Source of the DNA: Marixanthomonas sp. SCSIO 43207
GTDB lineage: Bacteria > Bacteroidota > Bacteroidia > Flavobacteriales > Flavobacteriaceae
Reading direction: 5' to 3'
Length of the DNA stretch: 64,000 nt
Assembly (NCBI RefSeq): GCF_019904255.1
Contig: NZ_CP063203.1
Location: forward strand, 1,674,001 to 1,738,000
The notes beneath the pieces are model-generated. The model was not told the origin of the DNA, made no database searches, and worked only from the letters and a program-made list of their open reading frames with translations. How positions within the stretch are numbered: the stretch's first letter is position 1; every line of letters starts with the position of its first letter. Shown one piece after another: positions 1 to 64,000 of this stretch. Made by a program: the position numbers and the translations under genes.

Positions 1-1186
1 CAAATTTTAAGGCATTCTCTTTGTCATTTTGAGATTCATAATACTCAGCCATGGAAGCATAAGCATTAGCATTTGTTGGATTGTATTTAATATTCATTTC
101 AAAAAACATAAACGCCTTCTTAGGTTGTCCCATTTGCATATTCATGTAGCCATAGCCATTCAACATTTCGTCTATCATTGGCGCAGTGGGAACACCAAAA
201 TGTTCGGTATAGATTTGTTCTTGCTCTTTCAATAATGTAACCAATTCTTCTATAGGTGTTTCCGGATTATTATATTTTTGCGGCGATTTAAACTGATACC
301 ATTCAAAGAGAAAAATTAGCCCATCTCTTATAGATGGTAACGGAACAGTACCATGTAAATCTTCATTATAAACCTTCCATGAAAAATTTAATCCATTTTG
401 TTTTTGGGATTTAGCATAATTTGAAAACTCAATGATTGAACGCGCAAACAAAGTAAATTCTGAAGAGTCGTCCATAATATTATTCATGGTTATGTCTTCA
501 TTCATTATATGTAATTGCTCTGCTGCTAAAGACACATAAAGGGATTTACCTTCATAACTTTCTGTACTCAGCTTTTCTTTTGCTTCATTCAATAATTTTT
601 GGTTGTCCCAATCCAAACTTGGATCTATAGCTATATAATTTTGAAAGAGATGTTTATGATTAACCAACATATTTAAAGTAAACAAACCAGCATAAGAATG
701 CCCAATTAAGGTACGATATGGAATGGTAGGATACTTACTATCAATATATGGTATGAGCTCCTTTTCCATAAATTTAGTAAAGGTTTCTGCGCCTCCAGTT
801 TCACGGTCAAATGCGCTACCACGTCTCATTTTTATCTGTGAAGTAGTTAAATCTCTTGTTCGGTTGTTGCGATTAGAAATCCCGACAAGTATCATGTGTG
901 GAAGGTAATGTCCCCAATAATTATCATAAACAGTTTCCAAAGTACTTTCTAGTGAAAATCCGTCCATCAGATAAATAACTGCATATTTTTCATCACTATC
1001 TGGCTGAAAATTATCTGGTAATCTTACCCAAAAATCACGGCTTTCTCCTAAAGTTTTAGAAAATATAGAATCCTCTATTCTATATTGAAATTGCGCTGTT
1101 TGGGACTCAGCTGTTTGTGCAATCGCTTGTTGATTTACTATTAAAGTTGATGCAATAAGTACTAGTAAGTAGATGTAATGTTTCAT
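1..1186 (-). CDS. Secreted putative esterase (Fes/IroE-like) with C-terminal TPR, partial
   Basis: The gene begins at ATG 1186 and runs off the left edge, so the C-terminus is missing. About 395 codons are visible. Residues 1-24 form a signal peptide ending AIAQ. An alpha/beta hydrolase of the putative-esterase (esterase D/Fes/IroE) family follows: it has IYLMDG near residue 71, a GGAETFTKFMEKEL segment near 131 typical of the family, and the nucleophile elbow GHSYAG at 162-167 (Ser164). A later HGT near residue 273 is a plausible catalytic His. The last visible 60 residues look like a TPR. The substrate is unknown; relatives hydrolyse siderophore or acyl esters. It follows the RidA-like gene on the same strand after 21 bp, so co-transcription is likely. 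Confidence 0.85.
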   Translation of the reverse strand, partial: MKHYIYLLVLIASTLIVNQQAIAQTAESQTAQFQYRIEDSIFSKTLGESRDFWVRLPDNFQPDSDEKYAVIYLMDGFSLESTLETVYDNYWGHYLPHMILVGISNRNNRTRDLTTSQIKMRRGSAFDRETGGAETFTKFMEKELIPYIDSKYPTIPYRTLIGHSYAGLFTLNMLVNHKHLFQNYIAIDPSLDWDNQKLLNEAKEKLSTESYEGKSLYVSLAAEQLHIMNEDITMNNIMDDSSEFTLFARSIIEFSNYAKSQKQNGLNFSWKVYNEDLHGTVPLPSIRDGLIFLFEWYQFKSPQKYNNPETPIEELVTLLKEQEQIYTEHFGVPTAPMIDEMLNGYGYMNMQMGQPKKAFMFFEMNIKYNPTNANAYASMAEYYESQNDKENALKF

Positions 1187-1207
1187 TATTTTGCTTATTA
1201 GTTGTTG

Positions 1208-1687
1208 TTAGTAGTTTTTTATTTTCTTTTCTATTGTAAATGAAGCAGTCAATCCAACGCTAAAATTTCGAGGTAATCTTTCTACTCCGAAAATTGAACG
1301 TGAGTGTTTGCCTTTTTCTTCTAGTACTCTTACAAATAAATCAGACCCACCATTAACTACTATTGGTGATTCATCCCAATTTTTAGCCGATTGGAAATAA
1401 GCATCTATGTGGTTCAATCCAATTATGTTGTCAAACCCTACTTTTTTGTCTATTTGTGCAAGTACGTTTAGCGCACATAACTCCATTGCTTTATACCCTT
1501 GTTCAGTCGTTAATTCGTTTCCCAATCTACCTTGGTATAAATATTCATCGTTTAGTGTTGGAAATTGAATAGCGACATAAGCTATATTTTCTCTAATGTT
1601 CACTGAAACATAATTTCCTCCTGGTGTTGAGACTTCCGGAAGTTCCAACCCTAATTCTGTGAGGTTTTTTTTCGGGTTTACATTCAT
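1208..1687 (-). CDS. RidA/YjgF/YER057c family protein
   Basis: A 159-residue cytoplasmic protein of the Rid superfamily. The C-terminal half carries the SRSIFGVERLPRNFSVGL segment (about 129-146), corresponding to the conserved strand and active-site region of Rid proteins. Canonical RidA deaminates reactive enamine/imine intermediates using an Arg in that region. This one belongs to a longer and more divergent Rid subgroup, so deaminase activity is not certain. The ATG start is preceded by an A-rich leader. It lies between two secreted hydrolase genes on the same strand, with gaps of 21 and 60 bp. Confidence 0.85.
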   Translation of the reverse strand: MNVNPKKNLTELGLELPEVSTPGGNYVSVNIRENIAYVAIQFPTLNDEYLYQGRLGNELTTEQGYKAMELCALNVLAQIDKKVGFDNIIGLNHIDAYFQSAKNWDESPIVVNGGSDLFVRVLEEKGKHSRSIFGVERLPRNFSVGLTASFTIEKKIKNY

Positions 1688-1747
1688 TTTTGAGTTCTAT
1701 TTAGCTAAGGTTATTTGGTTTATTTTAATTTTAAGTATTGTTATACT

Positions 1748-2698
1748 TTATTTTTTATATAGATATTCTCCTGCAGCTTTTGCCATTTGCTTATAATCAT
1801 GACCTACATTAGGTATTTCTACAAGTTTCCAGTTAAAATTTGCTTTTGTTTTACTTGCATATATTTCACTAAACTTATAAAAGTTTCTACCTCTATCAAT
1901 TCTTCCAACTCCTTGCTTATCTACTGTTTTTGATCGTAACATTCTACCTCTTGTTTCAGTCTTATTATCTAATTCTCCAAGAAATAATATTAAATTCTTT
2001 TTAAAAGATTTTTTTATCCATGTAGTGCTAATTCCTGTGTTTTTAAGTCCAAAAGGAAATTTTGTTTTATAATCAGGAAATGTATATGTTCCAGCATTTG
2101 AAGCAAGAATTTTATCGGCTTTTGAATTTGGATACAATAATGCAAATCGATGTAATATTTGACCTCCTGCAGAATGCCCAAACATATCATATGTTTTCTG
2201 ACTAGACTTTGTGATTTTTTTTACTAATTTGAATATTCTATCGAAATCATTAAAAATCCAGTCTTTCTTATTTTCATTAAAATTAAACTTTATTACATCT
2301 TCATTTATATGCACTTGATTTGTGCCTTTCTTAAAAGAAACACCTTTTGAAAAATCTAAATCTTTTACAGTTCGGGCAAGGTGATAATTTCCATAATCGT
2401 AAGTTTTCTCGGGATAAGAAAGCGCTATAATTAAAACATTATACTTTTCTGATATTTCAATCCACGAATCTCTATAATCGTTTGCATTTCTACCAGCACC
2501 AGGAAGAACTATTAAATGCTTTGAATTTCTAGTAAACTTTTTAGGTTGATGATAAAAAACAGTAATTGAATCTTTTTCATGTTTTTTATTTCCTTTAACC
2601 CTAAAAAATCCAGAGCCTTCATTAATTGAAATATTTTGTGCGAACGTTAACTGTGTTACTAAAATGCAAACAATTAGCGTAAAAACTTTATGTTTCAT
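1748..2698 (-). CDS. Secreted alpha/beta hydrolase
   Basis: A 316-residue protein with a signal peptide at 1-20 (cleavage after TFA-QN). HLIVLPGAGRNANDY (61-75) forms the oxyanion-hole strand and loop, typical of PHB-depolymerase/feruloyl-esterase-like hydrolases. The nucleophile elbow is GHSAGG at 174-179 (Ser176). GELDNKT near 250 could supply the acid and NVGHDY near 297 the catalytic His. The substrate cannot be read from sequence. It is transcribed with the neighbouring minus-strand genes or from its own promoter; the 47-bp gap upstream has no strong box. Confidence 0.8.
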   Translation of the reverse strand: MKHKVFTLIVCILVTQLTFAQNISINEGSGFFRVKGNKKHEKDSITVFYHQPKKFTRNSKHLIVLPGAGRNANDYRDSWIEISEKYNVLIIALSYPEKTYDYGNYHLARTVKDLDFSKGVSFKKGTNQVHINEDVIKFNFNENKKDWIFNDFDRIFKLVKKITKSSQKTYDMFGHSAGGQILHRFALLYPNSKADKILASNAGTYTFPDYKTKFPFGLKNTGISTTWIKKSFKKNLILFLGELDNKTETRGRMLRSKTVDKQGVGRIDRGRNFYKFSEIYASKTKANFNWKLVEIPNVGHDYKQMAKAAGEYLYKK

Positions 2699-2745
2699 AA
2701 TAATATTTGTTTGTTGAGAGTAGTAGATATTATGAAGGTTAAAAA

Positions 2746-3186
2746 CTATGCAATAGAAATAAAAGTTTCCACCTCTGCATTCTCTCCCTCAAAGTATTTT
2801 TTACCATGTACAGTAACATCTGCTCGATACGCTCTTTTTATTTCTTTATTTGCCCAAAGCTCTGACCATGTTTTTAAAATTGCTTCAGGCATTTTTCCTT
2901 TTGAAGTAAATTTTTCAGTATTTCCTACTGAAACTTCTCGTCCTACAAAATCATTAGGGATATCATCTAAACTACTTACAGGAAATCCTATAATCAATGT
3001 ATACTTCATATAATCGCTTTCATAATCTGTATAAACGGCGTAAATATCTTCGTTTACTTTATTTGGTACTTGTGCTGCTATGTTTTCGTTCCAAAACCTA
3101 TTCCAAAGTGCTTCAACATCTTGTATAGACTGTCCGTATTCATTAGTTGTTTGGGTAGAAACTCCAATTATTTTAAAATTGTTCAT
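2746..3186 (-). CDS. GyrI-like/AraC effector-binding domain protein
   Basis: A 146-residue stand-alone effector-binding domain, the fold of GyrI/SbmC and of the C-termini of MerR/AraC regulators. Family features visible are the N-terminal beta strand FKIIGVSTQTTN, YAVYTDYESDYMKYTLIIGFPV (about 49-70) and the C-terminal TWSELWANKEIKRAYRADVTVHGKKY stretch. Such proteins usually bind small amphipathic ligands or gyrase; the ligand here is unknown. The start codon overlaps the stop of the degraded SDR gene upstream (ATGA), suggesting the two were once translationally coupled. Confidence 0.8.
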   Translation of the reverse strand: MNNFKIIGVSTQTTNEYGQSIQDVEALWNRFWNENIAAQVPNKVNEDIYAVYTDYESDYMKYTLIIGFPVSSLDDIPNDFVGREVSVGNTEKFTSKGKMPEAILKTWSELWANKEIKRAYRADVTVHGKKYFEGENAEVETFISIA

Positions 3187-3794
3187 TTACTTTTTATTTT
3201 ATAATTATAAATTCTAATAATTTGTCCTTTACCTTTTACACTTCTAACATAGCCACTTACAGCTTGATTTATTGAAATTGATAAATACCCAGAAAAGTAA
3301 TCTTTATATTTTTCATAAGCATCTTCAACCAGACCAAGAGAAACTGTATTTATTGTAATACCATTTTCTATTTCCAACGCTACAGCTCTAGTAAAACTAT
3401 GTATAGCCCCATTTACCTTGGCGGCACTTGCTGTTTTATTATAGGACCATCGGCCAAAACACCAGTTGAAAGTGTTATAGACCCATTGGCATTTAAATAA
3501 TCCTTACCCATGCGAACAAGATTAACCTGTCTCATAAGTTTACTTTTAATACCAATATAGTAATTGTCTTCGGTCAGATTATTAAAATCGTCCCATTTAG
3601 CCTCACCTGTAATACTAATTATAGCGTCTACTTTACCAACAGTTTCAAACATTTTTTTATAGATGTGCTATCAGTAATATCAACAATATAATCGCCTTTG
3701 GTTTTACTAGCAATTAACATTTTATATTGTTATTTAAAATGTTCTGAGATTACTTTACCTAAGTTCCGTAACCACCAATTATTACTATTTTCAT
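3183..3794 (-). pseudogene. Short-chain dehydrogenase (SDR) pseudogene with four frameshifts
   Basis: Conceptual translation across several frames gives one SDR of about 200 residues. It starts at ATG 3794 with a Rossmann start (MKIVIIGGYG), continues with LGKVISEHF, then an in-frame interior MFETVGKVDAIISITGEAKW and MRQVNLVRMGKDYLNANGSI, and ends with a NGAIHSFTRAV / GLVED / YVRSVKGKGQIIRIYNY tail. The reading frame breaks near 3761-3766, 3729-3737, 3648-3662 and 3427-3440. Each break is repaired conceptually by adding a base in or next to an A/T run. The expected SPGLVED has become SLGLVED. Either this is a decaying gene or it contains several homopolymer sequencing errors. The product, if any, is non-functional as written. 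Confidence 0.8.
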
Positions 3795-3804
3795 GTTATG
3801 CTAT

Positions 3805-4236
3805 TTAAAATTTATGTTCGAAATGAAACCCTAGAATACTAAACCCCTCTTTATAATAGAACTTATGAGATCTTGAATTACTTACATAAGTATTTAAACC
3901 AATACCTGTATATTCATTTTTTAATGCCCATTCTTTTATGTGATTGATTAAATACTTCCCTAAACCATTAGATTGAATTTTAGAATCAACAACTACATTG
4001 TCTAACTCTAAATGCTTGCCTCTATACATGCGAATGGTTGTCCAACCACTAGAGATTGCTACTAATTTGGTTTCACTAAATATTGCAAAACAATTATAAT
4101 TAGGAAGCTTAACCATTTCATTTAATGTTTTCTCTAAAAAATTGATATCCTTATTTGGGTTTAATTGATGTACTAATTGTAACACATCGATTTTATAATC
4201 TATTGGATTTATAAGTCTGAACTCTATATTTTCCAT
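3805..4236 (-). CDS. GNAT family N-acetyltransferase
   Basis: A 143-residue GNAT-fold protein. Motif A is VVDSKIQSNGLGKYLINHIKEWA (about 86-108), where the Q/RxxGxG/A acetyl-CoA loop is seen as QSNGLG. It is followed by YTGIGLNTYVSNSRSHKFYYKEGFSILGFHFEHKF, the usual motif B and C-terminus with a conserved Tyr (YYKEGF). It probably acetylates an amine on a small molecule or protein; the substrate is unknown. It stands at the head of the minus-strand group of small genes, about 120 bp from the WD40 gene end. Confidence 0.85.
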   Translation of the reverse strand: MENIEFRLINPIDYKIDVLQLVHQLNPNKDINFLEKTLNEMVKLPNYNCFAIFSETKLVAISSGWTTIRMYRGKHLELDNVVVDSKIQSNGLGKYLINHIKEWALKNEYTGIGLNTYVSNSRSHKFYYKEGFSILGFHFEHKF

Positions 4237-4355
4237 TATTAATTAACTTATGATTGTCATAAATTTACAGCCTATTTGTGTATGGCATTAATAATATTCA
4301 CGAACTGCTATTTTTTGAAGATGAACTCTTAATTTACTATAACGAATTAATTATT

Positions 4356-5408
4356 TTATCTCTGCACTTCCCAAACCTTTATTGTTTTGTCTTTACTTGG
4401 CGTAGCTACATATTTTCCGTTTGAGTTAACATCCATACCTAACCCTATGTCGTTATTATGAGCAGAAAGTGTTTGTAAGACACGCTCTTTTTCAATATCC
4501 CAAAGCGTTGCTACTATGGGTTTTGTAAAACCAGTGAATTTAAAATGGTACTCTAAAAACTCTCCCAATACTTTTTTGTCTGTTCCACCAGCCATCACAC
4601 GGTTATTATCAATAAAAACCACCGAATGAATGGCTTGATTATCACCTTTTAATGTATGTAAGAGTTCCCAGTTTTTTGTAGCCCAAATTTTTACAGTTTT
4701 ATCATCCCCAGCGCTTGCTAAAAATTTTCCATTAGGGCTGAAATCCATAGATAATGGCACTTGCGAATGCCCTAAAATTGTTTTAATTAATTTACCTGAT
4801 TGCATGTTGTACACTCTAATAGCATTATCGCTTCCTGATGCTAACAAAAGCTCTCCTGAAGGATGAAATATTACCTCCCAAATATTATGGCTAGCGTCTT
4901 TAAACTCATGGACTAACTCACCAGTTTCTGCACTCCAAACAGAAACTTTATCGGCATTGCCACCAGCAGCAATTAATTTTCCATTTGGGCTGTATGTTAT
5001 AGACCATAATGTGCCTTCACTCCCTTCTAAAACTCGAATTAAATTTCCTGTTTGAACATCCCAAATTCTAGCTTTTCCATCATAAGAACCTGTGCAAACT
5101 GTTTTTCCGTTTGGGCTAAAATCAACCGAAGGTGTTCCGTATTTGTGTGGTAAATCGTGTAAAACCTTACCTGTAACTCTATTCCAGATTTTAGCATTCT
5201 TTTCAAGCCCCCCACTAATCATTAGGCTATCATTTGGCCCGAACTTTACCTCCCAAACTTCGTTGGTATGATGTGTATAGGTTTTAATTAATCTAATGTC
5301 ATTGTCTTCAACTAATGTAGGTTGCTTAAACAATTGGAAATAGATAATAGCAACTAAAACTAATATTACTGTGGATAAACTCCATTTTTTGAATTGTTTC
5401 TTTTTCAT
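4356..5408 (-). CDS. Membrane-anchored WD40 repeat protein
   Basis: 350 residues. A positively charged N-terminus and a single hydrophobic segment (about 11-27) anchor it in the inner membrane, with the rest predicted to be periplasmic. Residues 40-348 make about seven WD40 repeats with clear Trp-Asp or related ends (AKIWN, ARIWD, VSVWS, IRVYN, VKIWA, ATLWD, IKVWE) and repeated SPNGK turns, enough for a complete beta-propeller. One blade (about 255-300) carries an insertion. There are no catalytic residues, so it is probably a protein-interaction platform. It begins directly after the S41 protease gene (1 bp between stop and start), so the two are an operon and may form a complex. Confidence 0.85.
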   Translation of the reverse strand: MKKKQFKKWSLSTVILVLVAIIYFQLFKQPTLVEDNDIRLIKTYTHHTNEVWEVKFGPNDSLMISGGLEKNAKIWNRVTGKVLHDLPHKYGTPSVDFSPNGKTVCTGSYDGKARIWDVQTGNLIRVLEGSEGTLWSITYSPNGKLIAAGGNADKVSVWSAETGELVHEFKDASHNIWEVIFHPSGELLLASGSDNAIRVYNMQSGKLIKTILGHSQVPLSMDFSPNGKFLASAGDDKTVKIWATKNWELLHTLKGDNQAIHSVVFIDNNRVMAGGTDKKVLGEFLEYHFKFTGFTKPIVATLWDIEKERVLQTLSAHNNDIGLGMDVNSNGKYVATPSKDKTIKVWEVQR

Positions 5409-5409
5409 C

Positions 5410-6666
5410 TTAACTCTTAGATTGCAACTTTTGAATCATACGTTTTGCCGAATCTAAATTTGGGTCTAATGCTATCGCTTTTTTATAGGCTTTTAAGGCT
5501 TTTTCTAGTTGTTTGTTTATGACATAGGCTTCACCCAAACTATCCCAAGTATTTGCATCTTCGGGAAAAGACATTGTATTCGCTTTAAAAATTAAAATAG
5601 CATCCTCTGTTTTACTTTCTTGTAACAAAGCATAACCAACCTGATTTAAAACCGATTTTTTATTTCTTTTTACTGTGTTATTTAGAGCTTCTAAATATGC
5701 TGTTGCAAACGCATCTTTTTTGGACGTTTTGATATTTGGCTGTACGCCTATTCCTTCCCAATTAGATTTTGTAACTGGATGGATTGCTTCTATATATGGG
5801 ATTGAAATTGAAAATTGATTGTTAATAGTAATACGTTTAGTTCTATTAGCACCGCCTTTGGTAACTTCCCCAACAACTATTGCTTTGTTATAATGCTTTA
5901 AACTATATGCAAATGCTTCAGCTGCAGAAAAAGTGCTCTTACTTGTTAAAATGTAAAGTGGTTTGTTAACTATTTTTGATTCTTCATTTGTATTTAATGT
6001 ACAAAGTTGTGTTTCGGCATTTGTTTTGCGTTCATAAAAATTGCTTAACAAAACAGGATTATCTTTAAAAACATAGCTCGATAATAACTGAATCATACTT
6101 GGTACACCTCCTTTGTTATAGCGTAAATCGATAATTATTGTATTGGTGTTGCTTAAAAAACTCATTGCGGCAGTAGCAGTTTCTTCTGCGTATTTTGTAT
6201 CAGCAAAGAGGCGAAGATTTAAATAACCTATGTTACCGTGTAATATTTTAGTTTCCATAAAGCCAAAATTAATTTCAGCCATTTTTTTCGCCATCATTTG
6301 TTCTTTTTTCAGACGAATATCTTCTGAAGACAACTGCTTGTTTTTAGCTACTTGTTTGGTTTTATAGTTTACTTTGAGATGCAAATCCTTACTACTATTT
6401 TGAAGATCTTTTGTTAAGGCTTTAGAAAATTCTGTTGGATTAGTTATTGCCTTATACTTTTTTGATTTTAGGTTAATATTCAAAACCTTAATCATTTTGT
6501 TGGCTTTTTCTAGATTTACATAAGTAGTTTTTAAGTGTGATTGAATTGTAGCAACAATGTTTTTCTTTTCATCGTGGTTTAATGAATTGTTAGCTTCCTG
6601 TGCTGAAATGGGTTGAATCCACAAACAGCATATAGCTATTACAATAAATCTATAACAGAGCTTCAT
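5410..6666 (-). CDS. S41 family (tail-specific-protease type) peptidase with C-terminal TPR
   Basis: 418 residues with a signal peptide at 1-22 (QPISAQ). The centre holds an S41 peptidase core: GNIGYLNLRLF, IIIDLRYNKGG, the nucleophile region LTSKSTFSAAEAFAY (the Ser in TFSAAE) and GEVTKGGANRTK, which supplies the general-base Lys region. The last 70 residues form about two TPRs (NTWDSLGEAYVINKQLEKAL). No PDZ domain is obvious. It is likely a periplasmic peptidase of the small S41 group common in Bacteroidota. The same TPR sentence (WDSLGEAY) ends the class C hydrolase at 15351, a shared modular tail. Confidence 0.85.
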   Translation of the reverse strand: MKLCYRFIVIAICCLWIQPISAQEANNSLNHDEKKNIVATIQSHLKTTYVNLEKANKMIKVLNINLKSKKYKAITNPTEFSKALTKDLQNSSKDLHLKVNYKTKQVAKNKQLSSEDIRLKKEQMMAKKMAEINFGFMETKILHGNIGYLNLRLFADTKYAEETATAAMSFLSNTNTIIIDLRYNKGGVPSMIQLLSSYVFKDNPVLLSNFYERKTNAETQLCTLNTNEESKIVNKPLYILTSKSTFSAAEAFAYSLKHYNKAIVVGEVTKGGANRTKRITINNQFSISIPYIEAIHPVTKSNWEGIGVQPNIKTSKKDAFATAYLEALNNTVKRNKKSVLNQVGYALLQESKTEDAILIFKANTMSFPEDANTWDSLGEAYVINKQLEKALKAYKKAIALDPNLDSAKRMIQKLQSKS

Positions 6667-6695
6667 GACTTTTGAGTTTTAAAATAATTTTGATG

Positions 6696-6703
6696 CAAAC
6701 GTA
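6696..6703 (-). promoter_or_regulatory. -7 box for the S41/WD40 operon
   Basis: On the minus strand this reads TACGTTTG, a full match to the Bacteroidota -7 consensus TAnnTTTG. It lies 30 bp upstream of the S41 start codon. No TTG-type -33 element is clear. Confidence 0.5.
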
Positions 6704-6877
6704 TTATTAGGCTTGTATTTTATAAATTATTTTTCACCAACACACACGCTTTAATCATAAAAACCCTATTGAACCCACAGCTCTATTTCACGCATAAAAA
6801 GATACTGTTGACGACGCCTTTTGTTGTGTTGGTGCAAATTCTAACATCATAAAGACAATTATCATTAATTTTGACTC

Positions 6878-8005
6878 ATGATTGCCTTTATAAAAAAATA
6901 CAAAGCATTTATAATTGGATTACTGTTATTTAGGTTAATTGTAGTGTGTTTGTCCTACTTCGAAATTATTCATATCGACAATTCGGAAGTTTTAGCAAAT
7001 ACATTAAGTTTCATTATTGGTTGGTTAATCACATCTTTACCTATTCACTTTTTTTCTTTTTTAAAACAACATAAAACAATAAGCGTAAAACTTTTATTCT
7101 TAATTGTCTTATTTATTCTGGTAATGGCAAACAATAATCAATCACAAATAATTGATAATCCTTTAACTTTTGTTGGTTTAATTGTTATAGCTCTTGGTTT
7201 TTTTTCAATTATTGCTCCTTCTTATTTTAAAAAATATGCCCTCATTATTATTGGATATTACGTTTTAAGCTTAAGCTATTTCTATTATTTAAGAGTTTTT
7301 ATAAATGATATAAATCGTTATTTACAGCAAGAAAAAGAGCTGAAAATTATATTATTTGTACCGCTTTTTGTGTTGCTAATAGGTTGGATTTATCAGCAAT
7401 GGAAATGGATGAAATCCGTGGAATCTAAAAAAGCTAACGCAGAATTAGCCTTGTTGAAAAGTCAAATTAGTCCGCACTTTTTTTTTAATACTTTAAATAA
7501 TTTATACGGATTAACTATTGAAAAATCTGATGATGCGCCAAATCTGGTTTTAAAATTATCAAGCATGATGCAATATACCATTTATATGGGGCAGGAAGAA
7601 AAAGTACCCTTAAAAGACGACGTAACCTATTTAAAAAACTACATTAGCTTACATAAAATTAGATATCACAAATTTGTAGATATTAGGTTTAAAGATAACA
7701 GTAACCCTACTATTAAAATTGCACCTTTGTTACTAATTCTACCGCTTGAAAATGCTTTTAAACATGGTGTTGAACATTTAGCTGAAGAGGCTTTTATTCA
7801 TATAGATTTAAAAACTGATAACGGGATTATTTTTTTTACTATTGAAAATAATTTTGATTCGAGCGTTACAACTAAGAAAAAGACTGGTATAGGATTAGAT
7901 AATTTAAAACAGCGTTTAAAATTATTATACCCAAACAAGCATAATCTTAGAATTGAAATTAAAGAAAATAATTATAAACTTTCACTTAAAATACATACTG
8001 TATGA
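6878..8005 (+). CDS. LytS-type sensor histidine kinase
   Basis: 375 residues. Residues 1-165 hold about six hydrophobic segments, a membrane sensor without a recognisable extracellular domain. The His_kinase (PF06580-type) region contains the phospho-acceptor SQISPHFFFNTLNNL (His about 200), followed by the ATPase N-box ILPLENAFKHGVE and the G-box KTGIGLDNLKQRL. It should autophosphorylate and pass phosphate to the LytTR regulator directly downstream, with which it overlaps by 4 bp (8002-8005). The signal is unknown. Confidence 0.9.
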   Translation: MIAFIKKYKAFIIGLLLFRLIVVCLSYFEIIHIDNSEVLANTLSFIIGWLITSLPIHFFSFLKQHKTISVKLLFLIVLFILVMANNNQSQIIDNPLTFVGLIVIALGFFSIIAPSYFKKYALIIIGYYVLSLSYFYYLRVFINDINRYLQQEKELKIILFVPLFVLLIGWIYQQWKWMKSVESKKANAELALLKSQISPHFFFNTLNNLYGLTIEKSDDAPNLVLKLSSMMQYTIYMGQEEKVPLKDDVTYLKNYISLHKIRYHKFVDIRFKDNSNPTIKIAPLLLILPLENAFKHGVEHLAEEAFIHIDLKTDNGIIFFTIENNFDSSVTTKKKTGIGLDNLKQRLKLLYPNKHNLRIEIKENNYKLSLKIHTV

Positions 8006-8700
8006 TTCAATATATGATTGTAGATGACGAACCAATTGCACACCGTATTATTGAAAACTATTGCGATGCTTTGCCACACCTACAAAAAAAAGGAAATTGT
8101 TATAATGCTTTTGAAGCTATGCAGTTTTTAAACGAACATACGGTAGATTTGCTGTTTTTAGACATTAACATGCCCAAATTAACAGGTTTTGAGTTTTTAA
8201 AAACACTAGCTAATCCGCCAAAAATTATTGTTACAACTGCCTATAAAGAATTTGCGATAGAAGCTTATGAACTCAATATTTCAGATTATTTATTAAAGCC
8301 ATTTAGTTTTGAACGTTTTATCAAAGCGGTAAACAAAGTTGTAACTGTTAAAAAACCGCAATCTAATTTAACCGAAACCATAACCACCAAAAATGTTAGC
8401 TTTTTTGTAAAGACAGACAAACAACAACATCAAATTCATTCTGAAAATCTTTTATTTATTGAAGCTTATGGACATTACACAAAAATATATTTAACAGATA
8501 AAATGATTTTAAGTAATCATAAAATATCAGCTTTAGAAACATTATTACCTCCTAATTATTTTTTTCGTGTGCATAAATCGTTTATTGTTTCTAAGGATAA
8601 AATAAAATATATTGAAGGAAACCGAATTATTATTAATGCACATAAAATTCCTATTGGAAAGACCTACAAAAGTAAGGTAAGTGCACTTCTAAGTTCTTAA
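8002..8700 (+). CDS. LytTR family response regulator
   Basis: 232 residues. It has a receiver domain at 1-120 with acidic pocket DDE (8-10), phospho-acceptor Asp54 in LFLDINMP, Thr near 79 in VTTAY and Lys in YLLKPF. The LytTR DNA-binding domain spans about 130-230 (LLFIEAYGHYTKIYL, FFRVHKSFIVSKDKI, IPIGKTYKSKV). It is translationally coupled to the kinase upstream. Targets are not visible nearby; the genes downstream lie on the other strand. Confidence 0.92.
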   Translation: MIQYMIVDDEPIAHRIIENYCDALPHLQKKGNCYNAFEAMQFLNEHTVDLLFLDINMPKLTGFEFLKTLANPPKIIVTTAYKEFAIEAYELNISDYLLKPFSFERFIKAVNKVVTVKKPQSNLTETITTKNVSFFVKTDKQQHQIHSENLLFIEAYGHYTKIYLTDKMILSNHKISALETLLPPNYFFRVHKSFIVSKDKIKYIEGNRIIINAHKIPIGKTYKSKVSALLSS

Positions 8701-8703
8701 TCT

Positions 8704-9027
8704 TTAGTTTTCACAACTATGAAGATATTTAAACCAATCAAATATTAGTTTATTAGTCTCTTCTGATTTTTCTTGCTGAATCCAATATCCTCAATCTAGA
8801 CTAAACACATCTAAACTTGGTGCAAATTCTTTTAAAAGGCAGATTAGTTGCGGTATAGAACTACTTGAGCATCGACCCAACAAATGGCTACATGTTCAAA
8901 ATTTTCTGAACCTACATTTTTACTAAAGAAAAGGTATGTACCATCTGGTGTTCTAAGCTATTTTACATCATTTTTCTCCCTGTATTGATAAAATTATCTG
9001 TTTCTTCAATTTCTTCTTCGTACGTGT
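8704..9027 (-). pseudogene. Decayed hypothetical gene
   Basis: This stretch without an intact gene is read best on the minus strand. There, separate frames give protein-like pieces: TPDGTYLFFSKNVGSENFEHVAI then VDAQVVLY, LLKEFAPSLDVFSLD, and QQEKSEETNKLIFDWFKYLH ending at a TAA (8704-8706). They are interrupted by stops and frame changes. I do not recognise the family. The evidence for coding origin is only the plausible composition of the pieces. Confidence 0.35.
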
Positions 9028-9104
9028 GTTATGTATAGAAAAGAAGGGGAACAGTTGAACTTAAACGTCCTTCTTATTGAAGCCAAGCCATATGGATTCC
9101 TCGT

Positions 9105-9773
9105 TTATTTTTTCTTGTTTTTCAATTTAAATGCTGCTGTACGTTTTATCTGTTCTTCGAGATTCCATTCAAAATCAAATCTGTTTTTAAGGAATACAGC
9201 GATTGAATCCAATCCAATGGCTGTGCGTCGTGCGTCAATATTTTCCGGGTCCAAAACAGGCCAAAGATTGAAGCTCTTGGTTTCCGGATAATATTTCATT
9301 TGTCCGCCATAAACCTGCAAATCACCTCTTTCTGTAGCAATTCTATCTTCTGCTCGTACCAAAAAGCGGGGTTCTAGTTTTTGATCCTTAACAGCTTGTC
9401 GCATCATGGGAAGGTAGTGTATCCGCACTTCATTTGCTGAGTGTTGAATAACGTTACAAAGCGTCCAATTACCACGATCTCCTATCATTTCTTTTGAGGG
9501 CCAGCCATAGTTTTCAAGAATATTTTTTACGCGTTTTTCATTAATGATATGGTTCTTATCTATAATAACTTGTTGTTCTTTTACCAACTCAGCGTCAACT
9601 CCATATAAGGCTATTAATGAATCTCGTGATCTAATGGGTTCTTGTTCTGTCTTCCAAATATCATCAATGAGTGCTAGTAAGTTTTCTTTTTTTTCGGGTA
9701 GTGTTACCGTCTCTTCGGTTGTATGGGAGCATTTAAATAGCAGCGCTAAACTGATTAATACACTATATTTCAT
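9105..9773 (-). CDS. DUF6624-like secreted or lipid-anchored protein
   Basis: 222 residues. The hydrophobic N-terminus ends in LLFKCSH; Cys14 could be a relaxed Bacteroidota lipobox, although Lys at -1 is unusual. The body shows the pattern of the DUF6624 family: DSLIALYG, KEMIGDRGNWTLCNVIQHSA, YLPMMRQAVKDQKLEP, RFLVRAEDRIATERGDLQVYGGQ, and INARR-like DARRTAIGL near the end. The function of this family is unknown; the conserved AxLxDR-type centre is reminiscent of an enzyme but I cannot assign one. Confidence 0.65.
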   Translation of the reverse strand: MKYSVLISLALLFKCSHTTEETVTLPEKKENLLALIDDIWKTEQEPIRSRDSLIALYGVDAELVKEQQVIIDKNHIINEKRVKNILENYGWPSKEMIGDRGNWTLCNVIQHSANEVRIHYLPMMRQAVKDQKLEPRFLVRAEDRIATERGDLQVYGGQMKYYPETKSFNLWPVLDPENIDARRTAIGLDSIAVFLKNRFDFEWNLEEQIKRTAAFKLKNKKK

Positions 9774-9811
9774 TTTGTAAAAGGTTTTGTGTTGAACACT
9801 TTTAAGTATGA

Positions 9812-10252
9812 TTAACGCACGTAATTGAAAAACAGTTCAATAACAACACTTAAGATAACACTTGCTATCGTTGCAAGAATTGACATACGTTTTAAACTAA
9901 AGGTATTTGCAAATGCCATCCATAAGCATACTAGCCCGCAAATTGATAAAAGTATGGTTCCGTATAGAGGAACTACGCTACTAAAAAGACCTATTTGATT
10001 AAAAATAGGATCCAGCAAAGCGGTGAATCCAAACAGGGCTAATGCAAAATTGGTCTTTTCATGTTTTATCAATAGATAATAACTTGCAAATAAAAGTTCT
10101 ACACTTATGACCAAGGGACCATATTGGTTATAGTATTCTCTTTTAAAATATGCTTCCAATCCTTGAGGAAATTCAACCATTACTAAAAAATCAATGCTCA
10201 AACAAATTCCAATTATTAAAAGCAATAGCGAAATAATTATTCTTTTTTTCAT
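9812..10252 (-). CDS. Four-TM hypothetical membrane protein
   Basis: 146 residues with hydrophobic segments at about 5-25, 45-62, 68-90 and 95-140, predicted to be an inner-membrane protein. It contains no motif I recognise. It follows the DUF6624-like gene's promoter side by 39 bp on the same strand and may be co-transcribed with it. Confidence 0.6.
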   Translation of the reverse strand: MKKRIIISLLLLIIGICLSIDFLVMVEFPQGLEAYFKREYYNQYGPLVISVELLFASYYLLIKHEKTNFALALFGFTALLDPIFNQIGLFSSVVPLYGTILLSICGLVCLWMAFANTFSLKRMSILATIASVILSVVIELFFNYVR

Positions 10253-10344
10253 TTTATTTCATCGTTTTGTCTAACAACCTAGTAGACTGGTTATAAAGAT
10301 ACTAAAGTACTGGTTATTCCCTTGATCATAGTGAATGGTATAGC

Positions 10345-10947
10345 TTATAACCAGCTAAAACCTAATCCTACATTAAAGAGTACTGCATCTCTATGTGCAT
10401 CTCCTTCTAAAGACGCACGACCAAAAACTAGTTTTGATTGTACAGAAAGCGCAAAGTTTTTCTTTTTATAAACTTCATAACCTGTACTTGCCATCACAGC
10501 ACAACCAAAGTTCCAGTCGTCATTTACACCGTCTTCAATATCGTATAATGCCGGGGCGTCTATGGCTAGACCAAATCCGCCGTGAACCCACCAGCAATCT
10601 TGTATCCAGTATTGCAGCGAAGGTATAAACCCGCCAAAATGCCTGTCATTATTCTGAAATTTATAAATGTTTCCCGGTAAAGCAGCCGTGATAGCAAGGT
10701 CTTCATGTAACATATAGCCAAACTTTAGATCCGGGAAAACAAAGGTTCCTTGAGCATCGTCAAATGTTTGTATACCAGCACTATCTTCTATACCGATAAC
10801 GCCGCCACCTACTACAAACTCAAAGATAAAACCGTCTCTTTGCGTGGTGGTTTCAGAAGTTGTATTTTGTGCATAAGTGAGACTTGATACCAATGCAAAG
10901 GCTACACAAGCCAAGTGTAAGAAAAGGTGTTGTTTGATTGTTTTCAT
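10345..10947 (-). CDS. Outer-membrane beta-barrel-like protein
   Basis: The start is taken at the second ATG (10947), giving a 200-residue protein with a clean signal peptide (ending SSLTYAQ). An ATG five codons upstream is also possible. The mature part has alternating hydrophobic strands with aromatic ends and Gly-rich turns (FIFEFVVGGGVIGIEDSAG, LKFGYMLHEDLAITAALPGNIY, WWVHGGFGLAIDAP, VLFNVGLGFSWL), ending in Trp-Leu, as expected of a small OM porin-like barrel. It has no recognisable enzyme motif and stands as a single gene. Confidence 0.6.
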   Translation of the reverse strand: MKTIKQHLFLHLACVAFALVSSLTYAQNTTSETTTQRDGFIFEFVVGGGVIGIEDSAGIQTFDDAQGTFVFPDLKFGYMLHEDLAITAALPGNIYKFQNNDRHFGGFIPSLQYWIQDCWWVHGGFGLAIDAPALYDIEDGVNDDWNFGCAVMASTGYEVYKKKNFALSVQSKLVFGRASLEGDAHRDAVLFNVGLGFSWL

Positions 10948-11118
10948 TTTAATTGATGTCATAATTGTTCGTTTTTTGATTATTGAATGATTAATTGATG
11001 ATTTTTGTTTGTAAGGGTACTTGTTTATTTTTTTTCTTGATTTCTAGATACATTTCAAAAGTAAAGTCACAACGAATTTCTAGGGTTCTACTTTTTAAAT
11101 AGGAACAAATGTTACACA

Positions 11119-12207
11119 CTATACTTTATATTCTTGGATCACTTTTTTTCTTACTCTTGTTTTATGATGTAAGCCAAACAAGGGTCTAAGAAAGGGTGTT
11201 CTTTTTATTAGAAACTCATACAGCAAATAACAGCCAATAAACGTAATGAGTGTAATAAGCACGAAAGCAATTAGTGCTGGTAAGTGAAACGGTAGCACCA
11301 ATTTTGCAGCTAAATACAACACAATCATATGGATGATGTATACCGGGTATGCTGCTTTACTTAAATAAGATACTAACTTGCTTGGTTTATTGAGGTATTG
11401 GTAACAAAATCCAAATATGGAAAAGATCCAACTATTGCTTTCAATAACCGTAATATATGAAGGCCCTTCAGTAGCGAAGAATACATACCTTATGGTATAT
11501 AGTATAGCAGCTATTCCTAAAAAAAGCCACTTCCATTTTTTTACGGTTTCCCAAAATAGGGTGCCTGTTTTCATAAAAAGATACCCGAAAAAGAAAGCCA
11601 ACAAGCCAATGGCAAAACCATGCCAGGTTTCAGCGTATAGTGCAAAAGGTTTTGGTTGAAATAGTACTACTTCTGCCACAAAAAACAGATTTACAGCTAA
11701 TAAACCCAACGGGTTATTAAACAATCGTTTTGAAACAGCGATTAGTTTTGAAAACATTCCTTTTTTAAACCCATAAAAAATAGGAAGTCCGATGAGCACA
11801 TACACAAAAATATTTCCTAAAAACCAAAGGTGTCCCATATGAGGATAATAGTCTAATCCCAGATTATAGTAGTCTTGAAATACAAACATGTGTAATGGTA
11901 CTATCGCTACAATACCAAATAAGAAGGGGACTAAAATTCTTTTGGTTCGTTCAAGAAGTAACTCCCTATTGTTACGTTTTCGCAAAGCGAAATAAACACC
12001 CATCCCAGATACATAAAAGAGTATAGGTATTCTCCACACATTTAACATGGTCATGGGTTGCCATAATGCTGTAGAAATCTCGTCGCTTCTTATAAAAGCT
12101 ATAAACATTGCCCAAGGCTGAAATACAATAGCAATATGATATAGTAACAACAATGCTATAGCTATAACTCTAAGCCAATCGATATCGTAACGTCTTTCTA
12201 GGTTCAT
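11119..12207 (-). CDS. Acyltransferase family 3 (AT3/OpgC-like) membrane protein
   Basis: 362 residues with about ten TM segments. The N-terminus MNLERRYDIDWLRVIAIALLL matches the RxxxxDxLR-type opening of AT3 proteins, and the LLYHIAIVF segment carries the conserved His. GMGVYFALRKRN and YYPHMGHLWFLGNIFVYVL (about 136-154) are further family motifs. AT3 proteins move acyl groups onto membrane-associated sugars or lipids; the acceptor here is unknown. It is a monocistronic-looking gene, with 104 bp to the ankyrin lipoprotein gene. Confidence 0.85.
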   Translation of the reverse strand: MNLERRYDIDWLRVIAIALLLLYHIAIVFQPWAMFIAFIRSDEISTALWQPMTMLNVWRIPILFYVSGMGVYFALRKRNNRELLLERTKRILVPFLFGIVAIVPLHMFVFQDYYNLGLDYYPHMGHLWFLGNIFVYVLIGLPIFYGFKKGMFSKLIAVSKRLFNNPLGLLAVNLFFVAEVVLFQPKPFALYAETWHGFAIGLLAFFFGYLFMKTGTLFWETVKKWKWLFLGIAAILYTIRYVFFATEGPSYITVIESNSWIFSIFGFCYQYLNKPSKLVSYLSKAAYPVYIIHMIVLYLAAKLVLPFHLPALIAFVLITLITFIGCYLLYEFLIKRTPFLRPLFGLHHKTRVRKKVIQEYKV

Positions 12208-12311
12208 AATCTGTAATTTTGGATGATTCGTGTTTTGTGTTTTGCACAGAGGATACTTTCTGTGCTGTTCTGTATCTAGCTACTTCTATACCTAGCTCAT
12301 TGAGCAAATTG

Positions 12312-12896
12312 CTACTTTAACATCATAGCTACTACCGGTCTTGCTTTTTCCAATTCTTCAAGATCTAATGTGAAACCCATAGGTTGCAGCTGTAAGGTTA
12401 CCATCTTATAGACAGGTTTCATTTGAGCAAAATCTACCAGTACTATTTCTCTAGGGGTAGCTCCAAAATTATTGCGAACTGTTTTATCTGCTTTTCCATC
12501 AAGGAGTAATTGTACCATTTCAATTCGTGCAAAGAATGCAGCTGTATGTAAGGCTGTGCCGCCATCATTATTTTTTATAGATAAATCTGCTTCTGCATTG
12601 ATAAGTGCTTTGGCTATTTCAGGTTTATTAAACGTGATGGCAGTCATTAAAGGAGTAGATCCAGACATGGTTTCTTTTTGATTAATATTGGTTCCAGCTT
12701 CTATATGCTGCTTCACAGCTTCCAAGTTTCCGGCTAGTACAGCTTCATGTATATCTATACTGGGTTTACTTACTTCCTTTTTTGAAAGAGCTGTTGTATT
12801 CTTGGTTTCTTTTTTTTGTGAACACGAGGGTAACATCATTGCCACTACACAAATAATAAGTACCCACTTTAATTGATTTTTAACTGATTTTTTCAT
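12312..12896 (-). CDS. Ankyrin-repeat lipoprotein
   Basis: 194 residues. The lipoprotein signal peptide ends MMLPSC (Cys25). Residues 50-140 make about three ankyrin repeats (DIHEAVLAGNLEAVKQHIEAGTN, GSTPLMTAITFNKPEIAKALINAEAD, GGTALHTAAFFARIEMVQLLLDGKAD). It is likely a periplasm-facing protein-binding module. Its promoter carries the five-repeat operator also found before the serine hydrolase at 18677-20635, and the divergent gene is an AraC/TolB/TPR regulator, so it is a strong candidate target of that regulator. Confidence 0.85.
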   Translation of the reverse strand: MKKSVKNQLKWVLIICVVAMMLPSCSQKKETKNTTALSKKEVSKPSIDIHEAVLAGNLEAVKQHIEAGTNINQKETMSGSTPLMTAITFNKPEIAKALINAEADLSIKNNDGGTALHTAAFFARIEMVQLLLDGKADKTVRNNFGATPREIVLVDFAQMKPVYKMVTLQLQPMGFTLDLEELEKARPVVAMMLK

Positions 12897-12936
12897 GATT
12901 CTAAATGTTAAGAATTATTGTTTTGATTTGATGACA

Positions 12937-13046
12937 CAAAGATGCAACCAACCTTGAAGCAACAGTAAACACTTATGAATCAAGAGTTATGAAGTTTAAC
13001 GCAAGGCTATAAATTATGTAGCAAGACTATAATTTATGGCGCATAT
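12937..13046 (-). promoter_or_regulatory. Promoter with five phased direct repeats (operator copy 1)
   Basis: On the minus strand a -7 box CATCTTTG (12937-12944) lies 41 bp upstream of the ankyrin gene start. Directly upstream of it are five direct repeats, consensus on the plus strand TATGAWGCAASACT. Their GCAA cores begin at 12959, 12980 (TCAA), 13001, 13021 and 13041 (GCAT), giving steps of 21, 21, 20 and 20 bp. The same geometry recurs at 20676-20785. The spacing of two helical turns suggests several activator molecules stacked on one DNA face, with the first repeat at the -33 region. Confidence 0.8.
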
Positions 13047-13121
13047 CAGTATAAATTCAGAAATAGGGGGTAAAACTCATGTTTAAATTTTAAGTATCTT
13101 CGTTGCAGTTATGTACACAAA

Positions 13122-15203
13122 ATGACGACAAACAATACTTCAAATTCATTTTTGGCAGAAGCCAAATCCATAGTATTAAATGCTATTTCTAATGAGCAGT
13201 TTGGTGTTTCAGAATTAGCAGTTGAGATGAATATGAGCCGCTCCAGTTTGCTTAGAAAAATAAAAAAGCAAACCGGTTTATCTGCTAGTCAATTTATTCG
13301 AGAAATACGTTTACAAAAAGCAGCAGCGTTACTACTAGAAACAGAGCTAACGGCTTCTGAAATTTCATTTGAAGTTGGTTTTAGCAATCCGTCTTATTTT
13401 ACAAAATGTTATCGTGAATATTTTGGTTATCCTCCCGGTGAAACCAAAACCAAAAAAGAAGAAGAACAAAGTACCGAACAAAAAAAGGAAGAAGAACAAA
13501 AAGAGCCGGTTACAAAAAATAGAAGTATTAATAGATACATTATAGCAATCACAACCCTGTCAATACTTGCTATTGTTTATTTTTTTAAAGACGAATTCAC
13601 TTCAAATGAGTCTGAAACAAGTAAAGAAAAATCGGTTGCATTTTTACCTTTCAAAAACCTAAGTGAAGACAATTCTAATTTATATTTCATAAACGGTGTG
13701 ATGGAATCTTCGCTCAATAATCTTCAAAAAATTAAAGATTTACGAGTAATCAGTAGAACTTCCACAGAAAAATATAGAAGCAACCCTAAAACCGTATCTG
13801 AAATTGCCGAAGAGTTGGGTGTGAATTATTTAATAGAGGGAAGTGGGCAAAAAGTAGGTAATGAAGTACTTGTAAGCATTCAATTGATAGATGCCCATGC
13901 CGACAGTCCCATTTGGTCTGAGCAATATAAATACCAACTTAAAAATGTTTTTGAGCTTCAAAATACCATTGCAAAAAAAATTGCCTTCGCCATAGAAGCC
14001 AATGTAACCCCAAAAGAATTAGCGCTCATTGATAAAAAGCCTACAGAAAATATCATCGCTTATGATTATTATTTAAAAGGCTTGGAAAATCAAAATGAAC
14101 AAAATGAAGCAGGATTACAGAAAGCCATCTTGAATTTTGAAAAAGCCATAGAAGAGGATTCAAAATATGCTAATGCATATGCACAAATAGCAATTTGTTA
14201 CTATTATTTAGATCTAAATAAGATTGAAAAAAAATATTTAGGTAAATTAAATGAATATGCAGATAATTCGTTGCTGTATGATGCTACTTCTGAATTACCA
14301 CTCATTGCAAAAGCACTGTATTATATAAATACAAACGAATTTAGGTTAGCGATACCCTACCTAGAAAAAGCATTAGATTACAACCCAAATGCCTCTTCTG
14401 TAGTATTAATCTTATCAGATTTATATGCTCGCGTTGTTCCAGATACCCATAAATACCTCACTTATGCTTTAAAAGGAATCAAATTAAATATAGAAGCAAA
14501 TGATTCTGTAGCCAAAAGCTTTATCTATTTGCATTTGAGCAATGCCCTAGTGCAAAACGGTTTTGTAAAAAAAGCATCTGAATATATTGAAGAATCTTTA
14601 AGGTATAACCCTAGTAATCCTTACGCCCCGTATTTAAAAAACTTTATCGATTATGCCAACAATAAAGATTTAAATGCATTAACAACTACCATGCTAACAG
14701 AGTGGAAAAAAGATACTACCCGTACCGATATTACGCAAGAATTGGCGAAGCTATATTATTTTCAAGAAGATTATAAAAATGCTATGTTTTATTATGAAAA
14801 ATACACAAATCTACTCGCTACCAATAAGATTGATCTCTATCCCGCCGAAAATATAAAAATAGCTTACACTTATACTAAATTGAACTTCTCTAAGAAAGCC
14901 GAAATATATGTAAACAAGTATATAGACTACCTAGAAAAAGATGAATCAATTTACAAAGAGGCGAGTCTAGCGATGCTTTATCTCTATGAAAATAAGCCGG
15001 AAAAAGCCATAGAAGCGTATGAAAAATTTAGCTTGCAAGATGATTTTCAATATTGGATACTGTTGTTTTTAAATGAAGACCCACTTATCAAGCAATTGCA
15101 AAGCCATCCAAAATATGAGGAAACAATTCAGAAAATAGAAACTCAATTTTGGGAAAACCACAATACGCTGAAAATTACTTTGGAAGAAGAGAAACTACTA
15201 TAG
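13122..15203 (+). CDS. Membrane-tethered AraC-type regulator with TolB-like and TPR domains
   Basis: 693 residues. The N-terminus (about 8-108) is an AraC/XylS DNA-binding domain with both helix-turn-helices (VSELAVEMNMSRSSLLRKIKK and ASEISFEVGFSNPSYFTKCYRE). A Lys/Glu-rich linker (109-130) leads to one TM segment (about 138-155). Then comes a TolB/FlgO-like domain (about 170-300: SVAFLPFKNLSEDNSNLYFINGV, LGVNYLIEGSGQKVG) and a long TPR region to the end. The topology implied is cytoplasmic DNA binding and periplasmic sensing, as in CadC/ToxR but with an AraC head. It is divergent from the ankyrin lipoprotein across the phased repeat array, its likely operator. Confidence 0.88.
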   Translation: MTTNNTSNSFLAEAKSIVLNAISNEQFGVSELAVEMNMSRSSLLRKIKKQTGLSASQFIREIRLQKAAALLLETELTASEISFEVGFSNPSYFTKCYREYFGYPPGETKTKKEEEQSTEQKKEEEQKEPVTKNRSINRYIIAITTLSILAIVYFFKDEFTSNESETSKEKSVAFLPFKNLSEDNSNLYFINGVMESSLNNLQKIKDLRVISRTSTEKYRSNPKTVSEIAEELGVNYLIEGSGQKVGNEVLVSIQLIDAHADSPIWSEQYKYQLKNVFELQNTIAKKIAFAIEANVTPKELALIDKKPTENIIAYDYYLKGLENQNEQNEAGLQKAILNFEKAIEEDSKYANAYAQIAICYYYLDLNKIEKKYLGKLNEYADNSLLYDATSELPLIAKALYYINTNEFRLAIPYLEKALDYNPNASSVVLILSDLYARVVPDTHKYLTYALKGIKLNIEANDSVAKSFIYLHLSNALVQNGFVKKASEYIEESLRYNPSNPYAPYLKNFIDYANNKDLNALTTTMLTEWKKDTTRTDITQELAKLYYFQEDYKNAMFYYEKYTNLLATNKIDLYPAENIKIAYTYTKLNFSKKAEIYVNKYIDYLEKDESIYKEASLAMLYLYENKPEKAIEAYEKFSLQDDFQYWILLFLNEDPLIKQLQSHPKYEETIQKIETQFWENHNTLKITLEEEKLL

Positions 15204-15350
15204 GTTATTAAAAGTTATTTTAATAAAATACAATGCCCAAACTTATTTACTAAAGCTCTAGCTCAATTTCTTACATCTTGCTTCAAAACCGCATCATTAG
15301 ATTTCCACAAAAATAGACTACAATTTAAGTTTACCGTAGTTGTATTCTCA

Positions 15351-16826
15351 CTAGTCAGTACCAAGCAATTCGTTTAATACTTTTTTGGATCCTTCACTGC
15401 CTAATTCAACTGCTTTTGTATAACTCTTTATAGCATCTTCTTTTTGATTATATTGTAAATACGCTTCACCCAATGAGTCCCATAAATTTCCATCTTCAGG
15501 AAATAATTTCACATTCAATTTAAATAGTTCTAGTGCCCAGCCCGGTTGATTCTCCTTTTTTAAACGGCTATAACCAAGACGGTTTAAAATAGCATGATCA
15601 ACAAATTCATCATTAATTTCTTTCTTTAAAAAGTCTGGTAATTTTTCTGCATTTGTAGATGGATTAGTTTTCATAAATTCATGAATCAATTCATAAATGT
15701 TTTTTGAAATTGGGGTTGGCGTATAATTTGTATTAAAAATCATTTTACCAATTTCTCTAGCCACGTTTTCTGAATCACGCCCCAAAAACGCATTTGTGAT
15801 GTATATAACAACAACATCATCATCTACAAATCTCACAAAATCTGCAAAATACAATCCGTTACTACCATTATGCGCAACAATTTTGGTGTTGTTATGACTT
15901 TTGGATATGGCCCATCCATAACCATAATAAGATGTCATTTTATCATTCTCGGCTACATAAGGTGTTTCTAATATTGCTCTAGTTTTTGATTTTAAAACGA
16001 CATTATTTTGTAAAGCAATATGCCATTTGTATAAATCTTCAACGGTAGAATGTATGTCGCCTTTACCTATACTATACCAGTGGTTATTATTGTAAGGTAG
16101 GTGCTGTTGGGTGGTTCCCCAATCGGTCCATTTTTCATCATCTCTATTATAATAGTAGCCATGTGCTAGACGCTCTGTACTAAAATTGATACTTTTATAT
16201 CCGGTACTTTTCATTTGAGCAGGCTGAAACAAATGTTCTTTTAGAAAATCATTATAAGTTTGTCCTGAAACCTGTTCTAATATGGCAGTAAGTAGAATAT
16301 AGTTGGCATTTGCATATTGGTAGGTTTTGCCAGGTTTAGAATGCAATTTGGACTCAAAAAAATCTTTTATAAATTGTTGCTTACTAGCTTCATCATATCT
16401 AAAACCGCCTGTTCTATTAGAAATTCCTGAGGTATGTGTCAATAGTTGATGAATTGTAATATCCGTCTTATCAAGAGGAATTTGAGAAAAATATAAACTC
16501 AGTTTATCAGAAGTTTTCATTTTTCCTTGTTCTACTAATTTTAAAATAGCGGATGCTGTAAATTGTTTCGTTACAGAACCAATATTATAAACAGTTGCTG
16601 GTGAATTGGGAATTTTATTTTTTCGATCTGCCCATCCGTATCCTTTAGATAAAATAACTTTTCCCTGTTTAGCCACTAAAACAACACCAGAAAAGCCATT
16701 TTTTGTACTTGCATCCAAATAAGAGTCAACTTTGTTGAATAGCTTTTTATGAGTGGTTTGAGAAGTAGCACTGAAAGCTAAAAGCGTAATAATTGTAATA
16801 AATAGTGTTTTAATAAATGGTCTCAT
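15351..16826 (-). CDS. Class C beta-lactamase-like serine hydrolase with TPR tail
   Basis: About 491 residues when started at ATG 16826, which gives a proper signal peptide (ending SATSQ); the frame is open further upstream but that region belongs to another small gene. The beta-lactamase/DD-peptidase fold shows the SxxK motif in NIGSVTKQFTASAI, the Tyr motif as YANANYILL (YxN) and a HNGSNG (H/KxG) motif late in the domain. The last 70 residues are TPR, with WDSLGEAYLQYNQ. Such secreted proteins are esterases, peptidases or peptidoglycan enzymes; the substrate is unknown. It follows the 47-residue membrane protein by 5 bp. Confidence 0.88.
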   Translation of the reverse strand: MRPFIKTLFITIITLLAFSATSQTTHKKLFNKVDSYLDASTKNGFSGVVLVAKQGKVILSKGYGWADRKNKIPNSPATVYNIGSVTKQFTASAILKLVEQGKMKTSDKLSLYFSQIPLDKTDITIHQLLTHTSGISNRTGGFRYDEASKQQFIKDFFESKLHSKPGKTYQYANANYILLTAILEQVSGQTYNDFLKEHLFQPAQMKSTGYKSINFSTERLAHGYYYNRDDEKWTDWGTTQQHLPYNNNHWYSIGKGDIHSTVEDLYKWHIALQNNVVLKSKTRAILETPYVAENDKMTSYYGYGWAISKSHNNTKIVAHNGSNGLYFADFVRFVDDDVVVIYITNAFLGRDSENVAREIGKMIFNTNYTPTPISKNIYELIHEFMKTNPSTNAEKLPDFLKKEINDEFVDHAILNRLGYSRLKKENQPGWALELFKLNVKLFPEDGNLWDSLGEAYLQYNQKEDAIKSYTKAVELGSEGSKKVLNELLGTD

Positions 16827-16831
16827 TTGGT

Positions 16832-16975
16832 TTATTTTTTTTTGGTCCCATACTCTAACGCCGCGCCTATAGCTATGCCTAGAACAAACCATAATTGTAT
16901 ATTTGAGGTTAAGAACCCCACTATAGTTCCTAGCAAAATACCTATTCCTAATTTTAATCCCTTTTTAGTTTTCAT
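16832..16975 (-). CDS. 47-residue Gly-rich small membrane protein
   Basis: This short gene runs from ATG 16975 to TAA 16832. It begins with a Lys-rich head (MKTKKGLKLG), has two hydrophobic Gly-zipper-like stretches (IGILLGTIVGFLTS and WFVLGIAIGAALEYG) and ends KKK. It is probably a two-helix inner-membrane protein. The stop lies 5 bp before the start of the serine hydrolase, and both follow one -7 box at 17005-17012, so they form an operon. Function unknown. Confidence 0.7.
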   Translation of the reverse strand: MKTKKGLKLGIGILLGTIVGFLTSNIQLWFVLGIAIGAALEYGTKKK

Positions 16976-17004
16976 TTTTTTCATTGTTTGAAATCCTATT
17001 TTTT

Positions 17005-17012
17005 CAAAGATA
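17005..17012 (-). promoter_or_regulatory. -7 box for the small membrane protein/serine hydrolase operon
   Basis: On the minus strand it reads TATCTTTG, a full TAnnTTTG match, about 30 bp upstream of the 16975 start codon. Confidence 0.5.
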
Positions 17013-17064
17013 GAATAGCTTTAACCTTTAAAACGTTCTAGATTATAAAACAGAACAAATTCCT

Positions 17065-18576
17065 TTAATCTGCAAACTGCACTCGAATTAAAGGACTGTT
17101 TACTAAACTTATCAATGTTTTTACATTCATATGAAAGCTGCTAGCGGCTGTTTCTGTAAACGTTTTTAATTCACTAAGTTTTTCTTCATTGTAATATACC
17201 CCGTTTAATAATGTACTATTTATTTCTTTTGTGTTTTTAATATCCTCTAATGGATTTTTATTTAATACTACCAAATCTGCTTTTTTGCCTATTTCAATAG
17301 TTCCATAATCCTCAACTAGATTAGAAAACGTTGCAGGTACAATGGTTGCAGTCTGTAAAGCTTCAAGGTTGGTTAATCCAGAGGCTGTTAATTCATATAA
17401 TTCATCGTGAAGGCTAAACCCGGGAAATACAAAAGAATCTGTAACATCGGTTCCAGCCATAATGGGTACACCAATTTTATTTGCCATTGCCACTTGTTTT
17501 TTTGATGCTTCAAAAAATTGCTCAGCTATACTAATTCCTTCACGTTCAAGATTTTTCTCTTTGTTTTGGTCCGTATCATATTTCCACCATAACTTCTTTC
17601 TAATTTTGGTTATATATTTTAGATTTTCATTGTTGGTAAAACCATTTTTATGCGCGTTGGCTTCAAACTTTAAGGTCTGCAGGGTGGGTGTCCAATAGGC
17701 ATTTTTTTCCTGCATTAAACGCATCAATTTTTTTGCATAAAGACTATCAAACTCTTGTACAATCTTTGCTTTTGATTTAGAGAAATACCTTTTCCAATTT
17801 TTAGGATTCTTTAGACTATCTGTCTCTGAAAAGCATTCGAACAAAAATACGCGACCATGTTCAAAACTTCTTTGTCCTAGGTTAACCGCATCTTCCAAGC
17901 TTAGAAACATCGGTTTATGACCTGCCAGATGCAACCCATACTTAGGTGCTCTTAAAGCTAATGTTTTGTAAGTATTTTTTGGCAATTGCTGATACACCTT
18001 TATAAAATCCACGTTTTCCTTCTTATAGAATTGTAGCAAAGAATCTACTTGAGATGGCTTTTGAAGTTTAAAAAAGTCTGGTGCATCCTTAGGAATGGCT
18101 TTCTCACCATCCATTTGGTAACTGCTTTGCAGCACATATCTGGGTGTGACTCTGGTGTTATTCTCTAAGTCTTTATTCCATTGTAAACGTTCTTGACTAC
18201 CCACCCAATAACTGTCTTTTTTATTTAATTGACCAGACATGTCTCTTACGCCGGTAACCCCATTAGCAATGTAAAGTGGATGATGAAACCATTCTGAATG
18301 TTGATTGGAATGGGTGTGCATATCCCACAATCCAGGAATGAGGAATTTACCTGTACCATCAATTAATAAGACATCCTCTGAAGTTGCGATATTCGTGGAA
18401 TCAATTTTTGTAATTCGAGATTGTTCGATCAAAACAAATTGGTCCTCGGCAATTTCTCCGGTTACAACATCTACAATATTTATATTTTTGATGATAGTTT
18501 TTTCATAAACTACTGGTGTTTGTAATTTGGAAGTTGGCCACACGTAAGCGGTGGTAATAATCGTAATTGCTAGCAA
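17065..18576 (-). CDS. Amidohydrolase family protein (imidazolonepropionase-like)
   Basis: 503 residues as called. The metal-binding opening FLIPGLWDMHTHSNQHSEW (HxH) is followed by the later His (LAGHKP), KVYQQ with a possible bridging Lys region, and Asp in IMAGTDVTDSFV. The C-terminus has the usual YGTIEIGKKADLVVLNKNPLEDI. This is a dinuclear-type metal-dependent hydrolase, probably acting on a cyclic amide or a dipeptide. The start is doubtful: the called start is TTG at 18576, in the middle of a hydrophobic segment, while the frame stays open upstream to about 18641 (LTKINFEKR-ITYLIKNVDALF) without any ATG. Confidence 0.85.
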   Translation of the reverse strand: MLAITIITTAYVWPTSKLQTPVVYEKTIIKNINIVDVVTGEIAEDQFVLIEQSRITKIDSTNIATSEDVLLIDGTGKFLIPGLWDMHTHSNQHSEWFHHPLYIANGVTGVRDMSGQLNKKDSYWVGSQERLQWNKDLENNTRVTPRYVLQSSYQMDGEKAIPKDAPDFFKLQKPSQVDSLLQFYKKENVDFIKVYQQLPKNTYKTLALRAPKYGLHLAGHKPMFLSLEDAVNLGQRSFEHGRVFLFECFSETDSLKNPKNWKRYFSKSKAKIVQEFDSLYAKKLMRLMQEKNAYWTPTLQTLKFEANAHKNGFTNNENLKYITKIRKKLWWKYDTDQNKEKNLEREGISIAEQFFEASKKQVAMANKIGVPIMAGTDVTDSFVFPGFSLHDELYELTASGLTNLEALQTATIVPATFSNLVEDYGTIEIGKKADLVVLNKNPLEDIKNTKEINSTLLNGVYYNEEKLSELKTFTETAASSFHMNVKTLISLVNSPLIRVQFAD

Positions 18577-18676
18577 AAAAAGCGCATCTACATTTTTTAT
18601 GAGGTATGTAATCCTTTTTTCAAAATTGATTTTTGTGAGAATTGTTCAGAACTGTCTGTTTGATAGTCAATAAAAT

Positions 18677-20635
18677 TTACTGAAACTTAACTGCCGTTTG
18701 TCCGTACAACAGAAATGAATTATAATTACTGGACTTTAAAAACTTAACGTTAACACCAGTATTTGGATTGATAAAACTTAATTCTTCATCTTTAATCGAA
18801 ATAAGCTCATACGCATCACCATTTGGAAAGTGCAATGAAAATAGGTTTGTTTTATCATCATAACGTATGGAAAGCTCTACTTGACTATTCCATTTGTATT
18901 TTCCTATAAGTTGTTTTAATACTCCTGAATTTAATTGATTCCGTTTTGCAGATGTACGTTTAAAATGATTCCAACGGTATACTTGTGAAGCCGATAATAG
19001 CAATTCATTACCCAATGCACCACCATTGTCTGAATTGATTAAATAAACCAATCCTTTTCCGGTATTAAGATCGATGGTCATACCGGTTCGGTATCCTGCA
19101 TTGCCACCATAGTGAGTAATAGCAAAGCCTGTATCTGTTTTGATTACAATAAATCCATAAATATGTCCGTCACGTTCATGACTGAGTATCGATTCAATTT
19201 CTGATTTTGAAAATATAGAGCTTTGGCCTTGGTAGCCTTTATAAATTTCAATTAAAAACTTAGCCATATCAGTAGCATTACTCCAAAGTCCGGCAGCAGC
19301 TTGTTCCGGATGGTTTCTCCAGCCTCCATCTAAAACAACTCCATTTGATGTATAGCCTTTAGCTACTTTGCTTGAATCTGATGGTTGTAATGGTTGTGTA
19401 AATTCAGAATTCTCCATACCAATAGGTTGAAGTATCCATTGGTTCATACTATTTGAAAAATCATCCTTAAAAATATCTTGAAGTGCTACCTCTGCTAACG
19501 TATAGCCACCACCTGAATACGCTAATACTTCATTGGGTGTCGAGATTACTTCTATTGCCGGTGAATTAACGCTTTTACTACCTTTTAAAACAGCAACATC
19601 AGTTGGAATAGTATGGTGGCTAGCATAGCCTTGATACCCACCAGAAGTAATACCCGAGGTATGCGCAAAAATGTTACGAAAGGTTACTGGGTTTTCAGAC
19701 GTCTGTTTTCCTTGTGGTAGTTGGTAACTTTCTAAATAGTTTTCAATATTTTCATCTAAGTCAATTTTTCCTGCAGTATGCATACGTAATGCAGCAAAAA
19801 AAGTTACGGGTTTGGATAAAGATGCAGCCTGAAAAATACTCGAGTTATTTAAATTTTGTTCTGAAAAACTTGGGTTTTGATAGGTGTTTGTCCATTCTAT
19901 TTTACCATCATTAATAATTGCAAGGGAGAGCGCAGGTATTTTATATTCAGTCATTTTATTTACTATAGTGCTAAAGTTTTCTGGCTCTTCCAAGAACTTT
20001 ACTTTCCCAATAATCTGATTTTCTAATTGAATTTTACTTTTTAATGGCTTATCAGAATACTCAACTAATTCTTCGTTATACACAAAATCATCTTGCTTTT
20101 GAGTTAGCTTAATAAAGTTTTTCACTTTTGGTGCATACAACCAAACTTCGTCTACAACCGCATTATAACCTCTAGAATTTGTGATGTTACCATGATAATG
20201 AATGGTGTACGCCATAAATGATCCTGCAGCTACTGTTTCTTCTTTGTAAGATACTACTTCAGCATTTAGATGCTGTTTACCAGTTGTACCATCTTGACTC
20301 GTCCAGTTTTCTTCATACACCCACTTTTTACCTACTTGAAGAGGCCAATCGTACTTTGGGGTACTACTTTCTTCAGGTTTTACAATCTCTGAGACAGAAA
20401 TGGTATCCTTACCTATTGTTATTTGTAAAGCACCATTAACCTCTATTATTTCTCGGGCATCTGTACCTTCAGATCTTACTTCGCCTTTGGTGGTTAGTCC
20501 TTTATACTTCCACACCCATTTTTCACCTACGTTATAATCTGATAAGGTGGGTTGACTTGTTGTAACAGAATTTATCTGACCTTTACATGCGCTAAACAAT
20601 AGTAACGCAAAACATAGTTTGATATATTGTTTCAT
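18677..20635 (-). CDS. Serine hydrolase lipoprotein (class C beta-lactamase family)
   Basis: 652 residues. The lipoprotein signal peptide ends FSAC (Cys17). Residues 30-200 form an extra beta-rich domain (VGEKWVWKYKGLT, VEEWLY-like DEVWLYAPKVKNFIKL) common before such hydrolases. The beta-lactamase fold follows from about 225, with SxxK in FQAASLSKPVTFFAAL, YSGGGYTLAE as the Tyr motif and HYGGNAGYRTG as the third motif. A C-terminal lipocalin-like domain (GKYKWNSQVELSIRYDD) follows. Its promoter carries the second copy of the five-repeat operator, and an AraC/TolB/TPR regulator gene lies immediately upstream on the same strand. Confidence 0.9.
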   Translation of the reverse strand: MKQYIKLCFALLLFSACKGQINSVTTSQPTLSDYNVGEKWVWKYKGLTTKGEVRSEGTDAREIIEVNGALQITIGKDTISVSEIVKPEESSTPKYDWPLQVGKKWVYEENWTSQDGTTGKQHLNAEVVSYKEETVAAGSFMAYTIHYHGNITNSRGYNAVVDEVWLYAPKVKNFIKLTQKQDDFVYNEELVEYSDKPLKSKIQLENQIIGKVKFLEEPENFSTIVNKMTEYKIPALSLAIINDGKIEWTNTYQNPSFSEQNLNNSSIFQAASLSKPVTFFAALRMHTAGKIDLDENIENYLESYQLPQGKQTSENPVTFRNIFAHTSGITSGGYQGYASHHTIPTDVAVLKGSKSVNSPAIEVISTPNEVLAYSGGGYTLAEVALQDIFKDDFSNSMNQWILQPIGMENSEFTQPLQPSDSSKVAKGYTSNGVVLDGGWRNHPEQAAAGLWSNATDMAKFLIEIYKGYQGQSSIFSKSEIESILSHERDGHIYGFIVIKTDTGFAITHYGGNAGYRTGMTIDLNTGKGLVYLINSDNGGALGNELLLSASQVYRWNHFKRTSAKRNQLNSGVLKQLIGKYKWNSQVELSIRYDDKTNLFSLHFPNGDAYELISIKDEELSFINPNTGVNVKFLKSSNYNSFLLYGQTAVKFQ

Positions 20636-20675
20636 TATTTTAAATTTTTAGAATTATTGGTTTAACTTGATGATA

Positions 20676-20785
20676 CAAAGATGGGTTGAACTTTGAAGCA
20701 ACAGTAAACAGGTATGAAGCAAGAATCATTAAGTTTAATGCAGCGCTATAAATTATGATGCAACACTGTTAATTATGATGCATTT
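20676..20785 (-). promoter_or_regulatory. Promoter with five phased direct repeats (operator copy 2)
   Basis: The -7 box CATCTTTG on the minus strand (20676-20683) is 41 bp from the start codon, exactly as at 12937. GCAA/GCAG/GCAT cores begin at 20698, 20719, 20740, 20760 and 20780 (steps 21, 21, 20, 20), and the first core is 15 bp from the -7 box, again identical to copy 1. The repeats are conserved while the intervening bases are much less so. Confidence 0.8.
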
Positions 20786-20890
20786 TTACCATTACCAAAG
20801 AATATATCAACCAGTTTAATGCTATAACAATTTGATGTTGTAAAATTAATTGTAAACTATACTAGAGTAGTTCTACTTTAAAAATTAGAA

Positions 20891-22675
20891 CTAACGGTTA
20901 TTTTTTAGGTACATATTCGGCGTTATTCCTTCAATTTTTTTGAAAAAGGTATTAAACACGGTTTTAGAATTAAACCCGCTATCATAAGCTACAGCCATAA
21001 TGGTTAAGTCTTTATTTTCTTTTAAAAGTACACGTTCTTTAAATTCGTTGACTCTAAAGGTATTCACATATTCAGAGAAGTTTTTTTGAAATCCGAGGTT
21101 TAATAATTGTGAGACATAATTGGCAGGAAGCTCTAAATAAGAAGCTAAGTCTTTTAATGATAGGTCTGGATTTAAAAACAGTTTGTAGTCCATCATAATC
21201 TGCTCCAATTCTTTGCTGTACTTTTTAATTTCGTTAGTATCTAACAGTACCTGTTTGTACTTTTTTTTCTGCTTGTAATTAACATTATCCGGAATAGCTT
21301 TAAGCATAATGTCTTTAAACCTTTTGTGATTTTTTATAGGTTTAAGAATTGGTGATGGATTTAATAGTAAAACTAATGGCAAACGGTTATTATAGGCTTG
21401 CTCTACTAAATCTATTACCTTTTCACTATTACCTAATAAAGCATTTACTAAGATCAAAAATGTGAAGGCCTTATCTACTAATTCCGTATTCAAATATGTT
21501 TCTAATTCATTTATGCCCTCATTGCATTTTTCAGTTTCATTAAGCCTTGCATAACACATGGTTTCACCTCCTAGTTTTGTGAGATCTTTCACTGAAATTC
21601 CTTTTAGCGAATCGAAATATACCAAAGCTTCATTTGGTTTACCTGACATTAATAAACAGATCCCAATGTAGATTGGTGGAAAGGGTAACGCAGGATCTAA
21701 ATGCAATGCCTTTTCCAGGTGAGGTATTGCAGTTTCATATTCTTCTTGTAAATAATACAAGAAACCTTTATAATGATGGTTGATTGCTGTATAAGGATCT
21801 AACTGTAGCGCTTTGTCGAGATAATTACTTGCCGCATCTAATTTCCCTTCAACTGTCAAAAGATTAGAAATGGTTAAGTAAATATCATCTGCCTGTTTAA
21901 TTTCTAAAGCCTTATTGGCATGTTCGTACGCTTTCTTTAGATTCCAATTTTGCCAGCATTCTATCCATGCCATATTCAATTGAGACCTAGAAGAATTAGG
22001 GTCTAGCTCTAAAGCTTTTAGCAAATAAGGCTGAGCCTTTTGATAGGCTTCAAATGCAGGTAATAGCCCCATGGTTCCCATTTGAACATACGCTAAATTA
22101 ATATCTAGGTAAGGGCTTGAAAAATTAGGTGATTTATGTATGACCTTTTTTAAGATATCTATTCCCTTTATAGAATTTTCATAATCCAACTTCATAATAT
22201 AATACCTCCCTTTCAGGTATTCTCTATAAATATTTACAGGAACATCAATAGGCTCTACAAGCCTTTCCTCTATCTCAAGATGACCAATATGTTCGCGTAG
22301 TTTTTCAGCAATAAAGCGACTTATTTCGTCCTGTATTTCAAAAATGTCATCAGGGTTTCTATCAAAGGTTTCTGACCAAAAATGAAAGTCATCTAGCGTA
22401 TCAATCATTTGTACAGTAATACGCATTTTCTTTTTTGAAGTTCTTACGCTGCCTTCAATAAAAGTAGCCACCTTTAATGTTTCTCTTATTTCTTGAGCCG
22501 TTACAGTTTTGTTTTTAAAATAAAATGAAGAAGTGCGTGAGGTAACTGAAAGCTGTTTAATTTTTGCTAATGCGTTAATTATTTCCTCAGTTAACCCATC
22601 ACAGAAATATTGGTTTTCAATATCACCACTCATATTGATAAAAGGAAGTACTGCTATGGATTTTTTATCTATCAC
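20891..22675 (-). CDS. Soluble TolB-TPR-AraC transcriptional regulator
   Basis: 594 residues starting at GTG 22675; a stop codon lies 14 codons upstream with no ATG between. The domain order is the reverse of the 13122 regulator: TolB/FlgO-like (about 5-135: SIAVLPFINMSGDIENQYFCDGL, VATFIEGSVRTSKKKMRITVQMID), TPRs (about 140-440), and an AraC DNA-binding domain at the C-terminus (about 490-590: LSLKDLASYLELPANYVSQLL, IMAVAYDSGFNSKTVFNTFFKK). No TM or signal peptide, so it is cytoplasmic. It precedes the serine hydrolase by 255 bp, which hold the repeat array. Confidence 0.88.
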   Translation of the reverse strand: MIDKKSIAVLPFINMSGDIENQYFCDGLTEEIINALAKIKQLSVTSRTSSFYFKNKTVTAQEIRETLKVATFIEGSVRTSKKKMRITVQMIDTLDDFHFWSETFDRNPDDIFEIQDEISRFIAEKLREHIGHLEIEERLVEPIDVPVNIYREYLKGRYYIMKLDYENSIKGIDILKKVIHKSPNFSSPYLDINLAYVQMGTMGLLPAFEAYQKAQPYLLKALELDPNSSRSQLNMAWIECWQNWNLKKAYEHANKALEIKQADDIYLTISNLLTVEGKLDAASNYLDKALQLDPYTAINHHYKGFLYYLQEEYETAIPHLEKALHLDPALPFPPIYIGICLLMSGKPNEALVYFDSLKGISVKDLTKLGGETMCYARLNETEKCNEGINELETYLNTELVDKAFTFLILVNALLGNSEKVIDLVEQAYNNRLPLVLLLNPSPILKPIKNHKRFKDIMLKAIPDNVNYKQKKKYKQVLLDTNEIKKYSKELEQIMMDYKLFLNPDLSLKDLASYLELPANYVSQLLNLGFQKNFSEYVNTFRVNEFKERVLLKENKDLTIMAVAYDSGFNSKTVFNTFFKKIEGITPNMYLKNNR

Positions 22676-22695
22676 TATATGTTCATATACTTTGA

Positions 22696-22703
22696 TAAAG
22701 ATA
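22696..22703 (-). promoter_or_regulatory. -7 box for the TolB-TPR-AraC regulator gene
   Basis: It reads TATCTTTA on the minus strand, about 20 bp before the GTG start at 22675, which leaves room only for that start and supports it. Confidence 0.4.
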
Positions 22704-22967
22704 AACGATTTTTAGATAGTTATTTGCCACATATATTGCTGCCTATAGTTTATTAATTAAAGTAAGGACTGTATGTATCTATTTTTAGTCCTAATTATAC
22801 AGCCAGTTTGTTAATATACTTTTCTGCAAGTTGCTTATTGTGAAATTGTTTCAGAACATTTTTTTTCTGTAAGTTTTTCAGTTAGCAAGCAAATACGATA
22901 CACCATAATTTTATGTGTATGTATTGTTTTACCTAAAAATTTAAAAATAAATTACAGTGTTTTATTT

Positions 22968-23031
22968 CAGAAGAAAAACAACTGCTTACAGAAAAAAGAA
23001 AACTTAATTAACTAGTTAAATAGTAAGTTTG
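22968..23031 (+). promoter_or_regulatory. Predicted LytTR operator and -7 box, copy 1
   Basis: Two direct repeats CAGAAnAAAA begin at 22968 and 22989, 21 bp apart. A -7 box TAAGTTTG (23024-23031) follows 35 bp after the second repeat. The same arrangement occurs before the gene at 26868. LytTR regulators typically bind paired direct repeats about two turns apart, so the regulator at 25967-26719 is the natural candidate. The rest of the 329-bp gap (22716-22967) shows nothing I can name. Confidence 0.6.
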
Positions 23032-23044
23032 TCAATTACAAGCC

Positions 23045-25963
23045 ATGCAATTTTTAATTAGATACATACTTTTTGTTAGTTTATTAGGTTTTGGAAGTTC
23101 TATAAAAGCACAGGATCCGGTAGTACAGCGTTTGTCAAAAATATCAAACTTGCCAGATGTAGAGTTTTATGATATTTTAGAGGATAAAGACCATTATATA
23201 TGGCTTGCAGCAGATAAAGGTTTATATAGGTATAACGGAAAAAGGTATAAAAAGTTTACTAACTCAAACCAAAAAGTAAACTCTTTGTTTCAATTAAAGC
23301 TAGATGATAAAGGGAGGGTTTGGTCTATTAACCTTTATGGGCAAATATTTTATGTTGAAAATGACACCTTAACTCTTTTTTACGATGCAAATAAGCTGGT
23401 AAAGGGACAATTATCACCTTTTGAAATTACTGATACATCAATACGATTATTCACTATAGATGGTGTTTATGATATCGATTTTAAAAGTAAAAAGGTAATA
23501 CAGCTATTTCAAGGAATGTCTGTTAGTGAAAGTTCTTATAATGGTGTATCATATGTTATTAAGACAGACTCTGATGGTACATCCTTACAAGAGAATCAAA
23601 AATGGTATCAAATACAAAATGATAGTTTAAAATTATTAACAGAACTTACTTCAAAATACAGCATACAGTCACCAAGGGTTTATGCTTTTAAGCATTCGGC
23701 TATATTAACTTTTAAAGTCCAAAGTAAAAATCAAATCTACTTCTATACTACACAAACTGAAGAAGTATTAAAATTTGAAACACCCAAAAGCTTAGAAGAT
23801 TTAACTATATATAATATTAAATCTATAAATAACGACTATTGGTTTTTAACAACTTCAGGTGTATTTGTATTTCAACTTAAAGCGCAACAATTACATTTTA
23901 AAGAACAATTGTTTATTAATGAATCTGTTACCGACGTAGTAGTAGATTTTAACAAAAACTATTGGTTCACTACCTTAGACAATGGTGTTTTTGTGTCTTC
24001 TAATTTTAATATTATCCGTTATAATTTAGACAGCTCAAAAGATAAAATTACAGCAGCGTGTGCATTAGATAACAATCAATTTTTACTGGGTACAAATAGT
24101 AGTAAATTATTGTTTTATAATGATAACAAAGTTTACAAAACCATTAAATTACCAGGTTCAAAGATTATAGGTAATTTATTTTTTGATGCCTCACAGAATC
24201 ATGTAATTGTAAGTATTAACGCTTCTGAATCATACACCTTAGACTTACAAACATTTACGTTAAAAGACCAAAAAAACAAGTATTCTGTAGCTAAAACTTT
24301 TTCAAAAATTGATGATCAAAATATTTTCTATGGTAGTTACAAAGAAGCCATAATCTATAATCAACCCTATACTTCAGATTCAATTCAAATCATTAGAAAA
24401 AGCAGAGTAAAAACCTCTAAAGTTTTAAATGATAACCTTTTTGTCTCTTTTATTGATGGCTTGTATCAATTTGACATTAACACTTTTACTTCCAAAGAAA
24501 TTAAGCTTAAAGATGAAAGTATTTTGGTTAATTCAATTGAAAAGATAAATGACGAGTTGTGGCTAGCAACTCAGCATCACGGTTTGTTGTCTTTTAAGGA
24601 CGATCAATTGTTTTCAAAACAAGATATAGTACCACAGCAAGTTCAGATAAATACATTGAAATCTGACGGTGACTTTCTATGGATTTCAACAGATGATGGG
24701 TTTTATAGATTTCAGCCTAAAACCAATCAAATTAAATGCTTAAATACACAAGATGGATTGACATTTTCGGTTGATAAATTTATCATACTAGACGATTATT
24801 TGGTTGCTATTTTTCCTAATTCATTCTATGTAATGCCGAAAAATGATACACTTTTTAAAGCTTTTAAAACTTCTAAAGTATGGATAGAATCTGTTACAAT
24901 TAATGATAAAGATACCATTGTCAATGCCGATTATAATTTGCCACATAATTTTAATAATTTAAGATTTGATTTTAACTCTAACGGATTTCGGTCTAATAAA
25001 CATGTTAGTTTTAAATATCGCTTAAAACCTATTGATACCACATGGCGAGACGTGCCTTTAAACACCCATTTTGTGGTATTTAACAGTCTGTCTAGCGGTA
25101 AATATACTTTTGAGTTACAGGGTAAAAATAGTAGTAGTAATAATAAGCAATTTGCAAGTCCTATAACTTTTACAATACATAAACCATTTTGGGAAACATA
25201 CTGGTTTTATGCATTGATTTTGATAATTGTAGTTGGCTTTTTATGGCTTTATTTTAGGTGGCGCTTAGAGCAAAAAGAAGAACAACGAATTGCTGAAATT
25301 GATAAAATATTAATTGACAAAAAGATTACCAATTTGAGATTAGAAAACCTTCGGTCTCAAATGAATCCGCATTTTATTTTCAATGCTTTAAATTCTATAC
25401 AAGATTATATTGTTTCAAATGAAAAAGATTTGGCAAGTTCGTATCTGGTTAAGTTTAGCAGACTTATCAGAATGTATTTAGATTATAGCCAACAAAACGA
25501 AATTACCTTACAAGAAGAGTTAAATGCCTTACAGCTATATTTAGAGTTAGAAAAAGTTAGATTTGAAGACGAACTAACGTATAATTTAAATGTAGATAAA
25601 GCTCTTCATACCAACCAAATAAAAGTTCCGTCATTGTTCATTCAACCGTATGTTGAAAATGCATTAAAACATGGTCTTTTGCATAAATCTGGAAAAAGAC
25701 TATTACAAGTTGAAGCCAAAAAGACAAATAAAAACAAACTCTTAATTACCATTGAGGACAATGGAATTGGAAGAAAGCATTCTGAAGCATTAAAACGAAG
25801 CGATAAATTACACAAACCCTTTGCTACTAAAGCAAACGAAGAACGTGTAAGACTTTACAAAAACAAATTAAAACGAGATATAGATATAGAAATTATAGAT
25901 TTATATAGTTCAAATCAACAACCAATAGGAACAAAAGTGGTAATTACCATGCCAATACAATAA
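23045..25963 (+). CDS. Propeller/Y_Y_Y-type hybrid sensor with LytS-like histidine kinase
   Basis: 972 residues. A signal peptide (1-22) precedes a long periplasmic region of propeller repeats (two-component regulator propeller type: FYDILEDKDHYIWLAADKGLYRYNG, IWLSTDDGFYRF-like LWISTDDGFYRF near 545). A Y_Y_Y domain (about 625-710) ends at a TM helix (about 720-740). The cytoplasmic His_kinase domain has NLRSQMNPHFIFNALNSIQDY with the phospho-acceptor His, the N-box FIQPYVENALKHGLL and the G-region IEDNGIGRKHS. It pairs with the LytTR regulator that starts 3 bp downstream. The ligand is unknown; relatives often sense glycans or envelope state. Confidence 0.9.
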   Translation: MQFLIRYILFVSLLGFGSSIKAQDPVVQRLSKISNLPDVEFYDILEDKDHYIWLAADKGLYRYNGKRYKKFTNSNQKVNSLFQLKLDDKGRVWSINLYGQIFYVENDTLTLFYDANKLVKGQLSPFEITDTSIRLFTIDGVYDIDFKSKKVIQLFQGMSVSESSYNGVSYVIKTDSDGTSLQENQKWYQIQNDSLKLLTELTSKYSIQSPRVYAFKHSAILTFKVQSKNQIYFYTTQTEEVLKFETPKSLEDLTIYNIKSINNDYWFLTTSGVFVFQLKAQQLHFKEQLFINESVTDVVVDFNKNYWFTTLDNGVFVSSNFNIIRYNLDSSKDKITAACALDNNQFLLGTNSSKLLFYNDNKVYKTIKLPGSKIIGNLFFDASQNHVIVSINASESYTLDLQTFTLKDQKNKYSVAKTFSKIDDQNIFYGSYKEAIIYNQPYTSDSIQIIRKSRVKTSKVLNDNLFVSFIDGLYQFDINTFTSKEIKLKDESILVNSIEKINDELWLATQHHGLLSFKDDQLFSKQDIVPQQVQINTLKSDGDFLWISTDDGFYRFQPKTNQIKCLNTQDGLTFSVDKFIILDDYLVAIFPNSFYVMPKNDTLFKAFKTSKVWIESVTINDKDTIVNADYNLPHNFNNLRFDFNSNGFRSNKHVSFKYRLKPIDTTWRDVPLNTHFVVFNSLSSGKYTFELQGKNSSSNNKQFASPITFTIHKPFWETYWFYALILIIVVGFLWLYFRWRLEQKEEQRIAEIDKILIDKKITNLRLENLRSQMNPHFIFNALNSIQDYIVSNEKDLASSYLVKFSRLIRMYLDYSQQNEITLQEELNALQLYLELEKVRFEDELTYNLNVDKALHTNQIKVPSLFIQPYVENALKHGLLHKSGKRLLQVEAKKTNKNKLLITIEDNGIGRKHSEALKRSDKLHKPFATKANEERVRLYKNKLKRDIDIEIIDLYSSNQQPIGTKVVITMPIQ

Positions 25964-25966
25964 GTT

Positions 25967-26719
25967 ATGAAGGCTATAATTATTGATGACGAAAAGCGCG
26001 CAAGACATTTATTATCTAATTTACTAATTGAACATTGTCTAGCTATAAAAGCTATTAGTGAAGCATCAGATTTAAAAACAGGTGTCGATTTAATCAAAAC
26101 TGAGCATCCAGATATCGTATTTTTAGATATTGAAATGCCAAACCAGTCCGGTTTAGAAATTTTAGAATATTTCCCAAATCAAATTGATTTCAAAATTATA
26201 TTTGTTACAGCATACAATCAATACGCAATAGAGGCTTTTAAACTTTCGGCAGTAGATTACTTACTCAAACCAGTTGATATTACAGAGCTTAAAGAGGCGG
26301 TTGCAAAAGCTAAAGAAGCTATAGATGCCAATAACTTAAGTGGCCAATTAGACAAACTACGTGATTCGTTAAAGCAATTGTCGATGGATAAAATTGCTAT
26401 AGAAATTCCTAAAGGAATCCTTTTTGCTTCCCATCAAGACATCGTTTATTTTGAGGCAGATGGTATGTACACCGATGTACAATTGGTTGAAGGAAACCAA
26501 AAAACCATTTGTAAACCCTTAAAGCATTTTGTCGAGCAACTAGCTGAAAACCCCATGTTTTTTAAGTGTCATCGCTCATACTTGATCAACTTAAAGTATG
26601 TTGAAGAATTAGTAAAAGACGATGGTGATTATCTTTTAATGAGTAATCAAAAACGCATACCAATTTCTAAGTCAAAACGCGACCAGTTTTTAGAAGTTGT
26701 AAAAGAAACATTTATGTGA
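25967..26719 (+). CDS. LytTR family response regulator
   Basis: 250 residues. The receiver has DDE at 7-9, phospho-acceptor Asp54 (VFLDIEMPNQ), a VTAYNQYAIEAF segment and Lys in YLLKPVD. The LytTR domain covers about 145-250 (IVYFEADGMYTDVQL, FFKCHRSYLINLKYVEEL, IPISKSKRDQF). The gene is 3 bp after the kinase. Paired 21-bp-spaced repeats occur both before the kinase gene and before the secreted-protein gene downstream, which suggests autoregulation plus one local target. Confidence 0.92.
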   Translation: MKAIIIDDEKRARHLLSNLLIEHCLAIKAISEASDLKTGVDLIKTEHPDIVFLDIEMPNQSGLEILEYFPNQIDFKIIFVTAYNQYAIEAFKLSAVDYLLKPVDITELKEAVAKAKEAIDANNLSGQLDKLRDSLKQLSMDKIAIEIPKGILFASHQDIVYFEADGMYTDVQLVEGNQKTICKPLKHFVEQLAENPMFFKCHRSYLINLKYVEELVKDDGDYLLMSNQKRIPISKSKRDQFLEVVKETFM

Positions 26720-26781
26720 TTATTTCTTAGTACGAGCGCTTTGATATTTAAAATTTAAGGAAGAATCTATAGAATTACTTT

Positions 26782-26846
26782 CAGAAAAAAAATAAGCATA
26801 TTCAGAAAAAACAACTGTAATCTACTAGTGTTTAGTTTTTTATTTG
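26782..26846 (+). promoter_or_regulatory. Predicted LytTR operator and -7 region, copy 2
   Basis: Repeats CAGAAAAAAA begin at 26782 and 26803, again 21 bp apart, and a weaker -7 element TTTATTTG (26839-26846) starts 36 bp after the second. Spacing and sequence match the copy at 22968. Confidence 0.55.
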
Positions 26847-26867
26847 ATGAAAATTAAAAACACTATC

Positions 26868-28100
26868 ATGAAAAAAAGTATTCTATTTATTGCTTTAGCG
26901 TTATGCTTTGGTACATCTCAAGCTCAATTTGGTAAACTGATTAAAAAGAAAGCCAAAGCAGCAGTAGAGAAGAAATTAGATAAAAAAGGAGGTACAGGTT
27001 TGTCTTCAAGAACTGAAAATGCTTCCGGAATGGTTGGCAGTTCTTCAACATCTAATCAAAGTTCATCAAAATCTGAATATACCGATGAGGAGTTTAAAGC
27101 AGAATTAGCCAAAAAATATCCTAATGATCAAGCAAAACAAGATCTATATTACCAAAAATATCTTGAAAAAAAACAAAAAGACGCCGAAGCTAATAAACCA
27201 AAAGCAGCAGCAAAAATAGGCGGTGAATTTTTATACATGTCATACCCATTTGCTATGACTAAAGGTATGAGCGCAGTAGGTGTAGACCGCGTGAAACTAA
27301 GACGTCAAATGACAGACATGGGTGATAACGTAGATATACTGCCATCTCAAGATCCAGAGTATGCTTGGTTGCGTTTTTTAACAACCCCAGAATTAGAAAT
27401 GATGTCACCAGAAGGTTATATTGGTTATGAATTAGTATCAGGTATGTTTACTACAAAAGTAGGCCCAGACAGATCTCAAACGTTAGAACTAGGTACCGGT
27501 ATGCCAATATTGGTGAGAGGTATGCTTATTGCAGAAGATATATTTGTAATTTATGCAGGTTCTCATCAAGGTGGACATGCATTTAACGTGCCTTCCTATA
27601 TGCATCAAAACGATATTACTGTTTTAAATATTATAGGAAAAGGAGAGCAACAATTTCACTTAGATTGGTTGGAAAAAGCAAAGCCAATAGTAAAAGAGTT
27701 TGAATCAACTTTAAAAGCTAATTACGATGAAGCAGCAAAGGCAACTAGAGATGCTATAAAAATGCCAGAAGCGGGAACCATGAATAATAATACTTCATTA
27801 ATCAACTTTGCTAAAGAAAAAGTATCTGCAACTATAGCAAAAGATGGAGCAAAACTTTTAAAATTAACTATAGAATCTAATGACTGGAATATAGTTAAGA
27901 ACAAATACACAGGACACATTATGTATCGTTGGATAAAAGGAGCCTTTACAGAAAAAAATAAAAATAACGATTGTTATCTTCAAGGTTTTTTAATTAAACA
28001 ACAATACAACGGAAGTGGTTATAGTAGTTCTGAGTTTGGAGGAATTATCCACGGACAAATGCCTTATGGTCAAAAGATGAGTTGTGATAACGCTAACTAA
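26868..28100 (+). CDS. Secreted hypothetical protein, likely LytTR target
   Basis: 410 residues from ATG 26868, chosen because it begins a normal signal peptide (MKKSILFIALALCFGTSQAQ); in-frame TTG/ATG codons lie 21-24 bp upstream. The early mature part is very Lys/Ala-rich (LIKKKAKAAVEKKLDKKGG), then Ser-rich, then a globular domain without recognisable motif (FLYMSYPFAMTKGMSAVGVDRV, GMLIAEDIFVIYAGSHQGGHAF). Four Trp and two late Cys are scattered. The family is unknown to me. The operator shared with the kinase/regulator pair upstream suggests its production is controlled by that pair. Confidence 0.7.
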   Translation: MKKSILFIALALCFGTSQAQFGKLIKKKAKAAVEKKLDKKGGTGLSSRTENASGMVGSSSTSNQSSSKSEYTDEEFKAELAKKYPNDQAKQDLYYQKYLEKKQKDAEANKPKAAAKIGGEFLYMSYPFAMTKGMSAVGVDRVKLRRQMTDMGDNVDILPSQDPEYAWLRFLTTPELEMMSPEGYIGYELVSGMFTTKVGPDRSQTLELGTGMPILVRGMLIAEDIFVIYAGSHQGGHAFNVPSYMHQNDITVLNIIGKGEQQFHLDWLEKAKPIVKEFESTLKANYDEAAKATRDAIKMPEAGTMNNNTSLINFAKEKVSATIAKDGAKLLKLTIESNDWNIVKNKYTGHIMYRWIKGAFTEKNKNNDCYLQGFLIKQQYNGSGYSSSEFGGIIHGQMPYGQKMSCDNAN

Positions 28101-28118
28101 TGTATAATAGACTTAGCC

Positions 28119-28153
28119 AAAAAGCCTACTATTGATATAAGTAGGCTTTTTTT
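28119..28153. terminator. Bidirectional rho-independent terminator
   Basis: Arms AAAGCCTAC (28121-28129) and GTAGGCTTT (28141-28149) with T-runs on both sides. It separates the plus-strand gene from the truncated minus-strand gene. Confidence 0.8.
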
Positions 28154-28155
28154 AA

Positions 28156-28443
28156 TTATTTCGTTTTAAAACTTTCATATAGTTCATGAGTCAAATATTT
28201 TTCAATTGGTTTATAGGGCATTTTAAACCATTCATAATTTCCGTTTAATTTCCAGCCATTAATTTCTGATATTGGAATTTTGAATTTTTCAATATTAAAA
28301 TCCAAATCAGTTTCGCAATCAAATAACATTATACTGTCATTTCTGATAATAAAGCATTTGTTACTATGAGGCAGTTTTTGAAAATAAAATTGTTGTGTTG
28401 GTGTTTTACTTACAAAAGTATCGTATAACCATTGGTTACAAGA
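28156..28443 (-). pseudogene. 5'-truncated hypothetical gene
   Basis: A 95-codon open stretch on the minus strand ends at TAA 28156 and has good coding character (FYFQKLPHSNKCFIIRNDSI, KIPISEINGWKLNGNYEWF, KPIEKYLTHELYESFKTK). It has no ATG at its 5' side; a stop codon (28444-28446) precedes it directly. That break coincides with the start of the 26-bp repeat at 28443-28468, so the 5' half seems to have been lost at a rearrangement. I do not recognise the family. Confidence 0.55.
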
Positions 28444-28468
28444 TTAAAGATAGTCTTTTTCGGTTTAG
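28443..28468. repeat. 26-bp direct repeat, copy 1
   Basis: It matches 29201-29226 at 24 of 26 positions (shared TTAAAGATAGT and TTTTCGGTTTAG). The two copies lie 758 bp apart and flank the hypothetical gene at 28595-29149. On the minus strand each contains a -7-like TATCTTTA, so they may be duplicated promoter DNA. The interval 28469-28594 holds no gene that I can support. Confidence 0.7.
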
Positions 28469-28594
28469 CGATAGGTGGTAGCAAATAGAAGATTCGGCAA
28501 AATCAGCTTTGAATAGAGTGAACAATGAACATCTTTTGCAAATAAATATGGATGAATGCAGCGCTGTTTTATGTCGATATACACTAGCTATTTG

Positions 28595-29149
28595 TTATTT
28601 ATTAGCTTCCAATAGTTCTATCAGTGGTTTTTTAAATTCTCTATATTTTTCTGGCATTTGAAGAAATGGTTCGATAGTAAATGTAATTGTGTTTTCCGAA
28701 TTGAAAATCCAATAGTTACCTTCTAGTTTTCCATCTTCAGTCTTAATGTTATTCTGCGGAATGTTGTTAATTGAAAATTCATTTTTTTCTTCATTATACC
28801 AAATTCCTAATACTCTTAAATCTTTCTCTTTTGTATACTTGAGCGTTATATGCGGTTGGATTGTTTTACTGTTGAATGTAAAATTGAATTTTTTAACAGG
28901 AAATTCTTTTAATTCTTTTGACCAAATTAGTGTGTGTTTTTCTTCTGCATCAACTATTTTATTCCATTGTTTCAGCGTTATTGTTTTATCTTCTTCCGTT
29001 TGTATTACTGTAAAAAGCCCTTCCTGAATAATTTCAATTTCTTTATCTTGAGGGTGGATAGTTATAGTAGTTTTATCGGAAGCTATTCTACCATTTTCGA
29101 TACCAAAAAAAGAAGCTAAAGCAAAGAATAATATTTTTATTTGTTCCAT
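28595..29149 (-). CDS. Hypothetical protein with weak signal peptide
   Basis: 184 residues. The N-terminus (MEQIKILFFALASFFGIENG) may be a signal peptide. The mature part is beta-rich and charged (TITIHPQDKEIEIIQEGLFTVIQ, KKFNFTFNSKTIQPHITLKY, NTITFTIEPFLQMPEKYREF). No family is recognised. It is a lone gene between two copies of a 26-bp repeat, which raises the possibility of a small inserted cassette. Confidence 0.6.
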   Translation of the reverse strand: MEQIKILFFALASFFGIENGRIASDKTTITIHPQDKEIEIIQEGLFTVIQTEEDKTITLKQWNKIVDAEEKHTLIWSKELKEFPVKKFNFTFNSKTIQPHITLKYTKEKDLRVLGIWYNEEKNEFSINNIPQNNIKTEDGKLEGNYWIFNSENTITFTIEPFLQMPEKYREFKKPLIELLEANK

Positions 29150-29200
29150 TTATAGTTCAGTTTCAGCTTACAATAGTCTCTTTTAAAAATCTGTTGGGGC

Positions 29201-29226
29201 ATTAAAGATAGTGCTTTTCGGTTTAG
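29201..29226. repeat. 26-bp direct repeat, copy 2
   Basis: Partner of 28443-28468. It lies 52 bp upstream of the hypothetical gene on the minus strand, so its minus-strand TATCTTTA could serve as that gene's -7 box. The rest of 29150-29351 shows nothing further. Confidence 0.7.
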
Positions 29227-29351
29227 AATTGACAGTAATCTAAGTAGGCTACACCTGTATTAACCAAAATGATATAGTCTGTGCGTACTGTAAATGTAAT
29301 GAGTGTTTTAAGTAAGAATTTATTCAGCTAGAGACTTTATGTTTACTTGTT

Positions 29352-29564
29352 TTAATGTTCTTCCTTTGAATATTCTAATATATCTCCTGGTTGGCAGTCT
29401 AGTGCTTCACAAACTGACTCAAGGGTACTAAATCTAATTGCTTTTACTTTTCCCGTTTTGAGTTTAGATAGATTTGCCAATGTAATTTCAACAGCTTCTG
29501 ATAATTCGTTAAGAGACATTTTTCGTTTTGCCATCATAACGTCAAGGTTTACAATAATAGGCAT
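29352..29564 (-). CDS. YozG-like Cro/CI (XRE) regulator
   Basis: 70 residues, almost entirely a compact HTH_26-type helix-turn-helix: RKMSLNELSEAVEITLANLSKLKTGKVKAIRFSTLESVCEALDCQPGDILEY. Such small regulators are habitually encoded next to DUF2975 membrane proteins, as here (3 bp downstream of one). It probably represses its own operon; an inverted repeat upstream of the operon (30151-30183) is a candidate operator. Confidence 0.88.
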   Translation of the reverse strand: MPIIVNLDVMMAKRKMSLNELSEAVEITLANLSKLKTGKVKAIRFSTLESVCEALDCQPGDILEYSKEEH

Positions 29565-29567
29565 AGA

Positions 29568-30107
29568 TTATACGGTTTCTTCAAGTTCTTCTTGATATTC
29601 AACTCCTTTTGAAAAAATAGTGGCAATAATATAAATTACAGCAGACATGAGAATAAATGCTTGACTGTCCATCCAAAATTGACCTAAATTGTCGATCACA
29701 AATCCGTTGTGTTGTAATTTTTTGGCTAATTGTCTTGCAATAAAACTTAAAAGACCAATTGAAAGTGTGTAATAACTTATCTTATAAATTTGTTTTGCGA
29801 CAAAATTATTAAACGGTTCTGAAAGTTTAATTTTAGTTACTAATACCACTACAATGTAAAAAAGTACAGCCTTTAAAATTGAAATGGTAAGGATAAAACC
29901 GTACATCCCAAAAAAGACTAATTTACTAGTTTCATACATTTCGGTTAAATCCAGTTTTTGATATAGACTTTGAACTATTTCTGGATAGAATAAACTGCAG
30001 ATAAAATTTACAATTAAACCACCTGCTTCAATACAAAGACCAACAAAAAGTAACCAAGATACAATCGTCAATCCTTTAAACACAATGTTGTTAACTTTTG
30101 CTTTCAT
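29568..30107 (-). CDS. DUF2975 family four-TM membrane protein
   Basis: 179 residues with four hydrophobic segments (about 12-37, 63-90, 110-128 and 145-165). The pattern FNNFVAKQIYKISYYTLSIGLL matches the interior loop of DUF2975 proteins. Its role is unknown, but the DUF2975/YozG-like XRE pairing is widespread, and the membrane protein may sense a signal for the regulator. It is the first gene of a two-gene operon. Confidence 0.85.
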   Translation of the reverse strand: MKAKVNNIVFKGLTIVSWLLFVGLCIEAGGLIVNFICSLFYPEIVQSLYQKLDLTEMYETSKLVFFGMYGFILTISILKAVLFYIVVVLVTKIKLSEPFNNFVAKQIYKISYYTLSIGLLSFIARQLAKKLQHNGFVIDNLGQFWMDSQAFILMSAVIYIIATIFSKGVEYQEELEETV

Positions 30108-30150
30108 TTCTTACAATGATTATTTTTAGTGAAATAAATATAAATAAAAA

Positions 30151-30183
30151 TTTATTGATAAACGATAAATATTATTCAATAAA
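30151..30183. promoter_or_regulatory. Inverted repeat upstream of the DUF2975/XRE operon
   Basis: TTTATTGA (30151-30158) and TCAATAAA (30176-30183) are perfect inverted arms. GATAAA hexamers at 30157, 30164 and 30185 add direct-repeat character. Possible XRE operator. The remainder of the 370-bp gap holds the AgcS promoter (30388-30395) and AT-rich sequence. Confidence 0.4.
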
Positions 30184-30387
30184 TGATAAATATTTTAAAA
30201 TAGTTTAATTTTTACAATCATAGTCTAGAAAGAAACCGAGTTAGTAGTTTGTTGAAGAATGGTTAATTTAAAATTTTATAAGGATGTTAAAATTTTAAGG
30301 TGTACTCTAAAAGGTTTTACAAAAACATAAGCCACAAAATTAAGTTAAAAATCACACTACCAGCATATTAGTAAAGATTTAAACCGC

Positions 30388-30395
30388 TATCTTTG
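30388..30395 (+). promoter_or_regulatory. -7 box for the AgcS-like gene
   Basis: TATCTTTG, a full consensus match, 83 bp upstream of the start codon; the leader of about 75 bases has no obvious structure. Confidence 0.5.
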
Positions 30396-30477
30396 TGAGC
30401 CCATTGCATAATTCTTATGTTTGCACCTTCAAAATCAAATTTTGTTAACTTATATTTAGTAAATCCTTAAAATTTTT

Positions 30478-32571
30478 ATGAAAAACATATATGTTTTACC
30501 TGTACTAGTATTTTTATTCTTAGCCTTTGGAACGGCGTTTAGTCAAAGCGATACCGGAACACTAGACGTACAGATAGAACATACAAATCCCACCAAAGAA
30601 ATCAATAACGGGAGCGCCTCTCTACAAGTAACCGGAGGTACCCCGCCTTACCGATATAAATGGAGTAACCAGGCTACATCACTTGAATCTACAACCTCAA
30701 AGGGTCTTATTGAAGGGATGGAGCATAGCGTAACAGTAACTGATGCCAACGATAACAAGGTTACAAAAACCTTTACCATTCCTACAGCATCTATCACCGA
30801 AACGTTTAATAGCAACGTACAACCGGCTGTTGATTTTTTGGGAAATATCTTGTTTTGGGATCCTTTTGCTGCAGTAGGCTTATATGATCCGGTAGTTTAT
30901 ACCAACAGCAAACAAATTCCAATTCCAAATTGGGAAGCAACGACCGATAGAGTCTATACCTTAAAAGAATGGTTGCAACCAGAAGGTGCCTCGGTAAAAG
31001 AAGGTGATAAAATTGCTATCCTTGAGACCGATCAAAACGAAACCACTACAGTATATGCATCAGCTGATGGAACCCTTCAGTATTTGGTAGCCGAAGGGAA
31101 CGAAGTATTCAACCCCAATAGCACCACCGATGTTATTGAACAAGGCGCTCATATGTTGGCATTGGTTGAGTATGATGAGCCGCAACCGCTACAACACCCT
31201 AACGGAGATATAAAAACCAATACCATTCCGTTTATTGTTATTTGGCTTATTCTGGGAAGTATCTTTTTTACCTTCCGTTTAGGATTTATCAATATCAGAG
31301 GGTTTAAACATTCTATAGATTTAGCAAAAGGAAAATATGACGACCCCGATGCACCGGGTACCATTACCCATTTTCAAGCTATGGCAACTGCAGTGTCAGC
31401 TACAGTGGGACTGGGGAATATTGCCGGGGTAGCAGTGGCTATTTCGCTGGGAGGAGCAGGAGCTACCTTCTGGATGTTTATGGCCGGCTTTTTTGCAATG
31501 TCATTAAAGTTTGCTGAATGTACCCTAGGAGTTAAATATCGTAACATCGAAAACGGTAGAATTTTTGGAGGACCTATGAATTACCTTCGCTACGGACTCG
31601 AAAAACGCAATATGAAAGGCTTGGGTAAGTTTTTAGCAGCACTTTTTGCATTACTGGGAGTGATTGCTTCGTTTGGCGGCGGAAATATGCTACAATCCAA
31701 TCAAGCATTTAAAATTGTTTCTGAACAGCTTCCCTTTTTAGAAGGTTACGGCTTTTGGTTTGGTGTTGGTTTTGCCGTTTTAGTAGGTATTGTTATCATT
31801 GGCGGTATCAACAGCATTGCTCGAGTAACCGGGCGTGTAGTTCCTTTTATGGCCATTGTGTACATTTTAGGATGTCTTATTGTTATTGGTACACATATCG
31901 AAAACATAGGAGGAGCCTTTTCAGCTATTGTTAATGGAGCCTTTTCTGCAGATGCTTTAAAAGGTGGTTTTATAGGTGTTTTGATTATCGGTTTGCAACG
32001 AGCCGCTTTCTCTAGTGAAGCCGGAGTTGGATCGGCAGCGATAGCCCATAGTGCGTCCAAAACCAACAACCCCATAGCAGATGGATTTACATCTCTGGTT
32101 GAACCATTTATTGATACTATGGTGGTGTGTACTATGACAGCTTTGGTATTGATTTTTACCGGTATGCACGAAGTAGATGGTTTAGGTGGTGTAGAACTTA
32201 CTTCTGATGCCTTCGGAAGTGTTATTTCTTGGTTTCCGGCTGTTTTAGCATTTGCTGTGTTTTTATTCGCCTTTTCAACCATGGTATCTTGGTCGTATTA
32301 CGGAATGCGTTCGTGGACCTATTTGTTTGGTAGAAGTAAACAGTCTGAAATGATTTATAAAGTAATGTTCTTACTGTTTGTAGTATTAGGAGCATCGGCA
32401 AGTTTAGGTGCCGTGCTTAGCTTCTCAGATATGATGATCCTTGCCATGTCATTCCCAAATATCATTGGTCTCTACATAATGTCACCTGAAATCCGTGCCG
32501 ATATGGCTTCCTATTTACAGCGATTAAAAGCCGGTAAACTGTATATAAATGAAAAATTTAAAAAGGCATAA
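30478..32571 (+). CDS. AgcS-type alanine/glycine:cation symporter with SprB-like and degenerate lipoyl-like domains
   Basis: 697 residues. A signal peptide (1-22) is followed by an SprB/PKD-like repeat (about 28-100: SLQVTGGTPPYRYKWSN, VTVTDANDNKVTKTF). Residues 110-140 (AVDFLGNILFWDPFAAVGLYDPVV) look like the amphipathic start of Bacteroidota AgcS proteins. A biotinyl/lipoyl-like barrel (about 150-232: GASVKEGDKIAILETDQNETTTVYASADGTL) interrupts before the first TM. The lipoyl-Lys position of the usual ETDK is Gln186, so it cannot be modified there. Residues 250-690 are a complete AgcS transporter (TVGLGNIAGVAVAISLGGAGA, AAFSSEAGVGSAAIAHSA). It probably takes up alanine or glycine with Na+. 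The added periplasmic domains are unusual. Confidence 0.88.
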   Translation: MKNIYVLPVLVFLFLAFGTAFSQSDTGTLDVQIEHTNPTKEINNGSASLQVTGGTPPYRYKWSNQATSLESTTSKGLIEGMEHSVTVTDANDNKVTKTFTIPTASITETFNSNVQPAVDFLGNILFWDPFAAVGLYDPVVYTNSKQIPIPNWEATTDRVYTLKEWLQPEGASVKEGDKIAILETDQNETTTVYASADGTLQYLVAEGNEVFNPNSTTDVIEQGAHMLALVEYDEPQPLQHPNGDIKTNTIPFIVIWLILGSIFFTFRLGFINIRGFKHSIDLAKGKYDDPDAPGTITHFQAMATAVSATVGLGNIAGVAVAISLGGAGATFWMFMAGFFAMSLKFAECTLGVKYRNIENGRIFGGPMNYLRYGLEKRNMKGLGKFLAALFALLGVIASFGGGNMLQSNQAFKIVSEQLPFLEGYGFWFGVGFAVLVGIVIIGGINSIARVTGRVVPFMAIVYILGCLIVIGTHIENIGGAFSAIVNGAFSADALKGGFIGVLIIGLQRAAFSSEAGVGSAAIAHSASKTNNPIADGFTSLVEPFIDTMVVCTMTALVLIFTGMHEVDGLGGVELTSDAFGSVISWFPAVLAFAVFLFAFSTMVSWSYYGMRSWTYLFGRSKQSEMIYKVMFLLFVVLGASASLGAVLSFSDMMILAMSFPNIIGLYIMSPEIRADMASYLQRLKAGKLYINEKFKKA

Positions 32572-32589
32572 TTAAGTTTATATATTGAG

Positions 32590-32622
32590 AAAAAGAGGTT
32601 CTGTACAAGAGCCTCTTTTTTT
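32590..32622 (+). terminator. Rho-independent terminator after the symporter gene
   Basis: The arms AAAGAGG...CCTCTTT with an inner TTCT/AAGA pairing are followed by a run of eight T. It lies 19 bp after the stop codon. Confidence 0.8.
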
Positions 32623-32761
32623 TAGTATGACATAAACAAGCTGCTAAAATGCTTCGGAAATATAAAAAGAGAAGCTGTTGTATCTGCTGAATTTAAAGGG
32701 GTTATAACCAAAAAAGAATATACTGTGAAAAATATTTCAGAAAAAATAAACAGTAATTTGT

Positions 32762-32793
32762 TTGGAAATTAAAAAAATCTTTGGCAATCTTTG
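32762..32793 (+). promoter_or_regulatory. Promoter of the methionine operon
   Basis: TTG at 32762-32764 and AATCTTTG at 32786-32793, 21 bp apart, fit the Bacteroidota -33/-7 pattern. The riboswitch aptamer begins about 25 bp after the predicted transcription start. Confidence 0.55.
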
Positions 32794-32823
32794 TGCGTAC
32801 AAAGTTCACATCTTTATTGAAAT

Positions 32824-32926
32824 GTTATCAAGAAAGGACGAGGGAATAGACCCGATGACTCCTTAGCAACCTCCCGATCATTCGGGGAAGGTGCTACATT
32901 CTATCCCAATGTTGGGAATAGATAAC
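32824..32926 (+). ncRNA. SAM-I (S-box) riboswitch
   Basis: The P1 helix is GTTATC (32824-32829) with GATAAC (32921-32926). Inside are the S-box signatures: AAGAAAGGACGAGGGA, GACCCGATGA, CCTTAGCAACC and GAAGGTGCTA in the usual order. It precedes metY-metX-hom, the classical gene context. The expression platform (32927-33050) is less clear: GTCAAC (32927) can pair with GTTGAC (33008), and a small CGTC-AAAA-GACG hairpin lies near 32995. Binding of S-adenosylmethionine should lower expression of the operon. Confidence 0.93.
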
Positions 32927-33050
32927 GTCAACATTCATTACTGTACCACGTAATGGATATTCTATTCTTCATAACATTTTTCTTATAAGGTTCGTCAAAA
33001 GACGAGAGTTGACTTTTGTGTTATTTTTTATTAACTCAAAAAAAAGAAAA

Positions 33051-34343
33051 ATGAGTACACAGCAAGCAGCAACCCAAGCGTTGCACAGTGGGCACGACGT
33101 AACCGTTCATGGAAATACCCGTGCCGTGCCAATTTATCAATCTACTAGCTACGTGTTTAAAAACAGCGACCACGCAGCCAGTTTGTTTAACCTTACCGAA
33201 CCCGGGTTCATCTATACCCGTATCAACAACCCAACCAATGATATCCTCGAGCAGCGGTTAGCAGCGTTAGAAGGCGGTATTGCAGCAGTGACAACCGCAT
33301 CGGGAACCGCAGCAATTACTACCGCTTTGCTAAGCTTATTGCGAGCCGGTGATCACATAGTTGCCTCAAGTAGTTTGTATGGCGGTACGTACAACTTACT
33401 CAACGTAACGTTACCTCGATTGGGTATAAAAACAACTTTTGTAGATGCCAACCAACCCCAAAAGGTAGCAACTGAAATTCAAGAAAATACGCGTGCTATA
33501 TTTGTAGAATCGTTAGGAAACCCTAAACTGGATGTTGTTGACCTGGAAGCTTTATCACAAGTTTCCAAACAGGCCAATATTCCACTTATTGTTGATAACA
33601 CAGTGGCTACACCGGCTTTACTAAACCCAATACAATATGGTGCCAACATTGTAATTCATTCTTTAACTAAATACATCAACGGCAACGGAACAGCATTGGG
33701 GGGAGTTATCATAGACGCAGGTACTTTTGACTGGACCAATGGAAAATTTCCTGAATTTACAGAACCCTCACCGGGATATCACGGATTAGTTTATTCCGAA
33801 GCACTTGAAGAAGCTGCTTTTATTGCTAAAGTTAGAATTGAAGGTTTACGAGATTTTGGAGCTGCTTTGAGCCCATATAATGCATTTCAAATTTTACAAG
33901 GTCTGGAAACCTTAGAGCTTCGTATCAAAAAGCACAGTCAAAATGCGTTACAATTGGCAACATGGTTGCAACAACAACCCGAAGTGGCTTGGGTGCAATA
34001 CCCGGGGTTGCCGGAAAGCCCATATTATGAACTAGCGCAAAAATACCTGCCAAAAGGACAAAGTGGAGTGCTCACTTTTGGTGTACACGGTGGGTATGAA
34101 GCTGCCAAAAAGCTAACCGATGCTACCAAGTTATTTTCTCTTTTGGCAAACATTGGAGATACCAAATCATTAATTATTCACCCGGCAAGTACAACTCATC
34201 AACAATTGAGTGATGCCCAACAAGAAAGTGCAGGAGTGACCAAAGACCTTATTCGCTTGTCGGTAGGACTGGAAGCTTTTGAAGACTTAACAGCCGATTT
34301 ACAACAAGCTTTTGCAGCCATTGATAAACCGGTTTTAGTATAA
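33051..34343 (+). CDS. metY: O-acetylhomoserine sulfhydrylase (PLP Cys/Met metabolism family)
   Basis: 430 residues from ATG 33051, chosen over an upstream ATG because homologues begin MSTQQAATQALHSGHD. Family motifs are YTRINNPTNDILEQRLAALEGG (about 60), ASSSLYGGTYNLL, and the PLP-lysine segment VIHSLTKYINGNGTALGG (Lys about 207). It joins O-acetylhomoserine and sulfide to give homocysteine (or methanethiol to give methionine). It is the first gene behind the SAM-I riboswitch, so it is repressed when SAM is plentiful. metX and hom, which provide the substrate, follow. Confidence 0.93.
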   Translation: MSTQQAATQALHSGHDVTVHGNTRAVPIYQSTSYVFKNSDHAASLFNLTEPGFIYTRINNPTNDILEQRLAALEGGIAAVTTASGTAAITTALLSLLRAGDHIVASSSLYGGTYNLLNVTLPRLGIKTTFVDANQPQKVATEIQENTRAIFVESLGNPKLDVVDLEALSQVSKQANIPLIVDNTVATPALLNPIQYGANIVIHSLTKYINGNGTALGGVIIDAGTFDWTNGKFPEFTEPSPGYHGLVYSEALEEAAFIAKVRIEGLRDFGAALSPYNAFQILQGLETLELRIKKHSQNALQLATWLQQQPEVAWVQYPGLPESPYYELAQKYLPKGQSGVLTFGVHGGYEAAKKLTDATKLFSLLANIGDTKSLIIHPASTTHQQLSDAQQESAGVTKDLIRLSVGLEAFEDLTADLQQAFAAIDKPVLV

Positions 34344-34351
34344 ATACAAAC

Positions 34352-34381
34352 AGCGGCTATCTATAAGAGGCAGCCGCTTTA
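34352..34381 (+). terminator. Hairpin between metY and metX
   Basis: AGCGGCT (34352-34358) and AGCCGCT (34372-34378) form a stem followed by TTAGTTTAATT. The T-tract is weak, so it may only attenuate or stabilise the message rather than end it. Confidence 0.45.
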
Positions 34382-34392
34382 GTTTAATTGAA

Positions 34393-35412
34393 ATGAAATT
34401 AAATACAGTACACATATCCTACACCACACAAAATAAGTTGTTTTCAGGCACGGTTCCGGTTAGTTATCAAGTGTTTGGTCAACCAATAGGAGCAGCTCCT
34501 GTAGTAGTTGTCAATCATGCACTTACCGGAAATAGTACCGTTTCTGGTTCAAATGGCTGGTGGAAAGACTTAATAGGAAATAATAAATGTATTGATACGC
34601 ACCACTATACAGTAATAGCTTGCAACATCCCGGGCAATGGGTATGATACCTTTTTGTGGGAAAACCATCAAGTTTGCTCAGTGTATGATGTGGCTATGCT
34701 TTTTTTGAAAACACTGCAAAAACTGCAAATAAAAAAAGTATTTGCAATGTTGGGTGGTTCATTGGGAGGTGCCATAGCTTGGCAAATGACTGTTTTGCAA
34801 CCCGAGTTATGTACACACGTTATTCCTATAGCAACTGATTGGAAAACTACCGATTGGCTGTTGGCAAATTGCACCATTCAAGATCAAATTTTAAATCATT
34901 CCAATAATCCGGTTTACGATGCACGTATTCATGCCATGACACTCTATCGAACGCCTCAATCGCTTCAGCAAAAATTTAACAGAAGCAGAGATGAAGTTCA
35001 TCAAAAGTATCAAGTGGAAAGTTGGTTGCACCATCACGGACTAGCTATTCAAAATCGATTTACAAGGCAAGCATATAAAACCATGAACCATTTATTGCGT
35101 ACCATCAATATTACAAAAGATACCGGCAATTTTTTAGCTTCCATCAGAACTATAAAATCAACACTTCATCTTATAGGAGTAGACACCGATTTATTATTTC
35201 CGAATCGAGAAATTAAAGCTGCATATGATCTAGGAAAAACCATTAAAAGCAATATGTATCATCACACCATTCAATCGATTCATGGGCATGATGCTTTTTT
35301 ACTAGAACTGGATCAATTAAAAACCATATTACAACCCATTTTTAAAATAGAAACACCTTATGAGTACGTTAGTACAGAAGACAGAACAGCAAACTCCATT
35401 TCAGTTAATTGA
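34393..35412 (+). CDS. metX: Homoserine O-acetyltransferase-like alpha/beta hydrolase
   Basis: 339 residues. NHALTGNSTVSGSNGWW (about 41-57) corresponds to the HALTG oxyanion region of MetX proteins, GGSLGG (121-126, Ser123) is the nucleophile elbow, and SIHGHDAFLLE near 303 supplies the catalytic His. It should transfer acetyl from acetyl-CoA to homoserine. It is shorter and more divergent than textbook MetX, but its position between metY and hom supports the role. Its 3' end overlaps hom by 53 bp. Confidence 0.85.
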   Translation: MKLNTVHISYTTQNKLFSGTVPVSYQVFGQPIGAAPVVVVNHALTGNSTVSGSNGWWKDLIGNNKCIDTHHYTVIACNIPGNGYDTFLWENHQVCSVYDVAMLFLKTLQKLQIKKVFAMLGGSLGGAIAWQMTVLQPELCTHVIPIATDWKTTDWLLANCTIQDQILNHSNNPVYDARIHAMTLYRTPQSLQQKFNRSRDEVHQKYQVESWLHHHGLAIQNRFTRQAYKTMNHLLRTINITKDTGNFLASIRTIKSTLHLIGVDTDLLFPNREIKAAYDLGKTIKSNMYHHTIQSIHGHDAFLLELDQLKTILQPIFKIETPYEYVSTEDRTANSISVN

Positions 35413-36514
35413 CTTGGACTCTATAAAACGAAAAAAAGTAAATTTGGCTGTATTTGGGCATGGCAATGTAGGAAGCCGTCTTATAGATCAAATTTTAAAA
35501 TCTCAGAAAGAACTTAAAAATCGACGTCGCTTAGACCTCTCTATTTTTGTAGTTGCCAACTCAAAAACGGCTTTGTTTCAAAAAAACGGCATATCTACTT
35601 CTTGGCAAAGTACCAAACGAGAAGAAGGCATACCGTATTCTGTAAACGAGATTATTCAATTTGCAAAAGAACACAACTTAGAAAATTGCATAGCCATCGA
35701 TAATACGGCAGATGCAGCGTTTGTGCAAACGTATCCACATTTGGTAAAAGCAGGGTTTAGCTTGGTGTCCTCCAATAAGATAGGGAACACTATCGATCTA
35801 AACTTTTATAAAAACCTTCGCCAAACTTTAGATGAACAAAACCAATCTTATTTGTATGAAACCAATGTAGGCGCCGGGTTACCGCTTATTGATACCATTA
35901 AGTTACTGCATCTTTCTGGAGAAAACATCACTCGTATAAAAGGAGTTTTTTCCGGTTCGCTTAGTTATTTATTTAACACGTTTTCAGAAAGTGAGCAATC
36001 GTTTAGCGAAACGTTACAGCAGGCTATTCAGCAAGGATATACTGAACCAGATCCGAGAGAGGATTTATGCGGAAATGACGTAGGAAGAAAACTGCTTATT
36101 TTAGCGCGTGAATTAGATTTACATACAGAAATGGAAGATGTCTCTATTCAAAATTTAATTCCGAAGCACTTGCGAACGATTTCCAAAGAAAATTTTTTAA
36201 ATCAATTACATGAATTGGATGTACCATTTCACATTAAACGAAAAAACTTAAAAAAAGACCACGTGTTACGATACATAGGCGATTTACACGGAGACCTTTC
36301 TAAAGAAGATGGAGCACAGTTACACGTAAGTTTAACAGCTGTTCCCAAAAATAGTGCTTTAGGACAGTTAAAAGGAAGTGATTCTATATTTGAAATTTAC
36401 ACAGAAAGCTATGGAACCAATCCTATCGTTATTCAAGGAGCCGGCGCCGGCGCAGCAGTTACTGCAAGAGGGGTATTTGGTGATGTTTTAAGATTGAGTG
36501 ATCGACTTAACTAA
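35360..36514 (+). CDS. hom: Homoserine dehydrogenase
   Basis: 384 residues. The Rossmann opening LAVFGHGNVGSRLIDQIL (about 29-46) is followed by VVANSKTALF, VSSNKIGN, and the catalytic-domain signature NVGAGLPLIDTIKLLHLSGENI with IKGVFSGSLSYLFNTFSE. YTEPDPREDLCGNDVGRKLLILARE is also characteristic. It reduces aspartate semialdehyde to homoserine. There is no ACT domain or aspartokinase fusion. The first in-frame ATG is 53 bp inside metX, an overlap that indicates translational coupling. Confidence 0.93.
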   Translation: MSTLVQKTEQQTPFQLIDLDSIKRKKVNLAVFGHGNVGSRLIDQILKSQKELKNRRRLDLSIFVVANSKTALFQKNGISTSWQSTKREEGIPYSVNEIIQFAKEHNLENCIAIDNTADAAFVQTYPHLVKAGFSLVSSNKIGNTIDLNFYKNLRQTLDEQNQSYLYETNVGAGLPLIDTIKLLHLSGENITRIKGVFSGSLSYLFNTFSESEQSFSETLQQAIQQGYTEPDPREDLCGNDVGRKLLILARELDLHTEMEDVSIQNLIPKHLRTISKENFLNQLHELDVPFHIKRKNLKKDHVLRYIGDLHGDLSKEDGAQLHVSLTAVPKNSALGQLKGSDSIFEIYTESYGTNPIVIQGAGAGAAVTARGVFGDVLRLSDRLN

Positions 36515-36537
36515 ACCACGATTTCAGGTTGCCGGTA

Positions 36538-36580
36538 TGATAAAAGTCATTGTTCTAGTACAGATATTAAAATACTTTTA
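36538..36580 (+). promoter_or_regulatory. Crp/Fnr-like box and -7 element before USP gene 1
   Basis: The box TGATAAAAGTCA (36538-36549) is followed after exactly 23 bp by TACTTTTA (36573-36580). The same box, spacer length and -7 element recur before the TerB-like gene and USP genes 2 and 3. The box centre would be near -41, a class II activator position. Confidence 0.75.
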
Positions 36581-36643
36581 TAGTGTGATTTATGATTTGT
36601 TATAAAAAGCACAATCATATTTTAATTTTTAAAAAAGAACATT

Positions 36644-37480
36644 ATGAAAAAAATACTCGTTCCAACCGATTTTTCACAATATGCCGAATATGCTTTGCAA
36701 GCTGCTGCATCGATAGCAAAAAAACAAGATGCAACTCTTAGTGTGGTCCATATGTTGGGCCTTTCAGAAGCGGTTATTTCTAGAGATGAATCAAAAAAAG
36801 CACTAGAAGGTCTTTATTATTTGAAACTAGCTGAAAAGCGCTTTGCAGAATTTTTGGATAAAGAATACCTAGAAGGAATAACCATAGAAACTGCAGTTGA
36901 AAACTATACAGTTTTTAGTGAATTGGGTAGCATTGCCGAAAAGCGTGGAGCCGATCTCATCGTGATGGGCTCACACGGAAGCAGCGGGTGGAATGAAGTA
37001 TTTGTAGGAAGTAACACCGAAAAAGTTGTACGCACCTCAAATATTCCGGTATTAGTTATTAAAGGTCCGTCTGTTGGGTTTTCAATGAATAAAGCAGTGT
37101 TTGTTTCAGATTTTAAAGAAGCCAACCTCCACGCATACCGACAAGCAATGAAGGTGTTTAAACTTTTTAATACCGAATTAAAACTATTATATGTCCATCT
37201 ACCGGGTGAGGACTTTAAATCAACTTATGAAATTGAAGACCGAATTGTATCCTTTCTATCTCAATCTGGATTAGACGATGCGCACCATATTAAAAATGTT
37301 GCGTTTATAAATGATTACACGGTAGAAAATGGTGTATTTACATACAGCAAAAAAATTGGTGCTGAAGTTATTGCCATTCCAACGCACGGTCGAAGAGGCT
37401 TATCTCACTTTTTTTCAGGAAGTATCACTGAAGATATAGCTAACCATTCTAAATTGCCGGTTATTACCTTTAAAATTTAA
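36644..37480 (+). CDS. Universal stress protein, tandem UspA domains (1)
   Basis: 278 residues with two UspA-like domains. The first begins KILVPTDFSQYAEYAL and holds the ATP-binding type G2xG9xGS motif in VMGSHGSSGWNEVFVGSNTEKV; the second ends IPTHGRRGLSHFFSGSITEDI. These proteins bind nucleotides and promote survival under stress or stasis. A Crp/Fnr-like box controls its promoter. It is monocistronic, ending at a bidirectional terminator. Confidence 0.92.
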   Translation: MKKILVPTDFSQYAEYALQAAASIAKKQDATLSVVHMLGLSEAVISRDESKKALEGLYYLKLAEKRFAEFLDKEYLEGITIETAVENYTVFSELGSIAEKRGADLIVMGSHGSSGWNEVFVGSNTEKVVRTSNIPVLVIKGPSVGFSMNKAVFVSDFKEANLHAYRQAMKVFKLFNTELKLLYVHLPGEDFKSTYEIEDRIVSFLSQSGLDDAHHIKNVAFINDYTVENGVFTYSKKIGAEVIAIPTHGRRGLSHFFSGSITEDIANHSKLPVITFKI

Positions 37481-37504
37481 AGGAAGACCATCTGTTTTTA
37501 GTTG

Positions 37505-37538
37505 AAAAAAGAGAGCTGTTTATGGCTCTCTTTTTTTT
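37505..37538. terminator. Bidirectional terminator between USP 1 and thioredoxin genes
   Basis: GAGAGC (37511-37516) and GCTCTC (37525-37530) are flanked by A6 and T8 runs, serving the two convergent genes. A palindrome AACGC-T-GCGTT follows near 37560 without a known role. Confidence 0.8.
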
Positions 37539-37584
37539 AGACTTACTATTTCGCAATGTAACGCTGCGTTACTGCGGTATACAA

Positions 37585-37884
37585 TTATGTATGTTGATTA
37601 ATAATTGAGATAATATCTTGTTTTTGTAACACACCACTTTGCCGCCACACTTGAGTTCCATTTTTAAATAGGAGCATAGTAGGGACGCCTCTTACCTGAA
37701 ACTGTGAAGCCAGCGATTGATTTTTATCTACATCAATTTTTACAATTTTAATCGCATCTTGCAGCTCGTCCTTTACTTGTTTTAAGATAGGAGCAAGCGT
37801 TTTACAAGGACCACACCAATCTGCGTAAAAGTCTACCAAAACAGGTGTTTCAGAATCAATAATACTTTTAAAATTACTTTTCAT
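37585..37884 (-). CDS. trxA: Thioredoxin
   Basis: 99 residues, a complete minimal thioredoxin. The active site is WCGPC (Cys24 and Cys27) in FYADWCGPCKTLAP, and the cis-Pro loop is GVPTMLLFKNG. It reduces protein disulfides in the cytoplasm with thioredoxin reductase (not in the window). A -7 box TATTTTTG lies at 37902-37909 on the minus strand. Its place within the stress cluster fits a redox role. It is probably one of several thioredoxins in the genome. Confidence 0.93.
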   Translation of the reverse strand: MKSNFKSIIDSETPVLVDFYADWCGPCKTLAPILKQVKDELQDAIKIVKIDVDKNQSLASQFQVRGVPTMLLFKNGTQVWRQSGVLQKQDIISIINQHT

Positions 37885-37920
37885 AAGCGCATTGTTTTAT
37901 ACAAAAATACACAATGTAAC

Positions 37921-38808
37921 TTAGCCTTTAAAAGGACTGTTACTGTAGTTACGTAAAACCGGAAGTAATTTTTCTAATGAAACGTGCACCGAATATGTTC
38001 CTGTATAAGAAGGACAAACAATACAATCATCAAAGTAAAACTCAGCATACGTATCATGCAAAACAAAGTTGTTTTTGTATTGGAAAAAATCTTCTGAAGA
38101 AAGCTCCCAACAATCATAATACAAGTCGCCCGCAGCAATTTGGCGCGTTATTTCATCGTTTAAAATACCACGAAGTGTTTCTTCGCTGCCTGTCGTAAAA
38201 ATATCTTCATATTTCAGAAATGAAGCATTATTCAAATCATAATTAAGGCACGTAAAACTCAAGGATGGATGAAGTGTTCTGGCATAAAAATTCTCTTTGT
38301 AAAATAGAATGCTGATGTGTTTGTCATTCAAATTGTAAATTTTATAGTCAATAGTTCTTACTTCGTGAAAACGATTGGCGCGAATGCTATCGCAAATTAA
38401 TTCTGCATCTTCAAGGATAGAAGCTTCGGTACCTACCACATCGACATATTGTTCAGTTATGTATTGATTAAAATTTCGGTAAGCAGGATTTATCTTTTCG
38501 TTTAAAAGCGGATAGGTAAATTTTAATGTAAATAAATCATCTTCTTTTGTGAGTTTCTTTTCAATAACGAGTGTTTCTAGAGCTTCCCGTTCATCAGGTT
38601 TGGTTTTAAGTTCGTTTTGTTTTATAGAAATTCCTTCTAGCTTTTTAAGATCTCGATCTACTGGTTTTTCTGAAATAGTATCGGTCGCTATTGTTTCAGA
38701 AATTGGAGACTCCACGGAGTTTTCAGGAAGTTCTTTTTCCGAAGTATCTTGTTTACACGAAATAAACAGAGCGCTTACAATAATAGAGGTAATAAAAAAT
38801 AGTCTCAT
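37921..38808 (-). CDS. DUF3298/DUF4163 (RsiV-like) lipoprotein
   Basis: 295 residues. The lipoprotein signal ends FISC (Cys18). An acidic Ser/Glu-rich linker (about 20-75) leads to a DUF4163-like part (FTLKFTYPLLNEKINPAYRNFNQYI) and a DUF3298-like part (YARTLHPSLSFTCLNYDLNNASFLKYEDIFTTGSEETLRGIL; FVLHDTYAEFYFDDCIVCPSYTGTYSVHVSLEKL). The fold is known from the lysozyme-binding anti-sigma factor RsiV. No sigma factor is adjacent, so the role is unknown. It begins 2 bp after the TerB-like gene, forming one operon with it. Confidence 0.85.
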   Translation of the reverse strand: MRLFFITSIIVSALFISCKQDTSEKELPENSVESPISETIATDTISEKPVDRDLKKLEGISIKQNELKTKPDEREALETLVIEKKLTKEDDLFTLKFTYPLLNEKINPAYRNFNQYITEQYVDVVGTEASILEDAELICDSIRANRFHEVRTIDYKIYNLNDKHISILFYKENFYARTLHPSLSFTCLNYDLNNASFLKYEDIFTTGSEETLRGILNDEITRQIAAGDLYYDCWELSSEDFFQYKNNFVLHDTYAEFYFDDCIVCPSYTGTYSVHVSLEKLLPVLRNYSNSPFKG

Positions 38809-38810
38809 AG

Positions 38811-39215
38811 TTATGATTTTAAAAGAAGGTCAAGCTTGGCAAGCATTACCAATTCTGCTTTGTTTTTTCCAGCGAACGAATTTGCAATAGCGTGAGCGGT
38901 TTCTAAAATTATAGAATTAATTTTTGAGGTGAATAAACTGGGGTGTTCTTCTTTAAATGTTTTAAAATCGTTAAAACAGATTTGGGCGTCCAATTGACTG
39001 TCTTCCATCCAATCAAAAACAATTTCAATTTGGTACGAAGCATCGGTATGATATTCGTCTTCAAGGGTATCAACCTGTTTCCATTTTTCATGCACCAATT
39101 CTCGCAGTGTTTTTACTTCTGCATCACGTATTACCTTATCTGAAGCGGCAATGGCATAAAATAATTCACCCAGTTTTTGATAAAATCTAAGTTCGGGTTT
39201 TTGTTTGGTATTCAT
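38811..39215 (-). CDS. TerB-like domain protein
   Basis: 134 residues, mostly helical. It opens ELRFYQKLGELFYAIAASDKVIRDAEVKTLRELV, the acidic metal-binding-like start of TerB folds (D-K-V-I, E-V-K-T-L), and continues with a helical bundle. It is likely cytoplasmic. Its promoter is driven from the shared divergent box at 39270-39281, which places it in the same regulon as the USP genes. The family is associated with stress and metal responses, but no precise function can be given. Confidence 0.7.
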   Translation of the reverse strand: MNTKQKPELRFYQKLGELFYAIAASDKVIRDAEVKTLRELVHEKWKQVDTLEDEYHTDASYQIEIVFDWMEDSQLDAQICFNDFKTFKEEHPSLFTSKINSIILETAHAIANSFAGKNKAELVMLAKLDLLLKS

Positions 39216-39238
39216 AGTAGGTGGTTTTTAATGTATTA

Positions 39239-39312
39239 TAAAAGTAGTAAGAAAGAGCGCGGTAATCTATGATATATGTCATTGTGATAGGAGATGATTT
39301 AAACTACTTTTA
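39239..39312. promoter_or_regulatory. Symmetric Crp/Fnr-like box with two divergent -7 elements
   Basis: The box TGATATATGTCA (39270-39281) has TACTTTTA 23 bp away on the plus strand (39305-39312, towards USP gene 2) and TACTTTTA 23 bp away on the minus strand (39239-39246, towards the TerB-like gene). Identical spacer lengths on both sides make chance unlikely. Confidence 0.82.
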
Positions 39313-39334
39313 GATTGATATAATCTTTTACATT

Positions 39335-40180
39335 ATGAAAACAATTTTAATTCCTACCGATTTTTCAAATAACGCCTATGAAGCGTTGTTTTATTCTGCC
39401 AAGTTGTATAGTGAGCATACCACAAATTTTATTTTGTTATATTCATATGAAGATGAGGTAAGTCACTTAACCAGCCGTGTTGATATAGGAAAGAGCGAAA
39501 AAATAGTAGACCAAATCATCACTCGGGTTGAAAAACAAGGCGCCGAACTTATTGATAAGGTAAGAAACAACTTGGGAAATGCGGCACATACATTTCGGTT
39601 TATAGCCACAGGGATGAGTGTGTATAGAGCTGTAAAAAAACTCATTACGCAAGAAAATGTTTCGTTAATGGTCATGGGAACCAAAGGAAAAACAGCAGAT
39701 GAAAACATATTGGTAGGTAGTACTACCTTACAAATGATTAAAAAACTAAAAACGTGTCCGTTGCTAGTCGTGCCCGAAAAGGTAAATTTTGTTGCACCTT
39801 TTAAGATAGGATTTGCAACAGACTTTACAGAATATTCAAATCTGGCTCATGCGGAACCGTTAACAGAGTTAATTAACAGTTTTCATTCCTCTCTAGAAGT
39901 TATTCATGTGGGTGAGCAAAATACACTTACTGAAGCTCAGCAAACCCATTTAGCTCTTCTGAAGAAAAACACAGAATCCTTTAATACACACTTTCATTTT
40001 CTGAAAAAAGAACAATCTATTTCAAAAACCATTCAGAAGTTTGTAGAAAAGGAAGATATTGATTTGCTCGTGTTGGTTTACAGAAAACACAATATGATTA
40101 TGAAACTTTTCAGAGAACCGGTTATTAATAAATTAAGTGGCGCAGACCGCACCTTGAAGCTTATCATTCCACAAGAATAA
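39335..40180 (+). CDS. Universal stress protein (2)
   Basis: 281 residues. The first UspA domain is clear (KTILIPTDFSNNAYEALFY; VMGTKGKTADENILVGSTTLQM with the nucleotide-binding Gly pattern; CPLLVVPEK). The second half is a divergent UspA-like domain (FKIGFATDFTEYSNLAHAEPL; DIDLLVLVYRKHNMIMKLF) that has lost the Gly motif. It heads an operon with the ATP-cone nuclease 25 bp downstream and the beta-CASP protein after it, under the divergent Crp/Fnr-like box. Confidence 0.9.
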   Translation: MKTILIPTDFSNNAYEALFYSAKLYSEHTTNFILLYSYEDEVSHLTSRVDIGKSEKIVDQIITRVEKQGAELIDKVRNNLGNAAHTFRFIATGMSVYRAVKKLITQENVSLMVMGTKGKTADENILVGSTTLQMIKKLKTCPLLVVPEKVNFVAPFKIGFATDFTEYSNLAHAEPLTELINSFHSSLEVIHVGEQNTLTEAQQTHLALLKKNTESFNTHFHFLKKEQSISKTIQKFVEKEDIDLLVLVYRKHNMIMKLFREPVINKLSGADRTLKLIIPQE

Positions 40181-40205
40181 AACATATAACCAAGAGCATT
40201 GCATT

Positions 40206-41042
40206 ATGAAAAAGACAACTGAAATAGTAAAATCATCTGGTAAGAAAGTGTCTTTTTCTATATCCAAACTTGAAAACTCATTGCGACGCAGTGGAGCAAA
40301 AGAGGCGTTGATTAAAAAAATTGTAAACACAGTACGTGATGAATTATATCAAGGAATTTCTACTAAAGAAATTTATAACCGAGCTTACACAATGCTTCAA
40401 AAAGAAGGCGGGCATTTGGCATCTAAGTATAAGCTTAAAAAAGCTATTTATGAATTGGGCCCTACAGGATTTCCGTTTGAAAAATTTGTAGCGGCTATTT
40501 TTGCCAATGAAGGGTATCACGTTGCTGTAGGAAAAACCATGTCTGGAAAATGTGTAGACCATGAAGTAGACATTGAGGCTAAAAACGAAACAAAAAACCA
40601 CATTGTGGCGGAGTGTAAATTTCATGGAGAGGAAGGAAGAAATTGCGATGTGAAAATACCTTTATACATACACGCTCGGTTTCAAGATATTGCTTTTCAA
40701 CATAAAAATACCTTAACCGGTTATGTGGTTACCAATACGCGCTTTAGTAAAGACGCAGAACAATTTGCACTCTGTGCAGGCTTGTACTTGTTGAGCTGGG
40801 ATTACCCAAAAGGCAACGGTTTAAAAGACAAGATTGACTTATTAAAATTATATCCTATTACTGTTTCAACCCTGTTAAGTAAACGAGAAAAACAATTTTT
40901 ATTAAGTAGAGATGTGGTGCTCTGTAAAGACCTGCTTCATGATAGGTTTTACTTAGATCACTTAGGTATTTCTGAAAATAGGAAAAAGCGTATTTTAAAC
41001 GAAATAGAATGTCTCTGTAAAATTCATACCGAATATGACTAA
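40206..41042 (+). CDS. ATP-cone domain fused to Mrr-like restriction-endonuclease fold
   Basis: 278 residues. Residues 5-88 form an ATP-cone (IVKSSGKKVSFSISKLENSLRRSGA), the nucleotide-sensing module of ribonucleotide reductases and NrdR. Residues 92-190 form a PD-(D/E)xK fold (GPTGFPFEKFVAAIFANEGY; VDHEVDIEAKNETKNHIVAECKFH, with D...ECK as the catalytic set). The C-terminal 80 residues are helical with a KREKQFLLSRDVVLCKDLL segment. It is probably a nuclease gated by nucleotide level; the nucleic-acid target is unknown. It lies between USP 2 and the MBL-fold hydrolase gene, overlapping the latter by 8 bp. Confidence 0.85.
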   Translation: MKKTTEIVKSSGKKVSFSISKLENSLRRSGAKEALIKKIVNTVRDELYQGISTKEIYNRAYTMLQKEGGHLASKYKLKKAIYELGPTGFPFEKFVAAIFANEGYHVAVGKTMSGKCVDHEVDIEAKNETKNHIVAECKFHGEEGRNCDVKIPLYIHARFQDIAFQHKNTLTGYVVTNTRFSKDAEQFALCAGLYLLSWDYPKGNGLKDKIDLLKLYPITVSTLLSKREKQFLLSRDVVLCKDLLHDRFYLDHLGISENRKKRILNEIECLCKIHTEYD

Positions 41043-42411
41043 TATTTCAATTCAGTTTTTGGGTGCGGCATCGACAGTAACAGGTTCAAAATTTTACATA
41101 CAAACTCCAGAACATACCCTTTTAATAGATTGTGGTATGTTTCAAGGACTCAAAAGCTTACGAGAAGAAAATTGGAAACCACTTCCAGTTGAGGTTTCAG
41201 CAGTTGATACTATACTCTTAACACATGGCCATTTGGATCATACAGGGTATATTCCTCGGTTGGTACAACAAGGATTTCAAGGTACTATTTACGGTACTGC
41301 GCCTACGCTGGCCGTTACTAAAATTATATTAGAAGATAGTGCCAAAATCCATGAAGAAGAAGCTGAAAAGGCAAACCAAGAAAAGTATAGTAAACATCAA
41401 CCAGCTCTTCCTTTTTATACGAGAAGTGATGTAGAAAAATCACTCACCTTTTTTAAGGCTGTTGAAACAGACTTTTGGAAACCCATCACAAAACACATAC
41501 GAGTACGATTTTGTTATAACGGTCATATTATTGGTTCAACGTATATAGAATTAGAACTCTACGGAAAACGATTTGTGTTTTCTGGAGATATAGGAAGGGT
41601 TAATGATTCATTATTATATTCGCCCCAAAAACCTAAACGGGCAGACTATCTTTTTTTAGAAAGCACCTATGGCAATCGATTGCATCCACAAGAAGATAGT
41701 ACAGCTATTCTTTCCAAAATAATAAATCAAGTTATTCAGGAAAGAGGTACGTTGATCATCCCTTCTTTTGCAGTTGAAAGAATGCAAACGTTGATGTTTT
41801 TATTATGGAATTTATACGAACAAAATAAAATACCTAATATTCCAATTTTTGTAGATAGCCCTATGGGTACCAATGTGGTGTCTGTATTTGAACAATTTTC
41901 AGATTGGCATCGTCTCTCGCCACAATCATTCCGAAGAATGAAAAAGCGATTTTACATCACTCAATCCTATGCAGATACTTGGAAAACCATCGACAACCCC
42001 AGGCCTAAAATTGTGATGACTGGTAGCGGTATGCTTACTGGAGGTAGGGTATTAACCTATTTGCAGCACTATATAGACAAATCCACTACACGTATTTTGA
42101 TGGTAGGCTATCAAGCAGAGGGAACCCGTGGAAGGCAACTTTTGGAAGGAGCTCACGAACTTAAAATATACGGCAAGTATTACCCCGTTAAAGCACAAAT
42201 TCATCGTTTAGAAAGTTTGTCGGCACACGCAGACCAACGAGGAATATTAGATTGGTTAGAAAATATTACAAATAACGTACAGGACGTTTTTTTAATTCAT
42301 GGAGAACCAACAGCTCAAGATATGCTACGTGTTAAGATACGGGATCGTTTTGGGTGGCGAGTAAGCATTCCGAAGCTATATGAAAAGAAAACTATACGTG
42401 TTTCTGATTAG
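41035..42411 (+). CDS. Beta-CASP MBL-fold hydrolase, CPSF73/RNase-like
   Basis: 458 residues. The metallo-beta-lactamase motif is LTHGHLDHTGYIPRL (about 63-77), with further ligands in CYNGHIIGST and FSGDIGR. The beta-CASP cap runs about 205-370 (FLESTYGNRLH; IIPSFAVERMQTLMFLL; PIFVDSPMG; IVMTGSGMLTGGRV), and the late motif is LESLSAHADQRG. It should be an RNA endo/exonuclease of the bacterial CPSF73 group. The gene overlaps the ATP-cone nuclease gene, so two nucleases and a USP are made from one message. Confidence 0.9.
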   Translation: MTNISIQFLGAASTVTGSKFYIQTPEHTLLIDCGMFQGLKSLREENWKPLPVEVSAVDTILLTHGHLDHTGYIPRLVQQGFQGTIYGTAPTLAVTKIILEDSAKIHEEEAEKANQEKYSKHQPALPFYTRSDVEKSLTFFKAVETDFWKPITKHIRVRFCYNGHIIGSTYIELELYGKRFVFSGDIGRVNDSLLYSPQKPKRADYLFLESTYGNRLHPQEDSTAILSKIINQVIQERGTLIIPSFAVERMQTLMFLLWNLYEQNKIPNIPIFVDSPMGTNVVSVFEQFSDWHRLSPQSFRRMKKRFYITQSYADTWKTIDNPRPKIVMTGSGMLTGGRVLTYLQHYIDKSTTRILMVGYQAEGTRGRQLLEGAHELKIYGKYYPVKAQIHRLESLSAHADQRGILDWLENITNNVQDVFLIHGEPTAQDMLRVKIRDRFGWRVSIPKLYEKKTIRVSD

Positions 42412-42450
42412 TTGATTGAAAAATTGTAACCTTTTATAAATACCATTACA

Positions 42451-43290
42451 TTAATCACTATGCGAGAGCATCAATAACGGTATGCGTGTGCGGTAGCCCA
42501 ATTGTTTATTTTCTGAACCAAATAAAAACCGTTCAAAAAAACTCTCTTTGGTTGAAAAAATAGCGTGCATGCCTACTTCAAAAAGTTGAATAAAAGCATC
42601 GGTAGCTACAGGAGCGGTAATACCCGATACTTGATGAAAATGATAAGAAAAACCTTCAAATGCTTTTTTTATACTTTCAGGTTCTTGTGTTTGAGGGCTA
42701 AAAAAAGGATCATCATGAACATCTAGAACCTCAAGCTTTGCTTTTTTGAATGTGAGCAATGAAAATAGCATACTCATTTTATGCAGTTCTAGGTTTTCAT
42801 TGTGATGTAAGGTAAATAATACCGAAGCTATAGGTTTATATTCATAGCCTTCAGGAACAATAAGTAAAGGACAGTCAATTTCGCGCATCACTTGCAATGT
42901 ATTACTGCCAAAAACAACTTCTAGAGCTCCGGTAGCTCCATTACTACCCATAACCAATACGTCTATAGGCGTATCTTCAAGTATCTGTTTTATAGACGCC
43001 GTGAGACCATCATAATCTACTTTTTGTTTGAATGTAAAGTTTTCATGACTGTATGTCTTTTCAAATTCTTCTACAAATTTCTGAAGCTTATTTTTATTGT
43101 CTTCCAGTAGGGTAGTGTATATATCTTTATTGGGATCAGCAGTGTAAAAATCATCCATGATAAATTCTGATGATTTCTGAACATTCAAAAAATAAAAGGT
43201 ACAAGTCGCTTCTGAAAAAAAATCTAAGGCATACCGTATGGCATTTTTAGAATTTTCAGAAAAATCGGTAGGCAATAAAATTGTTAACAT
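42451..43290 (-). CDS. Universal stress protein (3)
   Basis: 279 residues. The N-terminal UspA domain opens LTILLPTDFSENSKNAIRYALDFF and contains VMGSNGATGALEVVFGSNTLQVM and CPLLIVPEG. The C-terminal half is a degenerate UspA-like domain (IASVLFTLHHNENLELHKM). It is monocistronic, convergent with the beta-CASP gene (39 bp apart, no clear terminator), and expressed from the Crp/Fnr-like promoter at 43309-43351. Confidence 0.92.
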   Translation of the reverse strand: MLTILLPTDFSENSKNAIRYALDFFSEATCTFYFLNVQKSSEFIMDDFYTADPNKDIYTTLLEDNKNKLQKFVEEFEKTYSHENFTFKQKVDYDGLTASIKQILEDTPIDVLVMGSNGATGALEVVFGSNTLQVMREIDCPLLIVPEGYEYKPIASVLFTLHHNENLELHKMSMLFSLLTFKKAKLEVLDVHDDPFFSPQTQEPESIKKAFEGFSYHFHQVSGITAPVATDAFIQLFEVGMHAIFSTKESFFERFLFGSENKQLGYRTRIPLLMLSHSD

Positions 43291-43308
43291 AACTCAAGTA
43301 TTAGGTTT

Positions 43309-43382
43309 TAAAAGTAGTTGTTTGTTTAAGTAAATACTATGACAAATGTCACTTGTAGCATCTAGGTTGCAACCTATTTGTG
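43309..43382. promoter_or_regulatory. Perfect Crp/Fnr-like palindrome with divergent -7 elements
   Basis: TGACAAATGTCA (43340-43351) is a perfect palindrome. TACTTTTA on the minus strand (43309-43316) is 23 bp away, serving USP gene 3. On the plus side TATTTGTG (43375-43382), a weaker -7 match, is also 23 bp away and could serve the transhydrogenase operon with a leader of about 190 bases. Confidence 0.75.
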
Positions 43383-43527
43383 TTCAACTTTCTCATACCT
43401 TTTATAAAGTTTCAACGGGGTAAAATGTACCGGCCGGAACCATATCTCTCAATTAACCAATTAAAAGTTATTTTTAAATAGTTAATAATCAGTTTTTTAT
43501 AGTGTTTTGGGTTGTAAGTAGCATTCG

Positions 43528-43543
43528 TGGTATGAGCATTGAA
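43528..43543 (+). promoter_or_regulatory. Predicted sigma54 (-24/-12) promoter of the transhydrogenase operon
   Basis: TGGTATG-N4-TTGAA matches the TGGCACG-N4-TTGCA pattern with correct GG-to-TTG spacing; the -12 C is A. It lies 40 bp before the start codon. An inverted repeat GGTA-N5-TACC at 43419-43431, about 100 bp upstream, is a possible enhancer site. A sigma54 activator is encoded 4 kb downstream (47559-48908). Confidence 0.6.
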
Positions 43544-43582
43544 TAAGGTGTAGGCTTTAGATAGTAATTCTAAACAGAGCGT

Positions 43583-44698
43583 ATGGAAAAAATAGGATTG
43601 GTTAAAGAGCCTTCATTTGAAAATAGAATCTGTTTTTTGCCTAAAGAACTTAAGCGATTAACACAAGAGTTTGATTTAGATTTTTTTGTAGAGTTTGGAT
43701 TTGGAGATGATTTGGATATTCCAGATACAGACTTTGAGAAAGTAGGGGCTAAAATTCTAACCCGAGAAACTATTTTAAACGAGTCAGATTATATACTCTC
43801 AATAAATGATTTAAGTGATACTGTTGTTGACGAGAAACACAATACCCGTATTGGTATCTTTAATATGTTTTATTATCCAGAACGAATTGAAAAGTTTCTA
43901 AATAAAAACACTACTGTTTACAGTTTAGATTTATTACCTCGTACTACCTTGGCTCAATCTATGGATGTATTGTCTTCCATGGCATCACTAGCAGGATACA
44001 AAGCAGTATTGAAAGCAACCTCATATTATAATGGAGCAATTCCTATGTTTACTACTGCAGCCGGAACACTCAATCCTGCAAAGGTATTGGTGTTAGGTGC
44101 TGGAGTAGCAGGATTACAAGCCATTGCTACAGCAAAACGCCTTGGTGCAATAGTAGAAGCATTTGACGTGCGTAAATCTGCAGGAGAAGAAGTAAGAAGT
44201 CTAGGTGCCAAATTTGTAGAAGTAGAAGGTGCTCAAGATGCCAAAGACGCGGGAGGGTATGCGGTTGCACAAACAGAACAATACTTAAAACGTCAAAAGG
44301 AAGTAATTCACAACCGAATTCAAAATGCCGATATCGTTATTTGTACGGCTAATATACCCGGAAAAAAAGCTCCTCTTTTAGTAGAAAAAACTGCAATCGA
44401 AGCCATGAAACCAGGATCTGTAATTGTAGATATGGCAGCAGAACAGGGAGGAAATTGTGAGATGAGCCGCGCAGGACAAATTTTACAGCATAATCAAGTT
44501 ACAATAATAGGTGACTCAAACTTATCTCGAGGAGTACCGCAAGCAGCATCACAGCTATTATCTACAAATTATTATAACTTTTTAAAATACGTGTTACATG
44601 CTACCAAAGATGGTGATGTGTTATTAGAAAAGAGCAAAGTTATTGATAAAGGAATTTTAACCAACCCAGTATTAATTAATAAACTTGAACTAGCTTAA
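43583..44698 (+). CDS. pntA: NAD(P) transhydrogenase subunit alpha, part 1
   Basis: 371 residues, the soluble dI domain that binds NAD(H). It opens with the AlaDH/PNT_N region (GLVKEPSFENRICFLPKEL), and the Rossmann part is VLVLGAGVAGLQAIATAKRLGAIVEAFDVR (about 170-199). With the next two genes it forms the split, three-polypeptide proton-translocating transhydrogenase, which exchanges hydride between NADH and NADP+ using the proton gradient. It starts an operon with a predicted sigma54 promoter. Confidence 0.92.
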   Translation: MEKIGLVKEPSFENRICFLPKELKRLTQEFDLDFFVEFGFGDDLDIPDTDFEKVGAKILTRETILNESDYILSINDLSDTVVDEKHNTRIGIFNMFYYPERIEKFLNKNTTVYSLDLLPRTTLAQSMDVLSSMASLAGYKAVLKATSYYNGAIPMFTTAAGTLNPAKVLVLGAGVAGLQAIATAKRLGAIVEAFDVRKSAGEEVRSLGAKFVEVEGAQDAKDAGGYAVAQTEQYLKRQKEVIHNRIQNADIVICTANIPGKKAPLLVEKTAIEAMKPGSVIVDMAAEQGGNCEMSRAGQILQHNQVTIIGDSNLSRGVPQAASQLLSTNYYNFLKYVLHATKDGDVLLEKSKVIDKGILTNPVLINKLELA

Positions 44699-44699
44699 T

Positions 44700-44996
44700 A
44701 TGGAATTTATTCAAAACAATCTTGACGTTATTTATTTTGTCATTTTTTGTGTTTTTATAGGAATAGAAGTAATCGCAAATGTACCTGCCATCCTTCATAC
44801 TCCGCTAATGTCTGGTGCCAATGCTATTAGTGGAGTAATTATGGTAGGAGCTATAATAATGATGTTTCAAATACCTCCCACTAATTATATTACACTAACA
44901 GTAGGTGGTATTGCTGTTTTTTTGGGTGCCTTGAATATATCGGGAGGCTTTTTTGTTACCGGTAGAATGCTAAAAATGTTCAACACCAAAAAATAG
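44700..44996 (+). CDS. NAD(P) transhydrogenase subunit alpha, part 2 (membrane)
   Basis: 98 residues with three TM helices (about 10-28, 38-60 and 62-85), matching the C-terminal membrane part of PntA when split (dIIa). TPLMSGANAISGVIMVGA is the conserved first-loop and helix signature. The gene starts 1 bp after part 1 and ends 4 bp before pntB. Confidence 0.92.
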   Translation: MEFIQNNLDVIYFVIFCVFIGIEVIANVPAILHTPLMSGANAISGVIMVGAIIMMFQIPPTNYITLTVGGIAVFLGALNISGGFFVTGRMLKMFNTKK

Positions 44997-45000
44997 TATA

Positions 45001-46389
45001 ATGAATGCATTAATTGAAGTAGGTTATTTATTAACTACAGTTACATTTTTAGGAGGACTAAAATTTATGAGTTCACCAAAATATGCAAAAGCAGGAAATA
45101 CATTAGCAGCGATAGGAATGATTCTTGCAGTTTTGTGTACATTCTGGTTACTCACTTCGCAAACAGTACCAACTATTAATCTTCTCATCGTGTTTGGAGC
45201 AATTTTATTAGGCTCGGTGGGAGGAAAAATTATGGCGGCAAAAGTTGAAATGACTGCTATGCCTCAATTAGTATCTCTATTCAATGCTACCGGAGGAGGA
45301 TGTGCTATGCTTTTAGGGATTGTTGAAGCCATACAAATAAAAGAGAACCCTACATCTTTAGGAATGCAAATTTTACTTCTTTTAGGTTTAGTAACCGGAG
45401 CTGTAGCAGCTTCAGGAAGCGTTGTAGCCTATGGTAAACTAGCAGGAAAAATAAAAGACAACCGCAAAGGTATTATAGTACTTGGTTCGCGGGTATTGTT
45501 AATATCTATTATAGTTATACCATTACTTTACTTTTTGGGCGGTATCCCTCTTTCTTTTGAGGTTATTGCATATGTTATGGCAGCAATAGCTTTATTATAT
45601 GGAGTTTTATTTGTTTTACCTATTGGCGGGGCCGATATGCCGGTGGTAATCTCCCTTTTAAATTCTATCACAGGAATTGCTACCGCATTGGCAGGACTTG
45701 TTTATGCAAATAAAGCCATGATTGCAGGCGGTATTTTTGTAGGAGCAGCCGGAATATTATTGACTCTTTTAATGTGTAAAGCGATGAACCGTTCTTTATT
45801 AAAAGTACTGGCAGGAAAGTTTAAAAAAGGTAAAGTTGCTGAAAGTACCGAAGCGCAAAACATTAAAGAAATAGCTGTTTCTGAAACAGCGATGCAATTA
45901 TCCTTTGCCAATAAAATAGCTATTATTCCTGGGTATGGTCTTGCTGTGGCTCAAGGGCAACACTTGTGCAGTCAATTACATCAATTATTAGAAAAACAAG
46001 ATACTCAAGTAGATTTTATTATTCATCCCGTAGCAGGTAGAATGCCGGGACATATGAATGTTTTACTCGCTGAAGCAAACATAGATTATGAATACCTTAA
46101 AGAAATGGATCAAGTAAATAGTGATATGGATAAATATGATGTGGTATTAATTATAGGAGCAAACGATGTTGTAAATCCGGCTGCCGAAATCAATCCTGAT
46201 AGTCCCATTTATGGTATGCCTATTATAAAAGCCCATAAGAGTAAACAAGTAGTGGTTATGAAACGAGGTATGAGTAAAGGATATGCGGGAGTTGCCAATG
46301 ATCTCTTCGGAATGAACAACTGTAGTTTATTGTTTGGCGATGCAAAGGATTCATTACAAAATCTAATTAACCAACTCAAATTACTTTAA
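45001..46389 (+). CDS. pntB: NAD(P) transhydrogenase subunit beta
   Basis: 462 residues. The first 265 form about eight to nine TM helices (MPQLVSLFNATGGGCAMLLGI; VISLLNSITGIATALAGLVY), lining the proton path. The C-terminal dIII domain (about 305-460) binds NADP(H): IIPGYGLAVAQGQHLCSQL, HPVAGRMPGHMNVLLAEA, VVLIIGANDVVNPAAE, VVMKRGMSKGYAGVAN. All key motifs are present, so the complex should be functional. Confidence 0.95.
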   Translation: MNALIEVGYLLTTVTFLGGLKFMSSPKYAKAGNTLAAIGMILAVLCTFWLLTSQTVPTINLLIVFGAILLGSVGGKIMAAKVEMTAMPQLVSLFNATGGGCAMLLGIVEAIQIKENPTSLGMQILLLLGLVTGAVAASGSVVAYGKLAGKIKDNRKGIIVLGSRVLLISIIVIPLLYFLGGIPLSFEVIAYVMAAIALLYGVLFVLPIGGADMPVVISLLNSITGIATALAGLVYANKAMIAGGIFVGAAGILLTLLMCKAMNRSLLKVLAGKFKKGKVAESTEAQNIKEIAVSETAMQLSFANKIAIIPGYGLAVAQGQHLCSQLHQLLEKQDTQVDFIIHPVAGRMPGHMNVLLAEANIDYEYLKEMDQVNSDMDKYDVVLIIGANDVVNPAAEINPDSPIYGMPIIKAHKSKQVVVMKRGMSKGYAGVANDLFGMNNCSLLFGDAKDSLQNLINQLKLL

Positions 46390-46477
46390 ATAAAATCACG
46401 TCCAATTTTAATTACCTGCTTGCATGTAACTGAACTATAATTTTTAATACCTTTAAAAAGTTTAGCATAAAAATTCT

Positions 46478-47554
46478 ATGTCTCATACCGAAACAGCTCT
46501 TAAAGAACGTATTAAAGAATTAACATGTCTGTATGAAGTATCTTCTATAATTGTCAATGCAGACATAGCAGAAGTGAAAGATACCTTAACAGCTATTGCC
46601 TATAGTGTAAAGAAAGCTTTTCAATTTCCGAAGTATACAGAAATAGCTATACAAACACCAGATACTACATTTAAAACCGGAATCATTAATGAAAAGTTAG
46701 GCCTCACAGCTTCTATAACTATTTTTAATAAACCCGAAGGAAAAATTATTGCTTCACTTACAGATAAAAGTACTTTTTTAAGAGAAGAACAACAATTGCT
46801 TGACAACGTTGCTTTAAAAATTGGAAACCTACTAGAACGTATAGAAATAAACAATAAAGAAGCTTCATTAAAAAGACAAATGGAACGTGCAGACCGACTA
46901 AGCATAATAGGAGAAATTACAGCCGGTATAGCACACGAACTAAATACACCATTGGCAAATATATTGGGCTTTGCAGAGTTGCTTAAAGATGAATTCAAAA
47001 ATCAAGAGAATGCTTCAAAGGATGTAGACAAAATCATTCACAACGCTATTTTTTCTAGAGAAGTAGTAAAAAAATTAATGTTTTTTGCGTGTGAAATGCC
47101 TCAAGAAATGAAACGAGTAAATATAGTTCCTACTATAAAAGAAGCAATTAGCTTACTCGATGCTACCTTCAGAAAAGAGCAAGTAAAGTATGTGGTGCGT
47201 ATTCAAGAGGAAGAAATGTGGCTTAAGGCAGATCAAATACAGCTTACACAAATCATATTTAACCTTATTATCAATGCCATATACTTTTCACCAAAAAACG
47301 GATTAGTTACAATTAAAGCATATCAATCCCCAACCGAGAGTGTTTTGAGTATTCAAGATGAAGGTCCTGGTATTTCAGAAGAAGCATTGGATAAAATTTT
47401 TCAACCATTTTATAGTACCAAACCTACGGGTGATGGATCGGGTCTTGGGCTTAGTGTAGTACACGGGATTGTATTGAGTCACAAAGGAACAATCAAAGCC
47501 GAAAATAATATCGATAAAGGTGCTACCTTTACCGTTAGACTTCCAAAATCATAA
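46478..47554 (+). CDS. NtrB-like sensor histidine kinase
   Basis: 358 residues, soluble. Residues 1-125 are a GAF/PAS-like input domain (LTCLYEVSSIIVNAD; ALKIGNLLERIE). A coiled linker leads to the H-box GEITAGIAHELNTPLANILGFAELL (His about 151), N-box QIIFNLIINAIYFSP, G1 DEGPGISEEALDKIFQPFYSTK and G2 GSGLGLSVVHGIV. It is partnered with the sigma54 response regulator that begins 4 bp downstream. A -7-like TACCTTTA lies at 46448-46455. Confidence 0.92.
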   Translation: MSHTETALKERIKELTCLYEVSSIIVNADIAEVKDTLTAIAYSVKKAFQFPKYTEIAIQTPDTTFKTGIINEKLGLTASITIFNKPEGKIIASLTDKSTFLREEQQLLDNVALKIGNLLERIEINNKEASLKRQMERADRLSIIGEITAGIAHELNTPLANILGFAELLKDEFKNQENASKDVDKIIHNAIFSREVVKKLMFFACEMPQEMKRVNIVPTIKEAISLLDATFRKEQVKYVVRIQEEEMWLKADQIQLTQIIFNLIINAIYFSPKNGLVTIKAYQSPTESVLSIQDEGPGISEEALDKIFQPFYSTKPTGDGSGLGLSVVHGIVLSHKGTIKAENNIDKGATFTVRLPKS

Positions 47555-47558
47555 TAGC

Positions 47559-48908
47559 ATGCAATTACGCAACGAAAATATACTTATTGTTGATGATGAT
47601 ATTGATATTTTAGAACTTTTACAACGTCATTTGCGATCTTGGAACTTCCATGTCTATAGAGCTGTTTCTGTTAAAGAAGCAGTGAGTATTTTACGAGATA
47701 CCCGCATTGATTTACTTATTACTGATTTAAAAATGCCTGAAGTTGATGGATTTGAACTTATAAAATTTGTCTCAGAGCATTACCCTAATCTACCCAAATT
47801 AATTGTAACAGGATATCCTTCGGTTCAAGACTCACTTACAGCTATTAAATCTGGAGTTGTTGCATATTTAACAAAGCCATTCACCAAAGATGAGCTTAAA
47901 TCAGCCATACATAACTCCTTAAATACAGAACATAAAAAAGGAGCAAGTTTGACTAATCCTACCAAAGGAAACACTTCTGATAGTTCTCAAAAAAAAGAAC
48001 CCTATGGTGATATCATTGGTACTTCAGATAAAATAAAAGAAGTAATACAAGTTATTGAACGTGTAAAAGATAACAAAGCAACTATATTTATAAAAGGAGA
48101 AAGCGGAACCGGAAAAGAACTTGTTGCTAGGGCAATTCATTATAAAGGTAAATTTTCTAGATCGCCTTTTATAGCTGTAAATTGTGGTGCCATTCCTGAA
48201 AACTTACTTGAAGCAGAACTCTTTGGTTATATGAAAGGAGCTTTTACGGGAGCCGAAAAAAATAGAGACGGTTTTTTTCAAGCTGCCCATGGCGGAACCA
48301 TTTTTTTGGATGAAATAGGAAATGCTTCAGCCGCTGTGCAAGCCAGATTACTTAGGGTATTGCAAGAAAAGGAGGTGGTAAAAGTAGGAGCTCAAAAAGC
48401 AGAAAAAATAGACGTTCGTATTATTGCTGCTACCAATAGTGACTTAAAAGAAATGATCAAAAAAGACACCTTTAGGGAAGATCTTTTTTACAGATTAACA
48501 GTTGTTGAAATACAGGTTGCTCCACTTAGAGCGCGTAAAAGTGATATACCTCTATTAGTTGATAAATTTTTGTTTAAATACGGAGTAGAATATAAAGACC
48601 GTTTTATAAAAATAAGTGCCGAAGCTCTTGAAGTTTTACGTAGGTATGATTGGCCTGGAAATATTAGAGAACTTGAAAATATTATACAACGAGCGGTCAT
48701 TATGTGTGATGGTACGATAACCATTGATCATTTACCCAATTCATTAAAATTTAATATTGACTTTCCTGAAGAAGAACTACTTCCTTTAAAGCAAATAGAG
48801 ATACAGTATATTAAAAAAGTTCTTCGAGCAACAAATAATAATAAAACCAAAGCTGCTGAAATATTAGGTATAGACCGCAAAACGATTCGGCAAAAGCTTT
48901 CAGAATAA
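47559..48908 (+). CDS. NtrC-family sigma54-dependent response regulator
   Basis: 449 residues from ATG 47559; an upstream ATG inside the kinase gene is rejected because the receiver would start too late. Receiver: acidic pocket VDDD (11-14), phospho-acceptor Asp56 (LLITDLKMP), Lys in YLTKPF. AAA+ domain: Walker A GESGTGKE, sigma54-contact loop GAFTGAEK, Walker B GGTIFLDEIG, and arginine-finger region FREDLFYRL. Fis-type HTH at the C-terminus (AAEILGIDRKTIRQKLSE). The GAFTGA loop means it drives sigma54 promoters; two candidates flank this operon at 43528 and 49041. Confidence 0.94.
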   Translation: MQLRNENILIVDDDIDILELLQRHLRSWNFHVYRAVSVKEAVSILRDTRIDLLITDLKMPEVDGFELIKFVSEHYPNLPKLIVTGYPSVQDSLTAIKSGVVAYLTKPFTKDELKSAIHNSLNTEHKKGASLTNPTKGNTSDSSQKKEPYGDIIGTSDKIKEVIQVIERVKDNKATIFIKGESGTGKELVARAIHYKGKFSRSPFIAVNCGAIPENLLEAELFGYMKGAFTGAEKNRDGFFQAAHGGTIFLDEIGNASAAVQARLLRVLQEKEVVKVGAQKAEKIDVRIIAATNSDLKEMIKKDTFREDLFYRLTVVEIQVAPLRARKSDIPLLVDKFLFKYGVEYKDRFIKISAEALEVLRRYDWPGNIRELENIIQRAVIMCDGTITIDHLPNSLKFNIDFPEEELLPLKQIEIQYIKKVLRATNNNKTKAAEILGIDRKTIRQKLSE

Positions 48909-48920
48909 TTATTTATAACG

Positions 48921-48954
48921 GTACAAATTTTCCAATGTGGGTAGTTTTGTACCA
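48921..48954 (+). promoter_or_regulatory. Inverted repeat, candidate enhancer (UAS) for the sigma54 activator
   Basis: GGTACAAA (48921-48928) and TTTGTACC (48947-48954) are perfect inverted arms with an 18-bp spacer. They lie about 90-120 bp upstream of the -24 element at 49041, the usual enhancer distance. Confidence 0.55.
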
Positions 48955-49040
48955 CCTCTACTTTATGAATTGTCATCTTTTATAATGTAATTACTTAAAA
49001 AACAATGATTTGTGTTGTTTGGCTTTTTTGTGCTTAAACG

Positions 49041-49056
49041 TGGCACATAGATTGAC
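49041..49056 (+). promoter_or_regulatory. Predicted sigma54 promoter before the Cys-rich small protein gene
   Basis: TGGCACA-N4-TTGAC: the -24 element is a near-perfect TGGCAC and the -12 TTG is at the correct distance, with A replacing the consensus C. The start codon follows at 49085, 29 bp later. Confidence 0.65.
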
Positions 49057-49084
49057 TTTTATTGACAAATAATAAATATGCATT

Positions 49085-49258
49085 ATGAAAATAAATTCAT
49101 TTAATATTTGTCCCACTTGTGCACATATTACAAGTTGTGTGCTTACAGATCAAAAAAGTCAAGTTTGGTCGTGTAGTGAATATGAAGAAACCTCTTCCGA
49201 AATAGAAAAAGAGCCAGAACAAATTCCAGAAATGGAGTTTGAGTTGGTCACTCAATAA
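49085..49258 (+). CDS. 57-residue Cys-rich small protein
   Basis: ATG 49085 to TAA 49258. The N-terminal half has four Cys: CPTC at 9-12, Cys18 and Cys30 (WSCSEYEE), suggesting a small zinc or iron-sulfur site. The C-terminal half is acidic (EIEKEPEQIPEMEFELV). It sits between the sigma54 regulator and glutamate dehydrogenase genes, directly behind a predicted -24/-12 promoter. The family is unknown to me. Its expression is probably controlled by the adjacent two-component system. Confidence 0.7.
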   Translation: MKINSFNICPTCAHITSCVLTDQKSQVWSCSEYEETSSEIEKEPEQIPEMEFELVTQ

Positions 49259-49345
49259 GTACTAAAAATATTAAATAGCTTAGTTACTATTACGTCATCC
49301 TTAAAACAGTAAGAATGACTATAAAAATTAAAAAAAATAAAGAAA

Positions 49346-50644
49346 ATGATAGCAACATCAACGGTTGAAAAACAAAAGCAACAAAAAGCACGTGGTATGA
49401 TGGATAATGTTATGAAACAGTTCCATAGTGCAGCAGATAAAATTGAATTACACCCAAGTATTCGAAAAATATTGAGTATTACAAACAATGAAATTGTAGT
49501 AAACTTTCCGGTAAAAATGGATAATGGTGATGTAGAAGTGTTTACTGGGTACAGAGTACAACACAATAATGCCTTAGGTCCTTATAAAGGAGGATTGCGA
49601 TACCATCCTACAGTAGATATAGACGCAGCACGAGCATTGGCAATGTGGATGACCTGGAAAACATCTTTGGCAGGTTTACCCTATGGAGGTGGCAAAGGAG
49701 GGATTCAATTAGACCCAAAAAAATATTCACAAAGTGAACTAGAGCGTATTACACGTAGATTCACCTTTGCACTAGCAGATAATATAGGTCCAGAACACGA
49801 TATACCAGCACCAGATGTAAATACCAATAGCCAAACTATGGCTTGGATGGCAGATACCTATATGAGTACAAGACCCCCTGCAAAACGTTCTGCAAACCAG
49901 CATGTTGTTACGGGTAAACCTGCAGGAAGTGGTGGGCTAGAAGGACGTGATCGTGCTACAGGTTACGGTGTTTTTTTAAATATAAAATTTTGGGCAGAGA
50001 GAAATAATGAAGATTTAAATGGTAAAAAATTCATCGTTCAAGGATTTGGTAATGTTGGGTATTGGGCTGCTCATTTTCTTGAAAATGAAGGAGCAAAACT
50101 TGTTGCAGTGCAAGATGCTTCCGGAAGTATACACAATCAAAAAGGTATTAATGTAGAAGATCTTTTTAATTATAGTAAAGTCAATAATGGCGGGATTGGT
50201 AATTTTCCCGAAGCCGATGAACTTGACAACAAAGATTTCTTCAGCATAGCTTGTGACATTTGTATTCCTGCGGCATTAGGTAATCAAATAACCAAAGATA
50301 ATGCACCAAATATACAAGCAAGATTAATTGCTGAAGGAGCTAATGGACCAACAAATGTAGATGGTGAAAAAATTCTATTAGAACGAGGCATCACTGTTAT
50401 TCCTGATATTTTATGTAATTCTGGTGGAGTAGTAGCAAGCTACTTTGAATGGTTACAAAATAGAAACGGCGAGCTTTGGCAATTAAGTGAAGTAATGACC
50501 AAGCTAGATAAAAAAATGAAAGAATCGTTCAGTAAAGTATATGAGTATTCAGAGAGAGAGTCTATGGATATGCGTACAGCTGCATATTGTCTTGCTATAC
50601 AACGCATAGAAAGAGCTTATGTAGATCGCGGCATTTTCCCATAA
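49346..50644 (+). CDS. gdhA: Glutamate dehydrogenase (Glu/Leu/Phe/Val family)
   Basis: 432 residues. Catalytic-domain motifs: GYRVQHNNALGPYKGGLRYHP (the first substrate-binding Lys region), LAGLPYGGGKGGI (catalytic Lys region), GPEHDIPAPDVNT (catalytic Asp). The NAD(P)-binding domain has VQGFGNVGYWAAHFLENEGAKLVAV, and NSGGVVASYFEWLQN is a family signature. It converts 2-oxoglutarate and ammonia to glutamate or the reverse. The length and LPYGGGKGG form resemble the tetra/hexameric NAD-linked type. It is 87 bp after the Cys-rich gene, possibly on the same sigma54 transcript. Confidence 0.95.
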   Translation: MIATSTVEKQKQQKARGMMDNVMKQFHSAADKIELHPSIRKILSITNNEIVVNFPVKMDNGDVEVFTGYRVQHNNALGPYKGGLRYHPTVDIDAARALAMWMTWKTSLAGLPYGGGKGGIQLDPKKYSQSELERITRRFTFALADNIGPEHDIPAPDVNTNSQTMAWMADTYMSTRPPAKRSANQHVVTGKPAGSGGLEGRDRATGYGVFLNIKFWAERNNEDLNGKKFIVQGFGNVGYWAAHFLENEGAKLVAVQDASGSIHNQKGINVEDLFNYSKVNNGGIGNFPEADELDNKDFFSIACDICIPAALGNQITKDNAPNIQARLIAEGANGPTNVDGEKILLERGITVIPDILCNSGGVVASYFEWLQNRNGELWQLSEVMTKLDKKMKESFSKVYEYSERESMDMRTAAYCLAIQRIERAYVDRGIFP

Positions 50645-50665
50645 GAATTAATTAAAAATAGAGAT

Positions 50666-51085
50666 ATGAAGTATGGAAGTATAATCATTGAGAAAAAAGA
50701 GTATGTTTTTTTAAAACGCTTACTCAATGTTTCAGGCTATGCACAAGAATCTGAAACAAAAAGGTCACTTCAAAAATTTAATGAAGAACTGCAACACGCA
50801 CAGATTGTAGATGAAGAAGATATGCCTGAAGACGTCATAAGGTTTAACAGTAAAGTAACCGTATCATCTGAAAAAGGTTGGGAACGAACCATACAAATTG
50901 TAACTCCGGTTGAGAAGGATTTTTCTAATAATAAAATTTCTTTTTTAACCCCTATGGGTTCAGCTTTATTTGGCTATTCAGCAAATGACACTGTAATTTG
51001 GGATTTTCCTAAAGGTACGCAACAGCTTAAAATTGTTGCTGTTTCTCAAGAGAAAAATACAACTAATAGAAAAATATCTATCTAA
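50666..51085 (+). CDS. GreA/GreB C-terminal domain protein (Rnk-like)
   Basis: 139 residues. It lacks the long coiled coil of GreA but has the FKBP-like C-terminal domain: VIRFNSKVTVSSEKGWERTIQIVTPVEKDFSNNKISFLTPMGSALFGYSANDTVIWDFPKG. This is the Rnk/nucleoside-diphosphate-kinase-regulator type that binds RNA polymerase. It lies 21 bp after gdhA and is probably co-transcribed with it. A long RNA hairpin follows at 51103-51164. Confidence 0.88.
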   Translation: MKYGSIIIEKKEYVFLKRLLNVSGYAQESETKRSLQKFNEELQHAQIVDEEDMPEDVIRFNSKVTVSSEKGWERTIQIVTPVEKDFSNNKISFLTPMGSALFGYSANDTVIWDFPKGTQQLKIVAVSQEKNTTNRKISI

Positions 51086-51102
51086 TTAACTGTGTAGAGA
51101 GA

Positions 51103-51164
51103 TCTTAAGTGTTCCATAGTGAGGAACGTAGGGAAACCAAAATTCCTACTATGGGAGCTTAAGA
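51103..51164 (+). other. Long imperfect hairpin between genes
   Basis: TCTTAAG (51103-51109) pairs with CTTAAGA (51158-51164), and inside it CCATAGT and AGGAA pair with TTCCT and ACTATGG, leaving a loop of about 16. No T-run follows, so it is not a simple terminator. It may stabilise or process the message, or be a relic of a small mobile repeat. Confidence 0.6.
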
Positions 51165-51214
51165 CTATTAAATCACACATTTTGCAAATTTTAAGAATTT
51201 TAAAAACGTCAAAA

Positions 51215-51604
51215 ATGAATACCGAAATTTATGAACATGATAATGATGTTGAAGTAACACACAAAACAAATACAATTGAATTAAACAATTGGATTGACCA
51301 CTTAAAATACATAAATAAAGAAGTAAATAATCTCTTGAGTATGGGAGATTTAAACACCAAGCAAGTAAATAATGCCATACTTAACCAATTTCGTAAAAAG
51401 AAGCATGAAAATGAAACCTTGTTAAATGCTTTAATTAAATATAGTAATTCAAGAGTAGATATTGCTGAGTGTGAAGATTTAAACTGTGATATGGTATTTA
51501 TAAAAGAGCATGAAGTATATAGAAGAAACTATTTATATCATTTAGAAAAATACCGAAGATTAAAGGATGAATTTTTTGCTTTAATAAAAGAAGCAAAACA
51601 ATAA
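51215..51604 (+). CDS. Coiled-coil hypothetical protein (paralogue A)
   Basis: 129 residues from ATG 51215; upstream in-frame ATGs fall inside the hairpin and are rejected. It is all-helical and highly charged: IELNNWIDHLKYINKEVNNLLSM, RKKKHENETLLNALIKYS, RRLKDEFFALIKEAKQ. It has no signal peptide. It aligns along its length with the next gene (ELxxWID, ETLLN/NTLLN, RxLKxxFxxI), so the two are tandem paralogues. Family unknown; location at the end of the gdhA gene group suggests a stress or redox link. Confidence 0.7.
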   Translation: MNTEIYEHDNDVEVTHKTNTIELNNWIDHLKYINKEVNNLLSMGDLNTKQVNNAILNQFRKKKHENETLLNALIKYSNSRVDIAECEDLNCDMVFIKEHEVYRRNYLYHLEKYRRLKDEFFALIKEAKQ

Positions 51605-51637
51605 AAAATTGCAATATCTTCAATTAATACAAAAACA

Positions 51638-52015
51638 TTGATCAATACAACACAAGAACAAAGAAAGTTGTTTATTAAAAAGGATTTGATTGAATTAAGT
51701 CAATGGATAGATATGCTAGAAGCTATTAATGTTGAACTTAATAATATTCAAAAACTAGAAGCACATGTAATACATAATAAATCTTTACTGTTTGCAATAC
51801 AAGCTTTACGAAGAAAAAACACGCTCTTGAATGGCGCTTTTTGTAGGTATGAACAACAGTTGCTTCAAGAATTAAAATATGGAGCAAGAGAGTATACTTT
51901 AATACGAGCAAAAGAACACGAAGGTAAAAGAAATGATTATACTAATTTGATTTTAGACTTCAGAGAGCTTAAACAAGCATTTTATAAAATTTTAGTAAAA
52001 TTTAAATGCAAATGA
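51638..52015 (+). CDS. Coiled-coil hypothetical protein (paralogue B)
   Basis: 125 residues starting at TTG 51638. No ATG occurs between this codon and the upstream in-frame stop (51602), so TTG is the only reasonable start. Helical and charged like its neighbour: IELSQWIDMLEAINVELNNI, RRKNTLLNGAFCRYEQQLL, LDFRELKQAFYKILVKFKCK. Only 33 bp separate it from paralogue A. Function unknown. Confidence 0.65.
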   Translation: MINTTQEQRKLFIKKDLIELSQWIDMLEAINVELNNIQKLEAHVIHNKSLLFAIQALRRKNTLLNGAFCRYEQQLLQELKYGAREYTLIRAKEHEGKRNDYTNLILDFRELKQAFYKILVKFKCK

Positions 52016-52073
52016 AACCTCCTCAACAATAGACCTCATATTTTTTTTAAGTAAATAGAGGTAGCATTTAAAT

Positions 52074-52106
52074 TGAAAAAGCCATCCAGAATTTAGGATG
52101 GCTTTT
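52074..52106 (-). terminator. Terminator of tmRNA gene (also usable from the other side)
   Basis: GCCATCC (52081-52087) and GGATGGC (52096-52102) with flanking A and T runs. On the minus strand it follows the CCA end of ssrA by about 12 bases; on the plus strand it may end the coiled-coil gene transcript. Confidence 0.8.
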
Positions 52107-52117
52107 GTTGCTGTAAG

Positions 52118-52514
52118 TGGAGCCGGGGAGATTCGAACTCCCGTCCAAACGCGCAACTATACTGCTTTCTACATGCTTAGTTTTCATTTAGGTTTTCGTG
52201 GGATTGCCGGTTGAAAACTACCAACGCACCCCTTATCTTTATTTAAGTTTCGCAAGTGCATCAAAGCCCTGCACAAGCTAGGTTTACTTTTACGAAGCCA
52301 CTAGACCAAACGCCGTAAACCAAGGCCTTTGAGTGACTTCCTGCTTGTCCGTCTTACGGACCGAGGCATACCGTACTATAATTCGGGTTATGCAGCTAGG
52401 GCGTAATTATTATCGCCGTTTAAAAAAGTTTGAAACATGATATTTACGAGCTGTGTCCCGGCGCTCGGCATGCTTACAATACAATTAGACCCGCTGTCAA
52501 AACCAGTCGGCCCC
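52118..52514 (-). ncRNA. ssrA: Transfer-messenger RNA (tmRNA)
   Basis: The 5' end GGGGCCGACTGGTTTTGACA (52514 backwards) and the 3' end GGGAGTTCGAATCTCCC...GGCTCCA (down to 52118) form the tRNA-like domain with its T-arm. The length is 397 nt. The tag frame (complement of 52388-52417) reads GDNNYALAA and stop, so the full tag is (A)GDNNYALAA. Together with SmpB it rescues stalled ribosomes. The CCA is encoded. Confidence 0.95.
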
Positions 52515-52586
52515 TTTTATAAGTAAACAGTCACTAGTATGCAGTAATTATATATGAACTTCTAACTACATTCTACTAGCTACGAA

Positions 52587-52618
52587 TTGACAAAGATACA
52601 AGAAAAACCCTATCTTTG
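52587..52618 (+). promoter_or_regulatory. Promoter of the AlaDH/saccharopine-dehydrogenase-like gene
   Basis: TTG (52587-52589) and TATCTTTG (52611-52618) are 21 bp apart, a textbook Bacteroidota promoter. Transcription should begin near 52624, which rules out translation starts upstream of that point. Confidence 0.75.
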
Positions 52619-52673
52619 CCGCTGTCTTGTCAAAAATGATAAGACACTATTAATGCTACAAAAAATATTCCAA

Positions 52674-53888
52674 ATGGCAATAACTTTCGCACTTATTAAA
52701 GAACGTAAAAATCCACCAGACCGTCGTGTCGTTTTTTCACCGGAAATGTGTCAAGAAGTCATAAAACACTATCCTGATGCTCGTATAATTGCAGAAACAT
52801 CAGACATTAGAATATTTAAAGATGAAGCCTACCGAAAAGCAGGAGTAGAAATTTGTGAAGATATTTCTAAGGCAGATGTGATGCTAGGCGTTAAAGAAGT
52901 GCCTGTTGAAGCTTTAATTCCGCATAAAAAATATTTCTTTTTCAGTCATACTATCAAAAAGCAACCTTATAACAGAGCGTTGTTACAAGCAATTCTTCAG
53001 AAAAAAATAGAGCTATATGACCATGAAACTATCACAAAAGAGAATGGAAGTAGGCTAATAGGGTTTGGTAGATATGCAGGATTGGTAGGTGCTTATAATG
53101 GTTTTAGAGCATTAGGTTTACGTGATAAATTATACACACTAGAAAAAGTTGATGTATTGCCCGATCTTGATGCTGTAAAAGAAGAGCTAGATAAAATTGA
53201 AATACCAACTATAAAAATAGTATTAACAGGTAACGGAAAAGTAGCTCACGGAGCAAAAGAAATATTGGATTACCTAAAGATAAAACAAGTAAATGTTCTT
53301 GATTATTTAACAAAAGACTTTGATGAGCCGGTATATTGTATGATAGACGTTTTGGATTATAACAAACGTACTGATGGGTTACCGGGTAAAAAATATGAGT
53401 TTTATAATGATCCATCTGGATATGAGAGTGATTTTATGCGTTTTGCTGCAGTAAGTGATTTCTTTATTGCTGGCCATTTTCATGGTGAAGGCGCTCCTTA
53501 TTTATTTACTAGAGAAGATGCACGACATAAAGATTTTAATATTAATCTAGTAGCAGATGTTTCTTGTGATATTGATGGACCTGTTGCAAGCACTATACGA
53601 CCTTCTACCATTGCCGAGCCATTTTATGGGTATGATCCCATTACTGAAAAAGAAACATTTTATGATATACCAGGATCAATAACTGTTATGGCTGTAGATA
53701 ATTTGCCTTGTGAGCTGCCTAAAAATGCCAGTGAAGGCTTTGGTGATATGTTTCTAGAACACGTTATTCCAGCTTTTTTTAATGACGACAAAGATGGAAT
53801 ATTGGCTCGGTCAAAAATGACAACAAGCACAGGTAAATTAGCTGAAGATTTCAGTTATTTACAAGATTATGTAGACGAAACCGATTAA
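52674..53888 (+). CDS. NAD(P)-dependent dehydrogenase of the AlaDH/PNT-saccharopine dehydrogenase family
   Basis: 404 residues from ATG 52674, supported by the promoter at 52587-52618 and the normal family start AITFALIKERKNPPDRRVVF. N-terminal motifs: VMLGVKEVPVEALIPHKKYFFFSHTIKKQPYN (about 79-110), typical of LYS1-like saccharopine dehydrogenases; then LIGFGRYAGLVGAYNGFRALG, IKIVLTGNGKVAHGAKEIL (Rossmann) and DVSCDIDGPVASTIRPSTIAEPFYGYDP. It probably acts on lysine/2-oxoglutarate or a similar amino acid. Its stop overlaps that of the convergent DUF3857 gene. Confidence 0.85.
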   Translation: MAITFALIKERKNPPDRRVVFSPEMCQEVIKHYPDARIIAETSDIRIFKDEAYRKAGVEICEDISKADVMLGVKEVPVEALIPHKKYFFFSHTIKKQPYNRALLQAILQKKIELYDHETITKENGSRLIGFGRYAGLVGAYNGFRALGLRDKLYTLEKVDVLPDLDAVKEELDKIEIPTIKIVLTGNGKVAHGAKEILDYLKIKQVNVLDYLTKDFDEPVYCMIDVLDYNKRTDGLPGKKYEFYNDPSGYESDFMRFAAVSDFFIAGHFHGEGAPYLFTREDARHKDFNINLVADVSCDIDGPVASTIRPSTIAEPFYGYDPITEKETFYDIPGSITVMAVDNLPCELPKNASEGFGDMFLEHVIPAFFNDDKDGILARSKMTTSTGKLAEDFSYLQDYVDETD

Positions 53889-55852
53889 ATCTTTTTTAGC
53901 AGGATAGGATCTTGATTTTGAAAACTTATCATTGTTTCAAAAAACTTTTTCATATTATAATAGGTTTTTGCAGGATAATGATATTCTGTAAGGTTAAAAC
54001 TAAACCGTATGTTTATTTTTTGATTAGTTTGGCTATATAACACAGTGCATTTACCAACATCGCTAAACAGAGAAATTGATTTGTTTTCCGGAAGTTGTAT
54101 TACCTCATATTGGTTATCAAGGTCTATTGAAATTAAATAGGTATGTGCTTGAGGGTAACCAAAATCAATTGGAAAACTTCGTGTTTTAGCTTTGAAAGGG
54201 TTTTCAGAAAAATAGGTTTCAAAAAAATAGGGGTTAAGATATATTTTATCACCAATCAGCTCTGTTTCTAGGGTTACATTATAATTTACTTTCAGAGAAG
54301 TTTCTATTGAATCTTTTTTTTCTATAACGAGATTACTTAACCTAAGTGCAGGATTCTTTTCTTTATCATTAACGTAGTCTTCGTAGTTTATATTTTTTAT
54401 ACGTTTTCTCTCATTGACAGCATTATAACCTGCATATAGCTCGTTTACCTTTCCTGTAAAAAAACCATCTTCTGACGCTTTCAAATGTGAATTAACATAA
54501 TAGATATTTTTTTTATTTGGAGTCAATGGATACCAGTAGCTTCCGTTTTTAAAATCCATTACACGTCCTTGGTGATTTAAGTCCTGAAATGGAATCATAC
54601 CAAAAGGAATTTCTTCCTCTACAACATCTAGAAGATACCTCTCTCCATCAATAGATACTAATGCTATTGCCCTATTAAAGTCTGTTAATACTGGATAAGT
54701 TGAAGTAGGAATGCCATTTTCACGAGTAGATAAGAGAACAAGATAAGCTTCTAAACCTGCAGCCTGAAGCGCATTTATAAGTGATAAGTTAATTTCTGAA
54801 GTATTACCTACTTTTTTTTCAAAGGCATTTTTTACATCGATATCATTAAAAATCCTATGCTTACCATTCCACTTGTAGTGATTTTGAATAAAACTATAAA
54901 TAGCTTTAGCTTTTTCAAGATTACTAGAAATATTGAGAAGGTTTTCTGGCAAATTCCTCTTAAAATAGCTGTTATTATTTAATTGACGCCCTAAGCTTTT
55001 ATCATTTTTAAACTCCTTGTCAACATCTTTCCAAGTTTTTGTATATTCATTGTTCATGCCTCTAAAATCGAAAAACTCTCTTAACTCATATTCTACTTTT
55101 GATAAATAGTTGCTTTTTCCCAACATGTATTTTTCTTGTTTAAAAGCGGGAATATTTTTCATTGCATATACTGTAGACTCACAATCTGCAGGAGTATACC
55201 CGTCAATATATAAACAGTTTTTGTTTATAGATGCCTCATCAATATGTAATTTTCTTTCTCCTTTTAATACTCTATTATATTTAAAGTTTCCAGGGATTTC
55301 ACAAAAGAATTCACTGTATAAAGTAGGAATAGTATGTTGAAACTGCCACCCATCTAAATTAAAGAAAAATGGAGATTCAATTTTATATTGATACTCCAAA
55401 ATACTTCCATTCTTAACATCAGGAAATGTGAACCTAAGTACTTCAAAATTTGCAAACTCATTAATGGTAAAAAAATCTTGCTCTCTTACATAAGTTTGAA
55501 GACTTCCATTATGAGTAAGAGCTTTAATTTTCTCTATTTTTTCTTTGTTTTTTGAATTGGATAATAAGGGTATTTCAATTGTAGAGCCTTCATATTTATT
55601 TGCGTCAATAACTTTGATTTTTTTATAAACCTCTTTAATTAAAACAATACGGTTTCTTTTTGCTTCAAACTTAAATGTACCCTGCTCATATAGTATAACT
55701 GCTGAAGCTTCTGGATCTTGAGGAAATGATTGCATGGCAAGTTCATCACTAGTAGGGTTTCCAAATTCAGACTTTTGACGTTTTTGAGCACTCGATAATG
55801 TACAAGCAGCTATGATTAAAAGTATTGAAAGCGTAATAGATTTATAATACAT
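53885..55852 (-). CDS. Secreted DUF3857/transglutaminase-like protein
   Basis: 655 residues with a signal peptide (1-22). The DUF3857 region spans about 60-245 (VILYEQGTFKFEAKRNRIVLIKEVYKKIKV; VLRFTFPDVKNGSILEYQYKIESPF). A transglutaminase-like core follows (IYSFIQNHYKWNGKHRIFNDIDVKNAFEKKVGNTSEINLSLINALQAAGLEAYLVLLSTR). The usual catalytic Cys position (GNCxD-like) reads VGNTSEIN, so peptidase activity is doubtful. A C-terminal beta domain (DUF2569/3858-like) ends it. Such proteins are common and uncharacterised in the Bacteroidota periplasm. Confidence 0.85.
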   Translation of the reverse strand: MYYKSITLSILLIIAACTLSSAQKRQKSEFGNPTSDELAMQSFPQDPEASAVILYEQGTFKFEAKRNRIVLIKEVYKKIKVIDANKYEGSTIEIPLLSNSKNKEKIEKIKALTHNGSLQTYVREQDFFTINEFANFEVLRFTFPDVKNGSILEYQYKIESPFFFNLDGWQFQHTIPTLYSEFFCEIPGNFKYNRVLKGERKLHIDEASINKNCLYIDGYTPADCESTVYAMKNIPAFKQEKYMLGKSNYLSKVEYELREFFDFRGMNNEYTKTWKDVDKEFKNDKSLGRQLNNNSYFKRNLPENLLNISSNLEKAKAIYSFIQNHYKWNGKHRIFNDIDVKNAFEKKVGNTSEINLSLINALQAAGLEAYLVLLSTRENGIPTSTYPVLTDFNRAIALVSIDGERYLLDVVEEEIPFGMIPFQDLNHQGRVMDFKNGSYWYPLTPNKKNIYYVNSHLKASEDGFFTGKVNELYAGYNAVNERKRIKNINYEDYVNDKEKNPALRLSNLVIEKKDSIETSLKVNYNVTLETELIGDKIYLNPYFFETYFSENPFKAKTRSFPIDFGYPQAHTYLISIDLDNQYEVIQLPENKSISLFSDVGKCTVLYSQTNQKINIRFSFNLTEYHYPAKTYYNMKKFFETMISFQNQDPILLKKI

Positions 55853-55945
55853 ATTCTAATGTGTAAGTTTATAAGAGGTGCAAAATACTAGAAAAATATT
55901 AGTTACAATATTTATTTTTTTGAGATTCGTATTTTAGTTTAATAT

Positions 55946-55986
55946 CAGGAAAAACCCCCTCTTAAAAACAGGAAAAACCCTCTTGA
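55946..55986. repeat. Two copies of CAGGAAAAACCC before sRNA A
   Basis: CAGGAAAAACCC occurs at 55946 and 55969, the second ending at the -33 TTG (55983-55985) of the first sRNA module. A third copy is at 56110, upstream of the second module. The association of the motif with both modules suggests a regulator site or UP-like element. Confidence 0.5.
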
Positions 55987-56017
55987 AAAAAACTATTAAT
56001 CTTTTCATCTTTACATC

Positions 56018-56097
56018 ATAATTAATCATTGCTAAATTAATTGGGGAGTTAATAAAGCGATTTTATAAAAACCACTCTATTTTGAGTGGTTTTTTTA
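56018..56097 (+). ncRNA. Predicted small RNA A
   Basis: The promoter TTG (55983-55985) and CATCTTTA (56006-56013) are 20 bp apart. The transcript would contain ATTAA-TTGGGGAG-TTAAT (56036-56053), a short hairpin with a GGGG loop, then AGCGATTTT. It ends at a terminator hairpin ACCACTC/GAGTGGT (56071-56090) with a T-run. The length is about 80 nt. No open reading frame of note. The same layout is repeated as sRNA B. The Flavo-1 RNA motif, known from computational surveys of Bacteroidota, is a candidate family to test. Confidence 0.6.
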
Positions 56098-56183
56098 TTT
56101 CATACTATACAGGAAAAACCCCTTTTTAATTAGGTGTTTTTACCTCTTGTGTCACTTAAGTAATTATACAATCTTTGTAATAG

Positions 56184-56252
56184 CTTAATTAATTGGGGAG
56201 TTAATAATAGCGATTGTAAGAGCTGCCAATGTGAGTTGGTAGCTCTTTTTTA
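56184..56252 (+). ncRNA. Predicted small RNA B
   Basis: The promoter TTG (56147-56149) and AATCTTTG (56170-56177) are 20 bp apart. The conserved ATTAA-TTGGGGAG-TTAAT (56188-56205) is followed by AGCGATTG and then a terminator stem of 12 pairs (56218-56229 with 56236-56247) and a T-run. The terminator stem differs entirely in sequence from that of sRNA A, while the GGGG hairpin is identical, so the hairpin is the conserved part. Confidence 0.6.
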
Positions 56253-56300
56253 TTAAGAAAAATTATAATTTATTTGAAATAGCCTAATTATAGTTTTATA

Positions 56301-56333
56301 AAAAAACCTGCTTTATTAAAGCAGGTTTTTTTA
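56301..56333. terminator. Terminator of kdsA
   Basis: AAACCTGCTTTA and TAAAGCAGGTTT are perfect arms with A and T runs on both sides, 2 bp from the kdsA stop. Confidence 0.85.
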
Positions 56334-56334
56334 G

Positions 56335-57153
56335 TTATAAGCTATTAACTGTTTTACGTATAGCAACCAGATCTGTCAATAGTTTTTCAAGTTTTGCCAG
56401 ATCGAGCATATTAGCCCCATCGCTTTTAGCATTTGCAGGATCAAAATGAGTTTCAATAAATAAACCATCTACTCCTGTTGCTATACCAGCCCGGGCAATC
56501 GTACTTATCATTTCTGGACGGCCTCCGGTAACACCTATACTTTGATTAGGTTGTTGCAAACTATGGGTAACATCAAGCACTGTTGATGCATATCGTTTCA
56601 TAGTAGGAATTCCTCTAAAATCTACCACCATATCTTGATACCCAAACATAGTACCACGATCGGTTACCATTACTTTTTCGTTTCCGCAGTCGGTAACTTT
56701 TTTTACAGCATGTTGCATGCTTTCAGGACTCATAAACTGTCCTTTTTTCAAGTTTACAACCTTACCTGTTTTGGCAGCAGCTACGACCAAGTCTGTTTGT
56801 CTCACTAAAAAAGCAGGAATTTGTAAAACATCTACAAACTCTGCGGCCATAGTGGCATCACTACTTTCGTGAATATCTGTCACAGTAGGAATATCAAATG
56901 TTTCTGAAACTTTCTGAAGAATTTTTAACGCTTTTTCATCGCCAATTCCTGTAAAACTATCAATGCGGCTTCGGTTTGCTTTTTTAAAACTCCCTTTAAA
57001 AATATAAGGTATTTTAAGTGTGTCTGTTATTTTAATTACTTTTTCTGCAATTTGCATGGCCATATCTTCGCCTTCAATAGCGCAAGGGCCGGCCAGTAAA
57101 AAGAAGTTTTTAGAGTTTGTATGTTTCAGTTTTGGGATTGAATCAAGTTTCAT
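56335..57153 (-). CDS. kdsA: 3-deoxy-8-phosphooctulonate synthase (KDO-8-P synthase)
   Basis: 272 residues. Motifs: FFLLAGPCAIEGEDMAM (about 17-33), FKGSFKKANRSRIDSFTG, PTVTDIHESSDA, AFLVRQTDLVVAAAKTGKVVNLKKGQFMSP, VMVTDRGTMFGYQDMVVDFRGIPTMK, DVTHSLQQPN and FIETHFDPANAKSDGANML. It condenses phosphoenolpyruvate with arabinose-5-phosphate for the inner-core KDO of lipopolysaccharide. The N of the metal site distinguishes metal-independent forms; CKANRS-type Cys is replaced here by KKANRS, pointing to the metal-independent class. A -7 box TATCTTTG is at 57171-57178 (minus). Confidence 0.95.
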   Translation of the reverse strand: MKLDSIPKLKHTNSKNFFLLAGPCAIEGEDMAMQIAEKVIKITDTLKIPYIFKGSFKKANRSRIDSFTGIGDEKALKILQKVSETFDIPTVTDIHESSDATMAAEFVDVLQIPAFLVRQTDLVVAAAKTGKVVNLKKGQFMSPESMQHAVKKVTDCGNEKVMVTDRGTMFGYQDMVVDFRGIPTMKRYASTVLDVTHSLQQPNQSIGVTGGRPEMISTIARAGIATGVDGLFIETHFDPANAKSDGANMLDLAKLEKLLTDLVAIRKTVNSL

Positions 57154-57170
57154 TGCTGTATATTATAGTA

Positions 57171-57178
57171 CAAAGATA
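57171..57178 (-). promoter_or_regulatory. -7 box for kdsA
   Basis: TATCTTTG on the minus strand, 18 bp before the start codon, so the leader is very short. Confidence 0.55.
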
Positions 57179-57299
57179 CAGAATTCAATATTCAAGAAAC
57201 CATTTCAATTTTTAGTATTTCAGAAATTGAAGAAAAAATAACTACAACATTGATGAAAATATAACACCTTTTATAGTGTATTATTCCATTAATTAACAG

Positions 57300-57307
57300 T
57301 ACTTTTG
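57300..57307 (+). promoter_or_regulatory. -7 box for typA
   Basis: TACTTTTG, a full consensus match, 89 bp upstream of the typA start; no clear TTG partner. Confidence 0.45.
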
Positions 57308-57396
57308 CGCCCGCGAACATCCAAGCCAACCATACTAAAATTTAATTGGTGGTTAATCATTGTCAATGAGGGGTTTCGTTTAAAAAATTTAATCTT

Positions 57397-59193
57397 ATGA
57401 ATATTAAAAACATCGCCATTATTGCACACGTTGACCACGGTAAAACCACCTTGGTTGATAAAATTATGCATCATTGTAGTTTGTTTCGCGAAAACGAACA
57501 AACAGGAGAGTTGATTCTGGATAACAATGACTTGGAGCGTGAACGTGGAATTACCATTACTTCAAAAAATGTTTCTGTTACTTACAAAGACACAAAAATT
57601 AATATTATTGATACACCTGGTCACGCCGATTTTGGTGGAGAAGTAGAGCGAGTATTAAATATGGCAGATGGTGTTTTACTGTTGGTAGATGCTTTTGAAG
57701 GACCTATGCCGCAAACTCGTTTTGTACTACAAAAAGCAATCTCATTGGGCTTAAAACCTTGCGTGGTTGTAAACAAAGTTGATAAAGAAAACTGTACACC
57801 TGATGAAGTTCACGAAGCAGTATTTGACTTGATGTTTGAATTAGGTGCCGAAGAATGGCAGTTAGATTTTCCTACAGTATATGGTTCAGCAAAAAATAAC
57901 TGGATGAGTGAAGACTGGCAGCAGCCAACAGATTCTATTGAGCCTGCACTTGATATGGTATTGGAGCACATCCCTTCCCCAAAAATTGAAGAAGGTACAA
58001 CACAGTTGTTAATTACTTCTTTAGATTATTCTTCATTTACGGGACGTATTGCTATTGGTCGTTTACAACGCGGCACGTTAAAAGAAAATATGCAAGTAAC
58101 TTTGGTAAAACGTGATGGAGCCAAGGTAAAAACCAGAATAAAAGAGTTACACACCTTTGAAGGGTTAGGACGTGTGAAAGTAAAAGAAGTACAAGCCGGA
58201 GATATTTGTGCATTGGTAGGTCTTGAAGGTTTTGAAATTGGTGATACTGTAGCCGATTTTGAAAACCCTGAGGCACTTCAGACCATTGCTATTGATGAAC
58301 CTACTATGAGTATGTTGTTTACCATTAACGATTCACCTTTCTTTGGTAAAGATGGTAAGTTTGTTACGTCTCGTCACGTAAAAGAACGTCTAGAGCGTGA
58401 GCTTGAAAAGAATTTAGCTTTGCGTGTTGAACCAACTGACAGTGCCGATAAATTTATGGTTTTTGGTCGTGGTGTATTACACCTTTCAGTTTTAATAGAA
58501 ACCATGCGTCGTGAAGGTTATGAATTACAGATTGGGCAGCCACAAGTAATTATTAAAGAGATAGATGGTGTTAAATGTGAACCGGTTGAAGAGCTTACAA
58601 TAGATCTTCCAGATGCTGTGAGTGGTAAAGCAGTTGAAATGGTGAGCATGCGTAAAGGTGAAATGTTGAGTATGGAAGCAAAGGGAGACCGTATGGTTTG
58701 TAAATTTAATATTCCTTCTCGTGGTATTATTGGTTTACGAAATCAATTATTAACAGCTACTGCCGGTGAAGCCATAATGACACACAGATTTTTAGAATAT
58801 CAACCATTAAAAGGAGGTATACCAGAGCGTCAAAGTGGTAGTTTGGTTTCTATGGAAAAGGGAACAGCTATACCGTATTCTATTGATAAGTTACAAGAAC
58901 GCGGACGCTTTTTTGTTGATCCGGGAGAAGATATTTACGAAGGTCAAGTGATTGGTGAAAATTCACGTCAAGATGATATGACAGTTAATGTTACTAAAAC
59001 CAAAAAGCTAAGTAACGTTCGTTCTTCTGGAGCAGATGATAAAGCTAAAATTGTACCGGCTATCAAGTTTTCATTAGAAGAAGCTCTAGAATATATTCAG
59101 AAAGACGAATATGTTGAGGTAACGCCAAATCACCTTCGTTTACGTAAAATTTATTTAAAAGAAGTAGATAGAAAGCGAAATAAAATAATGTAA
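57397..59193 (+). CDS. typA: Ribosome-associated translational GTPase TypA/BipA
   Basis: 598 residues. G1 [16 protein letters not shown]2 region [11 protein letters not shown]3 [16 protein letters not shown] and G4 NKVDKEN define the GTPase. The EF-G-like domains and the BipA-specific C-terminus follow ([47 protein letters not shown]). It binds the 70S ribosome and is needed for growth under stress or cold and for ribosome assembly. Full family length. Confidence 0.96.
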
Positions 59194-59214
59194 TTTATTT
59201 CTGAAACCTTATTT

Positions 59215-59247
59215 AAAAACCACTATCAATTTGATGGTGGTTTTTTT
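59215..59247. terminator. Bidirectional terminator overlapping the end of a coding region
   Basis: The arms AACCACTATCAA and TTGATGGTGGTT with flanking A and T runs lie between typA and the convergent membrane-protein gene. The stop codon of that gene (59226-59228) and its last codons lie inside the hairpin. Confidence 0.8.
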
Positions 59248-60542
59248 GTTGCTTTCTTGTTGACTTCAAGTTGATTACTTACAGTAGCAAGCAACATAAA
59301 AAGGATAAAAAACAAAACCCAATCATTATAAAAAATAAACCGTTTTAAGGTGTGCATCCCCACGGCTACAACGGCCATATTGCTTATAGTGATGCAAGTG
59401 ACAAATGCAATGGCTTTGTATATATTGGTTTGATTGTTTTTTAATTTACTTATTCCGAAGAAAAATAAAATTACAAACAGAAGCACATATTTTGAGTTTT
59501 CAAATCCATAACTAAAGTTTTTGATAAACAGCGAAAACCATTTTTTAAAATTGTCCTTAATCAAAGGGAAAGCCATAGCGGTGGTAGTATTGTCAATTTT
59601 GATCAAGGTGTCATCTTCAGAAAGTTGTTTTTCATAACGTTCTTTTCCAATAGGGTAGATAGTGTGATTGGCTATTTTAGCAAAATTTGCGACGTAATGT
59701 GAAATAACCTCTTCTCCTTGAGCTTTTGCAGCAGCTTGATTGTATTGCTTGGTTGAAACGCTATTGTAAATTTCAGTAAAATAGGCTTTCTCATCTTCTG
59801 AAGTATAAATAGTAACATCCTCTTCATCGGCAACATACATTGCAGGAGCCAGAAGATGAATACCGGTCCAAGGTGTATTTGTAAAATAACCGTGAGCAAC
59901 TTTATGATATGTACTGTCTGCTAGTGAAATTAAAAATGGAAGTAAAACTAAAGTGACAAGATGTGGTAGGTGTTTTTTAAAAGTTTTGGTTTGATAACTA
60001 ACCCATAGCACCATAACTAGCAGTACGGGAATAAAAAATATAAACTGCTTTCTAGTTAATAAGAGTACCAACAAAAAAAGTATTCCATAGGTTATATGCT
60101 TTTTGTTATGATTAAAAAAATAGAGTAAAAATTGAATGCAAACTACTAAATATAAAGGATAAGCAATCGCTTCGGTAAGGATTGTATTGGCAATTTTGTG
60201 ATTGTACACATACGGTATTACCAAAATACCAGCTAAAAGAAGATACCAAAACGCTTGTAGTTGTATGTTCTTACGCATTTGAACAATAAAAAACCAAACC
60301 GAAAGCATCCCAAATATTAGTTGCAAAAACTTTAAAGGTGTTTTAAAGTTACTGCCAAATATAGCTTCTACTCCGTTTACAAAAAGTGGATAAACAGGAG
60401 TGCGATTAAACCACATTTCTATATATCCCAAGGAATCTGGTTGCGGTACAATAGGAGTGATTAAAACTAAAATAGAAACGATGCACAGTAAACCAATTAG
60501 GCATAGTTTAAATCTATTTTCAAAAAAAGAAAAAAATGTCAT
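59226..60542 (-). CDS. Polytopic membrane protein, glycosyltransferase-39-like layout
   Basis: 438 residues with about ten TM segments. An early loop after TM1 (IVPQPDSLGYIEMWFNRTPVYPLFVNGVEAIFG) resembles the acidic first loop of GT-C glycosyltransferases (an Asp followed by YxxL), and a large soluble loop lies at about 220-320. It may transfer a lipid-linked sugar, consistent with the polysaccharide genes across the divergent promoter; the assignment is tentative. Confidence 0.6.
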   Translation of the reverse strand: MTFFSFFENRFKLCLIGLLCIVSILVLITPIVPQPDSLGYIEMWFNRTPVYPLFVNGVEAIFGSNFKTPLKFLQLIFGMLSVWFFIVQMRKNIQLQAFWYLLLAGILVIPYVYNHKIANTILTEAIAYPLYLVVCIQFLLYFFNHNKKHITYGILFLLVLLLTRKQFIFFIPVLLVMVLWVSYQTKTFKKHLPHLVTLVLLPFLISLADSTYHKVAHGYFTNTPWTGIHLLAPAMYVADEEDVTIYTSEDEKAYFTEIYNSVSTKQYNQAAAKAQGEEVISHYVANFAKIANHTIYPIGKERYEKQLSEDDTLIKIDNTTTAMAFPLIKDNFKKWFSLFIKNFSYGFENSKYVLLFVILFFFGISKLKNNQTNIYKAIAFVTCITISNMAVVAVGMHTLKRFIFYNDWVLFFILFMLLATVSNQLEVNKKATKKPPSN

Positions 60543-60564
60543 CGTGTATATCTATGTAAAAGCG

Positions 60565-60594
60565 TTGCTAAAAGTAAAAATAATTTTAGTTTTA
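60565..60594 (+). promoter_or_regulatory. Promoter of the acyltransferase-DegT-flippase operon
   Basis: TTG (60565-60567) and TAGTTTTA (60587-60594), spaced by 19 bp, lie 25 bp before the TTG start codon chosen for the next gene. Confidence 0.5.
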
Positions 60595-60618
60595 CATGGC
60601 GTAACCAATATTAGTTTC

Positions 60619-61620
60619 TTGAATACAACAAAAACTAAAAACAAACCTACCTATCGGGTTGAACGATATACTCATTCGCATAAAGCGGAATGGAACAACT
60701 TTATCAGTTCTGCAAAAAACGCCACTTTTTTATTCAACCGAAATTTTATGGATTATCACAGTGATCGGTTTGAAGATTTCTCTGTGATGGTGTATAAAGA
60801 TGAAAAACTGTATGCAGTACTTCCGGCAAATAAAAAAAACGATGGTATTATTTCTCATCAAGGCTTAACGTACGGAAGTTTTGTACTTCAAGAAAAAGCT
60901 AAACTATTATACGCTTTTGATGCATTTAAATCAATCCTTACATTTTTATATTCTGAAGGAATTAAAACCCTTGATATACGCATAATACCTACATTCTATA
61001 ATACACTTCCTGCCGATGAGTTGGCTTATTTTTTATTCAAAGCCAATGCCACGTTGGTAAAACGTGATGTGCTAATGGTAATTGATTATGCAAACAAGCT
61101 GAAATTTCAAAAAAACAGAAGAGAAGGCATTAATAAAGCCATACGAAATGAGTTGATTGTTCAAGTTGATGATAATTATGATGGCTTTTGGAATGAGATT
61201 TTAATTCCGAATCTACAGAAAAAACACGGCGTGAACCCCGTGCATACCCTCGAAGAAATTAAAATGTTGGCTTCCCGTTTTCCGAAACAAATCAAACAGG
61301 TAAATGTTTACAAAGGTGACAAAATTGTAGCCGGAACTACGGTTTTCTTGACCAAGACAACTGTTCACCCTCAATATGTTTCAGGGAATATTGACAAAAA
61401 CACCTATGGAAGTCTAGATCTAGAATATGATTTTATAATTAATCACTTTCAAGAAGGAAAGCGGTATTTTGACTTTAATATTTCAAGTGAAGAAAACGGC
61501 AAACACTTAAATGAAGGATTGATTTTTTGGAAAGAAAGCTGTGGTGCACGTACGTTTACTGCAGATAATTACGTTGTAGATACTGCTTGTTATAAAAACC
61601 TAGACCTCTCTTTGATATGA
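60619..61620 (+). CDS. FemAB/GNAT-like acyltransferase
   Basis: 333 residues from TTG 60619. No ATG exists between the promoter at 60565-60594 and the conserved domain, and the open frame further upstream overlaps the divergent gene. Motifs: [27 protein letters not shown] (about 24-50), [19 protein letters not shown], and [61 protein letters not shown], typical of the GNAT/FemAB-like proteins encoded in O-antigen loci. It probably acylates an amino sugar nucleotide made by the neighbouring DegT enzyme. It overlaps that gene by 4 bp. Confidence 0.78.
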
Positions 61621-62717
61621 TTCCTTTTTTAGATTTACATAAAATCAATGAACGTTTTCACCCAGAATTTCAACTGCGTTTTAAAGACTTTTTAGATTCT
61701 GGATACTACATTTTAGGTAACAATGTAACAGCTTTTGAAACAAATTTTGCTCAATACTGCGGAACAAACTATTGCATAGGTGTTGCCAATGGTTTAGAAG
61801 CACTTCGATTAATTTTAGAAGGGTATAAAGAATTGGGACAACTACAACAAGGCGATGAAGTTTTGGTTGCTTCAAACACCTATATTGCTACTATTTTAGC
61901 CATAAAACAAGCTGGTATGAAGCCAGTTTTGGTAGAAGCTGAAATGGAAACTTTTAATTTTAATATTGAAGCCATAAAAGAATCTATTTCTGAAAAAGCA
62001 AAAGCCATTATGCCCGTTCATTTATATGGACAGTTAGCACCTATGGACGCAATCTCAAGTATTGCAAAAGCCAATAACTTACTAGTGATTGAAGATGCCG
62101 CACAAGCACACGGAGCAACAAACGGAAATGGTAAACGAGCCGGTAATTTGGGTGATGCTGCCGGTTTTAGTTTTTATCCTACCAAAAACTTAGGAGCGTT
62201 GGGTGATGCAGGAGCCATAACAACCAATGATGAGGCGCTGGCTTCGGTTATAAAAAAGCTTCGTAATTATGGAGCGTCTTCAAAATATGTAAATGAGCTA
62301 ACTGGATTTAATTCTAGACTAGATGAGGTGCAGGCAATTTTTCTGAATATAAAATTGGCAAAGCTTGATGAAGATAACAACCGTAGGCGTATTGTGGCAA
62401 AGCGATATATTTCGGAAATTAAAAATGAAAAAATAGTGCTTCCAGAGTGGGATGGTAGTGATAACCATATTTTTCATTTGTTTGTAATACGTGTGGAGGA
62501 TAGAGCTGGATTTATAGATTTTTTAAAAAAGAAAACAATAGGAACGTTGATTCATTATCCTATTCCGCCGCATCAACAAGAAGCATTGCCGGAGTTTACT
62601 AATTTGTCATTTCCTATTACTGAAAAGATTCATCAACAAGTGGTGAGTATTCCTATAAGTCCCGTGATGACAGATGAAGCGGTTGGTAGTATTATTTCAG
62701 CATTAAACAGTTGGTAA
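61617..62717 (+). CDS. DegT/DnrJ/EryC1/StrS sugar aminotransferase (FdtB/QdtB-like)
   Basis: 366 residues. [17 protein letters not shown] start, [47 protein letters not shown] and the PLP-lysine segment [18 protein letters not shown] (Lys about 189) are all present. It transfers an amino group to a nucleotide-linked 3- or 4-keto sugar. The sequence resembles the 3-keto enzymes (FdtB/QdtB). With the acyltransferase it would give an N-acylated amino sugar for a surface polysaccharide. Confidence 0.92.
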
Positions 62718-64000
62718 TTGAAAATTCCGAAATTTATACGAAATAATTTGCTCTTAAAAATGACCTCTCTCAATGCGGGAGTTATTGTCATAAGGTTACT
62801 TGTTGCTTTTTTTTTACAACGTGAGTTAACAGATATAGTTGGAAAATCTGGATATGCAAAAATAGGTTCGTTACGCAACTTGTTGCAAATGCTTACTTCT
62901 ATAACTTCGTTTGGAGTTTTTAATGGTGTAGTAAAATATGTAGCCGATTTTAAAGAGAATAGCGAGCAGCTTCAAAAGCTATTTTCAACAACCTTTGTTT
63001 TTACCGTTTTAGGGAGTGTTACATCATTTTTGATACTATTTTTTGGTGCTGAAATAATCAGTAAATACTTTTTCTACACCACCGAGTTTGCTTACTTAGT
63101 AAAAGTAGTTGCTGTGGTAGTGCCTTTTATTGCTATTCAGCGTGTGTTTAACGGTATTGTTCATGGACTTTCAGACTATAAAAAGTTTGCAAAGATTGAG
63201 TTGTTTGCATATTTGTTGGGAGCTGGTTTAACGTTATATCTATTGTATAATTATAGTCTAGATGGGGCGTTACTAGCTATTGCGGTTATTCCTGTGATTC
63301 AAGTTATGGTAATGCTTTTTATTTTTATAAAAGTATTGCGACGTTACGTTCGTTTTTCTGAAATTTCTTTCAAAGCACCCTACGCAAAAAGTTTACTGGC
63401 TTTTTCATTAATGTCTTTTGTAGCAACTGTTTTGGTAAATTATGTAGAGATTGATATACGTTCTATGTTGGCAAATAGGTTAAGTGAAGATGATGCCGGT
63501 ATTTGGACAGGGATGACAACTCTTTCAAAAAACTATATGGTTTTTTCAGGTGCAATATTTACGCTATACGTTGTTCCAAAATTCACCGGAATTCATACCG
63601 AAGCAGGTTTTAAAAAAGAATTATTCAATATTTACAAAACCCTTTTACCGTTATTTGGTATTGGTATGTTGGTCATTTATTTTTTACGATTTCAGTTTAT
63701 AGAATACATTTTTATAGACTTTGATGAAATGGCACCTTTATTTAAATGGCAACTTTTGGGAGATTTTGTAAAACTGGCTGCTTTAATTTTATTACATCAG
63801 TTCATAGCCAAGAAAATGGTTCGAAATTTTATTTTTACCGAATTGTTTTCACTCATTTTATTCTATGTTTTTTCATATGCCTTGGTCGATAATTATGGTG
63901 TAGAAGGAATTGTATTTGCACACTTTGTACGCTATGTTCTCTATTTTTTACTAGTTTTTTTCTTGGTAATGCGATACTTTAAAAAACAAAAGAATACTTC
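62718..64000 (+). CDS. Wzx-type O-antigen flippase, partial
   Basis: It starts at TTG 62718, immediately after the TAA of the aminotransferase gene, and runs off the right edge (427 codons visible). The TTG start gives IPKFIRNNLLLKMTSLNAGVIVIRLL, the usual start in this family; an ATG at 62760 would remove 14 residues. About twelve TM segments are visible, with LRNLLQMLTSITSFGVFNGVVKYVADF typical of WzxE-like translocases. It moves the undecaprenyl-linked repeat unit across the inner membrane. Confidence 0.88.
   Translation, partial: MKIPKFIRNNLLLKMTSLNAGVIVIRLLVAFFLQRELTDIVGKSGYAKIGSLRNLLQMLTSITSFGVFNGVVKYVADFKENSEQLQKLFSTTFVFTVLGSVTSFLILFFGAEIISKYFFYTTEFAYLVKVVAVVVPFIAIQRVFNGIVHGLSDYKKFAKIELFAYLLGAGLTLYLLYNYSLDGALLAIAVIPVIQVMVMLFIFIKVLRRYVRFSEISFKAPYAKSLLAFSLMSFVATVLVNYVEIDIRSMLANRLSEDDAGIWTGMTTLSKNYMVFSGAIFTLYVVPKFTGIHTEAGFKKELFNIYKTLLPLFGIGMLVIYFLRFQFIEYIFIDFDEMAPLFKWQLLGDFVKLAALILLHQFIAKKMVRNFIFTELFSLILFYVFSYALVDNYGVEGIVFAHFVRYVLYFLLVFFLVMRYFKKQKNT

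What the first reader, a model, noticed from the sequence alone, without database searches (positions are those of the whole stretch)
36538..43382. Crp/Fnr-like regulon of stress genes with an exact 23-bp box-to--7 spacing
TGAY-N4-GTCA occurs at 36538, 39270 and 43340. From each box, TACTTTTA lies exactly 23 bp away: before USP 1, on both sides of the 39270 box (USP 2 operon and TerB/DUF3298 operon), and before USP 3. A weaker -7 (TATTTGTG) sits at 23 bp towards the transhydrogenase operon. Four exact coincidences make a class II activator promoter very likely. The regulated set (USPs, TerB-like protein, ATP-cone nuclease, beta-CASP RNase, possibly transhydrogenase) suggests a response to oxygen or redox shift. 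No Crp/Fnr gene is in the window.
Basis: partly seen in the sequence, partly recalled or inferred. Interest (0 to 1): 0.87.

Follow-up and report, generated by a model that had tools for sequence, protein, structure and literature searches.

The report
Low-oxygen promoter code in marine flavobacteria
The four matching promoters seen in the window belong to a widespread genetic switch in flavobacteria, most likely worked by an oxygen-sensing kinase and a regulator that fuses a signal-receiving domain to an FNR-type DNA-binding protein, which turns on stress and low-oxygen breathing genes.

Summary
In detail: three TGAY-N4-GTCA boxes and four TACTTTTA elements, each exactly 23 bp from a box. In this 2.96-Mb genome, 10 of 27 box/-7 pairs over spacings 8-38 sit at 23 (Poisson P about 6e-10). 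In 199 family genomes the 23-bp pattern has 2,666 matches, the reversed pattern 99. In 40 loci round the regulator, spacing 23 has 175 matches, 22 has one, 24 four. With the -7 register mapped in F. psychrophilum (PMC9723704), the box centre is -41.5, the class II position. The likely regulator lies 1 Mb away: a FixL-like PAS kinase beside a receiver-cNMP-HTH_Crp fusion, next to cbb3 oxidase genes. In some relatives the window's genes share one cluster with that pair (ATP-cone in 20, TerB in 25 of 40 loci); here the cluster is split. All 86 genomes with the fusion have at least 6 sites; 42 without a detected homologue have a median of 0, with exceptions. Other genomes use a cysteine-bearing FNR with the same layout. 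Binding, phosphorylation, activation and the oxygen signal are inferred. Transhydrogenase membership is weak.

The parts
36538..36549 (+). regulator box TGATAAAAGTCA of the USP1 promoter
36573..36580 (+). -7 element TACTTTTA, 23 bp from the box; predicted +1 about 36585 (inferred from the -12..-5 register)
   Evidence: PMC9723704 passages
36644..37480 (+). USP1, universal stress protein with two Usp stretches
   Evidence: Pfam Usp E 1e-43; in 13 of the 40 regulator loci a USP1 homologue follows a boxed S30AE-type gene
37585..37884 (-). thioredoxin, end of the TerB-DUF3298-Trx run (cotranscription inferred)
   Evidence: Pfam; same order in relatives such as L111, L112, L113
37921..38808 (-). 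DUF3298-like protein (below the Pfam cut-off)
38811..39215 (-).
   Evidence: 21 of 175 N23 sites in the regulator loci precede its homologue
39239..39246 (-). -7 element TACTTTTA of the TerB promoter, 23 bp from the shared box
39270..39281 (.). shared bidirectional box TGATATATGTCA; only 4 of 171 used boxes in the 40 regulator loci serve both directions
39305..39312 (+). -7 element TACTTTTA of the USP2 promoter, 23 bp from the shared box
39335..40180 (+). USP2
   Evidence: Pfam Usp
40206..41042 (+). ATP-cone + Mrr-type nuclease-like protein
   Evidence: Pfam ATP-cone, Mrr_cat, AF1548-like_C; 70 of its 82 family genomes also carry the fusion regulator
41035..42411 (+). metallo-beta-lactamase/beta-CASP/RMMBL RNase-like protein
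   Evidence: found in 19 of 40 regulator loci
42451..43290 (-). USP3
   Evidence: Pfam Usp
43309..43316 (-). -7 element TACTTTTA of the USP3 promoter
43340..43351 (.). box TGACAAATGTCA (full palindrome)
43375..43382 (+). weak -7 candidate TATTTGTG towards the transhydrogenase genes
   Evidence: one mismatch; uncertain

Best explanation
The window's four promoters belong to an oxygen-limitation regulon. In this bacterium a FixL-like PAS histidine kinase, probably carrying heme, most likely phosphorylates a receiver domain fused directly to a Crp/Fnr-type DNA-binding protein when oxygen falls. The regulator, as a dimer, binds TGAY-N4-RTCA(T) centred at -41.5 and, from that class II position, recruits RNA polymerase with the Bacteroidota primary sigma factor to a TAnnTTTR -7 element exactly 23 bp downstream. 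Boxed targets here are five USPs of about 280 aa, the TerB/DUF3298/thioredoxin run, the USP2/ATP-cone/beta-CASP run, cbb3 oxidase, a HemN-like radical-SAM protein and a thioredoxin-like protein; acetyl-CoA hydrolase/transferase, a CcoI-like pump and transhydrogenase are weaker candidates. Shown: sites, spacing, enrichment, synteny and domain make-up. Inferred: binding, phosphorylation, activation rather than repression, heme, and the oxygen signal.
For: Spacing. Regulator: one of six cNMP-domain genes found, and the only match in this genome to its own Crp part at E<=1e-15. It lies with the kinase and five of the exact sites within about 17 kb. Co-occurrence: 86 of 86 fusion genomes have at least 6 sites (5.9 per Mb, control 0.135); 71 with only another homologue 3.1 per Mb; 42 with none detected 0.9 per Mb, median 0. 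Synteny: kinase and fusion adjacent on one strand in 40 of 40 loci; a USP in 39, TerB in 25, ATP-cone in 20, beta-CASP in 19; ATP-cone, beta-CASP, TerB and DUF3298 together in 12. Residues: counterparts of SmFixL His194 and Arg214 kept in 40 and 35 of 40 kinases; receiver acidic pair, phospho-Asp and Lys in 40 of 40, Ser/Thr 39+1; HTH E316 and R320 in 40 of 40. Targets: cbb3 subunits and FixG type, radical-SAM HemN-like. Rival paralogue test.
Against: No binding, phosphorylation or expression data. Three genomes with no detected homologue still have many sites: G048 (29; 82% complete), G147 (16; 73%) and G138 (10; 99% complete). Arg214's counterpart is changed in 5 of 40 kinases, and SmFixL Arg200 is Asn in this genome's kinase. 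The genomes are related, so co-occurrence does not count independent events. Sites alone do not separate activation from repression. Another Crp paralogue of this genome (2527466) has a similar recognition helix.
Confidence: 0.76

Rival explanations
1. The box and class II layout are right, but another of the genome's five other Crp-family proteins reads it, and the receiver-Crp fusion is only a neighbour.
For: Five other cNMP-domain proteins exist. The one at 2527466 has a recognition helix (VETVIRT) close to the fusion's (TESLIRT), and four of the five have an E...R helix by eye. G138, with 10 sites and no fusion or FNR homologue detected, has two homologues of 2527466.
Against: A homologue of 2527466 was found in only 35 of 199 genomes; 65 of the 86 fusion genomes lack it yet all have at least 6 sites, and G148 and G086, which have it but no fusion or FNR match, have 1 and 2 sites (counted from the listed rows). 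No box lies within the 7-kb stretch round it. None of the five matches the fusion's Crp part at E<=1e-15. The other four were not tested across genomes.
Confidence: 0.09
2. The signal is not oxygen: the PAS domain binds another ligand or senses redox or energy state, and the same promoters answer to that.
For: Arg214 counterpart changed in 5 of 40 kinases and the Arg200 counterpart is Asn in this genome. Half of the sites in the 40 loci (88 of 175) precede USPs, general-stress proteins.
Against: The proximal His counterpart is kept in 40 of 40. Targets include cbb3 and HemN-like genes. The same layout serves cysteine-bearing FNRs at cbb3 loci.
Confidence: 0.25
3. The factor represses from the box (or both activates and represses), since a box at -41.5 overlaps the -33 region.
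For: The box overlaps the -33 position. A second layout with a 9-bp spacing, found at 11 of 20 FNR loci and in all 11 directed at the FNR gene, looks repressive.
Against: One-base-sharp spacing over spacers that share little sequence suggests contact with RNA polymerase rather than simple blocking.
Confidence: 0.12
4. Chance, or a composition effect of AT-rich promoters.
For: Box count in the window is not above chance; TACTTTTA is common (19 in the window).
Against: Spacing histograms and reversed-pattern controls.
Confidence: 0.01

Closest known systems
FixL-FixJ-FixK cascade of rhizobia and Caulobacterales (PMC4999443, passages)
   Same: FixL-like PAS kinase; Crp/Fnr-type output without an iron-sulphur cysteine set; cco (cbb3) and hemN genes among targets.
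   Different: Here receiver and Crp/Fnr output are one protein, so there is no separate FixJ and FixK step; the promoter has the Bacteroidota -7 type; USPs dominate the targets.
FNR/Anr-type class II promoters (motif TTGAT-N4-ATCAA recalled, from no call)
   Same: TGA...TCA palindrome centred at -41.5; Crp-family fold; Glu and Arg of the recognition helix kept.
   Different: T follows the box and no T is favoured before it, unlike the recalled outer T/A; no cysteine set in this regulator; -7 TAnnTTTR. Cysteine-bearing FNRs occur in other family members with the same layout.
Low-oxygen-activated (lxa) locus of Burkholderia cenocepacia (PMC6127331, passages)
   Same: Locus with six USPs and a heat-shock protein, tied to low oxygen; a metallo-beta-lactamase-superfamily protein is listed in the same run of gene numbers.
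   Different: Different phylum; no evidence here of common descent as a locus, and no sequence comparison was made.
NmpRSTU of Myxococcus xanthus (PMC11841059, abstract and passages)
   Same: Heme-binding sensor kinase and response regulator; a USP gene and hemN discussed with the targets; hypoxia response.
   Different: Globin-coupled kinase, phosphorelay through a second kinase and a sigma-54 NtrC-type regulator.

Membership tests
Class II Crp/Fnr-type promoter | Palindromic TGA...TCA box centred at about -41.5 | tested here: met
   Spacing 23 to TAnnTTTR; -7 at -12..-5 in F. psychrophilum (PMC9723704 passages). Starts in this organism are not mapped.
Class II Crp/Fnr-type promoter | Activation by contact with RNA polymerase | not testable with these tools
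   Needs reporters or in vitro transcription.
Crp/Fnr superfamily (fusion regulator) | cNMP-binding fold plus Crp-type HTH | tested here: met
   PF00027 and PF13545 over their cut-offs.
FNR proper ([4Fe-4S]) | CxxC near the N-terminus and further cysteines | tested here: not met
   No Cys in the Crp part of this genome's fusion (read by eye). After residue 120, 17 of 40 relatives have none, 19 one, 3 two, 1 three. By contrast 20 of 20 stand-alone homologues have a CxxC near the N-terminus.
Response regulator | Receiver with acidic pair, phospho-Asp, Ser/Thr, Lys | tested here: met
   PF00072; residues in 40 of 40 (39 Ser + 1 Thr). Phosphorylation not tested.
FixL (heme-PAS oxygen-sensing kinase) | PAS with proximal heme His and distal Arg | tested here: met
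   Best PDB hit of the PAS part is FixL 1d06, E 1e-15, His and Arg aligned; 40 of 40 and 35 of 40 in relatives; residue roles from PMC10765370 passages.
FixL (heme-PAS oxygen-sensing kinase) | Proximal Arg200 (SmFixL), linked to kinase inhibition | tested here: not met
   Asn in this genome's kinase by the alignment.
FixL (heme-PAS oxygen-sensing kinase) | Binds heme and is inhibited by O2 | not testable with these tools
   Needs purified protein.
FixLJK system | FixJ activating a separate fixK gene | tested here: not met
   The regulator next to the kinase is one receiver-cNMP-HTH_Crp protein.

The most novel reading that the evidence does not exclude
Flavobacteriaceae read low oxygen through one rigid promoter code (box at -41.5, 23 bp to TAnnTTTR) that two different sensors share: an iron-sulphur-type FNR, or a FixL-like kinase plus a receiver-FNR fusion that collapses FixJ and FixK into one protein. 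In lineages such as this one the kinase/fusion pair has replaced FNR and drives a survival regulon of USPs, in relatives also a ribosome-hibernation-type (S30AE) protein and Hsp20, with an ATP-cone nuclease and a beta-CASP RNase.
Probability: 0.55. Interest if true: 0.74.

Novelty: new variant of a known kind. Interest (0 to 1): 0.64.

Why it matters
It gives a large group of mostly marine bacteria a concrete, testable oxygen-response code, with a candidate sensor, a candidate regulator and a promoter rule. A one-base-sharp spacing rule lets regulons be read straight from genomes, and lets class II activation be studied with the unusual Bacteroidota sigma factor. Two sensor types on one promoter layout offer a natural case of sensor replacement over a kept regulon.

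Tried and rejected
Chance: rejected. The exact N23 site at 2557701 is doubtful: its box overlaps the end of a Crp-family gene and lacks the T after the box. A one-mismatch search of the own genome is near its control (31 matches, the 10 exact ones included, against 27), so only hits just upstream of window or cbb3-cluster genes were taken as weak candidates. A test for a -33 TTTG in N23 promoters (0 of 175; 16 of 824 in a background that is mostly not promoters) is uninformative, because the box largely occupies those positions. An early idea that the kinase lacks the heme His rested on a wrong recollection and was dropped.

Literature: searches in the open-licence PMC library showed no account of this fusion regulator or of the 23-bp rule in Bacteroidota. 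Searches returned no paper; one search found 40 papers and listed 15; listings were read, and of those papers only the ones cited here were opened, as passages. PMC8510549 (passages) treats Crp/Fnr homologues in an anammox reactor, among them a Flavobacteriales genome with a MalR-like homologue; the passages do not describe this system. Subscription papers were not searchable. No structure prediction was run.
Full report
What was checked. Box number in the window is not above chance, so the claim rests on spacing. The window is positions 1674001-1738000 of a single-contig genome of 2.96 Mb. There, TGAYNNNNRTCA followed at 8-38 bp by TANNTTTR occurs 27 times, 10 of them at exactly 23 bp; the other 30 spacings average 0.57. 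The same search with the pattern read backwards gave 14.

Family-wide test. With the spacing fixed at 23, 177 of 199 genomes drawn from the family have a match: 2,666 matches against 99 for the reversed pattern. Histograms over 0-60 bp show how sharp it is. Forty loci round the fusion regulator: 175 at 23, 1 at 22, 4 at 24, mean 1.7 elsewhere. Seventeen loci round a second fusion type: 59 at 23, mean 1.0 elsewhere. Twenty loci round stand-alone FNRs: 18 at 23 and 11 at 9. Eighty loci of named genomes, partly the same contigs by length, give 252 at 23, 3 at 22, 11 at 24 and 13 at 25, mean 2.2 elsewhere. The 40 loci come from 40 of the 86 genomes with a match, taken nearly in rank order. In 247 genomes drawn from the phylum, 125 match and 39 have the fusion. 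The 31 same-class genomes outside the order have 143 matches against 15 controls; most genomes beyond the class have 0-2, with exceptions such as G381 (8) and G316 (6). So the code belongs mainly to this family and, more weakly, to its class.

Position. In F. psychrophilum the -7 element TAnnTTTG was placed at -12 to -5 (PMC9723704, passages). With the first T at -12, a 23-bp gap puts the 12-bp box at -47 to -36, centre -41.5. Predicted leaders in the window are about 14-59 bases (inferred).

The regulator. Six cNMP-domain proteins were found in the genome. One is a fusion of a receiver domain, a cNMP-binding fold and a Crp-type HTH at 2748604-2749656, 1 Mb from the window. Upstream of it is a PAS histidine kinase whose PAS part matches FixL best among solved structures. 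The residues aligned with SmFixL His194 (heme ligand) and Arg214 (oxygen contact; roles from PMC10765370, passages) are conserved in 40 of 40 and 35 of 40 kinases, the kinase His in 40 of 40; Arg200's counterpart is Asn here. Receiver key residues are complete in 40 of 40, and the recognition helix keeps Glu and Arg in 40 of 40. The pair lies beside cbb3 genes with five of the exact sites. CcoS, CcoH, CcoI and HemN are names recalled or read from position; Pfam gives a P-type ATPase for CcoI and radical SAM for HemN, and CcoS and CcoH were not searched.

Link between regulator and sites. All 86 genomes with the fusion (E<=1e-40) have 6-53 sites; 71 with only another homologue of its Crp part have a median of 9; 42 with none at E<=1e-15 have a median of 0, with exceptions G048 (29), G147 (16) and G138 (10). 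The genomes are related, so this is association, not independent proof. The paralogue at 2527466, whose recognition helix is similar, occurs in 35 of 199 genomes; 65 of the 86 fusion genomes lack it. G138 has two homologues of it, which may explain that exception.

Why the window has the sites but no regulator. In all 40 loci kinase and fusion are adjacent. Within these stretches of at most 20 kb a USP occurs in 39, TerB in 25, ATP-cone in 20, beta-CASP in 19, DUF3298 and thioredoxin in 17 each, USP1-like in 15 and USP3-like in 9; ATP-cone, beta-CASP, TerB and DUF3298 together in 12. The same-genus genome G054 (L111) has the whole set, with N23 sites before USP3, before the USP run, before TerB and before the S30AE-USP1 pair. 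In the window's genome the set is split between 1.71 and 2.75 Mb. Of 82 family genomes with the ATP-cone protein, 70 also have the fusion.

Regulon. First genes behind the 175 sites: USP 88, TerB 21, CcoS 7, four other reference genes 7, no similar reference 47, none within 350 bp 5. Among the unmatched, a group of 15 from 15 fusion loci includes an S30AE ribosome-hibernation-type protein (the L111 member, tested), and 13 of the 15 are followed by USP1. An Hsp20 group of 8 comes from 4 loci of each fusion type; YtxH (7) is from the second type only and patatin (6) from the second type in 5 (one member of each tested). The protein after the site at 2734423 is thioredoxin-like. One-mismatch sites lie just before acetyl-CoA hydrolase/transferase, the CcoI-like pump and pntA. 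Exact N23 sites precede pntA in 4 of 29 relatives, so transhydrogenase remains possible, not shown.

A second sensor on the same code. The 20 stand-alone homologues examined all carry a CxxC near the N-terminus, and 19 of 20 loci have a CcoI-like gene; 14 of their 18 N23 sites precede CcoS. In 11 of 20 loci a box lies 9 bp from a -7 element, in all 11 directed at the FNR gene; autorepression is a guess. In some loci fusion and FNR are near neighbours, as in G121, G061 and G134.

Novelty. FixL-FixJ-FixK, FNR/Anr, the lxa locus and NmpR are close in function (PMC4999443, PMC6127331, PMC11841059; passages). The one-protein receiver-Crp output, its pairing with a FixL-like kinase in Flavobacteriaceae and the strict 23-bp rule did not turn up in my searches, which cover open-licence papers only and were read mainly as listings.

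Noticed in passing
L154, L156-L159, L162, L163, L165-L167, L169: A second box layout with a 9-bp spacing to the -7 element, in 11 of 20 FNR loci and in all 11 directed at the FNR gene; possibly autorepression.
   Followed up: partly
L171, L172, L182, L183, L186: Box-like pairs about 22 bp apart (45-bp spacing of the upper box to -7), 8 cases at loci of the second fusion type.
   Followed up: no
L171-L187: A second family of receiver-Crp fusions (40-45% identical), with a kinase best matching the FixL-like one next to it in 17 of 17 loci; its heme and receiver residues were not checked.
   Followed up: partly
window 40206-41042: ATP-cone + Mrr-type nuclease-like protein: 70 of its 82 family genomes also have the fusion regulator, which suggests a role in the low-oxygen response.
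   Followed up: partly
L134:5685-6179 (and the similar-looking L113:1681-2127): Boxed proteins of about 150-165 aa without a significant Pfam family (a group of 6 loci), recurring near the USP/beta-CASP run.
   Followed up: no
window 46478-48908: Histidine kinase and NtrC-type response regulator directly downstream of the transhydrogenase genes (assigned by reading the translations only).
   Followed up: no
G048, G147, G138 (not read): Genomes with 29, 16 and 10 sites but no detected homologue of the regulator; the first two are incomplete, the third has two homologues of the paralogue at 2527466.
   Followed up: partly
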